Positions 1 through 64,000 of a stretch of 64,000 nucleotides of DNA are shown piece after piece. The notes under the pieces are model-generated. The model saw only the letters and a list, made by a program, of their open reading frames with translations. It had not been told where the DNA came from and did no database searches. The stretch comes from Henriciella mobilis (lineage in GTDB: Bacteria > Pseudomonadota > Alphaproteobacteria > Caulobacterales > Hyphomonadaceae), in contig NZ_QWFZ01000009.1 of the NCBI RefSeq assembly GCF_003576315.1, positions 1 through 64,000 of the forward strand. Direction: 5' to 3'. The position numbers were made by a program, and so were the translations under genes. The first letter of the stretch is position 1. Each line of letters starts with the position of its first letter.

Positions 1-42
1 ATGTCGGGTAACAGGTCGGCGTTGCCGCCGACCCGTCCCCTC

Positions 43-77
43 AGAACCGTGCTTGCAAGTTTCCCCGCACACGGCTC
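43..77 (-). ncRNA. Group II intron domain V
   Basis: This is a 35-nt hairpin on the minus strand with arms GAGCCGTGTGC and GCACGGTTCT and an inner GAAA segment, matching the highly conserved domain V of bacterial group II ribozymes. It sits directly after the RT stop codon and is followed by a domain VI-like stem-loop (GGTCGGCG, GCAA loop, CGCCGACC) running to the window edge. Confidence 0.85.
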
Positions 78-1806
78 AAGCAAGTCCCTGTTGTGCCGCG
101 CGGCGGCAGTCGGCGTGGACAAGTCGCAGGTTCCGGTAGGAACCGTTCGCCCTGTCCCCATCCACATGAGACATGCGGATGGTTTCGCCATTGTAGAGGC
201 TCTCGCGGCAGGTCGGGCACTTGTGCCGTTGCCGCTGCGCAACCTTCTGCCAACTGCGCGTGAGGTCAGTCCCTCCCATCCGGCGGGCCCGGTTTCGCCA
301 GTAATCGGCGAGAGACGGATCGTCGGGAGAGTTGCGGTGTTTCACCATCGTCCAGCGCACGATTTTGATCGCGGCTGGATGGATCATGAACGCACCAGAC
401 TGCTTGTCCATAAAGGTGTAGCTGAAGTTCGGGCAGTTATAGTGCCGCCCGAAGTATTTCCGCATCCACCAGTGTTTCAGCTTCCTCGCATGGGCACGAT
501 GGCACCAGCGACGTTGCCGGACATGGACATAGTGTTCGATCCCTGAGAAGATTTTCCCGGCGACACTGTAACGGTAGTAGTTGCACCATCCACGTATTAC
601 CGGATTGGCAGCTGCAAGCAGTTGCCCCTGATCCGAGCCGACATGGGCGCGGAACAGGTCCCTGAGCTTCTTCCTAAACGCTTTAACGGCGTCCTTGGAA
701 GGTTTGATCAGGGTCTTCGTGCCAGCGGCGCGGTCTGCCACCTTATAGGAACGGACATTGAAGCCAAGGAAGTCGAAGCCTTCCCGTATGTGCCGGATAC
801 TGGTCTTCTCCTCGGAGAGGTTAAGGCCGCGCCCGGCGAGGAATGCAGCAACGCGCTCCCTGGCCTCAAGCGCTTGCGTCTCAGTGTGGCAGATGACGAC
901 GAAGTCGTCAGCATACCGCACGAAGACAGGGCAGTGAGGTTTCACGTATGAGGCGCTTGTGCCTCCACGATACTCAATGCCCAGCGCTTCTTCCATTCCA
1001 TGCAGGGCGATGTTGGCAAGGAGAGGACTAATGACCCCGCCTTGCGGTGTACCCTGCTCGGTGGCGTGGAACACGCCATCTTCCACATAGCCTGCCTTCA
1101 GCCAACGGCGGATCATTCCCCTTGCGGGGAAGTTGCCGATAGCCTCCATCAGGGCGTCATGGTCGATATTGTCGAAGCAGCCTTTGATATCGGCATCAAG
1201 AACCCAGACCCGTTTGGACCCGGACTTGGTTGCCAGATATATCCGCTCTATGGCGTCATGGACGCCACGACCGGGCCGGAACCCGTAGCTTGTCCCCTCG
1301 AACTGCGCTTCCCAACAGGGCTCAAGTGCATTGAGCACAATGGCCTGCTGGCACCGGTCGATGAGGGACGGGATTCCGAGCGGCCGCTTCTTGCCGCTCG
1401 CTTTAGGGATATACACCCTCCGGGCTGGAAGCGGTTCCCATGCCTTGAGGTTCACCAACTGGTTCGCAAGGCCGGCCCGCTCGGTCGGCGTCAGTGCGGT
1501 TCGCGCATCGACACCGGGAGAGGCTTTCCCACGATTGATCTGGCTGACCCTTCGGATGGAAACGAGCAGGTTCGCCCGGCTGTGCAGCATCAGCTTTTGC
1601 AACGAGCGGACCGTTTTCCAGTCCCGCATTTCAGTCGCCCGATAGATTCTCCGGCGCAGCGTCCTGACGGTTCGATAGGCGGCAGGCCAGTCAATGGTCT
1701 GCCAGTGAACAGTTCCGTCGCTTACGATCAGGCCTTGCGGCCCGTCCATCTTTTCACGAACGGTTCGGTTGCTGTTCCACGAGATTACGGGGGACTCACC
1801 AGTCAT
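76..1806 (-). CDS. ltrA: Group II intron reverse transcriptase/maturase with HNH endonuclease domain
   Basis: A 576-residue intron-encoded protein for splicing (maturase) and retrohoming. After an N-terminal segment, the RT palm and fingers occupy about residues 90-380. They include RPLGIPSLIDR, the GTPQGGVISPLLANI block, and the catalytic YADD box at about residue 300. The maturase/thumb follows (GWCNYYRYSV). The C-terminus is an HNH-type nuclease with CPTC near residue 535, SHVDGD, and LRLVHADCR. All catalytic residues checked look intact and no frameshift is seen, so the element may still be mobile. The stop lies only a few bases before domain V, the usual arrangement. The start follows an AAAGGG-like ribosome site. 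Confidence 0.93.
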   Translation of the reverse strand: MTGESPVISWNSNRTVREKMDGPQGLIVSDGTVHWQTIDWPAAYRTVRTLRRRIYRATEMRDWKTVRSLQKLMLHSRANLLVSIRRVSQINRGKASPGVDARTALTPTERAGLANQLVNLKAWEPLPARRVYIPKASGKKRPLGIPSLIDRCQQAIVLNALEPCWEAQFEGTSYGFRPGRGVHDAIERIYLATKSGSKRVWVLDADIKGCFDNIDHDALMEAIGNFPARGMIRRWLKAGYVEDGVFHATEQGTPQGGVISPLLANIALHGMEEALGIEYRGGTSASYVKPHCPVFVRYADDFVVICHTETQALEARERVAAFLAGRGLNLSEEKTSIRHIREGFDFLGFNVRSYKVADRAAGTKTLIKPSKDAVKAFRKKLRDLFRAHVGSDQGQLLAAANPVIRGWCNYYRYSVAGKIFSGIEHYVHVRQRRWCHRAHARKLKHWWMRKYFGRHYNCPNFSYTFMDKQSGAFMIHPAAIKIVRWTMVKHRNSPDDPSLADYWRNRARRMGGTDLTRSWQKVAQRQRHKCPTCRESLYNGETIRMSHVDGDRANGSYRNLRLVHADCRRAAQQGLA

Positions 1807-2333
1807 CTGTCAGCACCCTTTCAGGTTGGGCATGGCCCTATCCACCGGGTTATGTATTCCCCGTGCCTTTCGGCTGGCGGCATTCGCTTCTGATAACTTC
1901 CTACACCCGCTGAGGAGTTGGGCGGCTCTTGCGAGCCGCTTACCGGGCGCTGTTACCAGCGACCGGACCTCATCGGGGTTACTCAGTTCCGCATCTGTGA
2001 GATGCGACCGGGTTAGGTGCCTGCTATACGCCGGGGAATATCGACCTTCCGACTGAGGGATCCACGTGCCCCCAGCCCATTCCCTTGCTCCCCGTAAAAG
2101 CCACTTCCGGGGGACTGATGGGTAACGACGCATCAACACAGATTCACTTTCGTTCACCATACCGGTCTTCTCCTTGGGCGGTTCACCGGCGTGTGGCTGC
2201 CAGCTCCCCGCTCGTTTCCGGAGGCTTCGCACCAGCCAGTTACCCAGCTCGCACGCTCCGGCTAGAAATGGTCGAGAAGGCTCGACCAGAGGCATCCCTG
2301 CCTCACTCAACAGATGCGACTTTCTGGTCGCAC

Positions 2334-3741
2334 CGAGGACAGCCTCTTCTTCGGCGACCGCCAGTATCCATTACAGTTCCACAAGCAGAAGCTCTGGCTG
2401 CACCGGGCCTCCATGGCGCGCTACATGAAGCGGCTGGACGCGCTCAAACCGCCAGCCGAGCTCGTCGGCTACAAGGCTGGCGAGTCTGTCCTCAAGCTCA
2501 CCATTAAACGGCTGGCCAAAGAGGGCGTCACGGAGATTATCGCCTGCGACCCGACGGATTTCATTCTCGAAAAGCGCCTCAAATCCTATTGCGAGGCCGA
2601 AAACATCGACCTCACCCTGCTCAATACCCCGCTATTCCTCAACACGCCGGGCGAGAACCGGGCCTGGCGGGAGGATCACAAATCCTGGTTCCAGGCCGAG
2701 TTCTACAAGGCCCAGCGGCGCAAGCTCGGCGTGCTGATGGACGGGGACAAACCGGCCGGCGGGCAATGGAGCTTTGACGAGGACAACCGCAGGAAAGTCC
2801 CGAAATCATTACAGGGCGAGGTGCCGCGCCTGCGCCGGCTCACCCCCGACGAGATCGAGGAAGAGGCCCGCCGCTCTGTGCTGGAGGACTTCCCCGACAA
2901 TCCCGGATCGCTGGACCAGCTCTACTGGCCCACCTCCCATGAAGCGGCCGAAAGCTGGCTCGGCGCCTTCCTCAGTGAGCGGTTCGAGCGGTTCGGCCCC
3001 TATGAGGATGCGATTCTCGAAGGCGAGAGCCTGCTCTGGCATTCGGCCATCACGCCGATGCTGAATATCGGGCTGCTGACCCCGAAACTCGTCCTCGATG
3101 CGGCAATTTCCTTCATTGAGAACAAGGACATCCCGATGAACTCCGCCGAGGGCTTCATTCGCCAGGTGATTGGCTGGCGGGAGTTCATGCGCGCCACCTA
3201 TGAAGACCTCGGTGTTCCCATGCGCACCACCAATCACTGGGGCCATACCCGCGCCCTGCCCGCCTCATTCTGGACCGGCGAGACGGGCATCCCGCCCATC
3301 GACGACACGATCAAAAGGGTCCTGAAAACAGGGTACTGCCACCATATCGAGCGGCTGATGGTGCTCGGCGGCTTCATGTTCATCTGCGAGACCGACCCGG
3401 ACGACATCTATCGCTGGTTCATGGAGATGTTCGCCGACTCCTATGACTGGGTGATGGTGCCGAATGCCTATGCGATGAGCCAGAATGCCGATGGCGGACG
3501 GATCACGACAAAGCCTTATTTTTCAGGGTCTTCCTATGTCCGGAAGATGAGCAATTGGGGCACGGGCGACTGGTGCGATGTCTGGGACGGGCTCTACTGG
3601 CGCTGGATCTGGAAGAACCGCGAACCGCTCGCCGGCAATCCGCGCTGGGCGATGATGGTCTCCATGGCCGAGAAGATGGACGCAGCGAAACGCGACAAAC
3701 ACCTTGAAAACGCAGCGAATTTCCTGCGGGGGTTTCATTAG
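2334..3741 (+). pseudogene. PhrB-type cryptochrome/photolyase, 5' end cut off by the group II intron
   Basis: The 468 codons from the intron junction to the TAG at 3739 match the C-terminal nine-tenths of the prokaryotic (6-4) photolyase/cryptochrome PhrB family, normally about 500 residues. The N-terminal 35-40 residues should lie on the far side of the intron, outside the window. Family landmarks are visible: HKQKLWLHRASM near the junction, GFIRQVIGWREFMRATY, GYCHHIERLMVLGGFM and NAYAMSQNADGG. Most members have a CxxC...C iron-sulfur segment after KMS; here it is replaced by KMSNWGTGDWCDVWDGLYW, leaving one cysteine there plus the one in GYCHH. With the intron antisense, a full-length product is not expected. 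An internal ATG at 2314 belongs to the intron. Confidence 0.82.
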
Positions 3742-3970
3742 CCCCACCCCGACCCTCCCCGCATGCGGGGAGGGGGCGGATACGGCGTGGCTCAGTGTGC
3801 TGCTTCAAGGCCGGGCCGGCCCTGATCCCCTCCCCTCAGGGGAGGGTCAGGGTGGGGCCAGCACCAGCGCCCGCAGCGTCCGTTGGGACGTGCGGCTTGC
3901 TGGTTTTCGATCCCCGCTTCGCGATGGATCGGGCTCAGGGCTGTTTGAAACATCAGTCCGCATGGTGAGC
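3742..3970. repeat. GC-rich palindromic intergenic repeat, copy A
   Basis: Between convergent genes. Opens with CCCCACCCCGACCCTCCCC and a CGCATGCG-centred inverted repeat, and includes the mirror arm GGGGAGGGTCAGGGTGGGG near 3839-3857. It then has an inner block with GAAACATC, CGCATGGTGAGCG and GTCGAACCACG (about 3946-3986). The same blocks recur near 37,780 and 44,765. Copy A is the longest and most diverged. No gene is seen in this stretch. Confidence 0.7.
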
Positions 3971-3995
3971 GAAGTCGAACCACGCGGACGGAAGG

Positions 3996-4370
3996 TCAGC
4001 TCGAATCCAGAAAGGCCGGTCCAGCGGCGGTACAATTCGCGTCCGATTCCGGTACGAGAACAGTCCAATTCCGGTATGATTCCAGTCTGGCGCCCAAAGC
4101 CGCCAGAAACCCGCCCGGTTCGAGCCGCAGCCACGGCGCACGCGGTGCGAAATTCGTCCAGTCGTCCGGGTCCGGCCGGTCACCAGACAGCTGAAGCGTG
4201 ACCACCAGCCGCCCGTTTGGCAGCACGGCAACACCCAGCATGCCGACCGGGTTCGCCGCCCGGTAGGCGCGATAGTACCGCTCGAACCGCCAGACTTCGA
4301 GGAAGAAGACCGGCCAGTGATAGAGCGGCAGCAAGGCCAGCGTTTCAAGAATCCAGGCGCGGGTCAGCAT
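3996..4370 (-). CDS. Hypothetical protein, 124 aa
   Basis: Not recognised. The chosen start (MLTRAWILETLALLPLYHW) gives 124 residues. An upstream in-frame ATG at 4433 would add 21 residues that look like non-coding sequence. The N-terminus holds one hydrophobic segment (about residues 8-25), followed by a basic RFERYYRAYRAANP stretch and a soluble domain with LPNGRLVVTLQLSGDRPDPDDW and a Pro/Trp-rich region. This fits a small membrane-associated protein. It faces the photolyase remnant across the repeat. Codon use is GC-rich and host-like, which supports a real gene, but without a known family confidence is moderate. Confidence 0.5.
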   Translation of the reverse strand: MLTRAWILETLALLPLYHWPVFFLEVWRFERYYRAYRAANPVGMLGVAVLPNGRLVVTLQLSGDRPDPDDWTNFAPRAPWLRLEPGGFLAALGARLESYRNWTVLVPESDANCTAAGPAFLDSS

Positions 4371-4574
4371 GCCTGAGATTGGAGCACGGGTTTCAGAGGG
4401 GTGGGAAAAATTGGTCTCTCTCCCTTCTCCCATGGAAGAAGGGCCGGGGATGAGGGCTGCAATTTTTCAACCTGCGCGAAGGCGGGTTCACGTCCCAACC
4501 ATCGTAGCCTTCAACTGCTGACCCCGCTTCCGCGAACTGGGATAGAGGGACGCCAGGCAACTATCGCCAAAAAA

Positions 4575-5375
4575 TCAACAGTCTGATTCTTTTTGAGAAA
4601 CTTCGATCAACCATCGGAGATAAGACACTGATTGACTGAGAAATAGGACAGCGAAATCCAGAGGAGGCGGCGTCGGCTCTTTTTGATTGTCGGCGTGCCT
4701 AAATCCGTGGGCGGCATTAACAAATTCCGCGAACCCTTTGAGCATTCGTTTCGCGGAATCCAATGACCTACCTTCATAGGCGCTCTCGACTCTGGGAGTA
4801 AGCTTCCGAATCACATCATTGCTCGCGAGACCTGACACCCCATAGAAATGCTTGAACACGTTTTCAATTGCGTCGAAAGCTTTCCGAACGGCGTCAAGAC
4901 TTCCTTCGCCGGTCACCTTGATGCTGTTGAATGCCTCTTGGATTGACTGTTTAGCGGCCGAAAACTCAGCGGCTTCAAGAACGGCAATTATGGCCGTTCT
5001 CTCACGATCAAACGCCTGATCTATCCGAGGGTGAACAATTCCTTGCTCGTCGATTCGATAGTGAAGATTCTCTTCCTCAAATACCCGCTCAACGAACTTG
5101 ATCCACAAGTGAGGCTCTTTGGTATAGGGCTTTTTTTGAGCAATCAAAACGGTCGCGATTGTGATGCAATCTAGAATTACCGAGATTTCAGCATCTCTAA
5201 ACAAATACTCCGTCCCGCCCGGCGGAGAAAGTACGCCGAGCTCTCGCTCGACAAGCATTCTAAAAGAATAGTCGTGATCGCTGAGTTGGTTCCAGTACTG
5301 GCGATAAAGACGGCGTCGTGCCTTTTTGGAGTCGCCCGAAGGTGATGGCGGTTCGAGATATATGCGACTGTACAA
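4575..5375 (-). CDS. Hypothetical protein with HEPN-like C-terminal region, atypical composition
   Basis: 266 residues, family not named with certainty. Mostly helical: a soluble N-terminal half (ERVFEEENLHYRIDEQGIVHPRID) and a C-terminal half (AIENVFKHFYG ... FAEFVNAAHGFRHADNQKEPTPPPLDFAVLFLSQSVSYLRWL). The latter resembles the HEPN-like domains at the end of abortive-infection-type proteins, including a conserved basic/His patch before a Pro-rich turn and a final helix. Base composition is visibly lower in GC than all neighbours and codons are mixed, suggesting horizontal gain. It lies just downstream of ffs on the same strand and has no recognisable partner gene. A role in defence is only a guess. 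Confidence 0.6.
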   Translation of the reverse strand: MYSRIYLEPPSPSGDSKKARRRLYRQYWNQLSDHDYSFRMLVERELGVLSPPGGTEYLFRDAEISVILDCITIATVLIAQKKPYTKEPHLWIKFVERVFEEENLHYRIDEQGIVHPRIDQAFDRERTAIIAVLEAAEFSAAKQSIQEAFNSIKVTGEGSLDAVRKAFDAIENVFKHFYGVSGLASNDVIRKLTPRVESAYEGRSLDSAKRMLKGFAEFVNAAHGFRHADNQKEPTPPPLDFAVLFLSQSVSYLRWLIEVSQKESDC

Positions 5376-5490
5376 AGGGGCCTCAATAACACGTCCATCA
5401 AATATTAAATGATTCGATTTCGCGCGTGGATAGAATTCACGCTACGTACTATTAGGCTTTGCCAGCAAAGACCATAATTCTTTTGAAAGC

Positions 5491-5584
5491 GGAGACTGGA
5501 CAGTGACCCGAAGCGAAACTCGTTAGGGCTGCTTCGTTCCCGACCTGACCCGGTTGGCGAGGGCCTCGTCCACCGCCAGCCTCC
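5491..5584 (-). ncRNA. ffs: Small bacterial signal recognition particle RNA (4.5S type)
   Basis: On the minus strand the segment GTCAGGTCGGGAACGAAGCAGC at 5547-5526 matches the conserved SRP domain IV core (symmetric and asymmetric loops plus GGAA tetraloop). The ends pair as GGAGGCTGG (5584-5576) with CCAGTCTCC (5499-5491), giving one long hairpin of about 94 nt as expected for 4.5S RNA. The tetraloop closing pair is G-C instead of the usual C-G, a compensated swap. The RNA scaffolds Ffh for co-translational membrane targeting. A CCGCTTTCAA direct repeat lies just outside both ends. End positions are good to a few bases. Confidence 0.88.
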
Positions 5585-5648
5585 TGACCCCCATATCGCG
5601 TCTTGAAAGCGGGGTGACAAGGGGCGGAATGCTGATAGGTGAAGGGGC

Positions 5649-6587
5649 ATGCCTAGTCAGACGAACAATTCCGATCTCATCCCGCTCGGCTCGCGCCCCA
5701 TCGACCGGGCCGGCCATCACCGCTCCGATCCGGCCTGGCTGGCCGAAGCCTTCGCGCGCGACGACGCGCTGGTGCTGATCCTGCAGGGCGGCCTGCCGCT
5801 CACCTCCGGCGATGGCGGGCTGGTCTGGCTGGGGCCGGAAGCGGCAAAACTCGCGCCCAAGGCCGAGCCGCTCTTCCTCGGCCTCGACAAGGCCGGCGCG
5901 CCGGTCTTCGCGCTGGAAATGCCGGGCGATTTCGATGTGAACACCTCGCTCATCGCCGGCACGGGCGAGTTTGGCGACCTGCGCATGAGCCTGCAGCGCA
6001 TGCCGGAAATGGACGCCAACCTCGCCTCGACGGCGCGCAGCCTCTTCGAGTGGCACCGCTCGCACCGCTTCTGCGCCAAATGCGGGGCCGAGAGTGAGCG
6101 CGCCGAGGCCGGCTGGAAGCGGGTCTGCCCGGACTGCAAGGCCGAGCATTTCCCGCGCACCGACCCGGTGGCGATCATGCTGGCGACCTATGGCGACAAA
6201 TGCCTGCTGGGCCGCCAGTCCATGTGGCCCAAGGGCATGTGGAGCTGCCTTGCCGGCTTCATCGAGCCGGGCGAGACGCTGGAACAGGGCGCCGCGCGCG
6301 AGCTGCATGAGGAAGCGGGCATCCGCTGCGATCCGGGCAAGGCGGAGTATCTCTTCTGCCAGCCCTGGCCCTTCCCCTCCTCGCTGATGATCGGCCTCAT
6401 CCTGCCGGCCGAGAATGACGACATCACGGTGGACAAGAGCGAGCTGGAATCGGCGCGCTGGATCACGCGGGCCGAAGCGCGCGAGGTGATCGCCGGGACG
6501 CATCCGGAGATCAGCGCACCGATGCGCTTTGCTGTCGCCCACCACATCATGAAGGAATGGGCCGAGCGGCCAGACGGCTCCAGCTGA
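5649..6587 (+). CDS. nudC: NADH pyrophosphatase / RNA NAD-decapping Nudix hydrolase
   Basis: 312 residues. Hydrolyses NAD(H) to NMN(H) and AMP and, in studied homologs, removes NAD caps from RNA. A zinc ribbon is formed by Cys142, Cys145, Cys160 and Cys163. The Nudix box GFIEPGETLEQGAARELHEE lies at about residues 203-222 with its EExG core intact. The NudC signature appears as CQPWPFPSS just after. The N-terminal NudC-like domain is present (residues 1-120). The start follows a GAAGGGG ribosome site. It is divergent from ffs and faces the outer-membrane protein gene across a terminator. Confidence 0.95.
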   Translation: MPSQTNNSDLIPLGSRPIDRAGHHRSDPAWLAEAFARDDALVLILQGGLPLTSGDGGLVWLGPEAAKLAPKAEPLFLGLDKAGAPVFALEMPGDFDVNTSLIAGTGEFGDLRMSLQRMPEMDANLASTARSLFEWHRSHRFCAKCGAESERAEAGWKRVCPDCKAEHFPRTDPVAIMLATYGDKCLLGRQSMWPKGMWSCLAGFIEPGETLEQGAARELHEEAGIRCDPGKAEYLFCQPWPFPSSLMIGLILPAENDDITVDKSELESARWITRAEAREVIAGTHPEISAPMRFAVAHHIMKEWAERPDGSS

Positions 6588-6611
6588 GGCCGGCCTCCCG
6601 CCAAAAGAAAA

Positions 6612-6641
6612 GGCCCGGACGGCGTTTCTGCCGACCGGGCC
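6612..6641 (-). terminator. Rho-independent terminator of the beta-barrel gene
   Basis: Stem GGCCCGG/CCGGGCC with an inner CGGC/GCCG extension. On the minus strand it is followed by TTTTCTTTT, so it mainly serves the minus-strand gene ending at 6676; it may also stop nudC transcripts. Confidence 0.85.
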
Positions 6642-6675
6642 CCAGTTCCTCTCGCAAGAGAGGACAGGCTCTGTT

Positions 6676-7218
6676 CTAGAACCGGAAGACGGCCGCCACG
6701 GTGAAGGCGTCTGCTTCGGTGTCGTCGATGTCGTAGCGGGTATAGTCGCCGCGGATGCCGAGCGCCGGGGTCAGCATGAACTCGCCGCCAGCGCCGTAGC
6801 CGACGCCGCTTTCGGTTGCGCTGTCGGAGCCGCTGAAGCCGCCGCCGGAGACTTCTGCCTCGATCTCGGCCTGGACGAGGCCTGCGCGGGCGTAGAGATT
6901 GACGCGCTCACCGAGCGGGACCTGGCCCTTGGCATAGGCGCCGACGAGGTAGTTCAGGCCGACCGAGGCGTTGATGCCGCCGAAGGACGCATCCTCGTCC
7001 TGCACGCCGATCAGGGCTTCGCCTTCAAGGGCGAACCACTCGGAGAAGTTGTAGCCGACATGGCCGGCCAGCGCGCCGAGGTCGACGTCGCCGGACACGC
7101 CCGGCTCATCCACGTCGATATTGATGAAAGTGTAGCCGGCATCGGCATAGAGCCCCTGGGCAAAGGCCGGGGCGGAGATCGTCGCAAGGGCTGCGAGGGC
7201 GATCAGGGATCTGGACAT
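6676..7218 (-). CDS. Outer-membrane beta-barrel protein
   Basis: 180 residues. A Sec signal peptide (MSRSLIALAALATISAPAFA, cleaved before QGLYADAGY) precedes alternating beta-strands of an OmpA/OmpW-like eight-stranded barrel: GLYADAGYTFI, GHVGYNFSEWFALEGEALIG, VGLNYLVGAYAKGQVPLG, GVGYGAGGEFMLTPALGIRGDYTRYD. It ends in the outer-membrane signature FTVAAVFRF. The start at 7218 is chosen because a strong AGGAGG site lies just before it; the in-frame ATG further upstream would place the signal peptide internally. Its function in the outer membrane (structural or porin-like) is not known. Confidence 0.85.
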   Translation of the reverse strand: MSRSLIALAALATISAPAFAQGLYADAGYTFINIDVDEPGVSGDVDLGALAGHVGYNFSEWFALEGEALIGVQDEDASFGGINASVGLNYLVGAYAKGQVPLGERVNLYARAGLVQAEIEAEVSGGGFSGSDSATESGVGYGAGGEFMLTPALGIRGDYTRYDIDDTEADAFTVAAVFRF

Positions 7219-7372
7219 GTAATCCTCCTGTACAAACGCACCTGTCCGGGGTGCGCGGCAGGAGAAGAGCGCTCCGATTGGGGCCGAAAGTGGGCAGCAT
7301 TTCAGCCAATTGATGAAGAGACAGGCGCGCGGCTTTCGTGCCACAGGGCCGCGCGATCTAACGCAAACGTTA

Positions 7373-7405
7373 AAGGCCCTGCACGGAGGGGACGTGCAGG
7401 GCCTT
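7373..7405. terminator. Symmetric terminator-like hairpin
   Basis: Perfect 13-bp stem AAGGCCCTGCACG/CGTGCAGGGCCTT with a 7-nt loop, lying between two minus-strand genes and downstream of the YHS gene. T-tracts are weak, so it may act as a processing or stability stem as well as a terminator. Confidence 0.6.
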
Positions 7406-7455
7406 AGAAGCCGTCAGAGGCGGGGCTGGGTGAGGGGAGGAGGGAGATCGCCCCG

Positions 7456-7911
7456 CTATTTGAGCACTGCCGGCCAGTTCGTTTCAGCTTGTTCAATGAA
7501 CGCCGCCTCATTTTGTTCCCAGCGTTCCTGAATTTTTTTATTATAGTTTAGGTAGAGCTTCCCGTCGACGATTTTCCAATAGTCCGGATCGCCCTTGGCC
7601 GTGTCGCCCTGGGCGACGGCCCAGGCGCAGTAACCGCCGAATTGCGGCGCGTATTTTTCAGGGTCAGCCTCGAACAGAGCGAGGTTCTCGGCGCTGGCAA
7701 AACGGAACTCGGCGCCCTGGTATTCGGTGGAGAATTCCTTCTTGCCTTCAACCGGCTTGCCCTCGGTGAAATAGGCGACCGGGTCATGGCCGCCAACCGC
7801 GGTGTTGGAGAAGATGCCGGTATAGACCGGCTTCTTGTCGGCATGGGCCGGGGCGGCGAGGCCAAGCGACAGGACACTCAGGGCGAGTGTTGCGAGCAGT
7901 ATACGGAACAT
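7456..7911 (-). CDS. Secreted YHS domain protein
   Basis: 151 residues with a signal peptide (MFRILLATLALSVLSLGLAAPAHA). The following YHS domain (about residues 32-100) shows VGGHDPVAYFTEGKPVEGKKEF, YQGAEFRFASAENLALFEADPEKYAPQ and YGGYC-like FGGYCAWAV. The family is linked to metal binding and is often found as small periplasmic proteins; the exact role is unknown. The tail NYNKKIQERWEQN is typical of the family. It lies immediately downstream of the DoxX-like gene (35-nt gap, same strand), so the two are probably co-transcribed. Confidence 0.88.
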   Translation of the reverse strand: MFRILLATLALSVLSLGLAAPAHADKKPVYTGIFSNTAVGGHDPVAYFTEGKPVEGKKEFSTEYQGAEFRFASAENLALFEADPEKYAPQFGGYCAWAVAQGDTAKGDPDYWKIVDGKLYLNYNKKIQERWEQNEAAFIEQAETNWPAVLK

Positions 7912-7946
7912 GGGGGAGTCTTCTTTCTTGTCAGGGTTGGACTGTG

Positions 7947-8480
7947 TCAGTTGGAATTGGCAGGGACAGCGCCAGGCGATGCGCTCGCGCCGGCATCCGC
8001 GCCGCGGCCAGGCAGGAAGGTCGCAGCCAGCCCCTGCCCGATCGCGGCGAGTTCCCTGCGGCGGATCACGATGAGAACGATCGACGTCACCCAGACAGTG
8101 CAGGCCATGAAGAACAACCCGCCGCCATCATTGTTCGGATCGATACCGAGCGGCGTCCACAGGTGGAAGTTCACCGCCCCGCTCATCACCGCGAAGGCGA
8201 CCAGCGCACCCACCGCCTGGAAGCGCCGCAGGGCCGGATGGATGCCGACCAGCAGCAGCGCCGAGGCGACGAGTTCGGCGGAGCCGATCACATACTGGCT
8301 GAACAGCCCTGTCGGCGCGAAAAGCCCCGGCGCGCCGAGGCTCGAGGCCCAGGCGTTGAGCTTGCCGAAGATCACCTGCGTCTCCACCGCATTGGTGAAC
8401 TTGAAGCGAAGGCTGTCGAGAAAGACGAGCGATGCGACAAGCGCGATCGCGTGCGGTAAATAGGTCCGGATCCGGTTCAT
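7947..8480 (-). CDS. DoxX-like integral membrane protein
   Basis: 177 residues with four predicted membrane segments (about 8-25, 62-82, 92-110, 120-140). The pattern FLDSLRFKFTNA ... IGSAELVASALLLVG ... AVGALVAFAVMSGAVNFHL resembles the DoxX/DUF417 family, often associated with redox or quinone functions; the assignment is by style. The start at 8480 has GAGGGG eight bases upstream; a second ATG at 8498 is less likely. It is divergent from the LysR gene and upstream of the YHS gene, which makes LysR a candidate regulator of the pair. Confidence 0.72.
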   Translation of the reverse strand: MNRIRTYLPHAIALVASLVFLDSLRFKFTNAVETQVIFGKLNAWASSLGAPGLFAPTGLFSQYVIGSAELVASALLLVGIHPALRRFQAVGALVAFAVMSGAVNFHLWTPLGIDPNNDGGGLFFMACTVWVTSIVLIVIRRRELAAIGQGLAATFLPGRGADAGASASPGAVPANSN

Positions 8481-8531
8481 GGGTGCATCCCCTCTCATCT
8501 GATGGCGTGGAGATAGACCCTGTTGCCGTCA

Positions 8532-8563
8532 CGTGCGACGCACGCCTGCGTGAGCGTGCTCAC
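8532..8563. promoter_or_regulatory. Paired inverted repeats in the doxX-like/lysR intergenic region
   Basis: CGTGCG-A-CGCACG at 8532-8544 and GTGAGC-GT-GCTCAC at 8550-8563 lie side by side in the divergent promoter region. Dyads of this size in front of a LysR gene are good candidates for its binding sites. The precise match to the T-N11-A LysR box was not established. Confidence 0.45.
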
Positions 8564-8654
8564 AATCAGGTGATTGACGTTGCGCCGCACGCACCCTCGC
8601 GCCCGGGCGTTTCGATCCCTATATTGCGCGGGACGAAATGAGCGGGAGATGGGC

Positions 8655-9572
8655 ATGGACCGGCTGGACGCGATGCGGCTCTTCATACGGGTCGCCGATA
8701 CGGGAAGTTTTTCCAAGGCAGCCGCCGACCTCGATGTCGGCCAGCCGACGGTGTCGCGGCGCATCCAGGACCTGGAAGCGCAGCTCGGCGCCGACCTCTT
8801 CCTGCGCACCACGCGCGCCCTCAGCCTGACCCAGGCCGGCGAGAAGTTCTACACCCGCGCCCGCGCCATCCTGGAAGACTTCGAACAGGCCGAAGCCGAG
8901 GTGCGCGGCCTCGACAATGAGCCTTACGGCCAGCTGCGCATCACGGTGCCGCACTCGCTGGCGCGGGTGGTGATCGCCCCGGCGCTGGCCAGCTTCCTGC
9001 GGCGCTATCCAGAGCTCTCCATCGATGTGATCTCCGACGACACCTATACTGACATCGTCCAGGAGGGCATCGATCTCGCCTTCCGGCTGGGCGAACTGGC
9101 CGATTCTAGCCTGATGGCCAAGCGCATCGCCCTCAGCCCGCGCAAGCTGTGGGCCTCAGCGATCTATGCCGCGCAGATGTCGGCGCTGGAGAGCCCCGCC
9201 GACCTGCCATCCGAGGACGCGCTGCATCTTCGCCACCGCTCCAGCAGCGCCCAGCACTGGGTGATGACGCATACCGAAAAGGGTAACCGGATCGACCTGC
9301 GCGTCGATGGCCGCTTCCGCGCCTCGTCCGGCGACATGCTGATCCAGGCCGCACAGGACGGGCTCGGCTACATCCTCGCGCCGGACTGGCTGGTCTGCGA
9401 GAAAGTCCGCGCGGGCAATCTCGTCCGCCTTCTGCCGGACTGGGAATCCGATGCCCTGCCGCTGCACGTCGTCTGGTCCGGCGGCAAGCTGAAAGGCAAG
9501 GCCCGCCTCCTGGCCGACCACATCGCCGAAGCGATGAAGGCGCAGGAGCTGCAAGAGGAAAAGGCGGCCTGA
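8655..9572 (+). CDS. LysR-family transcriptional regulator
   Basis: 305 residues. The N-terminal winged helix-turn-helix (residues 1-60, MRLFIRVADTGSFSKAAADL ... QPTVSRRIQDLE) is classic LysR, followed by the linker helix and a two-lobed effector domain (QLRITVPHSLARVVIAPALA, SIDVISDDTYTDIVQEGIDLAFRLGEL). The effector domain resembles the AaeR/DhcR-type subgroup seen with short-chain dehydrogenases and quinone genes. The start at MDRLDAM is preferred over the in-frame ATG two codons earlier because it matches the family N-terminus and has GGGAG spacing. It is divergent from the DoxX-like gene and ends 9 bases from the convergent EAL gene. Confidence 0.92.
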   Translation: MDRLDAMRLFIRVADTGSFSKAAADLDVGQPTVSRRIQDLEAQLGADLFLRTTRALSLTQAGEKFYTRARAILEDFEQAEAEVRGLDNEPYGQLRITVPHSLARVVIAPALASFLRRYPELSIDVISDDTYTDIVQEGIDLAFRLGELADSSLMAKRIALSPRKLWASAIYAAQMSALESPADLPSEDALHLRHRSSSAQHWVMTHTEKGNRIDLRVDGRFRASSGDMLIQAAQDGLGYILAPDWLVCEKVRAGNLVRLLPDWESDALPLHVVWSGGKLKGKARLLADHIAEAMKAQELQEEKAA

Positions 9573-9581
9573 GCGCAGCGC

Positions 9582-10904
9582 TCAAGGCACCGCCCGCGGC
9601 CGTCCGTTGGCTTCCCTGAGGAGTTCGCAGGCCAGCTTGAAGCTGACCGGCTTTCCAAGCAGGAAGCCCTGACCGTACTCCACGCCGAGCGCCTTGAGCG
9701 CCGTGAACTCTTCAGGGGTCTCGATGCCTTCGGCAAGAATGGCGCAATTGGTTTCCCGGCCGAACTGGCTGAGCGCCGCAATCATCGCGCGTGAGGCCGG
9801 CGAGGCCTCCAGCCCTGAAACCAGCGAGCGATCCAGCTTGATGAGGTCGGCCCTCATCCCGATGATATGCTGCAGGCTGGCCCAGCCCGACCCGGCATCG
9901 TCGACCGCGATGCGCACGCCCATCGGGCCGAGCGGTGCAAGCGCATCGCGCACAGCCTGGTAGTCCGTCACCCGGACACGCTCTGTGAGCTCGATCACCA
10001 GCCGGCTGATATCGTAGTCGATCAGCGTATCCAGAAAGCGCGGGTCGAGAATCGTCGTGGGCGAGACATTGATCGACAGGCGTATCTCAGGCGGGAAGGC
10101 ATCGATGCCGGCCAGCGCGAACTGAATGAGGGCCAGTTCGAGGTCGGCAAGCATCCCGACCGAGCCGGCCTCCTCGAACCAGCTCTTCGGGGCACGGGCC
10201 GGGTCTGCCGAAAAACGGGCCAGGCACTCGAAACCGAATATCTTTCCGGAGCCGATATTCCAGAGCGGCTGGTAGACCATGGAGAATTGCCGGCGCTCGA
10301 TGACGCGGGCGACCTTCTTTTCGGTCAGGGCTGCCTGCCTCGCCAGCGCCCGCTTCTGCTCCAGCTGGGCCCCGGCAATATCGGCAAACATGCGGGCGGT
10401 GCCAAGGTCGCGGGCGGTCAGGGACGGGTTGGCGACGGGATCGAGACAGCACAGCAGGCCGATGACCTCCCCCTCCCGCGAGAGGATGGGAACGCTCAGG
10501 AACGCCCCGACCGGTATGGCATGGGTGATCTGCAGGTCGCGCGTCAGCGGATGGCACGCAGCATCCGGCAACAGGGCCGGGATGCGGCTTTCGAGGGCAT
10601 ACCGGCAGTAGACCTCATTGGCCGGGCGAACGTCGCCCGGCTTCAGCAGGGCCTCATAGCCCGGCGCATCGACATACAGGATATGGCTTTCGTCGCGCTC
10701 CAGCCTGGAGATGTAAGCCACGCTCATTCCCAGATGGCGGCGCGCGGCCTTCAGAGCCGACTGGATGATCGTATCGGCATCGGCACCTGGCGGCTGGGAG
10801 TCAGATGTTAAGGCCTGGCCAGAGCTTGCGAGGGGCATACCCGGCGCTCCACGAACAATTTCAGTCAATCCCACAGACAAGAGACTCAAACTCCACTTGA
10901 TCAA
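9582..10904 (-). CDS. GAF-EAL cyclic-di-GMP phosphodiesterase
   Basis: 440 residues, predicted cytoplasmic. A GAF sensor domain (about residues 45-185: SALKAARRHLGMSVAYISRLE ... FLSVPILSREGEVIGLLCCLDP) precedes an EAL domain (about 205-430). The c-di-GMP hydrolysis residues appear present: ECLARF (the EAL motif as ECL), SINVSP, IELTER, DDAGSG, IKLDRSLV, AEGIET and the GQGFLLGKP ending. It should therefore be active in lowering c-di-GMP, which could affect the pilus and surface lifestyle. The start is uncertain: a shorter version beginning at MPLASSG near 10838 is possible. The upstream region is AT-rich. Confidence 0.9.
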   Translation of the reverse strand: MIKWSLSLLSVGLTEIVRGAPGMPLASSGQALTSDSQPPGADADTIIQSALKAARRHLGMSVAYISRLERDESHILYVDAPGYEALLKPGDVRPANEVYCRYALESRIPALLPDAACHPLTRDLQITHAIPVGAFLSVPILSREGEVIGLLCCLDPVANPSLTARDLGTARMFADIAGAQLEQKRALARQAALTEKKVARVIERRQFSMVYQPLWNIGSGKIFGFECLARFSADPARAPKSWFEEAGSVGMLADLELALIQFALAGIDAFPPEIRLSINVSPTTILDPRFLDTLIDYDISRLVIELTERVRVTDYQAVRDALAPLGPMGVRIAVDDAGSGWASLQHIIGMRADLIKLDRSLVSGLEASPASRAMIAALSQFGRETNCAILAEGIETPEEFTALKALGVEYGQGFLLGKPVSFKLACELLREANGRPRAVP

Positions 10905-11237
10905 TACAATTTCTATTTTTCAAAGAATCGATGATATACTTGTATAATGAAGTATTCATTGATCTCTGGAAGGCCACCCTGTGCCAGGCGCCATTTAAGG
11001 ATCGTTGATCCAAACGTTCAAATTTGCTTTAAATTTTTTATACTTACAAAATACAGGGCTTTGTATTCTTTGTATATTTTGTAACTTGACGCTGACCGGC
11101 ATCGAAACCTTGAGGCAGTGTCTTGAATTTACTGAAAATTGAATCCGGCCCGGTCGAAGACGATGCGGAACCGGTCCATCCGGTCCCATTTCGTTCCAAT
11201 GTCAGATGCAGATGACGAGGGCTGTGGAAAAATATGA
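10905..11237. other. AT-rich intergenic region without a gene
   Basis: No convincing gene. Holds the probable promoter of the EAL gene (AT-rich, 10905-11000) and a perfect 10-bp inverted repeat TTACAAAATA/TATTTTGTAA at 11044-11053 and 11075-11084, with a second nested pair AATACA/TGTATT. The part 11085-11230 is host-like in composition but shows no open frame matching a known family. Confidence 0.55.
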
Positions 11238-11270
11238 AAATGGCCTCGCGCCGATTTCGCGAGGCCATTT
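11238..11270 (-). terminator. Terminator of the DUF885 gene
   Basis: Perfect 13-bp stem AAATGGCCTCGCG/CGCGAGGCCATTT with a 7-nt loop. On the minus strand it continues TTTCATATTTTT, a good U-tract just beyond the DUF885 stop. Confidence 0.85.
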
Positions 11271-11313
11271 CCGAAGGACACAGGTCTGTCTTTAGCGGCG
11301 CAGGCGCGGCCGG

Positions 11314-13206
11314 CTATTCTTCCGCTTTCACGTCCTCGATCCACTGGTCGACGCGGCGCTCGAGGATTTCCAGCGGCAGCGCGCCGCCGCCAAGGATGGT
11401 GTCGTGGAAGCCCTTGATGTCGAACTTGTCGCCAAGCGCTTCGCGGGCGTGCTCACGCAGCTCCAGGATCTTGATCATGCCGATCTTGTAGGCCGTCGCC
11501 TGGCCCGGCATCACGATATAGCGCTGGATTTCCGAGCGGGCCTGCTGGTCTGTGACAGCGGCATTCTCGGTGAAATATTCCCAGGCCTCTTCCTCGGTCC
11601 AGCCCTTGGAATGCAGGCCGGTATCGACGACAAGGCGGATGGCGCGCCAGATTTCAGAGCCGAGCCGGCCGAATTCCGACAGTGGGTCCTCGAAGGTGCC
11701 CGGCATTTCGCTGGCGAGCTTTTCCGAATAGAGGCCCCAGCCTTCCGAATAGGCGGTGAAACCGGCCTGGGTGCGGAATTGCGGGATGTCCTGAAGCTCC
11801 TGCGCGATGGAGATCTGCATGTGGTGGCCCGGAAGCCCTTCATGATAGGCGATCACTTCCAGCTCCCGCTTCGGCATGGAAGTCATGTCCGAGAGGTGGG
11901 CGTAATAGGTGCCCGGGCGCGAGCCGTCCGGCGTGCCGGGATAGTAGTGCTGGGCCGCGCCATCCTGCTCGCGGAAGGGCTCGACGCGCTTCACGACGAG
12001 GTCTGCCTTGGGCAGGATGCCGAAATAGTCCGGCAGCTGGCCCTCGATATTGTCGATGGCGGCCGTCGCGTCGGCGATATACTGCTCGGCGCCCGCATCG
12101 GTGTTCTCATAATAGAGGTCCCGATTGTCCTTGGTCTCGCGCAGGAAGACGAAGAATTCCTGCAGCGTGCCGTCGAAGCCGTATTCCTCTTTCACCGCTT
12201 CCATCTGCGCATGCAGGCGCTCGACTTCATCGAGGCCGATCTGGTGAATCTCCTCGGCGGTAAGGTCCGTCGTGGTCGACACCTTCAGGCGGTAGTCGTA
12301 ATAGGCCGCACCATTGGGCTGGGTCGTGCCGACGCCGGTCGGATTGGCCGGGGCGTTGGGCAGTTCGCTTTCCGCCCAGTCGATGATCGCCTGGTAACCG
12401 GGCTGGAAGACGTCGACGAGCGCTGCACGGGCATCGGTGCGTAGCGTCTCGGCCTGCGCCTCGTCGATCTCGCCGGCTTCGAGGAGGTTGGAGATCTCCA
12501 TCTCGATATCGGCCCAGATGTCGGAGGGCTCGCCATCGGTGAACGGCGCGCCGGTGATGATCTTCCGCGACTGGTCGATCACCCCTTCCAGCGCAAAGTC
12601 CGGCGTGGCGACGCCGCGGCTGGCCGCTTCCTTGGCAATAGTGAGAAGCTGCTCGCCGGCCCGGCCACTCTCGCGGATCCGGGAAATATAGGCTTCCATG
12701 TCGTCGAGATTGTCGACGCGGTGGAACTGGATCAGGAAGGTCGCAAGGAAGGATTGCGGGCCATTCATCTGGTCGAAGGTGTAGCCGTTATAGAAGTATT
12801 GCAGGCCTTCCTCGGCCAGCTCGGCCTGGTATTTCCAGATGTCCCAGGAATTCTTCGCTTCCGGCGTCAGCTTGTCATAGTCGAAGGTCGATTCCATCTC
12901 GGCGACGCTTGCCAGTTGCCAGTCGACCTGTTCCTTCTGGGCCTCGTAGGACATGTCGTCGATCTCGCCGTACCGGTCCTTGCGACCAAGGAAGGTGAGC
13001 TGGATCGGGCTCATCATCACCTGTTCTTCGTACTTCTCGTCAAACCAGGCGTTCAGCTTCTGCGTCTCGGTCTGTTCGGCCGTTTCGCTTTCGCCGGCCG
13101 GGGCGGACGCTTCGGGTGTTCCGCCGGGCGGGTTCGCCGCCGGGTCGGGCTCGCCGCAACCGGCAAGTAGCAAGGCAAGAGCGAGGGCAGACAGGCTGAC
13201 GCGCAT
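11314..13206 (-). CDS. DUF885 family lipoprotein, putative zinc peptidase
   Basis: 630 residues. The lipoprotein signal peptide MRVSLSALALALLLAGC gives a Cys-anchored envelope protein, followed by a Pro/Ala/Glu-rich linker (residues 18-45). The body matches the DUF885 family, with the diagnostic HEGLPGHH at about residue 452 (an HExxxGH-like zinc site) and the surrounding ELEVIAY and TAYSEGWGLYSEKLA. Family members are predicted metallopeptidases; the substrate is unknown. The start at 13206 is chosen over a TTG four codons upstream because it begins the signal peptide and has GGAG in front. Length is typical. Confidence 0.88.
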   Translation of the reverse strand: MRVSLSALALALLLAGCGEPDPAANPPGGTPEASAPAGESETAEQTETQKLNAWFDEKYEEQVMMSPIQLTFLGRKDRYGEIDDMSYEAQKEQVDWQLASVAEMESTFDYDKLTPEAKNSWDIWKYQAELAEEGLQYFYNGYTFDQMNGPQSFLATFLIQFHRVDNLDDMEAYISRIRESGRAGEQLLTIAKEAASRGVATPDFALEGVIDQSRKIITGAPFTDGEPSDIWADIEMEISNLLEAGEIDEAQAETLRTDARAALVDVFQPGYQAIIDWAESELPNAPANPTGVGTTQPNGAAYYDYRLKVSTTTDLTAEEIHQIGLDEVERLHAQMEAVKEEYGFDGTLQEFFVFLRETKDNRDLYYENTDAGAEQYIADATAAIDNIEGQLPDYFGILPKADLVVKRVEPFREQDGAAQHYYPGTPDGSRPGTYYAHLSDMTSMPKRELEVIAYHEGLPGHHMQISIAQELQDIPQFRTQAGFTAYSEGWGLYSEKLASEMPGTFEDPLSEFGRLGSEIWRAIRLVVDTGLHSKGWTEEEAWEYFTENAAVTDQQARSEIQRYIVMPGQATAYKIGMIKILELREHAREALGDKFDIKGFHDTILGGGALPLEILERRVDQWIEDVKAEE

Positions 13207-13302
13207 GGGAATCTCCAAGAAGCTTATCGAATATCGCTAAAAAGCAGGAAATTCGCCATCACGCAAGGCGCGTGAAACATTTTGCCCGTAATCGGTCAGG
13301 CG

Positions 13303-14664
13303 TCAGGCATAACGTGTCCGAAGCATGGTCCAGACGGCCCGCAGGCCGCAGGCGGCCGCGCCTTCGGGGCGTCCATACTTCGACTGGCGCCAGCCCCAGA
13401 CATCGAGATGGACCCAGCGCTCGGCCTCGACGAACTGCTTCAGGAACACCGCGGCCGTGATCGAGCCGGCAAACGCGCCGCCGGCATTCTGGATATCGGC
13501 AATGTCGGATTTCAGCATCGACTTGTAGGGCATCCAGATCGGCATGCGCCACACCGGGTCACCGGAAACGGCCGACGCAGCGTTGATCGCATCGGCCACG
13601 TCGCCATCATCGGTATAGAAGGGCGCAAGGTCCGGCCCGACAGCCACGCGCGCGGCCCCGGTCAGCGTGGCGAAATCGATCAGCAGGTCCGGTGAGCCTT
13701 CGCAGGCGCGCGCCAGGGCATCGCCGAGGATGAGCCGGCCTTCGGCATCGGTGTTGTCGATCTCGACCGTGATACCCTTGCGCGTGGAAAGCACGTCGCC
13801 AGGGCGGAAGGCCGTGCCCGAAATGGAATTCTCGACCGTCGGCACATAGAGCTTCAGGCGCACCGGCAGCTTCGAATCCATGACCAGCTTGGCCAGCGCG
13901 ATGACATGCGCCGAGCCGCCCATATCCTTCTTCATCAGGCGCATATAGTTGCCGGTCTTGAGGTTGAGCCCGCCCGTGTCGAAGGCAACGCCCTTGCCGA
14001 CAAGCGCGAGCTCGGGATGGTCCGGATTGCCCCAGGAAAGCTCGATGAAACGCGGGGCTTCCGGACCGGCGCGGCCCACCGCATGGACCATGGGATAGTT
14101 CGCGGCCAGCAGGTCCTCGCCCACGGTCACTTCGATATCGGCCTGGTATTGCTCGGCCATCTGGCGGACGATCTCTTCAATCGAGGCCGGGCCCATATGC
14201 TGGGCCGGGGTGTTGATCATGTCCCGCAGGAGCGCGATTGCGTCAGCCTCGCGGGCGAGCGCGCCTGCATCCTCGTCGTCGCCGATGACAAGACGGGGCG
14301 GCGCCGACTTGTCTTTCAGGTAGCGGTCGAACCGGTAGGCGCCATCGGCCCAGCCCGCTGCGATATGCGCGAGCGGCAGGCCAGCGTCGCGGGCAATCTT
14401 GTAGTCGCCCTCCGGCAGCTTTGCCGCCAGCGGCGCGACACCCAGCGCGTCATTCGCCTCGCCGAGGCCGAACAGGACATGCGAGAGCTTGCCCGCCTCA
14501 TCGGCCATGAACACCGTCTCGCCGGCCTTGGCCTTGAACCCGGTCGCACGCGCCAGGGCTTTCAGGCCCGGCGGGATCTCATGCTCGGCCTCATCCCAGT
14601 TCAGCGGGCGGACAAGATGGACGGCAGCGGCATCGCTGGCGGCGGCGGTGAAAGCTTTGTGCAT
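13303..14664 (-). CDS. M17 family leucyl aminopeptidase
   Basis: 453 residues, cytoplasmic two-metal aminopeptidase. The M17 signature NTDAEGRL is at about residue 303, and metal ligands appear in VGKGVAFDTGGLNLK and MKKDMGGSAH. The N-terminal domain (1-150) is the divergent form found in the alphaproteobacterial PepA-like paralogs, so it is probably not the main PepA. The start MHKAFTAAAS at 14664 is preferred; the open frame extends another 44 codons without family resemblance. It shares a 119-bp divergent promoter with tadD, which contains the inverted repeat CAGTTAA/TTAACTG. Confidence 0.92.
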   Translation of the reverse strand: MHKAFTAAASDAAAVHLVRPLNWDEAEHEIPPGLKALARATGFKAKAGETVFMADEAGKLSHVLFGLGEANDALGVAPLAAKLPEGDYKIARDAGLPLAHIAAGWADGAYRFDRYLKDKSAPPRLVIGDDEDAGALAREADAIALLRDMINTPAQHMGPASIEEIVRQMAEQYQADIEVTVGEDLLAANYPMVHAVGRAGPEAPRFIELSWGNPDHPELALVGKGVAFDTGGLNLKTGNYMRLMKKDMGGSAHVIALAKLVMDSKLPVRLKLYVPTVENSISGTAFRPGDVLSTRKGITVEIDNTDAEGRLILGDALARACEGSPDLLIDFATLTGAARVAVGPDLAPFYTDDGDVADAINAASAVSGDPVWRMPIWMPYKSMLKSDIADIQNAGGAFAGSITAAVFLKQFVEAERWVHLDVWGWRQSKYGRPEGAAACGLRAVWTMLRTRYA

Positions 14665-14692
14665 GGGTTGGAAAGTATCCCTTGGCTGTAAA

Positions 14693-14723
14693 CAGTTAAG
14701 CGAATGCGTTGTTTTGTTAACTG
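14693..14723. promoter_or_regulatory. Inverted repeat between the M17 peptidase and tadD
   Basis: CAGTTAA (14693-14699) and TTAACTG (14717-14723) form a perfect dyad with a 17-nt spacer in the divergent promoter. It could be a regulator site or a weak hairpin; the factor is unknown. Confidence 0.35.
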
Positions 14724-14783
14724 ATCCTTGACCCTGACGGGCGCAAGGTCGCGGCTGGTGAAACTCACGCCGGAGCCGACCGA

Positions 14784-15689
14784 ATGTCCAGAGCAAAAGC
14801 TATCGCCTTCGCCCTGCCGCTGCTTTCAGCCTCGCTGGTCGCAGCCTGCGCGAGCGCGGGTGGTGCGGACAAGGCTGAGACCGAACAGGCCATCGAAGCG
14901 GCCATGGCCGAGGAACTCGCCCCGGCAACTCCTGAGGAAATCGAGGCCGCCCGGCGCGCTGATCCCCTGACCAAAGCGAATTTCTGGGGCAAGGAGTTCC
15001 GCAAGGATCCGACAAAACTCGATGTGACCGTGGAGTTCATGCAGGCGCTGCGCGAGATCGGCAGCCATGAACGCGCCATCGAGATCGGCTCCAAGACCCT
15101 GCCGATCCATCCCGAATCCGCCGAGCTGCACATCGTGATGGCCCGCGCCCTGATGAGCGAGAACCGCCCGGCCGAAGCGGCCGACTTCTACTACCGCGCC
15201 GCCGCCATCGCGCCGGATAATGCCGATGCCTATGGCGGGCTCGGCCTCGCGCTTGACCAGATGGAGCGCCATGAAGACGCCCAGGCCTCCTATGAGCAGG
15301 CGCTCAGGATCCAGCCGGGCCGCGTGTCGACGCTGGCCAATTACGGCCTGTCGCTCGCGCTCACCGGCAATCTCAACGGCGCCGAGGCGAAGCTGCGCGC
15401 CGCGGCCTCCTCACCGGACGCGACCGCGCGCGTGCGCCAGAACCTCGCCCTCGTGCTTGGCCTGCAGGGCAAGTTCGACGAGGCAAGGCAGGTCGATCCG
15501 GCCGCGCCGGATGCCACCGTCGAGCAGAACATGCAGACGTTGAAATCCATGCTCTCGCCGCTACGCGACTATGGCGCGCTGCGCGAAGAAGATGGTGGCG
15601 GCGCGGCCTGGCCTGAGGAAGTCGATGCGCCGGCCCAGGAAGAAGCGGCCAGCCCGCCCAAGCTGCGCGGCTCGCTCGGCGGGGACTGA
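14784..15689 (+). CDS. tadD: Tad pilus assembly lipoprotein with TPR repeats
   Basis: 301 residues. A lipoprotein signal (LLSASLVAAC, lipobox Cys near residue 22) is followed by tetratricopeptide repeats (about 75-240: VEFMQALREIGSHERAIEIG, LHIVMARALMSENRPAEAADFYYRAAAIAPDNADAYGGLGLALDQMERHEDAQASYEQALRIQPG). This is the arrangement of TadD, an inner-face outer-membrane lipoprotein needed for Tad pilus assembly. It sits at the end of the Tad gene series and faces tadC with a 49-bp gap. The C-terminal tail is Pro/Glu/Ala-rich and low complexity. Confidence 0.88.
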   Translation: MSRAKAIAFALPLLSASLVAACASAGGADKAETEQAIEAAMAEELAPATPEEIEAARRADPLTKANFWGKEFRKDPTKLDVTVEFMQALREIGSHERAIEIGSKTLPIHPESAELHIVMARALMSENRPAEAADFYYRAAAIAPDNADAYGGLGLALDQMERHEDAQASYEQALRIQPGRVSTLANYGLSLALTGNLNGAEAKLRAAASSPDATARVRQNLALVLGLQGKFDEARQVDPAAPDATVEQNMQTLKSMLSPLRDYGALREEDGGGAAWPEEVDAPAQEEAASPPKLRGSLGGD

Positions 15690-15738
15690 GCGCAGCAACA
15701 GGCTTTGCGGCCTGCGGCCTGCGGCGCTGACGCACCGA

Positions 15739-16713
15739 TCAGCTGCCCGGCTGGTTCATTTCCGTATATTTGATGTAGGCCGGGCCGAGGACGACCAGGA
15801 ACAGGACCGGCAGGAAGAACAGGATCATCGGCACGGTCAGCTTGGCTGGCAGCGCGGCGGCCTTCTTCTCGGCTTCGGACATGCGCATGTCGCGGTTTTC
15901 CTTGGCCATGACGCGCAGCGCATCGCCCAGCGGCGTGCCGTAGCGCTCGGCCTGCATGAGCGCCATACAGACCGATTTCACGCCCTCATGGCCCGTCCGC
16001 TTGGCGAGGTTCTCATAGGCCTGGCGCCGCTCCTGCAGGTAGGCGAGCTCCGCCGTGGTGAGCTGGAATTCCTCGGCCAGTTCCGGCGAGGCCGGGCCGA
16101 TCTCGGCGCCCACCTTGGCGAAACCAAGCTCGATCGACATGCCCGACTCCACGCAGATGAGCAGCATGTCGAGCGCATCCGGGAAGGCGCGCATGATCGA
16201 TTGCTGGCGCTTGGAGGCCATGTTGGAAATGTAGAGGTTCGGCGCATAGAAACCGGCAGCCGCGCCGAACACGACAGAGCCCATCTTCATCTGCGGCGAC
16301 AGGCCGTGATCATTGATCAGGAAGATGTAGGTGAACACGCCGAGCGCGCCGAAGAAGGGCAGCGCGAAGCGGCAGAAATAGAAGATCGACAGCGGGCGCG
16401 GCCCCCTCAGGCCAGCCTGCACCAGCTTGGCCTGGATGTTCGGGTCTTCCAGCATCTTCTGCAGGTTCAGCTTGCCCGTGATCTGGCTGATCGCGCCAGT
16501 GTCCTCGCGCTTCAGGCCTTTCTTTTCCAGGGCCTCGCGGCTGGCCCGGCGCAGTTTTTCGCGCTGCGTGGTGACCTGCTTCAGCCGGGTTTCGAGCTTG
16601 TCGCCCTTGAGCATCGGCATGGCGACAGAGACGATGGTCGCGAACATGGCAACCGCCGCCAGCATGGAGGCCAGCGTACCGGGGTTTCCGAGGGATTCTG
16701 CAAAGGCTTCCAT
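15739..16713 (-). CDS. tadC: Tad pilus platform protein TadC
   Basis: 324 residues, inner-membrane type II secretion F family protein. Membrane segments lie near the N-terminus (LASMLAAVAMFATIVSVAMPML), in the middle (RFALPFFGALGVFTYIFLI, GSVVFGAAAGFYAPNLYI) and at the C-terminus (LTVPMILFFLPVLFLVVLGPAYI). The cytoplasmic F domain shows AFPDALDMLLICVESGMSIELGFAKV and AERYGTPLGDALRVMAKENRDMRMSEAEKKA, the T2SSF pattern. It forms the pilus platform with TadB, whose gene ends 14 bases upstream. Confidence 0.94.
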   Translation of the reverse strand: MEAFAESLGNPGTLASMLAAVAMFATIVSVAMPMLKGDKLETRLKQVTTQREKLRRASREALEKKGLKREDTGAISQITGKLNLQKMLEDPNIQAKLVQAGLRGPRPLSIFYFCRFALPFFGALGVFTYIFLINDHGLSPQMKMGSVVFGAAAGFYAPNLYISNMASKRQQSIMRAFPDALDMLLICVESGMSIELGFAKVGAEIGPASPELAEEFQLTTAELAYLQERRQAYENLAKRTGHEGVKSVCMALMQAERYGTPLGDALRVMAKENRDMRMSEAEKKAAALPAKLTVPMILFFLPVLFLVVLGPAYIKYTEMNQPGS

Positions 16714-16727
16714 GCGCTCCCCTCCCC

Positions 16728-17762
16728 CTAGATATCGAAGTTGATCATGCGGCGCATGACGGTCACGCCGGTGAACATGAGGCCCGCGCCCATGAACAGG
16801 ATCATGTGGCCGGTCGGCTTGAGGAAGAGCTCCATGATGTAGCTCGGTGTCGTCAGGTAGACCATGAAGCCGACCGCGAAAGGCAGCGAGGCGATGATGC
16901 CGGCCGATGCCTTGGCTTCCGAGGACATCGCCTTGATCTTCTCGCGCATCATCTTGCGCTGGCGGATCACCGCCGAGAGGTTGCCGAGGGCTTCAGACAG
17001 GTTACCGCCGGACTTGGACTGGATCGTCAGCACAATGACGAAGAAGTTCACTTCCGGCAGCGGCACGCGCTTGTAGAATTGCTGCAGGGCACGATCCGTG
17101 GTCATGCCCATCTGGATATTGTCGGTCAGGTTCTTGAACTCGGTGCCGAGCGGGGCCGGGCTTTCGGCGGCGATGATGCGCAGACACTCCGTAAGCGGAA
17201 GACCTGATTTCACACCGCGAACAATGATGTCGATGGCGTCGGCAAACTGCGCGGTCATCTTCTTGTGGCGCATCTGGGTCATGAAGCCGAGCAGCCAGCG
17301 CGGGACACCGAGGAAGCCGGCAAAACCGGCCGCGATGACCATGGCCGGGCGCGACTTGATTTCGAAACCGGCAACCGGCGGCGGGCCTTCGGCCCCGGAC
17401 AGGAAGGTCAGCGCGGCGAGCAACAGGCCCAGCACGGCGGAGAAGATCCAGAACATCTCCGGCTTCACGTCGAGGCCGGCCTGGACAAGCTTGGCGCGGA
17501 TATCCTGCGGCATCAGCGATTTGCGGCGCGCCTCGTCCTGCTGGCGCAGCTTCTTGAGCATCTGCTGTGTCTGACGCCGGCGCTGGGAATTGACATCCTG
17601 TTCAGCGCCGCCGCCGCGCCCATTGCCCTTGCGGCCTTCCTTGATCTGCTTTGCGCGCTTCGAGGCCGCCCCGCCTTCATCGCCGGTCAGGGCCAGGCCG
17701 AGCCCGGCCAGGGCCAGGAAAGCCAGCCCGCCGACGACGTAGATCATGAGGTTCCCATCCAT
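16728..17762 (-). CDS. tadB: Tad pilus platform protein TadB
   Basis: 344 residues from MDGNLMIYVVGG. A leading membrane segment (5-25), a charged linker and a pair of central membrane segments precede the T2SSF domain (about 170-300: FADAIDIIVRGVKSGLPLTECLRIIAAESPAPLGTEF, TIQSKSGGNLSEALGNLSAVIRQRKMMREK) and C-terminal membrane segments. It partners TadC in the inner-membrane platform. The in-frame extension to 17855 is rejected because it would overlap the cpaF end and lacks family similarity. The gap to cpaF is 10 bases. Confidence 0.94.
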   Translation of the reverse strand: MDGNLMIYVVGGLAFLALAGLGLALTGDEGGAASKRAKQIKEGRKGNGRGGGAEQDVNSQRRRQTQQMLKKLRQQDEARRKSLMPQDIRAKLVQAGLDVKPEMFWIFSAVLGLLLAALTFLSGAEGPPPVAGFEIKSRPAMVIAAGFAGFLGVPRWLLGFMTQMRHKKMTAQFADAIDIIVRGVKSGLPLTECLRIIAAESPAPLGTEFKNLTDNIQMGMTTDRALQQFYKRVPLPEVNFFVIVLTIQSKSGGNLSEALGNLSAVIRQRKMMREKIKAMSSEAKASAGIIASLPFAVGFMVYLTTPSYIMELFLKPTGHMILFMGAGLMFTGVTVMRRMINFDI

Positions 17763-17772
17763 CGCGCCGCTC

Positions 17773-19293
17773 CTAGTCCAGCGAATCGATGGCTTTGGCG
17801 AGGTCCTTCTCGAGGCCGAAATAGGCTGCGCGCTCCCAGAAGCGCGGGCGGCCAATGCCGGTACCCCGGTGGCGGCCGAGCACCTTGCCGTTCTCGTCCT
17901 CGCCTTCCATTTCGTATTTCAGCACGTCCTGCAGGATGATCGTGTCACCTTCCAGGCCCATGACCTCGGTGATCTGCATGATCCGGCGCGAACCGTCACG
18001 AAGGCGCGAGGCCTGGACCACGACATCGATCGAGCCGACAATCATTTCACGGATGGTTTTCGCAGGCAGCGAGAAGCCGCCCATGGTGATCATGGATTCG
18101 ACCCGGCTGAGCGCTTCGCGCGGCGTGTTGGCGTGCAGCGTGCCCATCGAGCCGTCGTGACCGGTGTTCATGGCCTGCAGGAGGTCGAACGCCTCCGGAC
18201 CACGGACCTCGCCGACGATGATCCGTTCAGGACGCATCCGCAGGCAGTTCTTGACCAGGTCGCGCATGGAGATCTCGCCCGAGCCTTCAATGTTCGGCGG
18301 GCGCGTCTCAAGGCGCACCACGTGCGGCTGCTGCAGCTGGAGTTCGGCGGAGTCTTCGCAGGTGATGACGCGCTCTGTCGGATCGATGAAGCCGGTCAGG
18401 CAGTTGAGCAGCGTCGTCTTACCCGAGCCGGTACCGCCGGAAATCAGGACGTTGCAGCGCGAATGGCCGATGATACGCAGGATTTCTGCGCCAGGCTCGG
18501 AGATGGACCCGAAATTCACGAGGTCCTTGAGGCGCAGCTTGTCCTTCTTGAACTTACGAATGGTGAGCGTCGGCCCGTCAATCGCGAGCGGCGGGGCGAT
18601 GACGTTCACACGCGAGCCGTCCAGCAGGCGCGCGTCACAGATGGGCGAGCTTTCATCGACGCGGCGGCCGACCTGCGAGACGATCCGCTGACAGATGTTC
18701 ATCAGCTGCGCATTGTCGCGGAAGCGGATGTTCGTGCGCTCGATCTTGCCGTTGACTTCGATGTAGGTGGTGTCGGCACCATTGACCATGATATCGGCGA
18801 TGTCGTCGCGGGCGAGCAGCGGCTCCAGCGGACCGTAGCCGAGCACGTCGTTACAGATATCGTCGAGCAGGTGTTCCTGCTCGGAAATCGACATCACGAC
18901 ATTCTTGATGCTGATGATCTCGACAACGATGTCGCGAATTTCCTCGCGCGCGCTCTCGGCGTCGAGCTGGGCCAGCTGGCCGAGGTCGATCGTGTCGATC
19001 AGGGCGTTGAAGATGGTCGTCTTTGTCGCGTAATACTCTTCCGAGCGCGTATCGACCTTGTGAACCTTCTCCGTCTTCATGTCCGGCGGCGGCTTCAGCG
19101 TAACAGGCTTGCTCCCGCCAGCCGGCTTCTGACCGCCCGGTTTCTGGCCACCCGGCAAGGGCGGCTTCTTGGCAGCGGCCGGCGCCGCTGGTGCGGGCTT
19201 GGCCGGCGCAGCAGGGCGGTTGGCAGCAGGTGCAGCCGGTCGCGCCGCCGGAGCGGGCTGGGTCACGGTTGCTGAACGTTTGCCAAAGGACAT
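17773..19293 (-). CDS. cpaF: Tad pilus assembly ATPase CpaF/TadA
   Basis: 506 residues. The first 75 residues are an Ala/Pro-rich disordered tail, longer than in many homologs. The conserved part is a GspE/VirB11-type hexameric ATPase: Walker A GGTGSGKTTLLN at about residue 285, then ITCEDSAELQL, RPERIIVGEVRGPEAFDLLQAMNTGHDG with the Walker B and His box. It powers pilin assembly (and, with TadB/C, retraction in studied species). It lies in the cpa/tad series with 19 bases to cpaE. Confidence 0.96.
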   Translation of the reverse strand: MSFGKRSATVTQPAPAARPAAPAANRPAAPAKPAPAAPAAAKKPPLPGGQKPGGQKPAGGSKPVTLKPPPDMKTEKVHKVDTRSEEYYATKTTIFNALIDTIDLGQLAQLDAESAREEIRDIVVEIISIKNVVMSISEQEHLLDDICNDVLGYGPLEPLLARDDIADIMVNGADTTYIEVNGKIERTNIRFRDNAQLMNICQRIVSQVGRRVDESSPICDARLLDGSRVNVIAPPLAIDGPTLTIRKFKKDKLRLKDLVNFGSISEPGAEILRIIGHSRCNVLISGGTGSGKTTLLNCLTGFIDPTERVITCEDSAELQLQQPHVVRLETRPPNIEGSGEISMRDLVKNCLRMRPERIIVGEVRGPEAFDLLQAMNTGHDGSMGTLHANTPREALSRVESMITMGGFSLPAKTIREMIVGSIDVVVQASRLRDGSRRIMQITEVMGLEGDTIILQDVLKYEMEGEDENGKVLGRHRGTGIGRPRFWERAAYFGLEKDLAKAIDSLD

Positions 19294-19312
19294 GTGGATT
19301 CCCTAACGGGCC

Positions 19313-20677
19313 TTACTTTCCGAGAAGTTTCTTCAGGAGGGATTTCTTGGGCTGCTGCGTCTCACGGCCGGACAGCAGCGAGGCGAGATGGTCGATGGCC
19401 TGCGAGGGCTTGGCCTGCGGATCGGTCTCCGAGATCATCTGGCCCTTGTTCGACGCGGTGCCAAACAGCTGCGGGTCGAAGGGCAGGATGATGTCCGGCT
19501 CGACCTCGATGGCGGCGGCAAAGTCCTTGACCGGAATTTCCGGACGCTTGGGCACGCCGGCCATGTTGAGGATCAGGCGCGGGGGATTGTCGTTCGGCCG
19601 CTGCGCCTTCAGCTGGTCGACCATGTTCTTGCCGTTGCGCAGGGAGGCGAGATCGGGCTGGCAGACAAGGATCACCTCGTCGGAGGTCACCAGCGTATTG
19701 TAGATCCACTCATTCCAGCCATGCGGCAGGTCCAGCACGACAAACGGCATCAGGCGGCGAACGCCCTCGATCACCATCGAATAGGAACTCGGATCGATGT
19801 CCATGAGCTGGTTCACGCTGGCCGGCGCGGTGAACAGGGACAGCCGGTCGGTCGCTTTGGCGAGCAGGCGCGAAATCACCGCATCATCGGTCCGGTCCGG
19901 CGAGAGCAGCGCGTCGGCGACGGTCTGCTGGGTCTCGTGATTGAAGTCGAGCGAGGTCGTACCGAAGGAGAGGTCGAGGTCGACCAGCGAGGTGTTCACC
20001 ATCGCATTCTCAGCCAGCGCCCAGGCCAGATTGTGTGCAATCGTCGAGGCGCCGACGCCGCCCTTGGCGCCGATGACGGAGATCGACTTGCCGACAAACG
20101 GCGCATCCGGGTCGGAGAACAGGTTGGAAATCGACCGGACCAGCTGCACCGGCTCGATCGGCGGGACGAGATATTCGCTGACACCGCGCGCAACGAGCTG
20201 GCGGTAGAGGGCGATGTCATTGGTCGCACCGATGACCATGACCTGCACGCCTTCATCGCAATGGCCGGCAAGTTCGTCGATCTGCTGGATCATCTTCGCG
20301 GCATGCGCAGACGACTCGACGATCAGCAGGTTCGGCGTCGGATTTTGCGCGAGGTGCTCGATCGCGGCCGGAATCCCGCCGGGATAGGCGTCCAGCGTCG
20401 CATTGATCATGCGCCGGTCATTCGCCACCCGTTCAATCGTCTGGCGAGTCTCGTCGGTTTCGAAGAAGGCCAGGGCTGCAATCGCCGGAATCGCCCGGTC
20501 GCCGCCCTGATAGGCATCCATTGGCGGGACGACGACTTCGCCGGGCTCGACATCCTTGTACGGCGCATCGACCGGGCCGGTGAGCTGGTCGATCAGCCCC
20601 GGATCGGCGCTGTCTTCGCCGGTGTCGTCGAAGTCGAGGCCGAATTCCTCGTCGAAAAGTGCGTTTTCGTTGCTCAT
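19313..20677 (-). CDS. cpaE: Pilus localisation protein CpaE/TadZ, ParA-like
   Basis: 454 residues. An acidic N-terminal leader and an atypical receiver-like domain (about 70-190, LLIVESSAHAAKMIQQIDELAGHCDEGVQVMVIG) precede a ParA/MinD-type ATPase domain with the deviant Walker A KGGVGASTIAHNLAWAL near residue 200. TadZ/CpaE proteins place the Tad machine at a cell pole or site. The ATPase loop has GAST where GKST is usual, as in many TadZ proteins, so ATP hydrolysis may be weak. It is in order between cpaD and cpaF. Confidence 0.94.
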   Translation of the reverse strand: MSNENALFDEEFGLDFDDTGEDSADPGLIDQLTGPVDAPYKDVEPGEVVVPPMDAYQGGDRAIPAIAALAFFETDETRQTIERVANDRRMINATLDAYPGGIPAAIEHLAQNPTPNLLIVESSAHAAKMIQQIDELAGHCDEGVQVMVIGATNDIALYRQLVARGVSEYLVPPIEPVQLVRSISNLFSDPDAPFVGKSISVIGAKGGVGASTIAHNLAWALAENAMVNTSLVDLDLSFGTTSLDFNHETQQTVADALLSPDRTDDAVISRLLAKATDRLSLFTAPASVNQLMDIDPSSYSMVIEGVRRLMPFVVLDLPHGWNEWIYNTLVTSDEVILVCQPDLASLRNGKNMVDQLKAQRPNDNPPRLILNMAGVPKRPEIPVKDFAAAIEVEPDIILPFDPQLFGTASNKGQMISETDPQAKPSQAIDHLASLLSGRETQQPKKSLLKKLLGK

Positions 20678-20703
20678 CGGCGTATCCCTAAAAACACTCC
20701 GTA

Positions 20704-21411
20704 CTAGTTCACTGCCGTCGAGACGGCGCCGGATTCAGACTCGCCACGGGCGGCCGTGGTCGACTCACCGTTGCGGTAAAGCTCAAGCTGGGCCGTCCGG
20801 CGGGCAAGGTCGCTCTCGTCCAGCGGCCGCTGGCCAAGCAGGTCCACCGGATCAGCGATCATCGCGGCCATGTTGGCGCGCACCGAGCAGCCAAGCGTTG
20901 GCAGGTCGTTGTTCGACGTGGCGTCCGAAAAATCGATGGTCGAGCGCTGCGGGCAGTCCGGCGCAATTGCATCATAGGCCTTGAAGGCCAGGACAATCGG
21001 CGCGGTGTTGCTGCCGCCGGCATCGTAGGCGCTGCCGCGGATTTCCTCGTAGTCGACGCCGGCTGACCAGGCGATCTCGCGCGCCTCGGCAACCGCCTTC
21101 ACGGCGAGTTCCTCATTGCCGTGGTTCTTTGGCAGCGACATGATCAGCGGGCCGTGGCCGCGGCTGATATAATCCCTGACAAAGGCCTGGATCTTGGCCT
21201 TTTCCTCAAGCCGCAAATGGCTGTCGAGCACGTTCAGTTTGACTTCGAGATAGGCGGTCCGTTCGGCCACCCGGATCTGGTGGCGGTCCAGCGTCGTGCC
21301 GGACAGGTATTCGACCGGGACCGGGCCATTCGGCTCGACCGAGCTGCAGCCCGCCAGGAGAATGGCGGATCCGAGCCCGCATGCCACAACAATCTTGTTC
21401 AGTGCACGCAT
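20704..21411 (-). CDS. cpaD: Pilus biogenesis lipoprotein CpaD
   Basis: 235 residues. Lipoprotein signal GSAILLAGCSS with the lipid-modified Cys at about 22. The CpaD family core is visible: TAYLEVKLNVLDSHLRLEEKAKIQAFVRDY, GHGPLIMSLP and DCPQ ... SNNDLPTLGCSVRANMAAMIADPVDLLGQRP, the latter being the diagnostic N-x-GC segment. CpaD is an outer-membrane lipoprotein that helps secretin assembly. It follows cpaC by 9 bases. Confidence 0.93.
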   Translation of the reverse strand: MRALNKIVVACGLGSAILLAGCSSVEPNGPVPVEYLSGTTLDRHQIRVAERTAYLEVKLNVLDSHLRLEEKAKIQAFVRDYISRGHGPLIMSLPKNHGNEELAVKAVAEAREIAWSAGVDYEEIRGSAYDAGGSNTAPIVLAFKAYDAIAPDCPQRSTIDFSDATSNNDLPTLGCSVRANMAAMIADPVDLLGQRPLDESDLARRTAQLELYRNGESTTAARGESESGAVSTAVN

Positions 21412-21420
21412 GATAAACCC

Positions 21421-22995
21421 CTACTCCTCGATGAAGCCAACGGGCGCGTTGTAATTCTCGGCGGTCAGCCCCTTGCCGTCCTTGCCGTAGACCGCGTTGA
21501 CCTTGCCGAAGAAGATCGTGCGCGGGTCGGAGGCATTGGCAAAACCGTCCGCAGGCGTACGGAGCCGCCCTTTCTGTGTCGGGTCGACCAGGTAAGGCGT
21601 AATCATCACGACCAGTTCGGTTTCCTCGTTCAGGAAGTCGCGCGACTGGAAGAGCGCACCGAGAACCGGCAGCTTCTTCAGGCCGGGCAGCTGGTCGAGA
21701 GACTGGCGCGAGCGGCTCTGGATGAGGCCGGCCAGCATCATCGACCCGCCGCTTGGCAGCTCGACCGTGCTCTCGGCGCGGCGCACCGTCAGGGCCGGGA
21801 TGGTCAGCGTCTGCGCGGTAATGATGTTGCCCTGGTCGTTGACGCCGGCCACGGACTGGCCCTGGAAGGCGCCCTGATTAGTCAGCTCCGAAACCTCGGT
21901 CGAGACCTTGAGCGAAATGCGCCCTTCCGACAGCACGAGCGGCGTGAAGGCGAGGCCCACACCATAGGGTTTGAACTCAATCGCGATGCGGCCATTATTG
22001 TCCTGCCCGACCGGGACCGGGAACTCGCCGCCCGCCAGGAACTTCGCCGCCTCACCGGAAACAGCGGTGATATTGGGCTCTGCCAGCGTACGGACGATAC
22101 CGATCCGCTCCAGCGCATCGATGGCCGCAGCCGCCGAGGACTGGATGTCGGTCCCGTTGTAATTGGTGTAACCAACCGTCGTCGACAGGCCGCCGAGCGA
22201 GCTGCCGGCGACATTGTAGCCATTGGCGCTGGAAACGCCAAAATTGTTCGTGAACGGAAGGCCGGGCGCAAGCGTGGTGTTGCCTGTATTGACGGGCGCG
22301 CTGATCCCGTCGCCGGCAACGTCTGCGAACAGCTGCTTTTCGACGAGGTTGGCGAAGTCGCCGAAATTCGTCACGCCCGACAGGTTGATGCCGAGCTGCT
22401 TGACGATATTGCGCTGCATTTCGACGATGCGGACTTCCAGCATGACCTGGTCCTTGGCCGCCACCGACAGCATGTTCACCGGCTCAAGATCGCCTGTGTC
22501 GCCGGCATAGGCCTTCACCAGGCGGATCACCTGGTCGGACTGCATGAGATTGTCGACTTCGCCGCTGACAACGATGTTGCCGCCAAGGCTCTCCACCTTC
22601 ACGCGGGAGTCCGGCACATAGCGCGAGATCAGCTTCTCAAGCGAGGCTGTGTCGGCATCGACGATGATTTCGAGGTTGAGGAGCGGGTTGCCCTCACGGT
22701 CGAACAGGAAGGCATTGGTCTCGCCTACTTCGACACCGCGGAAGATCAGGCGGCGCGAGGTCTGCACGACGGCGTCGGCAATGGCGGGATTGGTGATCAC
22801 GACATCGGCGACCGGCCGGTCGAGTTCGATAACGGTCGACTTGTTGAGGCCGAGCTTCATGGTCTGTGAGACATTCGTCTCACCCGGCTCCATCACGGAC
22901 ACGCCCATCAGGTTCTGGGCGGCTGCCGGTTGAATCGCAAGGAAGCAGGCCAAGCCTGCTCCAATCGAAGAGATTGCGTGGCGTACGCGACTCAT
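21421..22995 (-). CDS. cpaC: Tad pilus secretin CpaC/RcpA
   Basis: 524 residues. Signal peptide (ISSIGAGLACFLAIQPAAAQ), an N-terminal pilus/BON-like region (TVIELDRPVADVVITNPAIADAVVQTSRRLIFRG; residues about 50-190), then the secretin domain (about 250-470) with VPVGQDNNGRIAIEFKPYG, LTIPALTVRRAESTVELPSGGSMMLAGLIQ and ELVVMITPYLVDP. It forms the outer-membrane ring for the pilus. Its start overlaps the cpaB stop in a TGATG junction, which suggests translational coupling. Confidence 0.95.
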   Translation of the reverse strand: MSRVRHAISSIGAGLACFLAIQPAAAQNLMGVSVMEPGETNVSQTMKLGLNKSTVIELDRPVADVVITNPAIADAVVQTSRRLIFRGVEVGETNAFLFDREGNPLLNLEIIVDADTASLEKLISRYVPDSRVKVESLGGNIVVSGEVDNLMQSDQVIRLVKAYAGDTGDLEPVNMLSVAAKDQVMLEVRIVEMQRNIVKQLGINLSGVTNFGDFANLVEKQLFADVAGDGISAPVNTGNTTLAPGLPFTNNFGVSSANGYNVAGSSLGGLSTTVGYTNYNGTDIQSSAAAAIDALERIGIVRTLAEPNITAVSGEAAKFLAGGEFPVPVGQDNNGRIAIEFKPYGVGLAFTPLVLSEGRISLKVSTEVSELTNQGAFQGQSVAGVNDQGNIITAQTLTIPALTVRRAESTVELPSGGSMMLAGLIQSRSRQSLDQLPGLKKLPVLGALFQSRDFLNEETELVVMITPYLVDPTQKGRLRTPADGFANASDPRTIFFGKVNAVYGKDGKGLTAENYNAPVGFIEE

Positions 22996-23828
22996 CAGCT
23001 TCCCCCGCCCACACTGCCGTTCTTGAACACTTTCACGCGATTTCCGGCGCCAGAGTCGCCGGTCAGCAACCCGGTCGCCGCAATGGTTGCCCCGTCATTT
23101 TCATTGGCATCGGCGACGCTGCGCAGGGCCAGCGAGATCCGGCCGAGCCGGCCCGAATGGGCGAGCAGTTCAGCTTGCTGCGGCTCCAGCTCCAGAGTGG
23201 CCGTCGAGCCCGTGAGAACAGACGCGCCGTCCATCTCGCCAAAGATCTGGTCAATGGCGAGGACGCGCGCATTCTCGATCACGGTCTTCGTCAGCGTCGT
23301 GTCGGTGGGGCCGCGCTCTGTGAGCACTTCGATTTCATAGGTCAGGATCACATCGACGCGGTCATCGGGCAGGATAAAGCCCGCCGAGGCGGTCTCCGGC
23401 GAAATCTCGACAGAGATGGCGCGCATGCCGGGGCGCAGCAGCGCGGCCATGAAGCCGGTCTCGCCCTTCTTGACGATTTTCTGCTGGACAATCGGCTCGC
23501 CGGCGAGAAGGGCCGTCTTCACGACGCTGCCGGACAGCTGCTCAATGGCGCCCGGGTCGCTTTCCTGGGTGAAGTAGCCGCCATGTACGGCTTTTTCCGG
23601 CCAGTCGGACCACTGGAAATCTTCGGGCGTCAGCAGCGACCCGATGCGTTTGTCGCTTCGCGAAACGAGGACCTTGGTCGACGAAACCTCGACTTCGCGG
23701 ACAATTTCGACCGGCTTGCCCGTGTTGGTCTGCGGCGAAGGCTGGCTGGACATGTCTCGCACCAGCAAGGCAGCGCCAACAGCAGCAGCAGCGGCCACCA
23801 GCAAGATGATCAGACGTATTGGAGACAT
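22995..23828 (-). CDS. cpaB: Pilus assembly protein CpaB/RcpC
   Basis: 277 residues. One N-terminal membrane/signal segment (LIILLVAAAAAVGAALLV), then an SAF/AFP-III-like domain (about 50-130: KVLVSRSDKRIGSLLTPEDFQWSDWPEKAV, LAGEPIVQQKIVKKGETGFMAALLRPGMRAISVEI) and the RcpC segment (ILPDDRVDVILTYE, TKTVIENARVLAIDQ). It is a periplasmic partner of the secretin. The gap to cpaA is 85 bases. Confidence 0.93.
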   Translation of the reverse strand: MSPIRLIILLVAAAAAVGAALLVRDMSSQPSPQTNTGKPVEIVREVEVSSTKVLVSRSDKRIGSLLTPEDFQWSDWPEKAVHGGYFTQESDPGAIEQLSGSVVKTALLAGEPIVQQKIVKKGETGFMAALLRPGMRAISVEISPETASAGFILPDDRVDVILTYEIEVLTERGPTDTTLTKTVIENARVLAIDQIFGEMDGASVLTGSTATLELEPQQAELLAHSGRLGRISLALRSVADANENDGATIAATGLLTGDSGAGNRVKVFKNGSVGGGS

Positions 23829-23913
23829 GAATCCGGCCCTCTGATTCCATCCCGGCGCGTTGAGAAACCGGGAATTCCAGGGCGCAGATTTGCACTTACA
23901 GCCTAAGGCATAG

Positions 23914-24432
23914 TTAACTTCCGAGGGTGGAAATTTCGCTTATCGGCTGGAGTAATGGCGACAGGGGCGCGCAGAGCAGCGCACCGGCGGCAATCGCGAC
24001 CCCATAAGGCACGCCATTGCCCGGCAGGAGTGTCTCGCGCGCAAAGCCTGGTGCTGCGGTGACCGGAACCAGCCGGCGGGCCAGCATCACGATTACGGCC
24101 AGCCCACCCCCCGTTACGGCCATGATGGTCACGAAGGGCATGGCCGCTTCCGGCCCGAGCCAAAGCATGACGCCGGGGATCATTTTCGCGTCTCCCCCGC
24201 CAAACGCGCCGACCATGAACAGGATCACCGATATCACGAAGGCGATGCCGCCAGCGGCCAGGTGACCGCCCGCCACGTCCCAACCCGGCGCAACGACGAT
24301 CACGGCGGGAATGAAAAGAAAGGCGATCAGGGCGTTCAGCCCGTTCGTAATGGTCAGGGATTCAATGTCGCGCAGGGCGGCATAGACGCAAAGTGTCAGG
24401 AAAAGGAAACCGAACAGGACGGCGATCAACAT
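23914..24432 (-). CDS. cpaA: Prepilin peptidase CpaA/TadV
   Basis: 172 residues, polytopic A24 aspartic protease that cleaves Flp prepilin after the Gly of its leader. The two catalytic aspartates appear in YAALRDIESLTITN (near residue 22) and in the GAFGGGDAKM motif (about residue 77). It lacks the cytoplasmic methylase domain of PilD, as is normal for TadV. It lies downstream of the flp terminator. Confidence 0.93.
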   Translation of the reverse strand: MLIAVLFGFLFLTLCVYAALRDIESLTITNGLNALIAFLFIPAVIVVAPGWDVAGGHLAAGGIAFVISVILFMVGAFGGGDAKMIPGVMLWLGPEAAMPFVTIMAVTGGGLAVIVMLARRLVPVTAAPGFARETLLPGNGVPYGVAIAAGALLCAPLSPLLQPISEISTLGS

Positions 24433-24511
24433 GCGGGCACTCTACTCAACTATACTTGAAGGTGAGACTAGCAGCCAAATCTGAAGACTTGCTTGCACCC
24501 CCAAAACGACT

Positions 24512-24539
24512 GAAGCCGCCGGAAGGGTCCGGCGGCTTC
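24512..24539 (-). terminator. Terminator/attenuator between flp and cpaA
   Basis: 11-bp stem GAAGCCGCCGG/CCGGCGGCTTC with a short loop, then AGTCGTTTTGG on the minus strand. Placed between the pilin gene and the machinery genes, it likely lets pilin mRNA accumulate above the cpa message. Confidence 0.75.
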
Positions 24540-24583
24540 GAATCATGTACCCGTGAGGGCATTAGGCTGAAGGTCAGCCTTTA

Positions 24584-24751
24584 TTAGTTGCCGGCGATGG
24601 CGCCAGCAACGTCGTTGAAGGTCGTCGCGGTGTTCGTGCCGAGAGCGCCAACAGCGCCGATGATCGCAACAGCGATCAGGGCAGCGATCAGGCCATACTC
24701 GATAGCGGTCGCACCAGACTCATTCTTGAAAAGACGTGCAAACTTTTTCAT
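24584..24751 (-). CDS. flp: Flp/Fap-type pilin
   Basis: 55 residues beginning MKKFARLFKNESGATAIEYG; the major Tad pilus subunit. The short basic leader ends in Gly13 before ATAIEYGLIAALIAVAIIG, the prepilin cleavage site with conserved Glu and Tyr five and six residues later, followed by the hydrophobic helix and a short Thr/Asn/Ala tail. GGAG lies at normal spacing before the ATG. It is the first gene of the cpa series, separated from cpaA by a terminator hairpin, and is divergent from the stand-alone CpaC-like gene. Confidence 0.96.
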   Translation of the reverse strand: MKKFARLFKNESGATAIEYGLIAALIAVAIIGAVGALGTNTATTFNDVAGAIAGN

Positions 24752-25051
24752 TTGGAGACTCCATCATCATACAGTTTGTTACGTTCCGATTGATTTGGTT
24801 TCCCCGGAACAGGTGCGGTTGTATCCAATAGCGCTGAATATCAAGTAAACCTGCTAACAAAATTCATGAATAGTGCAGTGCATTCTGTTAACCAATCACC
24901 GGATTGACCCGGGATAGAGCGATTTTTACTTAACGCGGAAACATCTTATAAATATTTAAAGCAGGAAACGGCAGCTCAGGCGTTAGGGATCGCGAAACCT
25001 TCTGGCCGCTATCTTCACGCCACGTTTCTAAAGCCACAGGAGAGGCCAAAA
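24752..25051. other. Divergent promoter region of flp and the CpaC-N-like gene
   Basis: About 300 bp with no gene. It is AT-rich in 24830-24960 and carries GTTAACC and CTTAACG motifs, but no full TTAA-N7-TTAA CtrA box was found. Confidence 0.5.
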
Positions 25052-25495
25052 ATGTCGTTTGCCGCGAAAGCTTCCGGCGTGCTCGTCGCCGGCCTGTTGA
25101 TGTCTGCTCCGGCGATTGCCCAGCAATACAGTGTCGAAAGCGGCACAACGAAGCCCGTTCGCCTGTCGCGCCCCGCTGCGAGCGTCGTGGTCGGCAACCA
25201 GAACATCGCAGATGTCGCAGTCGCCGATCCGCAACTGATCCTGCTCACCGGCAAATCGTTCGGGACCACCAATCTCCTCGTCTTCGATGCCGAGAACAAT
25301 CTTCTGGTTTCCGCCGACGTCATGGTGACCGCCAATACGGCGAACCTTGTCACGGTAAACCGCGCCGGCGCGAAGTTTACCTATGACTGCGCTAGCGACT
25401 GCCGCGACGCACCGGTCATCGGCGACGATCAGGGCCATTTCGGCAAGGCGATCGGCCAGGCCGAGCAGGCCAAGGAGCTGACCGAGCGCCGCTAG
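25052..25495 (+). CDS. Stand-alone pilus-assembly N-terminal domain protein
   Basis: 147 residues. Signal peptide (SGVLVAGLLMSAPAIAQ), then a domain like the N-terminal pilus-formation domain of CpaC secretins (KPVRLSRPAASVVVGNQNIADVAVADPQLILLTGKSFGTTNLLVFDAENNLL), without any secretin channel. Two Cys lie close together in YDCASDCRD. The C-terminal tail is charged. It starts after AGGAGAGG and ends at a strong terminator, so it is its own unit divergent from flp. It probably works in the periplasm with the Tad secretin; this is inferred from homology and place. Confidence 0.85.
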   Translation: MSFAAKASGVLVAGLLMSAPAIAQQYSVESGTTKPVRLSRPAASVVVGNQNIADVAVADPQLILLTGKSFGTTNLLVFDAENNLLVSADVMVTANTANLVTVNRAGAKFTYDCASDCRDAPVIGDDQGHFGKAIGQAEQAKELTERR

Positions 25496-25520
25496 GCGCC
25501 GCGCGTCCTCACAGACTTGA

Positions 25521-25553
25521 AAAGGCCGGCTTCATCGCGAAGCCGGCTTTTTT
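25521..25553 (+). terminator. Rho-independent terminator
   Basis: Stem GCCGGCTT/AAGCCGGC followed by TTTTTTATT on the plus strand, 25 bases after the stop of the CpaC-N-like gene. Confidence 0.9.
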
Positions 25554-25573
25554 ATTGTCCTTGGTCAAATGGA

Positions 25574-26452
25574 TCAGCGCGCGGGGCGGGCGCTGGACGT
25601 GGCCGCCATGGCCGGGCTCTTGCGCTCGGCGGCCCGGTCTGCGGCTTCATCGATGCTGGCCGAATAGATCGGCTGGGCCTCTTCGGACAGGCGGCCGACC
25701 GCCTCATCCTCGACGCGCCATTCAAAGGCGCTGCCATCCTGGACGGTCACGGTCCAGCCAGCGCCGATGCGGGGGAAGTAGGCTTCACCCTTGGCCATCA
25801 TGCGGCTGCGGAAGATGGTGCCGTCCGCGCCGCGTACTTCGATCCAGGCAGGCTTCATCGCGACGATCGACATTTCCAGCCCCTCGTCGGGACGCGCGGC
25901 CAGCGGCTTTTCGGCAAACAGGCTCTCTTTCGCCGTGTTCACGGCAACGACCCGTTCAGCGACTGACGGCGTCGTGCGGACATCCGCTATCTTGGCGGGC
26001 GAAAGCACCATGACGGAGAGGCCAACCGCGACAACAGCGCCGGAAATCGCGGCGACCGGAATGAGATACCGGCCACGCTTGCGCTCGCTGACCGTGACCG
26101 AAGACTTCGGAATGGCCGTTGCCAGCGCCTGCTGTTCTTCCATGGGGAAGTCGGCCAGCACCGGCTCGGCATCAATGCCGAGCGCCTTGGCATAGGTCTT
26201 CGCCAGCAGGCGCGTGCGCCGCATGTCATAGTCGGAGGGCTGGGTCGTCTGCTCGAGGCTTTCCAGGACACGCCGGTTGACCTTCAGCTCCTTGGCGAAG
26301 TCTTCGAGTGTCTTGTTTCGCGCCTCGCGCGCCGCCCGCAAGCGTCCGCCAGCGGTAAAGGAATCGATCAGGCCAAAATCGGACATGCCCTGCCCGTCTG
26401 CAGGCGCTGCTGCAGTTTCCGGATCATGGTTATGTTCTTCGTCGCCGCTCAT
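25574..26452 (-). CDS. RodZ-like HTH/DUF4115 membrane protein
   Basis: 292 residues. A cytoplasmic helix-turn-helix (about 30-100: GGRLRAAREARNKTLEDFAKELKVNRRVLESLE) of the RodZ type, one membrane helix (LIPVAAISGAVVAVGLSVMVL; about 130-152), and a periplasmic DUF4115 domain (AWIEVRGADGTIFRSRMMAKGEAYFPRIGAGWTVTVQDGSAFEW). This is the RodZ layout, linked to MreB and cell shape. It lies upstream of ptsP's end on the same strand, with no sign of overlap. The call is by architecture. Confidence 0.85.
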   Translation of the reverse strand: MSGDEEHNHDPETAAAPADGQGMSDFGLIDSFTAGGRLRAAREARNKTLEDFAKELKVNRRVLESLEQTTQPSDYDMRRTRLLAKTYAKALGIDAEPVLADFPMEEQQALATAIPKSSVTVSERKRGRYLIPVAAISGAVVAVGLSVMVLSPAKIADVRTTPSVAERVVAVNTAKESLFAEKPLAARPDEGLEMSIVAMKPAWIEVRGADGTIFRSRMMAKGEAYFPRIGAGWTVTVQDGSAFEWRVEDEAVGRLSEEAQPIYSASIDEAADRAAERKSPAMAATSSARPAR

Positions 26453-26539
26453 CTTGGGCGTCCAATGGCCTTGGGTTTGTTGTCAGCTGAAATGTTGCAG
26501 GGATCATACCACAGTCTGGCAGAGTCCAAACGACAGAAT

Positions 26540-28816
26540 TCAGCTGTCGGATACTGCTATTTCCTGTAACGCTGTCAAAGCTAACACTTCGTTACGGAAC
26601 GTCCCGTTCGAGGCGTGAAGCGCTTCGCGGAAACGCGGCTCGAAGGCGCTGAGATCGACAGACCGCAGCATGCGTTTCACCGGCCCTATACCAGCCGCCG
26701 GCATCGACAGCTTGCGATAGCCAAGCCCGATCAGGCAGAGCGCCTCGACCGGCCGCGAGGCCACTTCCCCGCAGACCGAGACCGGGATGTCCAGACGCTC
26801 GCATTCATTCCTGATGAATTCCAGGAACCGCATGACCGGCCGGCTGACGACGTCGTAGCGTTCGGCCACGCTCGGCACCATGCGGTCGGCCGCGTTGAAG
26901 AATTGCAGAAGGTCATTGGTGCCGACCGAGATGAAATCCACCTCCCCGGCGACATCGTCCAGCCCGTAGGCAAAGGCAGGCGCCTCCAGCATTGCGCCGA
27001 CGCGCAGCTCGCTCGGCTCCGGATGGCCACGCGCCCGGCTCCATTCGATCTCGTCCATCAGCAGCGCCTTAGCCTCGAAGAACTCCTCGGCAATGGTCAC
27101 CATCGGGAACATGACCGAGAGCGGCCCGCCATCGGCGGCGCGCACGAGCGCCCGCAGCTGGCGGCGGAACAGGCCCGGCCGATCCAGCGCAAAGCGGATC
27201 GAGCGCCAGCCGAGCGCCGGGTTCTCTTCCAGGTCCGCAGACGCATTCGGCAGGAGCTTGTCGCCGCCAAGGTCGAGCGTGCGGAAATGGACCGGCTTCG
27301 AGCCGGCAAAGTCGAGCACGCTGCGATAGAGCGCGATCTGGGCGTCGATCCTGGGCAGCGTATCGGAAACCAGGAACTGGAACTCGGTCCGGAACAGGCC
27401 GATCCCGTCAGCGCCGGTCTTGGCCATGGAATCGAGGTCGATGGCGAGACCCGCATTCAGCATCAGCGAAATATCGGTGCCGTCACGTGTGCGCGAGGGC
27501 TGCTCACGCAGCGCCTGGAAGGCCGCCTGACGCTCTGTGCGCAACAGGCGCCGCGACTCATAGGCGGCCAGCAAATCCTCATCCGGGCGGATATGCAGCG
27601 TGCCCTGTTCGGCATCGACAATGACCGGGTCACCGGGCGCGATGATGGCGCCGAGCGCGCCAACGCCGCCGATGGTCGGAATGCCGAGCGCGCGCGCAAC
27701 GATTGCCGTATGGCTCGTCGGGGCGACTTCCTCGAGCACGATCGCCGCGAGGCCGGAGTCGCGGTATTCGAGCAGTTCGGCCGGGCCGAGACGCCGGGCA
27801 ATCAGGACATCGCTCTGGGCCTCGGCCTCCTCGCCATTGCCGCCATTGGCGGCCCCATCATGCCCCGCAAGGATACGCAGGAGACGATTGTCGAGGTCTT
27901 CAAGGTCGTGCAGGCGCTCGCGCAGATACGGATCATGCGCGTTTTCGAGCTTGACCTTGTGCTCGCGCCGCGAGCGGTCGACCGCCGCCTCGGCCGACAG
28001 GCCCGACTTCACGGTCTCTTCCAGGCGCATCGCCCAGACCGGATCGCTGGCGAGCATCTTGAAGGCCTCGAGCACTTCACGCGGCTCGCCGAAGATCGCG
28101 CTGACATCGCTGGCCAGCATCTTGTCGAGCGATTCCTTGAGCGTTGTCAGGGCCCGGCGCAGGCGGCTGACTTCGGCTTCGGGGTCCTCTGTGAAATAGC
28201 GGGCCGGCGAGACGACCGGGTCATGCAGCTTGGCCATGCCCATGCCGAGACCGTCGCAAAGGATCCGGCCCTTGAGATTGACCGCCCGCGATTCGCGCTG
28301 GACAGCACCCGGCCCGCTGGTCGGCGCTTCAGCAGCGACCACTTCCGCCAGCACCATGGCGATGGTCTGCAGGCTGTCGATCTCGTCTTCCTCATAGATC
28401 CGCTCGGTCCGGTTCTGCACGGTGAGGACGCCGATTACGCGGCCGCCGCGCAGGATCGGCACACCGAGAAAGGCGTGATACGGGTCCTCGCCCGTCTCCG
28501 GACGGTAGGAGAAGGCCGGATGACGCGGCGCATCCTGGATCGAGAGCGGTTCGCCCGACAGCGCAATCTGGCCGACAAGGCCCTCGTCGAGCGCGAGGCG
28601 CGTCTGGTGGACGGCGCTGACACTCAGGCCTTCGGTGGCCACGAGCTCCAGCTCGTCGCTTTCGGTGCGCTTGTAGATCGAGCACACGTCCGCAACCATC
28701 GTGCCCGCAATAAGGGTCACGACCTTCTGCAGGCGCGTATCGGCTTCCATGTCGCCCGCCATCACTTCGCGGAGACGGTTGATCAGGAGCCTGGGGACGG
28801 AAAAGGACTGGGGCAT
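26540..28816 (-). CDS. ptsP: PTS-Ntr enzyme I (PEP-protein phosphotransferase)
   Basis: 758 residues. N-terminal GAF domain (about 15-155: MEADTRLQKVVTLIAGTMVADVCSIYKR ... FLGVPILRGGRVIGVLTVQNR) marks it as EI-Ntr. The EI part follows: HPr-binding helices, phospho-His segment TSHTAIVARALG near residue 370, PEP-binding DGIGLFRTEFQFL, and the C-terminal barrel with EAPAFAYGLDDVAGEVDFISVGTNDLLQF and SVCGEVASRPVE. It passes phosphate from PEP to NPr to regulate nitrogen, K+ and stress processes. It is downstream of lysC, a usual alphaproteobacterial order. Confidence 0.96.
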   Translation of the reverse strand: MPQSFSVPRLLINRLREVMAGDMEADTRLQKVVTLIAGTMVADVCSIYKRTESDELELVATEGLSVSAVHQTRLALDEGLVGQIALSGEPLSIQDAPRHPAFSYRPETGEDPYHAFLGVPILRGGRVIGVLTVQNRTERIYEEDEIDSLQTIAMVLAEVVAAEAPTSGPGAVQRESRAVNLKGRILCDGLGMGMAKLHDPVVSPARYFTEDPEAEVSRLRRALTTLKESLDKMLASDVSAIFGEPREVLEAFKMLASDPVWAMRLEETVKSGLSAEAAVDRSRREHKVKLENAHDPYLRERLHDLEDLDNRLLRILAGHDGAANGGNGEEAEAQSDVLIARRLGPAELLEYRDSGLAAIVLEEVAPTSHTAIVARALGIPTIGGVGALGAIIAPGDPVIVDAEQGTLHIRPDEDLLAAYESRRLLRTERQAAFQALREQPSRTRDGTDISLMLNAGLAIDLDSMAKTGADGIGLFRTEFQFLVSDTLPRIDAQIALYRSVLDFAGSKPVHFRTLDLGGDKLLPNASADLEENPALGWRSIRFALDRPGLFRRQLRALVRAADGGPLSVMFPMVTIAEEFFEAKALLMDEIEWSRARGHPEPSELRVGAMLEAPAFAYGLDDVAGEVDFISVGTNDLLQFFNAADRMVPSVAERYDVVSRPVMRFLEFIRNECERLDIPVSVCGEVASRPVEALCLIGLGYRKLSMPAAGIGPVKRMLRSVDLSAFEPRFREALHASNGTFRNEVLALTALQEIAVSDS

Positions 28817-28845
28817 GGCTCGATGCCCGCAATTGGCCGGTCAGC

Positions 28846-30093
28846 CTATACGGCGTCAAGCCCGAATGCGGTGTGAAGGGCGCGAACGGCCAGTTCCGTA
28901 TAGGCCGCATCGATCAGGACCGAAATCTTGATTTCAGAGGTCGAGATCACGTCGATATTGATGCCCTTCTTGTAGAGCGCATCGAACATCGTGCCGGCAA
29001 CGCCGGTATGGCTCTTCATGCCGACACCGATCACCGAAACCTTGGCCACATCGCGCGAGACGGTGAGGCTCTCGAAACCGATATCCGCCTTGTGAGCGAG
29101 CAGGAGCTGCTCGGCTTTTGCGCTGTCACCGCTGGTGCAGGTGAACACCATGTTGGCGCGCTCCGGCCCGCGGGCATTGGCCTGGACGATCATGTCAACG
29201 TTGACGCCCGCCTCGGCCAGCATCGAGAAGATGCGCGCCGAAACGCCGGGCTTGTCTTCGACCCCGTACAGCGTCACCTTCGCCTCGTCGCGTGAATAGG
29301 TCACCCCGTTGACGACTTGCTTTTCCACGATCTCATCCTCACTGCAGACATAGGTGCCCTGATTGGTCTCGCCGGGCGCGGCGAAGCTTGAGAGCACACG
29401 AACCCTGACCTGATGGTTCATGGCCATTTCGACAGACCGCGTCTGGAGGACCTTTGCCCCCAGCGAAGCCATTTCGAGCATTTCTTCATAAGAGACTTTT
29501 TCCAGCCGGCGCGCCTGCGGCACGATCCGCGGATCGGTCGTGTAGACGCCGTCGACGTCGGTGTAGATATCGCAGCTGTCGGCGCCCAGCGCCGCGGCCA
29601 CGGCCACCGCGCTCGTATCCGAACCGCCCCGGCCGAGCGTTGAGACGCGGCCTTCGTCCGTCACGCCCTGGAAACCGGCGATCACGGCGATCTCGCCGCT
29701 GTCGACAGCATCCTGCAGGCCGGAATTCTCGAACCCCATGATGCGGGCACTGCCATGCGCGGCGCTGGTTTTCATCGCCAGCTGCCAGCCGAGCCAGCTG
29801 CGCGCCTTCAGGCCGCGCTTGCGCAGCGCCAGGGCGAGAAGGCCGCTGGTGACCTGTTCACCGGAGGAGACGACGACGTCATATTCATCGTCGAAATCGG
29901 GGCCAGTCACCGTCTCGCCGGCGGCCCCGCGGGCAAAGCCAACAAGCTTGTTGGTCTCGCCCGCCATGGCCGAAACGATCACGGCGAGATGCTCGCCCCG
30001 CTCCGCGCGCCAGGCGACAATGTCAGCCACGTGCGCGATGCGGTCGAGGTCTGCGACCGATGTTCCACCGAATTTTAGGACCGTGCGCTGCAT
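28846..30093 (-). CDS. lysC: Aspartate kinase
   Basis: 415 residues; phosphorylates aspartate in the first step toward lysine, threonine and methionine. The N-terminal amino acid kinase domain starts with MQRTVLKFGGTSVADLDRI and includes FQGVTDEGRVSTLGRGGSDTSAVAVAAAL and DVDGVYTTDPRIVP. Two C-terminal ACT domains (about 265-415) bind feedback effectors (VEDKPGVSARIFSMLAEAGVNVDMIVQ; GVGMKSHTGVAGTMFDALYKKGINID). The start at 30093 is preferred to an ATG eight codons upstream because of family alignment. It is divergent from ubiG and followed by ptsP. Confidence 0.97.
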   Translation of the reverse strand: MQRTVLKFGGTSVADLDRIAHVADIVAWRAERGEHLAVIVSAMAGETNKLVGFARGAAGETVTGPDFDDEYDVVVSSGEQVTSGLLALALRKRGLKARSWLGWQLAMKTSAAHGSARIMGFENSGLQDAVDSGEIAVIAGFQGVTDEGRVSTLGRGGSDTSAVAVAAALGADSCDIYTDVDGVYTTDPRIVPQARRLEKVSYEEMLEMASLGAKVLQTRSVEMAMNHQVRVRVLSSFAAPGETNQGTYVCSEDEIVEKQVVNGVTYSRDEAKVTLYGVEDKPGVSARIFSMLAEAGVNVDMIVQANARGPERANMVFTCTSGDSAKAEQLLLAHKADIGFESLTVSRDVAKVSVIGVGMKSHTGVAGTMFDALYKKGINIDVISTSEIKISVLIDAAYTELAVRALHTAFGLDAV

Positions 30094-30189
30094 TGCCTCG
30101 CTGCCAAGCCTTCCCATTTAAAGCATCAGAGAATTCGCGCGCCTCTTTAAGCGGGTCGCGGCGTTTGCGCAAACAGGTTTGCTAAAGAT

Positions 30190-30972
30190 ATGGAAAAAAT
30201 AGCAGAGAACCGGCAAAATATGCCCCAAACCCCCAGCATTGATCCGGAGGAAGTGGCGAAATTTTCCGCCATGGCCGCCGAATGGTGGGACCCGAAGGGC
30301 AAATTCGCGCCGCTGCACAAGTTCAACCCGGTCCGGCTCGGCTTCATCCGCGACACGGCCTGCCTGCATTTCGGCCTCGATGAGCGCGCTCGCAAACCCC
30401 TCAAAGGGATCCGCATCCTCGACATTGGCTGCGGCGGCGGCCTTGTCAGCGAGCCGATGGCCCGCCTCGGCGCCGATGTCACGGGTGTCGATGCCAGCGA
30501 GCAGAACATCAAGACCGCGATGACCCATGCCGAGGAGGCCGGGGTCAGCGTCGATTACCGTGTCGGTACGGCTGAGGCCCTGCTCGAAGATGGCACCGCG
30601 CCCTTCAACATCGTCCTGAACCTCGAAGTCGTCGAGCATGTCGCCGACCCGGCGGGCTTCCTGCGCGACACGGCCGCGCTGGTCCGGCCCGGCGGCCTGA
30701 TGATCGCCTCAACGCTGAACCGGACACCGAAGGCGTTCGCCCTCGCCATTGTCGGCGCGGAATATGTCCTGCGCTGGCTGCCGCCCGGCACGCACGACTT
30801 CTCGAAATTCCTGACGCCGAAGGAAGTCGCCGGGCCACTGGAAGAGGCCGGTCTTTTGCCGGAACCTCCACAGGGCATCAGTTACAATCCTGTCACCGGC
30901 CAATGGCGCCTGTCCTCAGATGACAAGGTCAACTATATGCTGGTTGCCAAGAGACCCGCAGAAGTAGAATAG
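30190..30972 (+). CDS. ubiG: Ubiquinone biosynthesis O-methyltransferase
   Basis: 260 residues; SAM-dependent enzyme for both O-methylations in ubiquinone synthesis. N-terminal [30 protein letters not shown] is the UbiG hallmark. SAM motif [18 protein letters not shown] lies at about residues 77-94 with GVDAS following; the post-motif [11 protein letters not shown] is intact. Likely first of a two-gene unit with the DUF924 gene 7 bases downstream. Confidence 0.97.
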
Positions 30973-30979
30973 TCCCGCC

Positions 30980-31585
30980 ATGACCGTGACTCCCGAAACC
31001 GTTCTCGACTTCTGGCTCGGCGACCATCCCAGCCAGCCGGCCGTGCTTGAGACCAAGCAGAAATTGTGGTTCCAGAAGAGCTTCGAGACCGACCGGACCA
31101 TCGCCGACACCTTCGTCACGACGCTGGCCGACCTCGCCGCAGGCGAGGCCAAGACCTGGGCGAAGAAAGGGGCGCGCAGCCGGCTCGCCGCGATCATCGT
31201 GCTGGACCAGTTCAGCCGGAACATCTTTCGCGGCCATCGTTTTTCCTTCACCCACGATCCGATGGCGAAAAACCTCACCCTGACCGGCCTTGCCTTCAAT
31301 GAAGACCGGGAGCTGAGCGAGGTCGAGCGGGTCTTCTTCTATCTGCCGCTCGAACACTCCGAATCGCTGGACGACCAGAAAATGTCGGTGAAACTGTTCG
31401 AGGAACTCGCCCGCGAGGCCCGGCCGGCCTTCAAGGATTTCTGCGAAACAACGCTCGACTATGCCCGCAAGCACCTTGAGGTGATCGAACGGTTCGGGCG
31501 TTTCCCGCACCGCAACGCCGTTCTGCGCCGCCCCTCCACGCGCGAGGAACAGGCCTATCTAAGCGAGCCCGGCGCCGGTTTTTGA
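30980..31585 (+). CDS. DUF924 family protein
   Basis: 201 residues, helical (TPR-like fold in the family). Recognised by VLDFWLGDHP near the start, WFQKSFETDRTIADTF, ARSRLAAIIVLDQFSRNIFRG, FFYLPLEHSESLDDQ and the end NAVLRRPSTREEQAYL. The biochemical role is unknown. It follows ubiG closely. Its last 27 bases overlap the 3' end of the convergent LuxR/hydrolase gene. Confidence 0.93.
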   Translation: MTVTPETVLDFWLGDHPSQPAVLETKQKLWFQKSFETDRTIADTFVTTLADLAAGEAKTWAKKGARSRLAAIIVLDQFSRNIFRGHRFSFTHDPMAKNLTLTGLAFNEDRELSEVERVFFYLPLEHSESLDDQKMSVKLFEELAREARPAFKDFCETTLDYARKHLEVIERFGRFPHRNAVLRRPSTREEQAYLSEPGAGF

Positions 31586-33340
31586 TTTCGCCGACGCCAA
31601 TGGTTCGGAGTCGCGCCAGATCTTCTCCATCTCGGAAATTACATTCGGCCAGTGGCTGTAGAGCAGGTACTGGCCGGCATCGGGGATCTCGATCAGCTCC
31701 ACATTGGGCACCGTATCGGCAAACAGCCTGAACATCTCCGGCGTGAAGACATTGTCCTTCAGCCCATGAATGATCCGGAACGGGCAGCGCACGCGCCGGG
31801 CAATGTCGCGGCGGTCGGTCAGCGCCAGGCGGATCTCGGCGATCAGGCCGTGCGCCCCCTGCTGGACAGTATGGCGTAACCCATCGAAGAGGACGTCCCG
31901 GACTTCCGGACGGCGCGCAATACGCTGTTCGAGCGGGGAATCCCGGTGCAGCGTCTTCAGCACGAACTCCTCCCGGCCGGTATCGATAAAGGCGACGGTG
32001 GCGCGCGCAATGAAACCGATGGCCGATGGCGCACGCAGCAGCGTCGTGACCATGATCCTGTGGTGCCAGGGCATTCCGCTTTCCATGCCCTCTTCCCAGC
32101 TTGTCTCGCCGCCAATCGACAGCAAGGCCCGGGTGCGCTCCGGCCGGCGGGCGGCAAAGTCCTGCGCGTGGATCATGCCATTGGCATGTGCTGCGACGAG
32201 GACGGTCGGGATTTCCAGCCGGTTCAGCAGCTGCTCGCAGGAATCGGCCGTCGCTTCGATACGCTGTTCCGGCGTTGCAGCGGCCACGCGCTCCGACAGG
32301 CCGAAGCCCGGCCGCGATGGCGCGATGACCCGCCAGCCCTGCCGGGCCAGCGCCTCGATGGCCTGCTCGGTCCAGCGCGGCGCAAAATAGATATTGTGAA
32401 AGAACAGGACCGGGCGGCCAGCCGGGTCACCCATTTCCAGCCAGGCGAAGCGCCGCCCGTCCGACAGCGTCATCGTGTGCTGCGACAGCCAGCGGTCGAT
32501 GTCGCGGCGCGCCGGCGACTGGCGGGCAATGGCGCTGACCGCATTCATCGTCGCGCCGAACCCGGTCAGGATGCGCACCGCATCGGTGGTCGTCGCCACG
32601 TCCAGCTTGGCCAGCACCGCGCGGATCTGGCTGCGGACTGTCGCCATGCTCGCCTTTCGCGCCCTTGCAATCGTTTCAGGCGTCTCGCCACGCCCGAGGC
32701 GGAAGGCGACGTCGAGTTCGGCCGATGACAGGCCGTATGTTTCGGCCAGCTTGTCAGCAACGCCAGCGTGCAGGTGGACCTCGACCGCGGCAAGCAGCAC
32801 AGCATCCTCGCTCGAGGTGCCGGGCCCCGCACTGAGGCTGATCCGCGTCGCGAGCAATCGCGTATTGACCGCCTCGCCGCCCACGACGGCAGGCAGCAGC
32901 AGGAAGGGCCCGCGTTCGGACGGACCGGTGTTCGGGGTCATCCAGCTGCGCAGCCTGGCCACAGCGGCGGCATCCAGCGACAGGTCGTCCAGCGTCTCCG
33001 GCGTCCGCCCGCCGAGCAGGTCGATGCAGGCTTCATTGCAGTTCAGAACGTCGCCATCGGGCTTCAGGATGACGGCCGGGCCCGGCATCTGGCTGGCGAT
33101 CATGCGGGCCGATTCATCGCGCGCCTCGACGCGGCCCATCCGGTCGAGGATGGCGAGCGCGCGCTGGAAGTGGGCATTCACCTGATCGGCCCGGAAAGCA
33201 TCGTCACTCTCGGTTTCGGGCAGATTGTCGATGTAATCGGACCAGGCTGCCAGAAGCGCTTCGTAGCGCTCCGGATTCAGTGTCGTCGCATAGGTTTCGT
33301 CGACTACGCGATCTGTTTCAGGAATCTTTGTACCGTGCAC
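31559..33340 (-). CDS. LuxR-type regulator fused to a catalytically degenerate alpha/beta-hydrolase domain
   Basis: 593 residues from the chosen GTG start at 33340, which has CCGGAG nine bases upstream; a frame extension to 33559 exists but begins in non-coding-like sequence. Order: a PAS-like segment (about 80-150, MPGPAVILKPDGDVLNCNEACIDLLG), a LuxR/GerE helix-turn-helix (about 185-250, YGLSSAELDVAFRLGRGETPETIARARKASMATVRSQI), then a full alpha/beta-hydrolase fold (about 280-580). The nucleophile elbow reads AHANG (Ala near residue 386) instead of GxSxG, and the expected catalytic His is Gln in DAGQYLLYSHW (about 557), while the HGLKDNVF acid position remains. So the hydrolase part is likely a ligand-sensing module, not an enzyme. 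No membrane segment is seen. Confidence 0.87.
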   Translation of the reverse strand: MHGTKIPETDRVVDETYATTLNPERYEALLAAWSDYIDNLPETESDDAFRADQVNAHFQRALAILDRMGRVEARDESARMIASQMPGPAVILKPDGDVLNCNEACIDLLGGRTPETLDDLSLDAAAVARLRSWMTPNTGPSERGPFLLLPAVVGGEAVNTRLLATRISLSAGPGTSSEDAVLLAAVEVHLHAGVADKLAETYGLSSAELDVAFRLGRGETPETIARARKASMATVRSQIRAVLAKLDVATTTDAVRILTGFGATMNAVSAIARQSPARRDIDRWLSQHTMTLSDGRRFAWLEMGDPAGRPVLFFHNIYFAPRWTEQAIEALARQGWRVIAPSRPGFGLSERVAAATPEQRIEATADSCEQLLNRLEIPTVLVAAHANGMIHAQDFAARRPERTRALLSIGGETSWEEGMESGMPWHHRIMVTTLLRAPSAIGFIARATVAFIDTGREEFVLKTLHRDSPLEQRIARRPEVRDVLFDGLRHTVQQGAHGLIAEIRLALTDRRDIARRVRCPFRIIHGLKDNVFTPEMFRLFADTVPNVELIEIPDAGQYLLYSHWPNVISEMEKIWRDSEPLASAKSKTGAGLA

Positions 33341-33506
33341 AGAGTTGTTCTCCGGACTCACCCGTTTTCTGGAATGGATCAGCGTTGCCACGCAAAAACG
33401 TGACAAACCCTGCCCCCTTTCATCAAATTTGATGATGCGGGCTTCGGCAACTAAAGGCAATAACAGTGTCGATAACTGATTGCTGTGTGAGGGGTCGTGC
33501 GCGGAA

Positions 33507-33543
33507 AACGGGCGGAGCTGGATTTTATTCAGCTTCGCCCGTT
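33507..33543. promoter_or_regulatory. Strong hairpin upstream of the MFS gene
   Basis: Arms AACGGGCGGAGCTG and CAGCTTCGCCCGTT pair over 14 positions (one G-T), with a 9-nt AT-rich loop, 64 bases before the MFS start. There is no clear T-tract on either side, so a 5'-leader structure is as likely as a terminator. Confidence 0.5.
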
Positions 33544-33606
33544 GCCGTTTCTGCCCCATGGCCCCAGATACGCGCTCGTCTGAAATCCAGTTACCGGGGG
33601 GCGATC

Positions 33607-34863
33607 ATGCTGAAAACGCAAGACTTGCCCCGCCGGGGAGCCGTCGCCCGGCCCGTGCTGCCGCTACCGCTCTGGGAATTTGTCGGCATGATCGCCGCCA
33701 TGATGGCACTGAACGCGCTGGCGATCGACACGATGCTGCCGGCGCTTCACAACATTGCGACGACCTACTCCCTCCAGCACGAGAATGACCAGCAGCTCGT
33801 CATTTTCGCCTATGTCCTCGGCTTCGGTGCGCCGCAGCTCGTCTTCGGCCCGATCTCGGACCGGTTCGGGCGCAAGGGAGTGGCGCTGTTCTGCATCGCG
33901 GCCTACTCGATCGCGGGCTTCGCCTGCATGCTGTCCTGGACGTTCGACCTGCTCCTGTTCACGCGGTTCCTGCAGGGCATCGCCGCTTCGGGCATCCGCG
34001 TGGTGGCGGTGTCGATCGTGCGCGATCTCATGGAAGGCCGCGCGATGGCGCGCATCATGTCGCTGGTCATGACGGTCTTCATGATCGTGCCGATCCTCGC
34101 CCCCGCCGTCGGACAGGGCGTGATGCTGCTTGCGCCCTGGCAATGGACATTCGGCATACTGAGCCTGGCCGGCATCGGCTGCGGCACCTGGATCGCGCTG
34201 CGCCTGCCGGAAACGCTGAAGCCGGAAGACCGCCAGCCCCTGAACGTCGCGCAGACCTTCCGGGGCTACAAGCGGGTCGTGACCACACCCGTCACGATTG
34301 GATACATGGGCGCCAGCGGCGTCATCTTCGGCGCGCTGTTTTCCTATGTGGCCTCCTCCGAGCAGGTGTTCCGCGAAGTGTTCAACAAGACCGACACCTT
34401 CGTGCTGTGGTTTGCCGGGATCGCCGGCGCGCTGTCGGTCTCGAACTTCATGAACTCGCGCATCGTCGAACGTTTCGGCATGCGCCGCGTCAGCCATACG
34501 GTGCTGATCGGCTTCATCCTGCTGTCCATCCTCAATGCGGTCCTGATGGCAACGATGGGCGAGCGGCTGGAGATTTTCTATCCGCTCTTCGCCCTGACCT
34601 TTGCCTGCTTCGGGATGATGGGCGCGAACTTCTCCGCCTTGGGCATGGAGCCGCTCGGCCGGATCGCGGGAACAGCCAGCGCCGCCTACGGCTTCATGAC
34701 GACGACGGTGGCGAGTTTCTTCGGCTGGATGGTGGCGAGCCGCTTTGATGGGTCCGTCGTGCCGATCCTGGAAGGCTATGTCGGGCTCGGGATCGCGTCG
34801 CTGGTGATCGTCCTGATCACAGAGCGCGGCAAGCTGTTCGGCACGCGTGAAGACGAAGCCTAG
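33607..34863 (+). CDS. MFS transporter, Bcr/CflA drug-efflux type
   Basis: 418 residues with 12 predicted membrane helices. Hallmarks: N-terminal LNALAIDTMLPALHNIATTY (helix 1 of the Bcr/CflA DHA1 group), the loop 2-3 signature GPISDRFGRKGVALFCIAAY and RFLQGIAASGIRVVAVSIVRDLMEG. It probably exports drugs or other small hydrophobic compounds by proton antiport. The start MLKTQDL is chosen since the 47 codons upstream do not resemble a protein. It is divergent from the LuxR/hydrolase fusion gene, which makes that protein a possible regulator. Confidence 0.92.
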   Translation: MLKTQDLPRRGAVARPVLPLPLWEFVGMIAAMMALNALAIDTMLPALHNIATTYSLQHENDQQLVIFAYVLGFGAPQLVFGPISDRFGRKGVALFCIAAYSIAGFACMLSWTFDLLLFTRFLQGIAASGIRVVAVSIVRDLMEGRAMARIMSLVMTVFMIVPILAPAVGQGVMLLAPWQWTFGILSLAGIGCGTWIALRLPETLKPEDRQPLNVAQTFRGYKRVVTTPVTIGYMGASGVIFGALFSYVASSEQVFREVFNKTDTFVLWFAGIAGALSVSNFMNSRIVERFGMRRVSHTVLIGFILLSILNAVLMATMGERLEIFYPLFALTFACFGMMGANFSALGMEPLGRIAGTASAAYGFMTTTVASFFGWMVASRFDGSVVPILEGYVGLGIASLVIVLITERGKLFGTREDEA

Positions 34864-34872
34864 GCGCCGCGC

Positions 34873-36246
34873 CTAGCGTTTGCGCCCGAGGGTGCGGGTG
34901 CGCTGTTCGATCAAGCGGATGACCTTTCCGGCGACATCGGTTTCGGTCGCCGCCTCGATCCCCTCGAGGCCGGGGGAGGAATTCACTTCGAGCACGACCG
35001 GGCCCTTGTTCGACTGCAGGATATCGACACCGGCAATGTTGAGGCCGAGCCGTTTGGCAGCGGCAACGGCTGTCCGCTTCTCGGCCGGCGACAGGGTGAT
35101 CGCCGTGGCCTTGCCGCCGCGATGGAGGTTGGAGCGAAACTCGCCATCCTGGGCCTGGCGCTTCATCGCCGCCACGACCCTCCCGCCGATGACGAGGCAG
35201 CGCACGTCGGCGCCGGCGGCTTCCTTGACGAATTCCTGCACCAGGAAGTTCGCATCGAGGCCGCGGAACGCGTCGACCAGGCTCTCGGCGGCCTTCTTCG
35301 TCTCGGCGAGGACGACGCCGCGCCCCTGCGTCGATTCCAGCAGCTTCAGGACCACGGGGCCGGAGCCGGCCAGGCCGACCAGGTCCTTGGTATCCTTCGG
35401 CGAATGGGCGAAGGCCGTCACCGGCATGGCGATCCCGGCCTGAGACAGCAACTGGTGGGCCAGCAGCTTGTCGCGCGAGGCGCCGATGGCTTCCGGCGGG
35501 TTCAGGCACCAGGCGCCCGTGCCCTGGAACTGGCGCAGCACGGCCATGCCATAGCTTGTCATCGAGGCGCCGATACGCGGAATGACAGCATCGTAGAAGG
35601 GCAGCGTCTTGCCGTCATAATGGACTTCCGGCGCCCGTGCCTCGATCTTCATGTAGCAGCGCGACGTGTTGATCGCATCGATGACATGCCCGCGCGCGCG
35701 GGCCGCTTCCAGCAGGCGCTTCGATGAATAATTGTCCGGCTCGCGCGTCAGCAGCGCGATACGCAGCGGCCGCGTCGACGGCTTCGGCGGCTTGATTTCC
35801 TTGTAGAGGTCATAGCTGAGCTTTGGCTGCAGGAAGGACCGGTCCGGGCTGACCACCGTATTCTCGCCAAAGGCCGATCGCCCGAGCAGCATGCGGTAGG
35901 ACATGGTCTCGCGATTGGTCAGCGTGATCTCGATCGTGCGGCGCACGCCCCCGATCTGCATTTCCGTCGCGATGACATAGCGAAGCTCGGTCTGCCCGTT
36001 CGAACTGGTAATGTCGCGCCGGTCGACGACCGGGGCCGTGCAGATGACTTCCAGTTTCGGGCGGTCCGGATCCGGCTGGATCAGGAAGCGGACCTTGGGA
36101 CTGTCCGGGGTGCCGAATGTCTCGATGACTTCGGCATGCAGGGCCGAGGTGCGCGCACCCGTATCCACCTTTGCCTTGATCGCGGGAAGCCCCAGCGCCG
36201 GCAGCGCGAGCCACTCTTCCCAACCGAGTTCAAGCACGTCAGACAT
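34873..36246 (-). CDS. Retropepsin-like (RimB-type) domain fused to RimK-like ATP-grasp ligase
   Basis: 457 residues. Residues 1-150 are the ATP-dependent zinc protease/DUF785-type domain, with the aspartic-protease-like [13 protein letters not shown] at 26-38, [25 protein letters not shown] and [13 protein letters not shown]. Residues 155-457 are a RimK ATP-grasp ligase ([117 protein letters not shown] with metal ligands). RimK adds glutamates to ribosomal protein S6, and RimB-like proteases trim or control this, so both activities may sit in one chain. Similar fusions are known in proteobacteria; the substrate is not proven. Confidence 0.93.
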
Positions 36247-36384
36247 CGCCCATTCCCCTGACTGTCACAGGCGCTGTCTTCGGGGAGTGCGATGCAGCAT
36301 GCAAGGGGTTTCAGCCGCACTTCCGCCGTCTTTCTGAACGTTTCTGTTAATTGAACATTTGCGAATACGACCCATTGTTAACGT

Positions 36385-37767
36385 ATGGCTAAGACTTTCA
36401 GGACCGGACTCGCAGCCGGTGCGCTTGTCCTCGCATATCTAGGGCTGGCCCAGTGCCGCTCGCCGCAGGACGCTGCGATAGTTACAGGATCCACGACAGT
36501 GGAAAGCGTCCGCGAGGGCGGCCGGCTGGTTGTGCTCACGCTGAAGGGGCCGACCACTTTCCGCGACATCGGCGATGGCGGATTCGGCTATGAAGTCGAC
36601 ATGGTGGAGGCCTTTGCCGAGCAATTGGGCGTCACCCCGCGCTATGTCGTGATGAAGGATATCGACGCCCTGCTCACCGCCATCGAGAAGGGTCAGGGCC
36701 ACATTGGCGCCGCTGGCCTGACCATCACCGATGCGCGCGGCGAGCGGGTGCAGTTCGGCCCTGCCTACAGGAATGTCAGCGAAAGCGTGGTCTGCCATCA
36801 GGGCGGACCAGCGCCGACAACGCTGGACGCGCTGTCGGAGGTGAACCTGACCGTGCTGGCCGGATCGTCCTATGTCGAAACGCTGACGCGGCTCAAGAAA
36901 GACCACCCGCAGCTCAAATGGACCGAGCGCAAGGCAGGGTCCGCCATGCCGATGCTGATTGACGTGGCCGAGAGCAAACTCGACTGCACCATCGCCGACA
37001 GCCATGTCGCCGAATATGCACGCCGCCTTCATCCCGGCCTTGTCATGCCGATGTCGCTCAGCCAGGACCAGCCGCTCGGCTGGATCTACAACAGCAAGCT
37101 GGGCGGCATGGATGAGACGCTGTCGACCTGGTTCAGCGCGGCCCACGCCAGCGGCTTCCTGGAAACGCTGGACGAGCGCTGGTTCGGCCATCTCGATGAT
37201 TTCGACTATGTCGAGGTTCTGCGCTTCGTCGAGCGCGTCGAGGACCGCCTGCCCGAATACCGCACCTATTTCGAAACCGCCGCGCAGGAAACCGCCTTCG
37301 ACTGGCACCTGCTCGCCGCCCAGGCCTATCAGGAATCGCATTGGGACCCGGACGCCGTCAGCCCGACGGGCGTACGCGGCATCATGATGCTGACCCTGCC
37401 GACGGCGAAGGAACTGGGCGTGAAGGACCGCACCGATCCGGCCCAGAGCGTGGAGGGCGGCGCGCGCTACCTGCAGCGCCTGTATGACCGCCTGCCCGAT
37501 GGCATCGAGGGCGAGGACCGGACCTGGTTTGCGCTGGCCGCCTACAATATCGGCATGGGCCATATCTACGACGCCCGGCGTCTGGCCGAGCGGCGCGGCC
37601 TCGACAAGAATAGCTGGGACGATCTGGAAAAGGTCCTGCCGCTGCTCTCGAAGAAGCAGTTCTATTCAACCCTCCGGCACGGCTATGCCCGCGGTTACGA
37701 GCCGGTGCGCTATGTCCGCAAGGTTCGCGACTATTACAACATGCTGCGGGCGAACGTGCCGGTTTAG
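36385..37767 (+). CDS. mltF: Membrane-bound lytic transglycosylase F
   Basis: 460 residues. A signal segment (LAAGALVLAYLGLAQC, possible lipobox) is followed by a family 3 solute-binding-like domain (about 45-275, GGRLVVLTLKGPTTFRDIGDGGFGYEVDMVEAFAEQLG) and an SLT domain (about 295-450) with the catalytic Glu in QAYQESHWDPDAVSPTGVRGIMMLT at 317 and ALAAYNIGMGHIYDA. This cleaves peptidoglycan to 1,6-anhydro products. The domain order is exactly MltF. The ribosome site is weak; it starts at an ATG right after GTTAACGT. Confidence 0.95.
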   Translation: MAKTFRTGLAAGALVLAYLGLAQCRSPQDAAIVTGSTTVESVREGGRLVVLTLKGPTTFRDIGDGGFGYEVDMVEAFAEQLGVTPRYVVMKDIDALLTAIEKGQGHIGAAGLTITDARGERVQFGPAYRNVSESVVCHQGGPAPTTLDALSEVNLTVLAGSSYVETLTRLKKDHPQLKWTERKAGSAMPMLIDVAESKLDCTIADSHVAEYARRLHPGLVMPMSLSQDQPLGWIYNSKLGGMDETLSTWFSAAHASGFLETLDERWFGHLDDFDYVEVLRFVERVEDRLPEYRTYFETAAQETAFDWHLLAAQAYQESHWDPDAVSPTGVRGIMMLTLPTAKELGVKDRTDPAQSVEGGARYLQRLYDRLPDGIEGEDRTWFALAAYNIGMGHIYDARRLAERRGLDKNSWDDLEKVLPLLSKKQFYSTLRHGYARGYEPVRYVRKVRDYYNMLRANVPV

Positions 37768-37776
37768 TCAGAGGCG

Positions 37777-37930
37777 CTGGCCCCACCCCGACCCTCCCCA
37801 GAGGAGTCGGGGTTGTGTCGCATTCAGGTGAAACATCGCGTAGCCCGCATGGGGAGCGCCGTCGAACCACGGGCTGGCTTAGGAACGGTGATGTGAGCCC
37901 CCCCTCAGGGGAGTCGGGGTGGGGCCCTAA
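37777..37930. repeat. GC-rich palindromic intergenic repeat, copy B
   Basis: Starts CCCCACCCCGACCCTCCCC and ends with the mirrored GTCGGGGTGGGGCC. The inner block holds GTGTCGCATTCAGGTGAAACATCG, CCCGCATGGGGAGCG and GTCGAACCACG. It lies between convergent mltF and ecm and fills the 167-bp gap. It is closely like the copy near 44,765 and partly like that near 3,742. Confidence 0.8.
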
Positions 37931-37934
37931 GCCC

Positions 37935-39923
37935 TCACACCTTCTCCAGCCACGCTGCTTCGACGACATCGACAACATCGCCCATGATGTCGGTGATCAT
38001 GAAGTCCTTCGGCGTGTAGACGCGGCGCACACCCATCTGTTTCAGCGCGCGCTCATCCTCCGGCGGGATGATGCCGCCGACGACCAGCGGCACGTTGTCC
38101 AGCCCCGCCTTGCGCATTTCGGCGATGGTGTCGCGGACAAGATCGAGATGGCTGCCCGACAGGATGGAGAGGCCGACGACATGCGCGTCTGCCTCTTTTG
38201 CCTGGGCCACGATCTCCGCCGGGGTGAAGCGGATGCCTTCATAGACCACGCTCATGCCGCAGGCGCGCGCCCGGCTGGCGATCTGCTCGGCGCCATTGGA
38301 GTGGCCATCGAGGCCCGGCTTGCCGAGGACATAGGTGAGCTGGCGGCCAAGGGCTTCCGAGACGGCCTCGACACGCTTTTTCGTCGCTTCGATATCCTCA
38401 TCGCCCTGGGAATCGACGGTGAGCGCCACGCCGGTCGGGCCGCGATACTCGCCGAACACCTCGCGCAGGGCCGCGCCCCATTCACCGGTCGTGACGCCGG
38501 CTTTCGCCGCAGCGATCGATGGCTCCATGATGTTCTCGCCTGACTCGGCAGCCCGTTTCAGGGCGGCGAGGGCCGCCTCGGCGGCAGCGTTGTCGCGGGA
38601 CGAACGCCAGTCGCGCAGCGCGCGGACCTGCTCGGCCTCGACCAGCGGATCGACGGTTTCGATGGTCTTCTCCCCGGCACTGAGCGGGCTGTCGGCGGAT
38701 TCGAGGTAGCGGTTCACGCCGACCACGGTCTGCGTGCCATTCTCGATGCCCCGGATGCGCTCGACATGGGCGCCGACCAGGCTTTCCTTCATGTATTCGA
38801 CCGATGCGACCGCGCCGCCCTTGCCGTCGATCATCGACAGCTCCGCGCGCGCGCCCGCCTTCAGCTCCTCGGTCTTGGCGTCGACGACATGGCTGCCATC
38901 GAACAGGTCTTCATATTCAAGAAGATCGGTCTCGTAGGCGAGGATCTGCTGCAGGCGCAGCGACCATTGCTGGTCCCAGGGGCGCGGCAGGCCCATCGCC
39001 TCGTTCCAGGCCGGCAGCTGAAGCGCGCGGCAGCGCGCCCGCTTCGACAGGGTGACGGCGAGCGCCTCGAGCAGGATGCGGTAGACATTGTTCTCCGGCT
39101 GCTGCTCGGTCAGCCCCAGTGAGTTGACCTGCACGCCATAGCGGAAACGCAGCGCCTTGTCGTCGGTGACGCCATAGCGCTCCCGGCCGATCTCTTCCCA
39201 GAGGTCGACAAAGGCGCGCATCTTGCAAAGTTCCGTTACGAAACGCACGCCCGCATTCACGAAGAAGGAAATCCGGCCGAAGACGGTTGGAAAGTCTTCT
39301 TCTGGAACCTGCTTGCCCTCCTTGACCGCATCCAGAACCGCACAGGCCGTCGCCAGCGCATAGGCCAGCTCCTGCTGCGGCGTCGCGCCGGCTTCCTGCA
39401 GGTGATAGGAGCAGACATTCAACGGGTTCCATTTCGGCACTTCTGTATAGCACCAGCTCACCATGTCCGCGATAAGCCGCATGCTCGGCGCCGGCGGGAA
39501 GACATAGGTGCCGCGCGAGAGGTATTCCTTGATGATGTCGTTCTGCGTCGTGCCGCGCAGCTTCTTGCGGTCGTCGCCGCGCTCATCGGCCAGCGCGACA
39601 TAGAGCGCCAGCAGCCAGGCCGCCGGGGCGTTGATCGTCATGGAGGTGTTCATCTCCTCCAGCGGCAGGCCGTCGAACAGGGTCCGCATGTCACCGAGAT
39701 GGCTGACCGGCACGCCGACCTTGCCAACCTCGCCCTTGGCGAGGACGTGGTCACTGTCAAAGGCCGTCTGGGTCGGCAGGTCGAAAGCGATCGAGAGGCC
39801 CGTCTGCCCGCGCGCGAGGTTGCTGCGATACAGCGCATTCGACTTCTCGGCGGTCGAATGGCCGGCATAGGTCCTGAATATCCAGGGCCTGTCGGGATCG
39901 TGTTGATAGGTCCTCTCGGTCAT
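37935..39923 (-). CDS. ecm: Ethylmalonyl-CoA mutase (B12-dependent, MeaA type)
   Basis: 662 residues; converts ethylmalonyl-CoA to methylsuccinyl-CoA in the ethylmalonyl-CoA pathway. The start MTERTYQHDPDRPWIFRTYAG is chosen over an in-frame codon 20 upstream. The large-domain barrel shows YAGHSTAEKSNALYRSNLARGQTGLSIAFDLPTQ, the MeaA-type GTTQNDIIKEYLSRGTYVFPP, and QQELAYALA. The C-terminal B12 domain (about 520-655) has the DGHSNG cobalamin His motif near residue 540 and LSILSGSHL. Length and single-chain form separate it from methylmalonyl-CoA mutase. ccr lies about 1.5 kb away, and both share a palindrome upstream. Confidence 0.93.
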   Translation of the reverse strand: MTERTYQHDPDRPWIFRTYAGHSTAEKSNALYRSNLARGQTGLSIAFDLPTQTAFDSDHVLAKGEVGKVGVPVSHLGDMRTLFDGLPLEEMNTSMTINAPAAWLLALYVALADERGDDRKKLRGTTQNDIIKEYLSRGTYVFPPAPSMRLIADMVSWCYTEVPKWNPLNVCSYHLQEAGATPQQELAYALATACAVLDAVKEGKQVPEEDFPTVFGRISFFVNAGVRFVTELCKMRAFVDLWEEIGRERYGVTDDKALRFRYGVQVNSLGLTEQQPENNVYRILLEALAVTLSKRARCRALQLPAWNEAMGLPRPWDQQWSLRLQQILAYETDLLEYEDLFDGSHVVDAKTEELKAGARAELSMIDGKGGAVASVEYMKESLVGAHVERIRGIENGTQTVVGVNRYLESADSPLSAGEKTIETVDPLVEAEQVRALRDWRSSRDNAAAEAALAALKRAAESGENIMEPSIAAAKAGVTTGEWGAALREVFGEYRGPTGVALTVDSQGDEDIEATKKRVEAVSEALGRQLTYVLGKPGLDGHSNGAEQIASRARACGMSVVYEGIRFTPAEIVAQAKEADAHVVGLSILSGSHLDLVRDTIAEMRKAGLDNVPLVVGGIIPPEDERALKQMGVRRVYTPKDFMITDIMGDVVDVVEAAWLEKV

Positions 39924-39943
39924 GCCTCGTCCTCCGTTTCTTT

Positions 39944-39958
39944 TATTGCGGCGCAACA
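39944..39958. promoter_or_regulatory. ecm operator candidate (TTGCGGCGCAA)
   Basis: On the minus strand TGTTGCGCCGCAATA, 20 bases before the ecm start, matches the 15-bp palindrome at 41292 at 14 of 15 positions. The TTGC...GCAA form resembles sites of ScfR/RamB/PccR-type acyl-CoA regulators. A related TTGCCC-AA-GGGCAA dyad lies at 39970-39983. Confidence 0.6.
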
Positions 39959-40110
39959 TGACCTGAACATTGCCCAAGGGCAAGTTGCCCCGAACGTCAC
40001 CCCGGTTTCATCGCTGCTATGCAATCTTCACGTGATGTCTCCCGTGACGCAGGCGCCGGATTCAGGTAGAAGACAAGGCTCTCTCACTGGCTTTATCGAG
40101 ACCTCCGAAC

Positions 40111-40395
40111 ATGGCTGACACGATCGGCTCCATTGCCGCCATCCTGACGACGCTGTCCTTCCTACCGCAGGCCATCATGGTCCTGCGCACACGCAATACC
40201 GACAGCCTGTCGCTGACCATGTATGCCATGTTCACGGCCGGCGTGACCTGCTGGCTGGTCTACGGGCTGATGATCCAGAGCATGCCGGTGATCGTCGCCA
40301 ACCTGGTCACGGTCTGCCTGGCGGCCCTGATCCTCTCCATGAAGATCGCAAATACGGTTGCGCTTAGCCGTGCGGCCCGGCTGAGGCTTCGGTAA
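40111..40395 (+). CDS. SemiSWEET-family small transporter
   Basis: 94 residues with three predicted membrane helices: GSIAAILTTLSFLPQAIMVLRTRNTDSLSL carries the PQ-loop-like LPQ motif, then MYAMFTAGVTCWLVYGLMI and MPVIVANLVTVCLAALIL with the conserved N. This is a typical MtN3/SemiSWEET half-transporter, which dimerises and may carry sugars. It is divergent from ecm; its last 32 bases overlap the convergent aminotransferase gene. Confidence 0.93.
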   Translation: MADTIGSIAAILTTLSFLPQAIMVLRTRNTDSLSLTMYAMFTAGVTCWLVYGLMIQSMPVIVANLVTVCLAALILSMKIANTVALSRAARLRLR

Positions 40396-41269
40396 CCCAG
40401 GGCGCGTGCATGCCGAGATTGGCGCCGATAGCCCTGTAATAGAGCGCCTGCACACGCCGCGTAATGGGGCCGGGCTGGCCGGTTCCCACCGGTGCCCCAT
40501 CAAGCGAGACCACCGGCAGGACCATTGATGTCGCCGCTGTCGTGAAGATTTCCCGCGCATTGCGGATCTCATCCAGCGAGACGGCGCGCTCCTCGACAGC
40601 CAAACCGCTTTCGGCGAGCCGCGCGAGCACAGACTGCCGGGTGATGCCGGGCAGGATCTGGTAGCCGAGATTGCGCGTGACCAGCGTGCCCTCGGCGGTG
40701 ACGACCCACAGATTGGCGGAGGCCGCCTCTGTGACATAACCGTCCTCGAACAGGATGGCAGAGGTCGCGCCGGCGCGGGCGGCATCGCGATAGGCCAGCG
40801 CCTGGGAGACAAGCTGCGTGGTCTTGAAGTCGCGCCGCTTCCAGCGCTGATCCTCGACAAGAATGGCCGCAACGCCGTCGCGCGCCTTTTCACCGATGAG
40901 CTGGCGCGCCTCGCAGAACATGAAAACCGTCGGCACGAGCGTCTCCGGCCCGGCAAAGTCACGCGCGCCATAGGCGCCGCCCGAAACCTGGAAGTAGACA
41001 AAGCCTTCCGTCAGCCGATTGCGCCGGATGAGCTCCTTGTGAATGTATTCGAGCTGCTCGTCGGACCAGTCTGTGATGATGTCGATCCCGGTCAGGGTGC
41101 GTTGCAGACGGGCAACATGTCCTTCGAAATCGATCAGCTTGCCATCGAACACGGCGGTGACTTCATATGCTGCATGCGCGAAGAGAAACCCCCTGTCGAA
41201 AGGCGATATCACGGCCTCTTCCGCGCGACAGATCCGCCCGTTCAGGTATATCCATTCACTTGGCCCCAT
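40364..41269 (-). CDS. Class IV PLP aminotransferase, D-amino-acid transaminase type
   Basis: 301 residues. Start at 41269 (MGPSEWIYLNGRI) is taken because AGGGGG lies nine bases upstream, though an ATG two codons earlier is possible. Features: VISPFDRGFLFAHAAYEV at the substrate side, the PLP lysine in RRDFKTTQLVSQALAYRDAARAG, EASANLWVVTAEGTLVTRNLGYQILPGITRQSVL. Resembles D-alanine or branched-chain transaminases of fold type IV; the D-amino-acid type is favoured by RDFKTT, but the substrate is not certain. The shared ccr/ecm-like palindrome lies 23 bases upstream of its start. Confidence 0.88.
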   Translation of the reverse strand: MGPSEWIYLNGRICRAEEAVISPFDRGFLFAHAAYEVTAVFDGKLIDFEGHVARLQRTLTGIDIITDWSDEQLEYIHKELIRRNRLTEGFVYFQVSGGAYGARDFAGPETLVPTVFMFCEARQLIGEKARDGVAAILVEDQRWKRRDFKTTQLVSQALAYRDAARAGATSAILFEDGYVTEAASANLWVVTAEGTLVTRNLGYQILPGITRQSVLARLAESGLAVEERAVSLDEIRNAREIFTTAATSMVLPVVSLDGAPVGTGQPGPITRRVQALYYRAIGANLGMHAPWVTEASAGPHG

Positions 41270-41291
41270 ACCCATATCCCCCTACACGCCA

Positions 41292-41306
41292 TGTTGCGCC
41301 GCAACA
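41292..41306. promoter_or_regulatory. ccr/aminotransferase operator candidate (perfect 15-bp palindrome)
   Basis: TGTTGCGCCGCAACA is a perfect dyad around one central base in the divergent region between the aminotransferase and ccr (22 and 112 bases from their starts). It nearly equals the site before ecm. A TTGCAA half-like site follows at 41323-41328. Confidence 0.65.
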
Positions 41307-41417
41307 AATAAGTCTTGCCTTGTTGCAATGATTTAGTCAGTGTTTCGCCAAATTGGAGGCATGTGAAGCAGGAGGAACAATCTTGCGCACATGAATTGAA
41401 ATCGGAGGCCCGAGAGA

Positions 41418-42689
41418 ATGAATACCGCGACAATCGCTCGTGAGAAGAAAGATATTTACGAACTGGGCGAGATTCCGCCCGAGTTCCATGTTCCAAAACT
41501 GATGCATGCCTGGGCGATCCGGCGCGAGCGCCATGGCCGTCCGTCGACCGCCATGCAGATCGAGCAGGTGCCGGTCCCGGAGATCGATTCCGACGAAGTG
41601 CTGGTCCTCGTCATGGCCGCCGGCGTCAATTACAACGGCATCTGGGCTGGCCTCGGCGAGCCGATTTCGCCCTTTGACGTCCACAAGGCCGAGTATCACA
41701 TCGCCGGGTCCGACGCGTCTGGCATCGTCTGGGCCGTGGGCCGCAAGGTCACCCGCGTGAAGCCGGGCGACGAGGTCGTCATCCACTGTAACCAGGACGA
41801 TGGCGACGATGAGGAGTGCAATGGCGGCGACCCGATGTTCTCCCCGTCGCAGCGCATCTGGGGCTATGAGACACCGGATGGCAGCTTCGCGCAGTTCTGC
41901 CGCGTGCAGGCGCGCCAGTGCATGCCGCGTCCGAAACACCTCACCTGGGAAGAGAGCGCCTGCTACACGCTGACGCTCGCCACCGCCTACCGCATGCTGT
42001 TCGGCCACCGCCCGCACATTGTGAAGCCGGGCAACAACGTGCTTGTCTGGGGCGCGTCCGGCGGTCTCGGCAGCTTCGGCGTGCAGCTCTGCGCGGTCAC
42101 CGGCGCCCACGCCATCGGCGTCGTTTCGGACAATGACAAGTTCGATTTCGTCTACTCGATGGGCGCCAAGGGCGTGATCAACCGCAAGGACTTTAATTGC
42201 TGGGGCCAGCTGCCCAAGGTCAACGGCCCGGAATTCGGCGAATACATGCGCGAATCCCGCAAGTTCGGCAAAGCCATCTGGGACATCACCGGCAAGAAAG
42301 ACGTCGATATCGTCTTCGAGCACCCCGGCGAGAGCACCTTCCCGGTCTCCGTCTTCGTGGTGAAGCGCGGCGGCATGGTCGTCATCTGCGCGGGCACGAC
42401 AGGCTTCAACCTGACCATGGATGCCCGCTTCCTCTGGATGCGCCAGAAACGCGTGCAGGGCTCGCACTTTGCCAACCTCATGCAGGCCTCGGCGGCGAAC
42501 CAGCTGGTCATCGACCGGCGGATCGACCCGTGCATGTCGGAAGTCTTCCCCTGGGCGGACATCCCGGCGGCGCACGAGAAGATGCTCGACAACAAGCACC
42601 TGCCCGGCAACATGGCCGTGCTCGTCACGTCGCCGAAGCCGGGCCTTCGCACGGTCGAGGATGTCCTCGCCGTCTCCGGTCAGGCCTAG
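41418..42689 (+). CDS. ccrA: Crotonyl-CoA carboxylase/reductase
   Basis: 423 residues; NADPH-dependent reductive carboxylation of crotonyl-CoA to ethylmalonyl-CoA, the key step of the ethylmalonyl-CoA pathway. MDR-superfamily fold: GAGVNYNGIWAGLGEPISPFDVHKAEYHIAGSDASGIVWAVG, GDEVVIHCNQDDGDDEECNGGDPMFSPSQRIWGYETPDGSFAQF, Rossmann GASGGLGSFGVQLCAVTGA, and VNGPEFGEYMRESRKFGKAIWDITGKKDVDIVFEHPGE. These are diagnostic of CCR against plain quinone reductases. Near the ecm gene on the other strand. Confidence 0.97.
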   Translation: MNTATIAREKKDIYELGEIPPEFHVPKLMHAWAIRRERHGRPSTAMQIEQVPVPEIDSDEVLVLVMAAGVNYNGIWAGLGEPISPFDVHKAEYHIAGSDASGIVWAVGRKVTRVKPGDEVVIHCNQDDGDDEECNGGDPMFSPSQRIWGYETPDGSFAQFCRVQARQCMPRPKHLTWEESACYTLTLATAYRMLFGHRPHIVKPGNNVLVWGASGGLGSFGVQLCAVTGAHAIGVVSDNDKFDFVYSMGAKGVINRKDFNCWGQLPKVNGPEFGEYMRESRKFGKAIWDITGKKDVDIVFEHPGESTFPVSVFVVKRGGMVVICAGTTGFNLTMDARFLWMRQKRVQGSHFANLMQASAANQLVIDRRIDPCMSEVFPWADIPAAHEKMLDNKHLPGNMAVLVTSPKPGLRTVEDVLAVSGQA

Positions 42690-42769
42690 TTGCTGGGCCG
42701 GTCACGTTCCGGTCACGAATCTGGTACACTCTCTTCCTGCCGGCGCTGGGCCGGCGGGGAGACGTGCTC

Positions 42770-43171
42770 ATGAAACACCTGACTCTGGCCCTCGCTGCCA
42801 CGTGCGTGGCCGGCCTGCCTGCCACCGCGCAATCGCAGGGGACACTGTCCTATACCTGCAATCTCGACGGCGTCGCCGGGCAGCTGGTCGCGCAGTATGA
42901 AGTGGTCGGCGGGAGCGGCATCACGCAGGGCCCGACCGGCGATATCACGGGCGTCATCGGCACCGGCGACTCCACCATCTATTATCAGGGCCAGCTGACG
43001 TCCCCCATGGCGAGCTATACCTTCACCGGGGAAAACCAGTTTGCCGATTTCACGGACATGGCGAGCTATGCCCAGTTCCGCGTCCAGATGATCGCTGAGG
43101 GCAACCAGCTGACGCTGATTGCCAACCCCTTCGGCCCCGGCCCGACACAGTATCTCTGCCAGGCCAACTGA
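42770..43171 (+). CDS. Small secreted protein of unknown function
   Basis: 133 residues. Signal peptide (KHLTLALAATCVAGLPATAQ), then a domain rich in Gly, Thr and Ser with two Cys (YTCNLDG near the start and the final YLCQAN), probably disulphide bonded. Short beta-strand-like segments (STIYYQGQLTSPMASYTFTGENQFADF) fit a small beta-barrel or sandwich. GGGGAGACG precedes the ATG. I do not know the family. It is placed between ccrA and an M20 peptidase, in the same direction. Confidence 0.75.
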   Translation: MKHLTLALAATCVAGLPATAQSQGTLSYTCNLDGVAGQLVAQYEVVGGSGITQGPTGDITGVIGTGDSTIYYQGQLTSPMASYTFTGENQFADFTDMASYAQFRVQMIAEGNQLTLIANPFGPGPTQYLCQAN

Positions 43172-43265
43172 GCCGTCAAAGCTGACGCTTGCGTCACCCT
43201 CTTGCCCTTAGCGTTCTGCCGCCGCAAAGTGCGCGCAAATGAGAGCCGCATGAGGGAGGGCCGGT

Positions 43266-44756
43266 TTGAAACAGATCCTGCTGGGAATTGGGGGCCTGCT
43301 GGCCATATTGCTGGTCATCCTGCTGAGCCGAACGTTCATGTATGGCGGCCAGCCGGACTCGATCCAGCAGATTGAGCTGCCAGATCCGCCCGCCGTGTCT
43401 GCCGAGACCGCCGCCCAGCACCTGTCCGAAGCCATCCAGATGCGCACCATCACGGTCGCGCCCGGCGATCCGCGCCCCGGCCAGGAAGGTCCGTGGCTGG
43501 AGCTGCATGACTGGCTGGAGACGACCTATCCGGCCTTCCATGCGGCTGCCGGCAAGGAAATCGTTCCCGGCGGACTGACCCTGCTCTACACTTGGGAAGG
43601 CTCTGACCCTTCCCTGAAGCCGATCCTGCTGATGGCGCACCAGGACGTCGTGCCGGTGAATATCGGCACCGAAGGCGACTGGGATGCCCCGCCCTTCTCC
43701 GGCGCGATCCAGGACGGCTACGTCTATGGCCGCGGCGCGATTGACGACAAGGGCTCGCTGGTCGGCATCATGGAGGCGCTCGACGCGCTGGCGCGCGATG
43801 GCTTCCAGCCAAAGCGGACCATTCTCGTCCAGCTCGGCCATGATGAGGAAGTGTCCGGCTCCGGCGCCGAAGCGGGGATCGCCCTGCTCAAATCGCGCGG
43901 TGTCGAGCCTGTCATGGCGCTCGACGAGGGCTTCATGGTGCTTGAGGACAATCCGCTGACGGGCGGCACGCTCGGCTTTATCGGCATCGCCGAGAAGGGC
44001 TATCTCACCCTGCGGGTGACCGCGAAAGGCGAAGGCGGGCACTCCTCCATGCCACCGCGGGACAGCGCCACCGTGCGCCTGTCACGGGCCCTGATCGCGC
44101 TCGACGAACACCAGATGGAGGCCAATCTCAGCACGCCGCCCATCTCCGACATGATGCAGATCGTGTCGCTGGAAATGGGCTTTACCGCGCGCCTCGCCAT
44201 GGCCAATCAGTGGCTGCTGGGCGGGGTGCTGGAAAGCCAGTTCGCGGCCACTCCGGCGGGCAATGCCATGATCCGCACGACGACCGCGCCAACCATGCTG
44301 GCCGGCTCGGCAAAGGAGAATGTCCTTGCCCAGCGCGCCACGGCGATCGTCAATTTCCGCATCCATCCGAACAATACGCCCGAGGACGTGATCCAGCATG
44401 TGCGGGACGTGACCAGCGATATCGAAGGCATCGAGGTCGGCTTGCTGGAAGACGGGATCGGCAGCGAAGCCTCACCGGTCAGCGCCATCGACAATCGCGC
44501 CTATGGCGTGCTGAACGCCGTGGCCAAGGACGTGTCCGGCGGCGCGGCCGTGACCCCTGCCCTCGTGCTCGGCGCGACCGATGCGCGCTATGCCTCGGCC
44601 ATTACCCAGGACGTTTATCGCTTCATGCCCTCGATCATGAGCCTTGAGGATTCGCGCGGCTTCCACGGCACGAATGAACGGCTCAGCGTCGAGAATATGG
44701 GCCGGCTGGCGCGCGGCTATGGCCAGATCGTGCTGGCCATGGATGAGGGCGACTAG
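43266..44756 (+). CDS. M20 family peptidase with membrane anchor
   Basis: 496 residues. N-terminal signal anchor (ILLGIGGLLAILLVILLS) puts the enzyme on the periplasmic side. Zinc site motifs of M20: LLMAHQDVVPV (His, Asp), GRGAIDDKGS (bridging Asp), GHDEEVSGSGAE (catalytic Glu-Glu), then the dimerisation lid (GYLTLRVTAKGEGGHSSMPP). The form is that of the PM20D1-like carboxypeptidases. Substrate unknown. The start is the codon right after GGAGGG; it could also be TTG-initiated at 43266 as listed. Confidence 0.91.
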   Translation: MKQILLGIGGLLAILLVILLSRTFMYGGQPDSIQQIELPDPPAVSAETAAQHLSEAIQMRTITVAPGDPRPGQEGPWLELHDWLETTYPAFHAAAGKEIVPGGLTLLYTWEGSDPSLKPILLMAHQDVVPVNIGTEGDWDAPPFSGAIQDGYVYGRGAIDDKGSLVGIMEALDALARDGFQPKRTILVQLGHDEEVSGSGAEAGIALLKSRGVEPVMALDEGFMVLEDNPLTGGTLGFIGIAEKGYLTLRVTAKGEGGHSSMPPRDSATVRLSRALIALDEHQMEANLSTPPISDMMQIVSLEMGFTARLAMANQWLLGGVLESQFAATPAGNAMIRTTTAPTMLAGSAKENVLAQRATAIVNFRIHPNNTPEDVIQHVRDVTSDIEGIEVGLLEDGIGSEASPVSAIDNRAYGVLNAVAKDVSGGAAVTPALVLGATDARYASAITQDVYRFMPSIMSLEDSRGFHGTNERLSVENMGRLARGYGQIVLAMDEGD

Positions 44757-44760
44757 ACGC

Positions 44761-44876
44761 TCGCCCCACCCCGACCCTCCCCAGCGGGGAGGGGGTTGTG
44801 TCGCATTTTGGTGAAACATCGGGTAGCCCGCATGGTGAGCGCCCCCTCCCCGCTGGGAAGGGTCGGGGTGGGGCTT
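44761..44876. repeat. GC-rich palindromic intergenic repeat, copy C
   Basis: The clearest copy: CCCCACCCCGACCCTCCCC, then AGCGGGGAGGGGGTTGTGTCGC, an inner GTGAAACATCGGGTAGCCCGCATGGTGAGCG, and the mirrored arm CCCTCCCCGCTGGGAAGGGTCGGGGTGGGG. About 115 bp, lying between convergent genes (M20 peptidase and K+ channel). Confidence 0.82.
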
Positions 44877-45745
44877 CAGGCGTCGCCCTTGGGCGCGACG
44901 TCGCCCGTCTCGATCTCTTCCTCCAGCGCTTCATTGCGCGCTTTCAGCTTGGCATTCTCGCGCTCGCGCAATTCGTCTGAAAACGCACTGGCGAAGACGC
45001 CGGCCGGCAGCGCCACCATGCCGATACCGGCAATCGCGATCACCGATGCGAAGAACCGCCCGAGCGGCGTCACGGGATACACATCGCCATAGCCGACCGT
45101 GGTCAGCGTCGCGATGGCCCACCAGATGGCGCGCGGGATGGAGGCGAAGCTCTCCTGCTGGAGGCCGCCGACACCCTCGACGAAATACAGGATCACCGCC
45201 GAGACGTAGACCAGCGCCATGGCCATGGCCAGCGTGGTGAAGAGCTGCTGGCCGGCCCGGTTCAGCGTCGCGCCGAGCACGTCGAACGCCGGAATGAAGC
45301 GCGAGATTTTCGCAAGACGCGCCAGCCGCAGGACCCGCAACACCATCACGACCTGCTGGCTGGAATCCTCCGGCGCAAACAGGATCCACAACAGTTCCGG
45401 CAGGAAAGCCACGAGGTCGGCCATGGCATAGCCGCTGAAGATGTATCGCAGCCGGCCCTTGAGGCCGCGATAGCGGGGATCCTCGCCGGCGACCCAGAGG
45501 CGCAGCAGGTATTCCACGGCGAAGATCGCGATAATGGCAATGTTGAACCACTGGATGGCCAGCATCCAGTCGTCGCTCATCGTCGGCTCGGTCTCCAGCG
45601 CCAGCGCCAGGAAGCTCAGCAGGACAAGGATGACGATGAACAGATTGAACGGCGACAGGCCGGTCTTGTCGCGCGCATGCGGCTCCATCTGGCGATAGAG
45701 CCGGTGGCGCAATCCCATCTGCGTCATCACGTGCTGAATGGACAT
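44876..45745 (-). CDS. Voltage-gated-type potassium channel
   Basis: 289 residues with six membrane segments. The S4-like helix VMVLRVLRLARLAKISRFIPAF has repeated Arg; the pore loop carries the K+ selectivity filter TLTTVGYGDVYPVTP (about residue 220), followed by the S6 helix GIGMVALPAGVFASAFSDEL. The C-terminus is a charged coiled-coil-like tail (ERENAKLKARNEALEEEIE). This is the bacterial Kv (KvAP/MlotiK-like) plan without a cyclic-nucleotide domain. It faces the M20 gene across the repeat. Confidence 0.92.
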   Translation of the reverse strand: MSIQHVMTQMGLRHRLYRQMEPHARDKTGLSPFNLFIVILVLLSFLALALETEPTMSDDWMLAIQWFNIAIIAIFAVEYLLRLWVAGEDPRYRGLKGRLRYIFSGYAMADLVAFLPELLWILFAPEDSSQQVVMVLRVLRLARLAKISRFIPAFDVLGATLNRAGQQLFTTLAMAMALVYVSAVILYFVEGVGGLQQESFASIPRAIWWAIATLTTVGYGDVYPVTPLGRFFASVIAIAGIGMVALPAGVFASAFSDELRERENAKLKARNEALEEEIETGDVAPKGDA

Positions 45746-45790
45746 GGAGCGTCTCCCCGAGAACCCGTCTCAAGGCTTATCCGCTGATCG

Positions 45791-48187
45791 TCAGCCCCGC
45801 AACACGCCGCCCGTGCCCTTGGCAACGGACTCGACAATCTTCTCGGCGATGGCCTCGATATCCTTGTCCTTGAGCGTCTCGCCCTCGGGCTGGATGGTGA
45901 CCTCGATCGCAACCGACTTCTTGCCCGGCTCGATGCCCGTGCCCTGGTAGACGTCGAAGACGAGGACATTGCTGATCAGCTTCTTGTCGGCAGATGTTGC
46001 ATGACGCACGATGTCGGCAGCCGGCACGCCCTCATCGACGACGAAGGCGAAGTCGCGCCGGATCGGCGTGAGGTCCGAGCGCTGCAGCACGGGCCTGGTC
46101 TTGGTCGCCCGTGCCTTCATCATCGGCAGGGCGTTGAGGTTCAGCTCGAAACCGTAGACCGGGCCATCGACATCCAGCGCCTTCAGGACACGCGGATGCA
46201 GCGCGCCGAAATGAGCGACCGTGACTTTCGGGCCGAGTTTCAGGCAGGCCGCCTGTCCCGGGTGCCAGTGCGGCTGGCGCGGGGCTTCGACCTGGAACCG
46301 CTCCGGCGGCTGATCCAGCTCCTGCAGCAGGGCGAAGAGGTCCGCCTTGGCGGCGATCGCATCATAGGCCGGCACAGGCCCGCTCCAGTGACGCTCGGCG
46401 ACCGGGCGCACGAGGGCGGCAACGACGTTGCGCTGGTCCTTGGGGCCGTCGCCGATATAGACCGGCCCGGCCTCGAAGAGGCGCATCTCGCGCTCGCCGC
46501 GGTCGAAGCCTTTCTGCGCGGCGACAGCGAGGTTCGGCAGCACGCTCGGGCGCATCTGGTTGAGCTCGCTGGCAACCGGGTTGGAAATTGTCAGAGCATC
46601 GCTGCCCCCGCCGAACAGCTCGGCATGGGCTTTCGGCATGAAGGACCAGGTCACCGCCTCGAGGAAGCCGCGCGAGGCCATCACACGACGCGCGGTCCGC
46701 AGGCGCGCCTGCGCCGGGGTCACGACAACCTTGCGCCCTTCCGGCGGCAGCGGCAGCGACGTCGTCGGCAGCCTGTCATAGCCGACAAGGCGGGCAACCT
46801 CTTCGACGATGTCGGCCGACTGCTCGATATCGAACCGCCAGCTCGGCACGCTCAGATACCAGGCCTCGCCGGCATCCTCGATACCGAAGCCGAGATCCTT
46901 GAGCATCTTCTTGAGGTCGGCCGGTTTCACCTCGAGGCCGGTCAGGCGGCCAATGTCCCTGCGGTCGAAGGAAACCTTCACATCCCGCTCGGGCGGCGTG
47001 CCGGCAACCTTGGCCAGCGACACGTCCCCGCCGCCATATTCGCGGATGATGGCGAGCGCGAAGTTCAGCCCTTCCAGGCAGCTTGCCGGGTCGACACCCC
47101 GCTCGAAGCGGTAGCGCGCATCGGAGATGATACCGGTCGCGCGGCCTGTGCGGGCGGTGCGCAGCGGCTCAAACCAGGCGCTCTCGATGAAGACATCCGT
47201 CGTCTCTTCGGAGACCGCCGTCGCCTGGCCGCCCATGACGCCGCCAAGACCGATCACGCCGCTATCGTCGGCGATGACGCACATGTCCTCGCTGATGTCA
47301 TAGGTCTTGCCGTCGAGCGCCTCGAGCGTCTCGCCCTTGCGGCCAAGCCGGGCGACAACCGCGCCTTTCAGCTTGGCGGCATCATAGGCGTGCAGCGGCC
47401 GCGCACGGTCGTGCGAGATATAGTTGGTGAGATCCACCAGCAAATTCTTCGGCGTGATGCCGATGGCCTTCAGGCGCAGCTGCAGCCATTCCGGAGACGG
47501 ACCGTTCTTGACCCCGCGCACCAGCGCGCCAGCAAAGACCGGGCAGGCCTCAGGGGCTTCGAGGCGGATATCGATCGGGCATGGCGCCGAGCCTTCAGCC
47601 TTGCGGATCGGGGTTTCCAGGAAACGCCCGGCCCCGGCAGCGGCGAGGTCGCGCGCAATGCCGTAGACGCCGAGCCAGTCCGGCCGGTTGGGGGTGACTT
47701 CGAAGTCGATGACGGGATCGGTCAGGCCCAGCGCTTCGGCCGCCGGCGTGCCAACCGCCCAGTCGCCTTCCAGATCGGCAATACCGTCATGATCCTCGCC
47801 CGCCTCGATCTCCTTGGTCGAGCAGAGCATGCCATGGCTCTCGATCCCGCGGATCTTGCGCGGCTTCTTGTCGAGCGCGAAGTCGAGGCCGGGAATCCAG
47901 GTCCCGAGCGGGGCATAGATCGCCGTCATGCCCGCACGCGCATTCGGGGCGCCGCAGACGATCTGCTTCTCGCCATCCTTGGTATCGACCGTACAGATGC
48001 GCAGCCGGTCGGCATCGGGATGCGGCTCGGCGGACTTCACCTTGGCGACGGTGAATTCGGCAAGCTTCGCGCCCGGATCCTCGACCTCTTCAACCTCGAG
48101 GCCGGCCTTGACCATCGTCGCCAGAATGTCGTCCAGCGACGCCTTGGTCGCGAGGTAATCCTGCAGCCAGGAGAGCGTGAACTTCAT
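45791..48187 (-). CDS. pheT: Phenylalanine-tRNA ligase beta subunit
   Basis: 798 residues, standard length. N-terminal MKFTLSWLQDYLATKASLDDI, a tRNA-binding EMAP-like domain (about 40-150), B3/B4 editing domain, B5 and the catalytic-like core, and the C-terminal ferredoxin-fold anticodon-binding domain (about 700-798: QRSDLTPIRRDFAFVVDEGVPAADIVRHA). It pairs with PheS to charge tRNA-Phe. Downstream of a small membrane protein gene with a 3-base gap. Confidence 0.97.
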   Translation of the reverse strand: MKFTLSWLQDYLATKASLDDILATMVKAGLEVEEVEDPGAKLAEFTVAKVKSAEPHPDADRLRICTVDTKDGEKQIVCGAPNARAGMTAIYAPLGTWIPGLDFALDKKPRKIRGIESHGMLCSTKEIEAGEDHDGIADLEGDWAVGTPAAEALGLTDPVIDFEVTPNRPDWLGVYGIARDLAAAGAGRFLETPIRKAEGSAPCPIDIRLEAPEACPVFAGALVRGVKNGPSPEWLQLRLKAIGITPKNLLVDLTNYISHDRARPLHAYDAAKLKGAVVARLGRKGETLEALDGKTYDISEDMCVIADDSGVIGLGGVMGGQATAVSEETTDVFIESAWFEPLRTARTGRATGIISDARYRFERGVDPASCLEGLNFALAIIREYGGGDVSLAKVAGTPPERDVKVSFDRRDIGRLTGLEVKPADLKKMLKDLGFGIEDAGEAWYLSVPSWRFDIEQSADIVEEVARLVGYDRLPTTSLPLPPEGRKVVVTPAQARLRTARRVMASRGFLEAVTWSFMPKAHAELFGGGSDALTISNPVASELNQMRPSVLPNLAVAAQKGFDRGEREMRLFEAGPVYIGDGPKDQRNVVAALVRPVAERHWSGPVPAYDAIAAKADLFALLQELDQPPERFQVEAPRQPHWHPGQAACLKLGPKVTVAHFGALHPRVLKALDVDGPVYGFELNLNALPMMKARATKTRPVLQRSDLTPIRRDFAFVVDEGVPAADIVRHATSADKKLISNVLVFDVYQGTGIEPGKKSVAIEVTIQPEGETLKDKDIEAIAEKIVESVAKGTGGVLRG

Positions 48188-48190
48188 CGT

Positions 48191-48814
48191 CTATTCCACT
48201 TCCGATTCTGTCGCCGGCGATGGTGTCGCCGGCCCCGGGACGGGAGCGAGATTCGCTACGTCCGCAAAAATATCGTTTTCGCTCGGGGTGCACCGCTCGA
48301 CCCGGTCTGCGCGCGCCATGCCGATACTCGTGGAGATCCAGCAGCGCTTGAAGACCGAGCAGTAACAGACCTCGAGGTTCAGCTCCCCCCATTCGGTCGC
48401 GACGCGGGCAAGCTCCTCATTGGTGACGGCATCGCGGGGCCACTCGAACCGCAGCGGGATGACCTCCGCTCCTGGCGCAATGGCGCGGCCGGTCAGGCTG
48501 CTCCATGAACGTTGATAGCCGGCTGGCAGGCGGTCGAGATAGGGCGTCAGGCTGTCGAGCGGCTCGCCATCCTTCAGCATCCGGACGCTTTCGATGATGG
48601 CCGGACCGACGCCGCTATTCGACACGCGAAGGCCGGCCGATACCATCGCTTCGCCAGTCGAGACAAAACCGTCAGTCTGCAATACCGGATAGACCGCGCC
48701 ATGCTGCTGGGCACGCATGACCCGGCCCTGGTCCCAGGCAATGAAAACCGCAACCGCGCTGGTAATCACCGCGCAGATCGCAAGCAGCATCTCGACCTTG
48801 TTGCCGTTTCCCAT
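48191..48814 (-). CDS. Small membrane protein between pheS and pheT
   Basis: 207 residues, not recognised. One N-terminal membrane helix (MLLAICAVITSAVAVFIAWDQ) and a soluble domain that could be a beta-sandwich (GLRVSNSGVGPAIIESVRMLKDGEPL, ITSAV). A cluster of Cys occurs in LEVCYCSVFKRCWISTS. The C-terminus is Pro/Glu-rich and low complexity. It is tucked between pheS (16 bases upstream) and pheT (3 bases downstream), so it is translated in that operon. Role unknown. Confidence 0.82.
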   Translation of the reverse strand: MGNGNKVEMLLAICAVITSAVAVFIAWDQGRVMRAQQHGAVYPVLQTDGFVSTGEAMVSAGLRVSNSGVGPAIIESVRMLKDGEPLDSLTPYLDRLPAGYQRSWSSLTGRAIAPGAEVIPLRFEWPRDAVTNEELARVATEWGELNLEVCYCSVFKRCWISTSIGMARADRVERCTPSENDIFADVANLAPVPGPATPSPATESEVE

Positions 48815-48830
48815 GACCGTGACGCGCCCC

Positions 48831-49904
48831 TTAGCTCAGGCCGCCAGCGACGCTGGGCGACAGCCAGGGCCGGAAACCGTAATGGCGCGTCCAGCCGGCA
48901 TCGGCCTCGAAATATGGGCGCAGGTCCGGCATGCCGTATTTCAGCATGGCAAGCCGGTCGATGCCCATGCCGAAGGCGAAGCCCTGATACTCGTCCGGGT
49001 CGATCCCGCAATTGCTGAGCACGTTCGGATGCACCATGCCGGAGCCGAGGATTTCCATCCAGCTGTCGCCTTCGCCGATCTCGATCGACTCGCCGACCTT
49101 GCGGTACTTCACATCCATCTCGGCGCTTGGCTCGGTGAAGGGGAAGAAGTGTGGGCGGAAGCGCGCCTCGACATTGGCGACCTCGAAGAACTCCTTCACG
49201 AAGTCGATCAGGCAACCCTTGAGGTGACCCATATGGATCGCTTTGTCGATGACGAGGCCTTCGACCTGGTGGAACATCGGCGTGTGGGTCGCGTCCCAAT
49301 CATTGCGGTAGACACGCCCCGGCACGAGGATGCGGATCGGCGGCTTCTGGGTTTCCATCACGCGCACCTGTACGGGGCTGGTATGCGTGCGCAGCACTTT
49401 CGGCGCCGCGCCCTGTTGCGGATGGAAGAAGAAGGTGTCGTGCGTCTCGCGCGCCGGATGGCCTTCGGGGAAGTTCAGCGCGGTGAAATTGTGCCAGTCA
49501 TCCTCGATGTCGGGCCCTTCAGCGACGGTGAAGCCCATATCGCCAAAGATCGCGGCGACTTCCTCGAAGACCTGCATGACAGGATGCAGGCGGCCTTCGG
49601 GAATGGCGCGCGGCGGCAGCGTCATGTCGATGCGCTCGGTCTGCAGGCGCTTTTCCAGCTCGGCTTCTTCAAGCTCGGCCTTGCGCGCCTCGACAGCCTC
49701 CTGCACGCGGTTGCGCAGGCCATTGAGCGCCGGGCCCATGGTTTGGCGCTCCTCCGGGCTCATGGAGCCCAGCGTCTTCATCAGGCCGGAAATGCGGCCC
49801 TTCTTGCCGAGTTCGGCAACGCGCACGGCATCCAGCGCGGCGAGATCACTCGCGGCGGCGACAGCGCCAAGCGCCTCATTCTCGATGGTTTCGATCTCAG
49901 ACAT
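48831..49904 (-). CDS. pheS: Phenylalanine-tRNA ligase alpha subunit
   Basis: 357 residues. N-terminal coiled coil (residues 1-90) then the class II catalytic core with motif 2 ([47 protein letters not shown]) and motif 3 near the end ([22 protein letters not shown]). Its start codon lies right after a terminator-like hairpin and five Ts, so its ribosome site (CGGGG) is inside the stem; see the leader feature. It begins a unit with the small membrane protein gene and pheT. Confidence 0.97.
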
Positions 49905-49960
49905 GTAAAAAGCCCCGTAAGGTCAGGCCAAACGGGGCTCTTCCGCCCCGCCTTGGCGGT
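49905..49960 (-). promoter_or_regulatory. Leader with terminator and competing hairpin before pheS
   Basis: Minus strand: AGCCCCGT (49939-49932) pairs with ACGGGGCT (49918-49911) and TTTTT follows, ending one codon from the pheS ATG at 49904. Upstream, GGGGC (49949-49945) can instead pair with GCCCC (49938-49934), disrupting that stem; a third stem CCGC/GCGG (49959-49956 with 49951-49948) competes with the second. This nesting fits a transcription attenuator. It may equally be just the rplT terminator. The stretch after the rplT stop includes three Phe codons in one frame but no start codon. Confidence 0.6.
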
Positions 49961-49993
49961 CGGAATAGCGGAGAAAGACGAAAAGCGAAACGC

Positions 49994-50359
49994 TTAAGCT
50001 GCGAGCGCGCCCTTGGCCTTCTCCACCAGGGCGCCAAAAGCTTCCGGCTCGCGCACGGCGAGGTCGGCCATCACCTTGCGGTCGACTTCGATGCCGGCCT
50101 TGTTGAGGCCGTCGATGAAGCGTGAATAGGTGAGCTGGTCATCGTGGACGCGGACAGCGGCATTGATGCGCTGGATCCAGAGCGAGCGGAAGGTCCGCTT
50201 CTTCTGCTTGCGGCCGATATAGGCGTTGGTGCCGGCCTTCCAGACTGCGGCGTTGGCCGTGCGGAAGGTATTCTTGCGGCGGCCATAATAGCCCTTCGCA
50301 GCCTTGATGATCTTCTTGTGGCGGGCGTGGGCCGGCACTTTGTTACGTGAACGGGGCAT
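49994..50359 (-). CDS. rplT: 50S ribosomal protein L20
   Basis: 121 residues, normal length. N-terminal [35 protein letters not shown] and [23 protein letters not shown] are standard L20 features. An early assembly protein that, in some bacteria, also represses its own operon. It follows rpmI by 50 bases and precedes the pheS leader. Confidence 0.98.
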
Positions 50360-50409
50360 CTGGGCCTCCTGCTAAATCTGTTCGGTTCGAGTTCTGGTCT
50401 GGCCCGGCC

Positions 50410-50610
50410 CTAGAGGCCGTAGGGCAGGTACTTCTTGACGCGGGCTTCATCGGCCTTGGCCACCGGCTTGGTGCCGCGGTTCTGGCGGATGTACTTCGCA
50501 TTGTGGCTGATCAGGCGGTGGCGCTTGCCGGCAACGCCGTGCTTGAGCTTGCCTGTAGCCGTGAACTTGAACCGCTTCGCAGCGGCCTTCTTGGTCTTCA
50601 TCTTCGGCAT
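50410..50610 (-). CDS. rpmI: 50S ribosomal protein L35
   Basis: 66 residues, [35 protein letters not shown], the typical basic L35. It is co-directional with rplT. infC, its usual neighbour, lies 645 bases upstream but is separated by a plus-strand lipoprotein gene. Confidence 0.98.
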
Positions 50611-50853
50611 TTCGATCTCCTGTCGGGGCCTCGGAGGACCCGCTGTCTAGTCGTTCATGAGCCTGCAGGCATGCCGTTTTCGGCCCGCAATGCTCGAAAG
50701 ATCGCGCTTATGACGGAAAGGCGCAGTGGAATCAAGACCGGGAAGTGAGTCCGGACGCCCTGAATCTGCCCGGCGTTGCTGCCCCGCCGGATGCCTCTTC
50801 AACACGCCCGCGAATGCTGGTCTAATCCGCGTCGATATCCGGGAGGTCTCACC

Positions 50854-51186
50854 ATGGCTGCTGATTGGCGCCTCATCCTGCTCGCCGGCCTAGCTGCAAC
50901 CGCCTGCAGCAAGCCGCTGACAAAGACCGAACAGCTCGCCGAGGCCTGCTTCATGGACCAGATGGGCACGCGGGAAATGTGCAGCTGCATGGCCAGCGCC
51001 GCGAGCGAACGCCTCGACCCGGACGTGTTCGACATGTTTGTCACCATGGGCACCGCGGCGCCCGGCGACGACACCGAAGACACGCGCAGGGCCCGGGAAA
51101 CGGCGGCCAGTATGACACCCGCCCAACAAGCGCAGATGCAGGCCTTCCTGACCGCCGCTGTGGAACTGTGCGGGCTGAGAATGTGA
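50854..51186 (+). CDS. Small hypothetical lipoprotein
   Basis: 110 residues. Signal ending LLAGLAATACS gives a lipoprotein Cys near residue 18. The mature part is helical with paired Cys (EACFMDQ, MCSCMASA, final ELCGLRM). GGGAGG lies before the ATG, and codon use is host-like. Family not recognised. It is on the opposite strand to the translation genes and breaks the infC-rpmI adjacency. Confidence 0.72.
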   Translation: MAADWRLILLAGLAATACSKPLTKTEQLAEACFMDQMGTREMCSCMASAASERLDPDVFDMFVTMGTAAPGDDTEDTRRARETAASMTPAQQAQMQAFLTAAVELCGLRM

Positions 51187-51255
51187 GCTTCGTCTGAGGT
51201 CCAGGCCGCAGGCAAGTCTCCATTCGCAATCGGGGCCGATTGCTCTGAACGTGCT

Positions 51256-51798
51256 CTAGCGCGGCGCCATCACCATCGTCATCTGCCGGCCTTCGAGTTT
51301 CGGTTCGAGCTCGACCTTGGCGACTTCGGCGAACTCTTCCTTGACCTTCTGGAGCAGCTCCATGCCGAGATGCTGGTGCGCCATCTCACGGCCACGGAAG
51401 CGCAGGGTGACCTTCACCTTGTCGCCTTCCTCGAAGAAGCGCGTCATCGACCGGGTCTTCACCTCATAGTCATGGGTGTCGATGTTCGGCCGCATCTTGA
51501 TCTCTTTGAGCTCGGCCGATTTCTGCTTCTTCTTGGCAGCGGCCTTCTTCTTCTGCTCTTCGTAGCGGAGCTTGCCATAGTCGATGATCTTGCAGACCGG
51601 GACTTCCTGGTTTGGTGACACTTCGACCAGATCCAGTCCGGCCTCCGCGGCAGCATCAAGGGCCGCCATGAGAGGCATCACGCCCTGTTTTTCACCATGT
51701 TCGTCGATGAGCAGAACTTTCTCTGCCCGGATATCCCTGTTTGTGCGCGGTCCACTGTCGCGTTTGGACGGCGGGGCCGCATGAGGTCTACGTGCTAT
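51256..51798 (-). CDS. infC: Translation initiation factor IF-3, apparent ATA start
   Basis: 180 residues counted from ATA at 51798. Sequence [20 protein letters not shown] continues into [18 protein letters not shown] and the linker, then the C-terminal domain ([24 protein letters not shown]), matching full-length IF-3. An in-frame stop (TAA) lies four codons before the ATA and AAGGAG sits seven bases upstream of it. No ATG, GTG or TTG exists until codon 38 or so, which would cut off the N-terminal domain core. Rare initiators (AUU in E. coli infC) let IF-3 limit its own synthesis; ATA here would do the same. The protein keeps initiator tRNA selection accurate. Confidence 0.9.
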
Positions 51799-51859
51799 GG
51801 CTCTTCTCCTTTATAGCCAGTCAAAAACTGCTCGAATATGCCGATTTCCGGCGTAATTT

Positions 51860-52894
51860 TCAAGATTGGCCGCCGGCGGCAGCCTCCGGGATGACGCTGA
51901 GCATCAAAACCGCCTGCCAGACATCGCGGACACTGAGCTCATCCAGCGTATCGGCCTTGGCGACAATGATGTTCGAACCGCGCGGGCACGCCTTCTCCGG
52001 ATCGCTTTCGCTTGTCGCAAACAAGGCAACGCCCGGACACCCGGAAAGTGCCGCCATATGCATGGGTCCGGTGTCGTTGCCAACAGCAAAGAGTGCTTTT
52101 TCTGCAAGCGCCACGATCTGGAAGAGGTCCGTGCGGGTCACGATGTTGCGCGCCCGCGGCTCGATCCGGTTGATTTCGACGGCGATCTCGGACTCTGCCT
52201 TGCCGCCGATAATGACCGGCGTGATGCCGGCATCGGCGACATGTTTGGCAAGCCCGCCGAACCGTTCCGCCGGCCAGCGTTTCGCGCTGCGATGGGCCGA
52301 AGCCCCCGGTATGAACAGCGCAAACGGCTCCTTCACCGAGAAAAAGGCCGGCGTCAGCGAGGGCTTGTCGCCCTGCGAGCGGCGCACGAAGGACATGTCA
52401 GGCATGGGCGGCCAGCCACCCTTCACCTTGTCGGGCCCGATCCCGGCGGTTTTCAGCTGGTCGGCCAGCCGGTCGATCGAATGCATGTTCCCGCGCTGCG
52501 GATTGTCGTGGAAGAAAGCCGAGCCTTCCGCATGGCCGGACCAGAGCGGCGGGGTGGAGAAAGGCAGGTTCAGCGCCTTGAAATAGTTCGCCGTGCGGCC
52601 CGAGGTCTGCAGGTCGTAGATGATGTCGTAGCGCGCCGCCTTCATGCGCTTCAGCAGCTCGCGCGTCGCCTTCACGCCCTTCGGGCGGCCATCGGTCTCG
52701 ATGTGCTGGAAAAAGCCGGTTGCCTTGGCGAGGCCCTCATAGGGCGGCGTCGTCAGCAGCGTCATCACCGCCTTGGGGTGATTTTCGCGGATAGCGCGCA
52801 TGGCCCCGAGCGCCAGGACGAAGTCGCCCAGCGCACTCAGTTTTATGACGAGGACGCGTTTCGCGCTCTCGCCGGGGTTCTTTGCAAGGCCCAA
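51860..52894 (-). CDS. Glycosyltransferase family 9 (heptosyltransferase-like)
   Basis: 344 residues from a TTG codon at 52894, preceded by GAGGAAG, inside the 3' end of the upstream gene; no earlier start is possible. N-terminal VLVIKLSALGDFVLALGAMRAIRENHPKA is the GT9 signature; FALFIPGASAHRSAKRWPAERFGGLAKHVA and AVGNDTGPMHMAALSGCPGVALF are the family's sugar-nucleotide region. Likely adds heptose or a similar sugar to LPS core. It is coupled to the GT4 gene with a 3-base gap. Confidence 0.9.
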   Translation of the reverse strand: MGLAKNPGESAKRVLVIKLSALGDFVLALGAMRAIRENHPKAVMTLLTTPPYEGLAKATGFFQHIETDGRPKGVKATRELLKRMKAARYDIIYDLQTSGRTANYFKALNLPFSTPPLWSGHAEGSAFFHDNPQRGNMHSIDRLADQLKTAGIGPDKVKGGWPPMPDMSFVRRSQGDKPSLTPAFFSVKEPFALFIPGASAHRSAKRWPAERFGGLAKHVADAGITPVIIGGKAESEIAVEINRIEPRARNIVTRTDLFQIVALAEKALFAVGNDTGPMHMAALSGCPGVALFATSESDPEKACPRGSNIIVAKADTLDELSVRDVWQAVLMLSVIPEAAAGGQS

Positions 52895-52897
52895 ACC

Positions 52898-54118
52898 TTA
52901 AACTTCCTCGTGCGTCTCCAACAGGCGCTTATAGACCCCGAGTGTGGCGGCTTGAAGCCCCCGCTTCGAAAAGCGTTCCTCGACGTGCTGGCGACCTGCT
53001 TCCCCCATGCCTGCGCGGCCATCCGGACCGATCTGCATCAGCGCCCGGATCGAGGCGGCAAGATCTGCGGCATTACCGGGTTCGGCCCGTGAGCCGGTCG
53101 TCCCCTCGACGACGATCTCCTTCTGCCCGCCATGGTCGGCCACGATGACCGGCTTGCCCATCGCCGATGCCTCGGCCGCCACGCGCCCGAAGGCTTCCGG
53201 CCGCGTTGACGGGGCGAGCACGATATCGGCCGCGGCATAGGCGGCCGCCATGTCCTCGCAATGGCCGACAATGCGCACACTGCCGCCAAGCCCTGCCTCG
53301 ACGATCCGGTCTTCCAGTTCGGCGACATAGGCGGCGCGGCCCTGCGCATCGCCTGCCAGGATGAGCAGCAGACGCGCGCGCTCGGCGCCCGAGAGGCCGG
53401 CCAGCGCATCGATCGCGACCTTCTGGCCCTTCCACTCGGTCAGCCGGCCCGGCAGCAGCAGCACCAGGCGCTTCTCGTCCGGCCCGATCTCCCAGGCGCG
53501 GCGGATGGCATCGACCCGCTCACGGCTGACAAGGTCCGGGTCGAAAACATCGAAGTCGACCCCGCGATGGATGGTCACCAGCCGGTCGCGCTGGATGCCG
53601 TGGACGCTGAGGACATGCGCGGCCGTCCACTCGGAATTGGCGATGACGAGATCGCCGCGCGCCATGATGGAATTGTATTTCCGCTTGAGGCCCGACATGC
53701 CGGAATAGGCGCCGTGATAGGTGGTCACGAAGGGGATGCCGGTGCGCTGGGCGGCCCAGTAGGCGCTCCAAGCAGGCGCGCGTGAGCGGGCATGGATCAG
53801 GTCGACGGATTTGGCCCTGATCAGGCGGGCGAGCTTGCCGGCATTGTTGCGCACCGTGATCGGGTTCTTCGCCCGCACCGGCAGCGAGACATGCAGCCCG
53901 CCAACGCGTTCCAGCTCCTTCACGAGCCGGCCGCCTTCGCTGACCACGATGGGCCAGCCGCCTGCCTCGACAACCGCCTCGGCGACTTCAATTGTCGTCC
54001 GCTCGGCACCGCCGGCAGACAGTTCCGGGATCACCTGAAGGATCGTCTTTCCTTGCAGCCGGGGTAGCTCGATCGCACTCATCCGCGCTTTCTCAAGATA
54101 TTTCAACGCTACAGCCAC
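52898..54118 (-). CDS. Glycosyltransferase family 4
   Basis: 406 residues from a GTG at 54118 with CTGGAG six bases upstream; a shorter start at ATG 54082 (394 aa) is also credible. N-terminal half: ILQVIPELSAGGAERTTIEVAEAVVEAGG, HARSRAPAWSAYWAAQRTGIPFVTTYHG. C-terminal half: LVLLLPGRLTEWKGQKVAIDALAGL and AADIVLAPSTRPEAFGRVAAEASAMGKPVIVADHGG, the GT4 donor-binding E7E motif. Likely acts in LPS or exopolysaccharide synthesis with the following GT9. Confidence 0.92.
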   Translation of the reverse strand: MAVALKYLEKARMSAIELPRLQGKTILQVIPELSAGGAERTTIEVAEAVVEAGGWPIVVSEGGRLVKELERVGGLHVSLPVRAKNPITVRNNAGKLARLIRAKSVDLIHARSRAPAWSAYWAAQRTGIPFVTTYHGAYSGMSGLKRKYNSIMARGDLVIANSEWTAAHVLSVHGIQRDRLVTIHRGVDFDVFDPDLVSRERVDAIRRAWEIGPDEKRLVLLLPGRLTEWKGQKVAIDALAGLSGAERARLLLILAGDAQGRAAYVAELEDRIVEAGLGGSVRIVGHCEDMAAAYAAADIVLAPSTRPEAFGRVAAEASAMGKPVIVADHGGQKEIVVEGTTGSRAEPGNAADLAASIRALMQIGPDGRAGMGEAGRQHVEERFSKRGLQAATLGVYKRLLETHEEV

Positions 54119-54231
54119 TGGTCACTCCAGCTTGGACGGCCCCCGCCGCTGAACAGGCAGTACAGTTATCCGCGCCCCAAGCAAACCCGCTTGCTTGACT
54201 AAATCTGCAAGCCGTTGGAGGGCATGGTATC

Positions 54232-54981
54232 ATGACAACACTTCACCTGAACTGCGAAAATGGCAGGCGGCTTGCCTATCGTAAGCGTGACGGGGCTTCT
54301 GGCCTGACCTTCGTATGGCTGTCCGGTTTCATGTCCGACATGTCCGGCACCAAGGTCACCGAGCTGGAAGGCTGGGCTGAGGCCGAAGACCATGGCTTCC
54401 TCGCCTTCGATTACTCCGGACATGGCGAATCGGATGGCGCGTTCGAGGACGGCACGATCAGCGCGTGGCTGGAGGACAGCCTGAACGTCATCCAGGGCTG
54501 CACGGACGGCCCGCTGGTGCTTGTCGGCTCCAGCATGGGCGGGTGGATGGCGCTGCTCGCCGCACTCGCCCTGAAGGACCGCGTGAAAGGCCTTGTCCTG
54601 ATCGCCCCCGCGCCGGACTTTACCGAAAAGCTGATGTGGCCGGAATTCTCCGACGAAGCGCGCGCGGAGATCATGAACAATGGCGTCCATATGCGCCCGT
54701 CAGACTATGGCGATCCTTACCCCATCACGCGAAACCTGATCGAGGACGGCCAGCAATGGAGCATCCTCGACCGGACCATCCAGTTTCACGGACCGGTTCG
54801 CATCCTGCAGGGCCGCGAGGATCCGGATGTGCCCTGGTCGCACGCCTTCCGCCTGGTCGAAACCATGGCGAGCAAGGATCTCGTCTTCCAGCTTGTCAAG
54901 GATGGCGACCACCGCCTGTCGCGCCCGCAGGACATCGATCGGCTGAAGGCGACCTGCGCGGAGATCGCAACCGCCGTCTGA
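54232..54981 (+). CDS. Alpha/beta hydrolase
   Basis: 249 residues. Nucleophile Ser in GSSMGGWMAL (about 101), with preceding FDYSGHGESDG; acid in REDPDVPWS and His in DGDHRLSRPQD. The motif set and length match the ABHD10/esterase-like group of bacterial serine hydrolases, which can cleave esters or thioesters; the true substrate is unknown. Unlike the LuxR-linked domain, all three catalytic residues are present. Divergent from the GT4 gene. Confidence 0.9.
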   Translation: MTTLHLNCENGRRLAYRKRDGASGLTFVWLSGFMSDMSGTKVTELEGWAEAEDHGFLAFDYSGHGESDGAFEDGTISAWLEDSLNVIQGCTDGPLVLVGSSMGGWMALLAALALKDRVKGLVLIAPAPDFTEKLMWPEFSDEARAEIMNNGVHMRPSDYGDPYPITRNLIEDGQQWSILDRTIQFHGPVRILQGREDPDVPWSHAFRLVETMASKDLVFQLVKDGDHRLSRPQDIDRLKATCAEIATAV

Positions 54982-55024
54982 CGCGCCAATTGCAATCACG
55001 CCTGCAGCATCGCATAGTCGGTGC

Positions 55025-55612
55025 ATGCGGCATCGGCGTGCCTACTCCACCGACGCGACCAGCTTCCTGGAAAGCAATCGGCGGCGGATGCATGCCTTCT
55101 GGAAGGCGCCCGTCATTTTCACGCTGCTGATGACCATGGCGGCGTGGGTGTCATGGATTGTCGCCTCCGGCACGGTGAGCGCAGTCCGCTCCGGTGCGGT
55201 GCAGATTTACCTGCCGATCGGTCCCGAGCGCCCGCTCATCCTCGCAGATGTGTTGCATATGCCGGTCGGCTTCCTGCTGCATGCCCTGTTCATGGCGATG
55301 CCGGTCTTCATGGGCTGCCTGGTCTTCCTGTTTCCGATCAGGCTGGCGGACGGCAACAGCGTCATCTCGCGCCCGGTCTTCTGGCGGATCTATCTCAGCG
55401 TCCTCGGCGCGCTGGCGGGCCTGGGCGTGTTTGCGATCTATGCCGGCATGTCCGAGCCCGAGCGCCTGCTGCCGCTGGCCGGCAACCTCCCGCTCGCCAT
55501 CGGCGTCGGCGGCGCGTTCGCCGGCATCCACCTGATCGCCGGGCATATCGGTGCGCGCTGGCTGATCTGGTCGTCCGGGCTGTTCGACGCCCGGCACGTC
55601 AAGGTTTTCTGA
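55025..55612 (+). CDS. Hypothetical membrane protein
   Basis: 195 residues with four to five hydrophobic segments (about 27-45, 80-105, 118-140, 155-178), for example VIFTLLMTMAAWVSWIV, MPVGFLLHALFMAMPVFMGCLVFLF and LSVLGALAGLGVFAIYAG. I do not recognise the family. The start is uncertain: the first ATG lacks a strong ribosome site, and MHAFWKAP (about 55088) is an alternative. It ends three bases from the dnaJ stop on the other strand. Confidence 0.65.
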   Translation: MRHRRAYSTDATSFLESNRRRMHAFWKAPVIFTLLMTMAAWVSWIVASGTVSAVRSGAVQIYLPIGPERPLILADVLHMPVGFLLHALFMAMPVFMGCLVFLFPIRLADGNSVISRPVFWRIYLSVLGALAGLGVFAIYAGMSEPERLLPLAGNLPLAIGVGGAFAGIHLIAGHIGARWLIWSSGLFDARHVKVF

Positions 55613-55615
55613 GGT

Positions 55616-56782
55616 TCAGTTCGGGCGCTGCTGGTCTTCGCCGGTCATGCCGTCCCAGAACTTCCTGACCCGGCCGAGGAAGCCCTCGCTTTCCGGGTTG
55701 CAGTCGGCGCCGGAGCATTCGCAGAATTCGCGCAGAAGCTCTTTCTGGCGCGAGGAAAGGTTGCGAGGCGTCTCGACGATCATCTCGACATAGAGATCCC
55801 CGGCATGTCCGGACCCGCGAAGGCTCGGCATGCCCTTGCCGCGCAGGCGCAGCTTGCGCCCGGTCTGGGCACCTTCAGGCACGGTGACGCGGGCGCGTCC
55901 GCCATCAATGGTCGGGATTTCGATCTCGCCGCCAAGGGCAGCGGTCACCATCGGGACCGGCGCCGGGCAGTAGAGGTTCGGCCCGTCACGCTCGAAAATG
56001 TCATGCTCGGCGACGTCGACGAAAATGTAGAGGTCGCCCTTCGGCCCGCCGCGCTGGCCCGGTTCGCCTTCGCCGGACAGGCGGATGCGCATGCCGCTTT
56101 CGACGCCAGCCGGAATCTTCACCTGCAGCGTGCGGTCCTCGCGCACCTGTCCTGCACCATGGCAGGTCTTGCACGGATTGGAGATGACCTTGCCCCGGCC
56201 AGAACAGCGCGCGCAGGTGCGCTCCATCGTGAAGAAGCCCTGTGTGGCCCTCACGCGGCCGGAGCCGGAACAGGTCGGGCAGGTTTCCGGGCTGGTGCCG
56301 GGTTCTGCGCCAGAGCCGTCGCAGGTGCCGCAATTTACCGCTGACGGCAGCGAAATTTCTGTATCCTTGCCGGTGAAGGCTTCTTCCAGGCTGATCTCGA
56401 GGTCATAGCGCAGATCGTTGCCGCGCGCCGGGCCGCCCCTGCGGCGTCCGCCGGCAAAACCGCCTGCACCGCCGAAGACCTGGCTGAAAATGTTCTCGAA
56501 AATATCGCCCGGATCCATGTTGCCGAACGGGTTGCCACCAGGACCGCCACCGCCATTCTCGAAAGCCGCATGGCCGAAACGGTCATAGGCTGCTTTCTTC
56601 TCAGGGTCGGACAGGATGGCGTAAGCCTCCCCGACCTCCTTGAACATCGCCTCGGCCTCTTCATCGCCGGGGTTCTGGTCCGGATGGTATTTGAGGGCAA
56701 GTTTGCGGTAAGCGCTCTTCAGGGCTTTCGCGTCGACATCCTTCGCGACGCCCAGAATCTCATAGTAGTCCCGTTTGCTCAT
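55616..56782 (-). CDS. dnaJ: Co-chaperone DnaJ
   Basis: 388 residues. J domain with HPD ([17 protein letters not shown]; residues 1-70), a Gly/Phe-rich linker ([32 protein letters not shown]), the zinc-finger set of four CxxCxGxG-like repeats ([36 protein letters not shown]), and the C-terminal substrate-binding domains. It stimulates DnaK. dnaK is not beside it here. Confidence 0.97.
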
Positions 56783-56828
56783 GGCAGTGGTTTGGTTTCC
56801 GCTGTTTGGCAGTTAGGGGGAAAGTTGG

Positions 56829-56862
56829 GTAGCGCCGCCCCCGGTTGCAAGGGCGGCGCTAC
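56829..56862 (-). terminator. Terminator-like hairpin downstream of gltB
   Basis: Perfect 12-bp stem GTAGCGCCGCCC/GGGCGGCGCTAC with a 10-nt loop in the gltB-dnaJ gap. The T-rich tail is weak (CCCAACTTTCC on the minus strand). Confidence 0.6.
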
Positions 56863-56877
56863 AGGCAAGTCAGTCAG

Positions 56878-59800
56878 CTAGCTCGCTTTTGCAGCGGGTG
56901 CCTCGCCCAGGATCATGCTGGCCACTTCCTTGGGCACGATCAGCCAGGTGTCAGACAGGGTCTGATCCCAGTTCTCCAGCAATTTGGCGGCCCGCTTCGA
57001 GCCGGTGCGTTCTTCGTGCATTTCCAGCATCAGGCGGAAGCGTCCGACATGCTCTTCCGGCATGTCGCTCAGCGGGTACCAGTCGATGGAGTCGGGGTTG
57101 GCAACGCGCTCGAATCTCTTGCCCGGATCCCAGACCCAGGCGATGCCGCCGGTCATGCCGGCCCCGAAATTGTCGCCGACAGGACCGATGATCGCAACGC
57201 GGCCGCCCGTCATGTATTCGCAGCCATTCGCGCCGCAGCCCTCGACCACCGCTTCGGCGCCCGAATTGCGCACAGCGAAGCGCACGCCCGCCTGCCCGGC
57301 CGCATAAAGCCGGCCAGAGGTCGCGCCATAAAGGCAGGTATTGCCGATGATCGTGTTCTCCGACGCCTCAAGCTGGGAGCGCCGGCCCGGGCGCAGCTGG
57401 ATCGTCGCGCCTGAGAGGCCCTTGCCGACATAGTCATTGGCATCGCCATAGACATCCAGCAGCAGGCCCTGGACCGAGAACGCCCCGAGCGACTGGCCCG
57501 CACTGCCCGTCAGGCGCACGCGCAGGCGGCCTTCCGGCAGGGCCTTCTCACCGAACTTGCGCACAATGGCCGAGCTGGACCGTGCGCCGATGGAGCGCTG
57601 GACGTTCTGGACATCATATTCCAGCTGCATCTTCTCGCCCCGCGTGAAGAAGGGCTCGCCGTCGCGCAGGATCTGCGCATCGAGCGTATCCCACACTTCG
57701 GTGCGGTGGCTCGGGCGGTAGACGACCGGCTTGGTCGTCTCGACTTTCACCAGAAGCGGATTGAGGTCGAGGTCGTCGAGGTGCGAGGCACCGCGGCTGA
57801 CCTGGCTCAGGAGGTCGGTGCGGCCGATGGCTTCGTCGAGCGAGGTCAGGCCAAGGCTGGCCAGGATACGCCGGACGTCTTCGGCCAGGAAGGACATCAG
57901 GTTGACGACCTTTTCCGGCGTGCCGGTGAACTTCTTGCGGAGCGCTTCGTCCTGCACGCAGACGCCGACCGGGCAGGTGTTCGAGTGGCACTGGCGCACC
58001 ATGATACAGCCCATCGCGACGAGCGAGGCCGTGCCGATGCCATACTCCTCGGCACCGAGCATCGCAGCGATGACGATGTCGCGGCCCGTCCGCAGCCCGC
58101 CATCGGTCCGCAGGGTGACCTTGTCGCGAAGATTGTTCAGCGACAGGACCTGGTGCGCTTCGGCAAGGCCCATCTCCCATGGCAGGCCGGCATACTTGAT
58201 CGAGGTCTGCGGGCTGGCACCCGTGCCGCCGACACCGCCGGCGATCAGGATCACATCCGCCTTGGCCTTGGCCACACCGGCGGCCACCGTGCCGACACCG
58301 GACTGGGCGACGAGCTTCACGCAGACCCGGCAGTCCGGGTTGATCTGCTTCAGGTCGTAGATCAGCTGCGCCAGGTCCTCGATGGAATAGATATCGTGGT
58401 GCGGCGGCGGCGAGATGAGCGTCACGCCCGGCGTCGCATGCCGGTTCTTGGCGATCAGCTCGGTCACCTTGAAGCCGGGCAGCTGGCCGCCCTCGCCGGG
58501 CTTGGCGCCCTGCGCGATCTTGATCTCCACCTCGCGGCACTCATTGAGGTATTCCGCCGTCACGCCGAAGCGGCCCGAGGCGACCTGCTTGACGGCCGAA
58601 TTCATGTTGTCGCCATTCGGCAGCGGGCGGTAGCGCTCGCGGATTTCGCCGCCTTCACCAGAAACCGACTTCGCGCCGATCCGGTTCATCGCGACATTCA
58701 GCGTGCCGTGGGCTTCCGGGCTGAGTGCGCCGAGCGACATGCCGGGCGTCACGAACCGCTTGCGAATCTCGTTGACCGACTGGACCTGTTCCAGCGGGAT
58801 CGAGGTCTGCTGGTCGGTCTTGAAGTCGATCAGGTCGCGCAGCTGGATCGGGTCACGGCCGCTCAGCGCAGCGACGTATTTCTCATACAGCGTATACTCG
58901 CCCCGGTCGCAGGCAGCCTGCAGCATGTGGATCAAATTGCCGTCCAGCGCATGCGGCTCGCCGGAGGCGCGCAGGCGGTAGAACCCGCCAACCGGCAGCG
59001 AGATGACATCCTCGTCGAACGCCGTCTCGTGGCGCTCCACCGCATTGTCCTCAAGGCCAGCCAGGCCGATCCCGGAAATACGGCTGGTCATGCCGGGGAA
59101 GTAGTCGGCAACCAGCGCGCGCGACAGGCCGAGCGCCTCGAAATTGTAGCCGCCGCGATAGGAGGAGATCACCGAAATGCCCATCTTGGACATGATCTTC
59201 AGCAGGCCCGCCTCGATCGCCTTCTTGTAGTTGCGGACATAATGGCTGAGCGGCTCGTCACCGAGCAGGCCGCGCGCATGGCGATCAGCGATGGCTTCCT
59301 GCGCGAGATAGGCATTCACACAGGTCGCGCCGCAGCCGACGAGGACAGCGAAATAGTGCGTGTCCAGGCACTCTGCCGAGCGCACAGTCAGCGAACAGAA
59401 GGTTCGAAGGCCCTGCGAGACCAGGTGAGAGTGGACCGCGCCGGTCGCCAGGATCATCGGAATGCCGACATTGTCGGGATCCTGGTGCTCGTCGGTGAGA
59501 ACGATGTGTTCCCGTCCGGCCCGGACAGCCTCTTCGGCTTCGGCCTGGATCCGCGCCAGCGCAGCCTTCAGGGCCCGGCCGTCGCGCATCACATCGTCCA
59601 GCTTGAAGGTACAGTCGATATGCTCGACGCCCTCGCCCAGCGTCTCCATCAGGCGCTGGTACATGCCGGTCGACAGGAAGGGGCTTTCCAGCACGAAGAC
59701 GTTCTGCTGGGTCTCGTCCGTGGTCAGGATATTGCCGAGGTTCTTGAACCGCGTCTTCAGCGACATCAAGCGGTCTTCGCGCAGCGGATCGACCGGCGGG

Positions 59801-61404
59801 TTGGTCACCTGGCTGAAATTCTGGCGGAAAAAGTGCGACAGCGGACGGCACTCATTGGAGAGAACGGCCACCGGACTGTCATCGCCCATCGAGCCGATCG
59901 CTTCCTTGCCCGTCTCGGCCATCGGCGCGAGAATGAGTTCGGAGGTCTCCAGCGTGAAGCCCGCCACCATCTGGCGGCGCATCAGGGCTTCCTTGTCGTA
60001 AAGGCGCGGCTCCTCGCCCTGGATGATTTCCTCTTCCAGCTCCTTCACATTCTTCAGCCACTTGTCATACGGGTGCTCGCCAGCCAGTTCGTCGATGATC
60101 TGGTCGTGCTCGTAGAACCGGCCTTCCTCGAGATTGGCCGCGATCATGCCGCCGGCGCGCACATGGCCGCGGCGGACGACTTCATGGCCGGTCAGCGGGC
60201 ACATGCCGGTTTCCGACCCGACCGCCAGGATGCCATCGGCCGTCAGCGCATAGCGCAGCGGGCGCAGGCCATTGCGGTCCAGCCCGGCAATCGCCCAGCG
60301 TCCATCATAGGCACAGATGGCCGCCGGACCGTCCCACGGCTCCATGACGGAGTTGCAGTAGGCATAAAGGGCGGCGTGATTGTCCGGAATGATCGAGGCG
60401 CGCTTCGACCAGGCTTCCGGGATCAGCAGCGCCTTTGTCATCGGCGCGGTGCGCCCGGCCTTGCAGAGGATTTCGAAGACGGCATCGAGGGCGCCAGAGT
60501 CCGACAGGCCCTTCGGCACGACGGGTTTGACGTCTTCCACATCATCGCCGAACGCGCCGGAGACCATCTTGATCTCGTGGCTCTTCATCCAGTTGAGGTT
60601 GCCGCGCAGCGTGTTGATCTCGCCATTATGGGCGAGCATGCGGAAAGGCTGCGCCAGCTCCCAGCGCGGGAAGGTGTTGGTCGAGTAGCGCTGGTGATAG
60701 ATCGCGATCGGCGAGACGAAGCGTTCGTCCTGCAGGTCGAGATAGAAATTGTCGATGTCCTGGGCGAGGAACATGCCCTTGTAGATCAGCGACTTGTGGC
60801 TGAGCGAGCAGATATAGAAGCCCGGAATGCCGGCCTCGCGGGCCTTGCGCTCGATCCGGCGGCGGCAGAGATAGAGTGCGCGCTCCAACTCGTCCGGGGT
60901 GCGGCCCCGGCTGTCGCGGAACATGACCTGCTCGATCTCGGGCCGCGTGTCGGCCGCCTTCTGGCCGATCACGGTGATATCGACCGGGGGCTGGCGCCAG
61001 CCATAGATATAGAAGCCGAAGTGCAGGATCTCCGTCTCGACAATGGCGCGGGCGGCTTCCTGTTCGGCAAGGTTCGTGCGCGGCAGGAAGATCTGGCCGA
61101 CACAGATCGGATCCTCGGTCGGATTGTGGCCGGTGCGCCGGGCCTGCTCACGGAAAAAGTCCTGCGGGACCTCGATCCGGATACCGGCGCCGTCACCTGT
61201 CTTGCCGTCGGCATCGACTGCGCCGCGGTGCCAGACATTCTTCAGCGCCTTGATGCCCATCTCGACGATTTCGCGCTTCGGCTTGCCATCAAGCGAGGCG
61301 ACGAGACCGACGCCGCAGGCATCCTTCTCATGCTCTGGATCATAGGCATGCGCCTCGATCAGCTTCTGGCGCTCGATGAGATACTTGTCGATCGTGTCGG
61401 TCAT
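56878..61404 (-). CDS. gltB: Glutamate synthase (NADPH) large subunit
   Basis: 1508 residues, full length. A propeptide of about 29 residues precedes the amidotransferase nucleophile Cys30 in DACGVGLVASLDG. The central and FMN domains include GEGGEIRERYRPLPNGDNMNSAVKQVASGRFGV, AQGAKPGEGGQLPGFKV and the iron-sulfur cysteines CIMVRQCHSNTCPVGVC. The C-terminal GXGXG helix domain is present (GANGCEYMTGGRVAIIGPVGDNFGAGMTGG). Makes glutamate from glutamine and 2-oxoglutarate with GltD, whose gene lies 56 bases upstream. Confidence 0.98.
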   Translation of the reverse strand: MTDTIDKYLIERQKLIEAHAYDPEHEKDACGVGLVASLDGKPKREIVEMGIKALKNVWHRGAVDADGKTGDGAGIRIEVPQDFFREQARRTGHNPTEDPICVGQIFLPRTNLAEQEAARAIVETEILHFGFYIYGWRQPPVDITVIGQKAADTRPEIEQVMFRDSRGRTPDELERALYLCRRRIERKAREAGIPGFYICSLSHKSLIYKGMFLAQDIDNFYLDLQDERFVSPIAIYHQRYSTNTFPRWELAQPFRMLAHNGEINTLRGNLNWMKSHEIKMVSGAFGDDVEDVKPVVPKGLSDSGALDAVFEILCKAGRTAPMTKALLIPEAWSKRASIIPDNHAALYAYCNSVMEPWDGPAAICAYDGRWAIAGLDRNGLRPLRYALTADGILAVGSETGMCPLTGHEVVRRGHVRAGGMIAANLEEGRFYEHDQIIDELAGEHPYDKWLKNVKELEEEIIQGEEPRLYDKEALMRRQMVAGFTLETSELILAPMAETGKEAIGSMGDDSPVAVLSNECRPLSHFFRQNFSQVTNPPVDPLREDRLMSLKTRFKNLGNILTTDETQQNVFVLESPFLSTGMYQRLMETLGEGVEHIDCTFKLDDVMRDGRALKAALARIQAEAEEAVRAGREHIVLTDEHQDPDNVGIPMILATGAVHSHLVSQGLRTFCSLTVRSAECLDTHYFAVLVGCGATCVNAYLAQEAIADRHARGLLGDEPLSHYVRNYKKAIEAGLLKIMSKMGISVISSYRGGYNFEALGLSRALVADYFPGMTSRISGIGLAGLEDNAVERHETAFDEDVISLPVGGFYRLRASGEPHALDGNLIHMLQAACDRGEYTLYEKYVAALSGRDPIQLRDLIDFKTDQQTSIPLEQVQSVNEIRKRFVTPGMSLGALSPEAHGTLNVAMNRIGAKSVSGEGGEIRERYRPLPNGDNMNSAVKQVASGRFGVTAEYLNECREVEIKIAQGAKPGEGGQLPGFKVTELIAKNRHATPGVTLISPPPHHDIYSIEDLAQLIYDLKQINPDCRVCVKLVAQSGVGTVAAGVAKAKADVILIAGGVGGTGASPQTSIKYAGLPWEMGLAEAHQVLSLNNLRDKVTLRTDGGLRTGRDIVIAAMLGAEEYGIGTASLVAMGCIMVRQCHSNTCPVGVCVQDEALRKKFTGTPEKVVNLMSFLAEDVRRILASLGLTSLDEAIGRTDLLSQVSRGASHLDDLDLNPLLVKVETTKPVVYRPSHRTEVWDTLDAQILRDGEPFFTRGEKMQLEYDVQNVQRSIGARSSSAIVRKFGEKALPEGRLRVRLTGSAGQSLGAFSVQGLLLDVYGDANDYVGKGLSGATIQLRPGRRSQLEASENTIIGNTCLYGATSGRLYAAGQAGVRFAVRNSGAEAVVEGCGANGCEYMTGGRVAIIGPVGDNFGAGMTGGIAWVWDPGKRFERVANPDSIDWYPLSDMPEEHVGRFRLMLEMHEERTGSKRAAKLLENWDQTLSDTWLIVPKEVASMILGEAPAAKAS

Positions 61405-61460
61405 GAATGTGCCCCCTTGAGGGATGTTTATCTTTGTAATCTGCAGCAGGCTGGCCGGGC

Positions 61461-62921
61461 TTATTCCGCCGCGACGGGCTCTCGGGCCGGCGCCTTGTCG
61501 CGGGCCATTTCGCGCATGCGCTTGTGCATCTGCTCGGCGGCGTCGCGGCCATCCTTGATCGCCCAGACGACGAGCGAGGCGCCGCGGACGATGTCACCGG
61601 CAGCGAACACGTTCGGCAGGCTGGTTTCGAGCGTCGCGAAGTCGACCCGGATCGCGCCCCAGCGGTTCACCTTGAGAGCCGCTTCACCGAACAGTTCCGG
61701 CAGGTCTTCCGGATCGAAGCCGAGCGCCTTGATGACCATGTCGGCCTTGATGTCGAACGTATCGCCGGTTTTCTCGGGCGACTGGCGGCCGGACGGGTCC
61801 GGCGGGCCAAGCCGCATGCGAGCGGCGCGAACCGCTTTCAACTTGCCGGCCTTGGTGTCGAGAATGGCTTCCGGGGAGGCCAGCCATTCGAAGACGACGC
61901 CCTCTTCCTCGGCATTGGCCACTTCGCGCTGCGAGCCCGGCATGTTGGCCCGGTCGCGGCGGTAAAGGCAGGTCACCGATTTGGCCCCCTGGCGAACGGC
62001 TGTGCGCACGCAGTCCATCGCCGTGTCGCCGCCGCCAATCACGACGACGCGCTTGCCCTCGGCATTGTGCGTGCCGTCATCGAAACTCGGCACCGCATCG
62101 CCAAGCCCGCGGCGGTTCGACGTGGTCAGGAAGTCGAGCGCCGGCAGGACGCCCTTTGTGCCCGAGCCCGGCACCATCAGGTCGCGCGCCTTGTAGACGC
62201 CTGTCGCGATCAGCAGCGTGTCATGCTTGTCGCGCAGCTTGGCGAGCGTCACATCCGTGCCGATATCAGTGTTGAACTTGAACGTCACGCCGCTGTCTTC
62301 GAGCCGCTTGATACGGCGCTCGACGATATGTTTCTCCAGCTTGAAGCCCGGAATGCCATAGATCAGCAGGCCGCCGCCGCGGTCGTAGCGGTCATAGACG
62401 GTGACCTTGTAGCCCTTGCGGCGCAGCTGTTCGGCCGCGGCGAGGCCGCCCGGACCCGCGCCGATGATGCCGGCGGACTGGTCTTTCTCGCGCGGCGGCT
62501 TGATCGGGGTGACCCAGCCCTGCTCCCAGGCATTGTCGGTGATGTGGCGCTCGATGGCACCGATGGTGACGGTGCCGTGGCCGGACTGCTCGACCGTGCA
62601 GATACCCTCGCACAGGCGGTCCTGCGGACAGATACGGCCGCAGATTTCCGGCATGTTATTGGTCGCCGACGAGACCTGGTAGGCTTCTTCCATCCGGTCT
62701 TCCGCAACAAGCTTCAGCCAGTCGGGGATGTTGTTCGAGAGCGGGCAGCCCTGCTGGCAGAAGGGGACGCCGCATTGCGAGCAGCGGCCCGCCTGGTCTT
62801 CAGCCGCTTTTTTGGCGTAGTCGGCATAGATTTCCTCGAAATCGTGCGCGCGCGCCTTTGCATCGCGCTTTTCCGGCATGGCGCGATCGATACTCGTGAA
62901 TTTCAACATGCGACTGGCCAT
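61461..62921 (-). CDS. gltD: Glutamate synthase small subunit
   Basis: 486 residues. N-terminal iron-sulfur cysteines (RCSQCGVPFCQQGCPLSNNIPDW; CGRICPQDRLCEGICTVEQS) followed by FAD (IGAGPGGLAAAEQLRRKGY) and NADPH (VVVIGGGDTAMDCVRTAVRQGA) binding sites. It passes electrons to GltB. First gene of the gltD-gltB unit; its 246-bp upstream region has two TATCA-N3-TGATA dyads shared with uppP. Confidence 0.97.
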   Translation of the reverse strand: MASRMLKFTSIDRAMPEKRDAKARAHDFEEIYADYAKKAAEDQAGRCSQCGVPFCQQGCPLSNNIPDWLKLVAEDRMEEAYQVSSATNNMPEICGRICPQDRLCEGICTVEQSGHGTVTIGAIERHITDNAWEQGWVTPIKPPREKDQSAGIIGAGPGGLAAAEQLRRKGYKVTVYDRYDRGGGLLIYGIPGFKLEKHIVERRIKRLEDSGVTFKFNTDIGTDVTLAKLRDKHDTLLIATGVYKARDLMVPGSGTKGVLPALDFLTTSNRRGLGDAVPSFDDGTHNAEGKRVVVIGGGDTAMDCVRTAVRQGAKSVTCLYRRDRANMPGSQREVANAEEEGVVFEWLASPEAILDTKAGKLKAVRAARMRLGPPDPSGRQSPEKTGDTFDIKADMVIKALGFDPEDLPELFGEAALKVNRWGAIRVDFATLETSLPNVFAAGDIVRGASLVVWAIKDGRDAAEQMHKRMREMARDKAPAREPVAAE

Positions 62922-63001
62922 GGGGACGGTCCTCGGCTCTTAAAATTTTTTGCCTTATGAGCCGCAAATCTCGAAAGCGCAAGGTAAATTGCACCCCAAA
63001 G

Positions 63002-63087
63002 TATCAAAATGATATGCTTCTACGGCTATTTGTTCAATATATAGCAAATTTCGTGAACAGGCAAATCCACATCATATCATTATGATA
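63002..63087. promoter_or_regulatory. Two TATCA-N3-TGATA dyads between gltD and uppP
   Basis: TATCA-AAA-TGATA at 63002-63014 and TATCA-TTA-TGATA at 63075-63087 (the latter extended to ATATCATTATGATAT). Centres are 73 bp apart, close to seven helical turns. The AT-rich region otherwise holds the divergent promoters; no gene is seen. Confidence 0.6.
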
Positions 63088-63167
63088 TATATTGATGGGC
63101 GTGCGTTCGCGGGCGAACCATGTCAGACAGTCGCCCACAGCCTTCAAATCTAGCGCGGACACGCGAA

Positions 63168-64000
63168 ATGTCACTTTTCCAGCTTTTCATTATCGCGGCG
63201 ATACAGGGCGTTACGGAGTGGCTGCCGATCTCTTCGTCGGCCCATGTGCTGCTATTGTCGGACACCTTCGGCGCCGTCGGTCGTGATGAGCTGCTGATCA
63301 ATGCCGTCTCGAACCTCGGAACGCTGGCGGCCATGCTGCTCTATTTCCGCAAGGATGTCGCGAGCGCCCTGGTCGGCGGGGTCGAACTGGCCATGGTCCC
63401 GGTCACGAAGAAGGCGCTCTCGCCGGGCGCGCGGCTGGCGGCCTGCGTGATCGTGGCAACGCCGATCGCGCTGGTTGCAGCGATCGCCTACGAGGCGCTG
63501 CTGCCGCCGGGCGCACAGGACGCCCTTCGCAGCGTGCAGACCGTGGCCGGCGCCACGATCGTCTTCGGCATCCTGCTCTGGATCGCTGACGTGTACGGCC
63601 CGCGCACCCGCAAGGAGGAGGACATGACGCTCCTCCACGCCCTGATGATCGGCGCGACGCAGGCGGTGGCCGCGATCATCCCCGGCACCAGCCGTTCCGG
63701 CATCACGATGACGGCGGCCCGCGCGCTGGGCTATGACCGCACCGAAGCGGCGCGGTTCTCGATGCTGATCGGCGCGCCGATCCTCGCCGCGGCCGGCCTC
63801 TATGGCGCCTACGGGCTGCTTGAAGCCGACGCCAATGGCGACAATCTTCTCAGTTTCCAGGACGGCATGGTCGTTGCCCTTGTCGCCTTCATCACGGGCC
63901 TCGCCTCGATCTGGGGGCTGATGGCCCTTCTGAAACGGATGAGCTTCCTGCCTTTCGTGATCTACCGGCTCATTCTGGGTGTGGCACTGTTCGTGTTCAT
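63168..64000 (+). CDS. uppP: Undecaprenyl-diphosphatase, 3' end outside the window
   Basis: 277 codons visible, still open at the window edge; the family is about 265-300 residues, so little is missing. Polytopic membrane enzyme that recycles undecaprenyl pyrophosphate for cell-wall synthesis. N-terminal AAIQGVTEWLPISSSAHVLLLSD is the BacA/UppP first motif (Gly is often where Ala is here in SSSGH). The second motif IIPGTSRSGITMTAARALGY is intact, with the catalytic-type Arg and Ser. Divergent from gltD. Confidence 0.94.
   Translation, partial: MSLFQLFIIAAIQGVTEWLPISSSAHVLLLSDTFGAVGRDELLINAVSNLGTLAAMLLYFRKDVASALVGGVELAMVPVTKKALSPGARLAACVIVATPIALVAAIAYEALLPPGAQDALRSVQTVAGATIVFGILLWIADVYGPRTRKEEDMTLLHALMIGATQAVAAIIPGTSRSGITMTAARALGYDRTEAARFSMLIGAPILAAAGLYGAYGLLEADANGDNLLSFQDGMVVALVAFITGLASIWGLMALLKRMSFLPFVIYRLILGVALFVF

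Follow-up and report, generated by a model that had tools for sequence, protein, structure and literature searches.

A PAS-LuxR regulator of Henriciella fused to an alpha/beta-hydrolase domain lacking catalytic serine and histidine, a putative sensor

The host of the regulator described here is a marine bacterium of the genus Henriciella (family Hyphomonadaceae). In the stretch of Henriciella mobilis DNA that was analysed (64,000 nucleotides, hereafter the window), the regulator gene lies divergently to a gene for a Bcr/CflA-like exporter; 266 bp separate the starts of the two genes, and a palindrome and an inverted repeat lie in the intergenic region (Table 1). The exporter scores 174.8 bits against TIGR00710, under the cut-off of 200.9. 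At its other end, the regulator gene is overlapped tail to tail by a DUF924-like gene, and UbiG is also encoded near (the names UbiG and DUF924 were given by eye).

Table 1. Features of the regulator locus, in coordinates of the window.
Feature	Position	Strand	Evidence
Gene for the regulator (593 aa, starting with GTG): helical N-terminus, PAS, NarL/LuxR HTH, alpha/beta-hydrolase fold	31559..33340	-	translation, Pfam, AlphaFold2 model, orthologs
N-terminal helical module, residues 7-83	33092..33322	-	helices in both models; orthologs
PAS domain, residues 84-190	32771..33091	-	strand-helix order of both models, Foldseek, weak Pfam
NarL/LuxR-type HTH, residues 198-262	32555..32749	-	
Alpha/beta-hydrolase domain, residues 285-578; helical cap about 419-506	31607..32488	-	
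Ala386 at nucleophile position, elbow AHANG	32183..32185	-	translation, alignment, model
Asp529, catalytic acid position kept	31754..31756	-	translation, alignment, orthologs, model
Gln557 at catalytic His position, invariant in 12-row clade	31670..31672	-	alignment, orthologs, model
Palindrome of 18 bp, TTCATCAAATTTGATGAT, proposed as the regulator's operator	33419..33436	.	conservation, mismatch scans in own genome and genus
Inverted repeat, 17-bp stem, ends at the exporter's putative -35	33507..33543	.	fold energy, alignment by eye
Bcr/CflA-like MFS exporter, divergent conserved neighbour, possible target	33607..34863	+	TIGR00710, synteny

The C-terminal domain has the alpha/beta-hydrolase fold of the Abhydrolase_1/6 type, and Pfam Abhydrolase_1 matches residues 323-561 (E 2e-13, 51 bits, cut-off 25.8). 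The GerE family of Pfam matches residues 204-257 with 19.8 bits in a scan of the protein, under the cut-off of 23.5, whereas a search of the genome gave 24.3 bits, above that cut-off; this latter score agrees with fold matches and with a profile of the N-terminal half, which matches VraR and LiaR-type DNA-binding domains, and the protein thus carries the GerE-type HTH of NarL/LuxR-type regulators. An AlphaFold2 model of the full-length protein reached a mean pLDDT of 84.3 (11 sequences in the alignment) and a second model, of residues 1-290, one of 73.6 (9 sequences), its first 20 residues being poor; in the full-length model a long helix follows the HTH and the hydrolase stands right behind this helix. 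Hydrolase, PAS-type and LuxR-type folds were among the matches listed by the fold searches. For the N-terminal half, the best full-span matches among those listed were EL222 (Foldseek E 4.8e-6) and VqmA (E 5.6e-6), so that the PAS-like segment read from the sequence in the earlier note is real; the PAS region also gives a weak Pfam match to MLTR_LBD, under the cut-off of that family, and PAS_8 was detected in 2 of 20 family members. Models and fold matches together place a PAS domain N-terminal to a GerE-type HTH, as in PAS-LuxR proteins. Unlike in acyl-homoserine-lactone LuxR receptors, the N-terminal half folds as PAS (model of residues 1-290 and Foldseek), and the autoinducer-binding domain of these receptors was absent among the six Pfam families found at E up to 1. 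EL222 and VqmA share with the query the succession of PAS and NarL/LuxR-type HTH and end there, whereas the query adds a hydrolase fold of 290 aa behind the HTH. For this hydrolase domain the best fold match among those listed was 9wlv, and arylesterases and chloroperoxidases were also found there.

The hydrolase fold had been described from the sequence as complete, with the catalytic Ser and His lost and the acid of HGLKDN kept, and this description is confirmed by the translation, the alignment and the AlphaFold2 model. The motifs AHANG, HGLKDN and DAGQYLLY span residues 384-388, 525-530 and 554-561, respectively. In the model Ala386 marks the turn from strand 380-385 into helix 386-398, while Asp529 and Gln557 are found in the loops that follow strands 521-526 and 547-552, respectively, so that A386, D529 and Q557 occupy the three canonical positions at which catalytic alpha/beta hydrolases carry their nucleophile-acid-His set. 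The oxyanion HG motif has changed too, to HN in the query and to HH or HQ in the other six Henriciella orthologs. 

Seven Henriciella orthologs were found including the query, with which the other six share 54-70% identity. All seven have a full-length open frame and A-D-Q at the catalytic site, which makes a sequencing error or chance unlikely as the source of the Ala and Gln. In a tree of 73 rows these orthologs fall within a 12-row clade (SH-aLRT 98), whose remaining rows are L011 (another Henriciella, the genome of L038), L039 (an alphaproteobacterial MAG), L040 (Pacificimonas), L041 (a gammaproteobacterial MAG) and L052; every one of the 12 rows carries [A/V]-D-Q, and His315, His385 and His563 are invariant there, like Asp529 and Gln557. 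This tree was made without the catalytic columns, and rows that were truncated, duplicated or fragmentary (L033, L047, L048, L060, L063, L066, L089, L090 and the L041 fragment) did not enter it; it comes from a quick search, its long branches leave deep placements unsure, and only the 7-row and 12-row sets are relied on. Mean pairwise identity among the seven orthologs is 68% in the hydrolase domain, 69% in the HTH, 50% in the PAS domain and 64% in the N-terminal helices (residues 12-73), and dN/dS of the hydrolase domain is 0.06-0.32 in all 21 ortholog pairs (simple count, with dS nearly saturated). A drifting dead domain would look otherwise; with a hydrolase as conserved as the HTH and a site that is always Ala/Val-Asp-Gln in the clade, the domain looks, from its sequence, like a maintained pseudoenzyme domain.

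The alignment of homologs, which the earlier note had proposed as a check, shows that the loss of Ser and His is spread across the family and is not a one-off. The alignment searches scored up to 3 candidates per genome and the protein search up to 12, and fusions were read from the matches listed with a locus, up to 30 per search, search set A2 consisting mostly of dead members and A4 of gamma-type members; one search round found 31 frames, 12 of which were added, the rest being repeats of known frames. Loci L001-L003, L034-L038 and L047 stand outside the census, being either unrelated or copies of loci in use, so that the second L038 copy is not counted either, and five duplicates, five entries with a missing site or fragmentary, one frame without an HTH and one regulator without a hydrolase were dropped before the number of 74 fusions was reached. 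Among these 74, S-D-H is kept in 7, Ser is kept and His lost in 10 (9 of them keeping Ser and Asp and losing only His), His is kept and Ser lost in 12, and both are lost in 45, where all counts of the family distribution are to be read as 'at least' and lean toward query-like members. The nucleophile position holds S in 17 fusions, Q in 15, A in 14, T and G in 6 each, D in 5, V in 3, H and M in 2 each, and N, L, C and R in 1 each. Counted apart, nine of nine standalone relatives carry S-D-H where the query has A-D-Q, and the catalytic columns are therefore sensibly aligned. The minimum number of changes on the tree is 4 at the nucleophile and 7 at the His, a count that does not distinguish gain from loss; since the rows are related, the residue counts are not independent events. 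Nor is every member certainly dead, as 5 of the 12 His-keeping, Ser-less fusions carry Asp at the nucleophile position and 1 carries Cys, and judging from these residues all of them could still be catalytic. The Asp-bearing fusions (L053, L054, L055, L056 and L075) could be active dehalogenase- or epoxide-hydrolase-like enzymes fused to LuxR. Homologs with an intact triad and measured esterase activity would, according to the earlier note, speak against its reading of the protein: intact fusions do exist (the 7 mentioned), measured activity for them was not found, and they are absent from the query's clade (5 of the 7 are in the tree, the other two not in it).

One genome offers a glimpse of a possible origin of the fusion. 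There (L168/L173) PAS-LuxR and hydrolase are encoded in two separate frames, of 399 aa and 285 aa, the first overlapping the start of the second, on the minus strand at L173 offsets 1300-3338, and this unfused hydrolase is intact, with GFSGGG, Asp and His. An unfused ancestor would be expected to resemble this pair. The case stands alone; another genome from that genus gave only an ordinary standalone hydrolase. We infer that a PAS-LuxR gene was fused with a downstream hydrolase gene and that catalysis was lost afterwards.

In the intergenic region, the most conserved 16-bp block of the 260 bp before the exporter is found at the palindrome (mean agreement 0.94, against 0.61 overall). The palindrome is present at seven of seven orthologs within 3 mismatches (0, 0, 0, 1, 1, 2 and 3 mismatches to ATCATCAANNTTGATGAT) and is rare elsewhere in the genus: 29 Henriciella genomes contain 9 sites with at most one mismatch, of which 5 are at the regulator, including all 3 perfect ones, and 4 elsewhere. 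The query's own genome has four places within 2 mismatches, one here and three further. By its conservation and position, the palindrome is probably the regulator's own operator, and a site that is local and rare is more in keeping with autoregulation than with a wide regulon; it would also make autoregulation a better supported target than the exporter. Note also that regulator-less exporter loci are without the whole intergenic segment, so that they would in part lack the palindrome for this reason anyway. One of the palindrome-like sites in the own genome (C33:342419, 1 mismatch) is beside cheR-like and decarboxylase-like frames (by eye).

A looser form of the palindrome, TCAYCN6GRTGA, occurs exactly, 68-85 bp before the estimated start, in L012, L013 and L086, which are outside the ortholog set; the consensus was picked after these three had been seen, and the count is thus post hoc. 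The scan covered 70 upstream regions (one was too short; standalones and duplicates were left out), 61 of which are without the motif, against 0 of 70 in-ORF controls with an exact match and a shuffled mean of 0.05, and the excess fades with one mismatch (11/70 vs 6/70 controls) and with two (36 vs 34). In the T-D-E clade (L014, L015 and L016) a different palindrome, CATATGTCATGTGACATATG, is found at the gene start and is perhaps a clade-specific operator. As to the inverted repeat, its fold energy has z scores of -4.35 (+ strand) and -3.99 (- strand), and a repeat with differing arms is seen by eye at the same place in the seven regulator-bearing loci (the scan found it in L007, L008 and L010), and not in the regulator-less loci compared by eye; the 33507-33543 repeat has no T-run and matches no Rfam family. 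Two sub-threshold Rfam matches in 33200-33800 were taken as chance, and a scan of 33300-33650 for sigma-70 promoters and terminators gave no sites.

The explanation that we consider probable is that of a one-component regulator, in which the dead hydrolase pocket is a putative sensor of a ligand or partner. The input would consist of the PAS domain and the C-terminal former alpha/beta-hydrolase, and the output of a NarL/LuxR-type HTH, presumably as a dimer, which would bind the 18-bp palindrome upstream of its own gene; the most likely target would be this gene, possibly also the divergent exporter. The hydrolase domain would no longer hydrolyse: its pocket, with Ala386, Asp529 and Gln557 next to His315, His385 and His563, may hold a ligand or partner without turnover, and occupancy of the pocket may shift the HTH between DNA-binding states; as the putative ligand, the earlier note had suggested a small ester, lactone or acyl compound. 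The fold class, which includes esterases, lactonases and peroxidases, is a natural small-molecule pocket; together with the widespread loss of Ser and His and a fold under selection, this makes conversion of an enzyme to a sensor the most economical reading, although dimerisation or protein contact could explain the conservation of the fold just as well.

The latter possibility, in which the dead hydrolase would serve as a platform for protein interaction or dimerisation and not as a small-molecule pocket, seems unlikely to us. The long helix after the HTH has a dimerisation role in the NarL/LuxR-type family, and the placement of the hydrolase right behind it, like the conservation of the fold without the catalytic residues, would suit such a platform; PqsE, a hydrolase with a metallo-beta-lactamase fold, acts on the LuxR-type protein RhlR by contact, and the neighbouring paralogs in L038, L039 and L041 (the second L041 copy being cut by the contig end) could heterodimerise. 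However, a pure surface role needs none of Gln557, Asp529, His385 and His315, which lie at or next to the active site and are invariant in the 12-row clade. The same invariance of Asp529, and that of His315, His385 and His563, could point to non-canonical catalysis (e.g., by a lyase or cyclase) via these residues and Gln557, and other chemistry is described for some proteins of the fold (PMC10873640); with no nucleophile at 386, with the oxyanion motif changed in seven of seven orthologs and with a nucleophile position that varies widely among fusions (Q, A, T, G, V, H, M, N, L and R besides S, D and C), this is quite improbable. Least credible, and already disfavoured, is a hydrolase domain that decays as a passenger without function: the repeated change of catalytic residues (at least 4 nucleophile and at least 7 His changes on the tree) is what decay could produce, but purifying selection, an identity equal to that of the HTH, full-length frames in all orthologs and the invariant Gln557 speak against it.

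The sensor reading leaves room for a further proposal, compatible with it, that the main job of the regulator is control of the divergent exporter upon a toxic compound. The earlier note had regarded the exporter as a plausible target, and what stands of this is the divergent pair found in seven of seven regulator-bearing Henriciella loci, with the palindrome and the inverted repeat conserved between both genes. The support is nevertheless weak, as the exporter is present in 28 of the 29 Henriciella genomes and the regulator in 7, and the region is syntenic, so that co-location counts as one event. A comparison of exporter loci (20 loci out of the 28 exporter genomes) contains seven genomes (L097-L103) in which the exporter directly follows the UbiG and DUF924-like genes with no regulator between; in the seven regulator-bearing loci, regulator and intergenic region lie between them. 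A promoter-like core, in which AGATA follows GTTGC at a distance of about 17-18 bp, is common, by eye, to the regulator-bearing loci and L097-L103, and is not clearly found in the more distant exporters L105-L110. Since the exporter occurs without the regulator and the core is shared, the exporter does not need the regulator, which may modulate it. No relative of the exporter is found in loci L038, L039, L040 and L041 (E 1e-8), the first two of which have CS1-type pilus neighbours, and exporter control as the main job is accordingly doubtful.

Beyond the sensor reading of the single protein, it is possible, and we propose it tentatively, that the fusions represent a large bacterial class of receptor-transcription factors, in which a hydrolase pocket became a hormone-type receptor more than once, through residue changes that differed from case to case, and that the Ala/Val-Asp-Gln pocket of the query's clade reads a signal and acts via a palindromic operator near its own gene. 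Tentative to the same degree, as part of this proposal, are the intermediate stages that would still be visible: an intact enzyme in an unfused operon, fusions that keep the triad, loss of His only, and full loss. 

Conversion of enzymes to receptors is known from plant hormone perception, where the receptor GID1 is not known to carry a DNA-binding domain. If it also holds for bacterial transcription factors, several conversions with intermediates would be at hand in cultivable bacteria, with DNA binding as a ready reporter, and the palindrome offers a direct DNA-binding assay for a ligand hunt. A warning for annotation is that the fusions score as hydrolases, yet most of those counted are without catalytic residues. 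GID1, as presented in PMC10873640, still has most of the canonical residues, with Ile or Val in place of the catalytic His. It is a receptor built on a hydrolase fold that has lost a catalytic residue, and a functional precedent for a dead hydrolase receptor; the parallel drawn to it in the earlier note is apt in kind. The parallel does not extend to the residues: GID1 belongs to a plant carboxylesterase family that loses His and keeps most other canonical residues, whereas the query has lost Ser and His; in the 9 fusions counted above that keep Ser and Asp, His alone is lost. The nearest published concept found is the RsbQ-PAS module, in which a separate, triad-intact hydrolase works with PAS on kinase, phosphatase and cyclase outputs (PMC3183031). 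In RsbQ-RsbP systems the hydrolase is a separate gene product whose triad is required, and the outputs described there are a phosphatase, a histidine kinase and a diguanylate cyclase; here the hydrolase is fused in cis, sharing one reading frame with PAS and HTH, S-D-H is replaced by A-D-Q and the output is DNA-binding. The term 'LuxR' occurs 0 times in the main text of PMC3183031, 'hydrolase' as a word start occurs 0 times in the main text of a census of 991 actinobacterial LuxR proteins, which does list HDc phosphohydrolase, and the titles and abstract openings of the open-access papers listed in the literature search mention no LuxR-alpha/beta-hydrolase fusion. The kind of module is known; what appears new is an input of PAS and hydrolase that has lost catalysis and is joined in cis to DNA binding as the output.

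Clustering over 24 loci gave no neighbour family in more than 2 loci, and no common target emerges from it. In L038 and L039, clade members that do not belong to the syntenic set, two fusion copies each lie inside CS1-type chaperone-usher loci (TcfC E 6e-18, CooC_C), and several CS1-pilin-like secreted proteins are encoded beside the usher (L038 5462-16956 and L039 2501-12405); the pilin and chaperone names are by eye, the pilin- and chaperone-like proteins tested in these two loci giving no Pfam match. This arrangement suggests that the fusion paralogs of L038 and L039 may regulate alternative chaperone-usher pili, perhaps by heterodimers. By phmmer over the 24 loci, an usher is found in 2 and an autotransporter domain in 1, neither being found in the other 21, so that surface structures are a hint and not a rule. 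A more distant fusion, with L-D-Q, lies between two autotransporter genes of the same direction (L124 5495-12835). The window itself contains, at 23914-25495, frames that look by eye like a prepilin peptidase and like the N-terminal domain of a pilus secretin.
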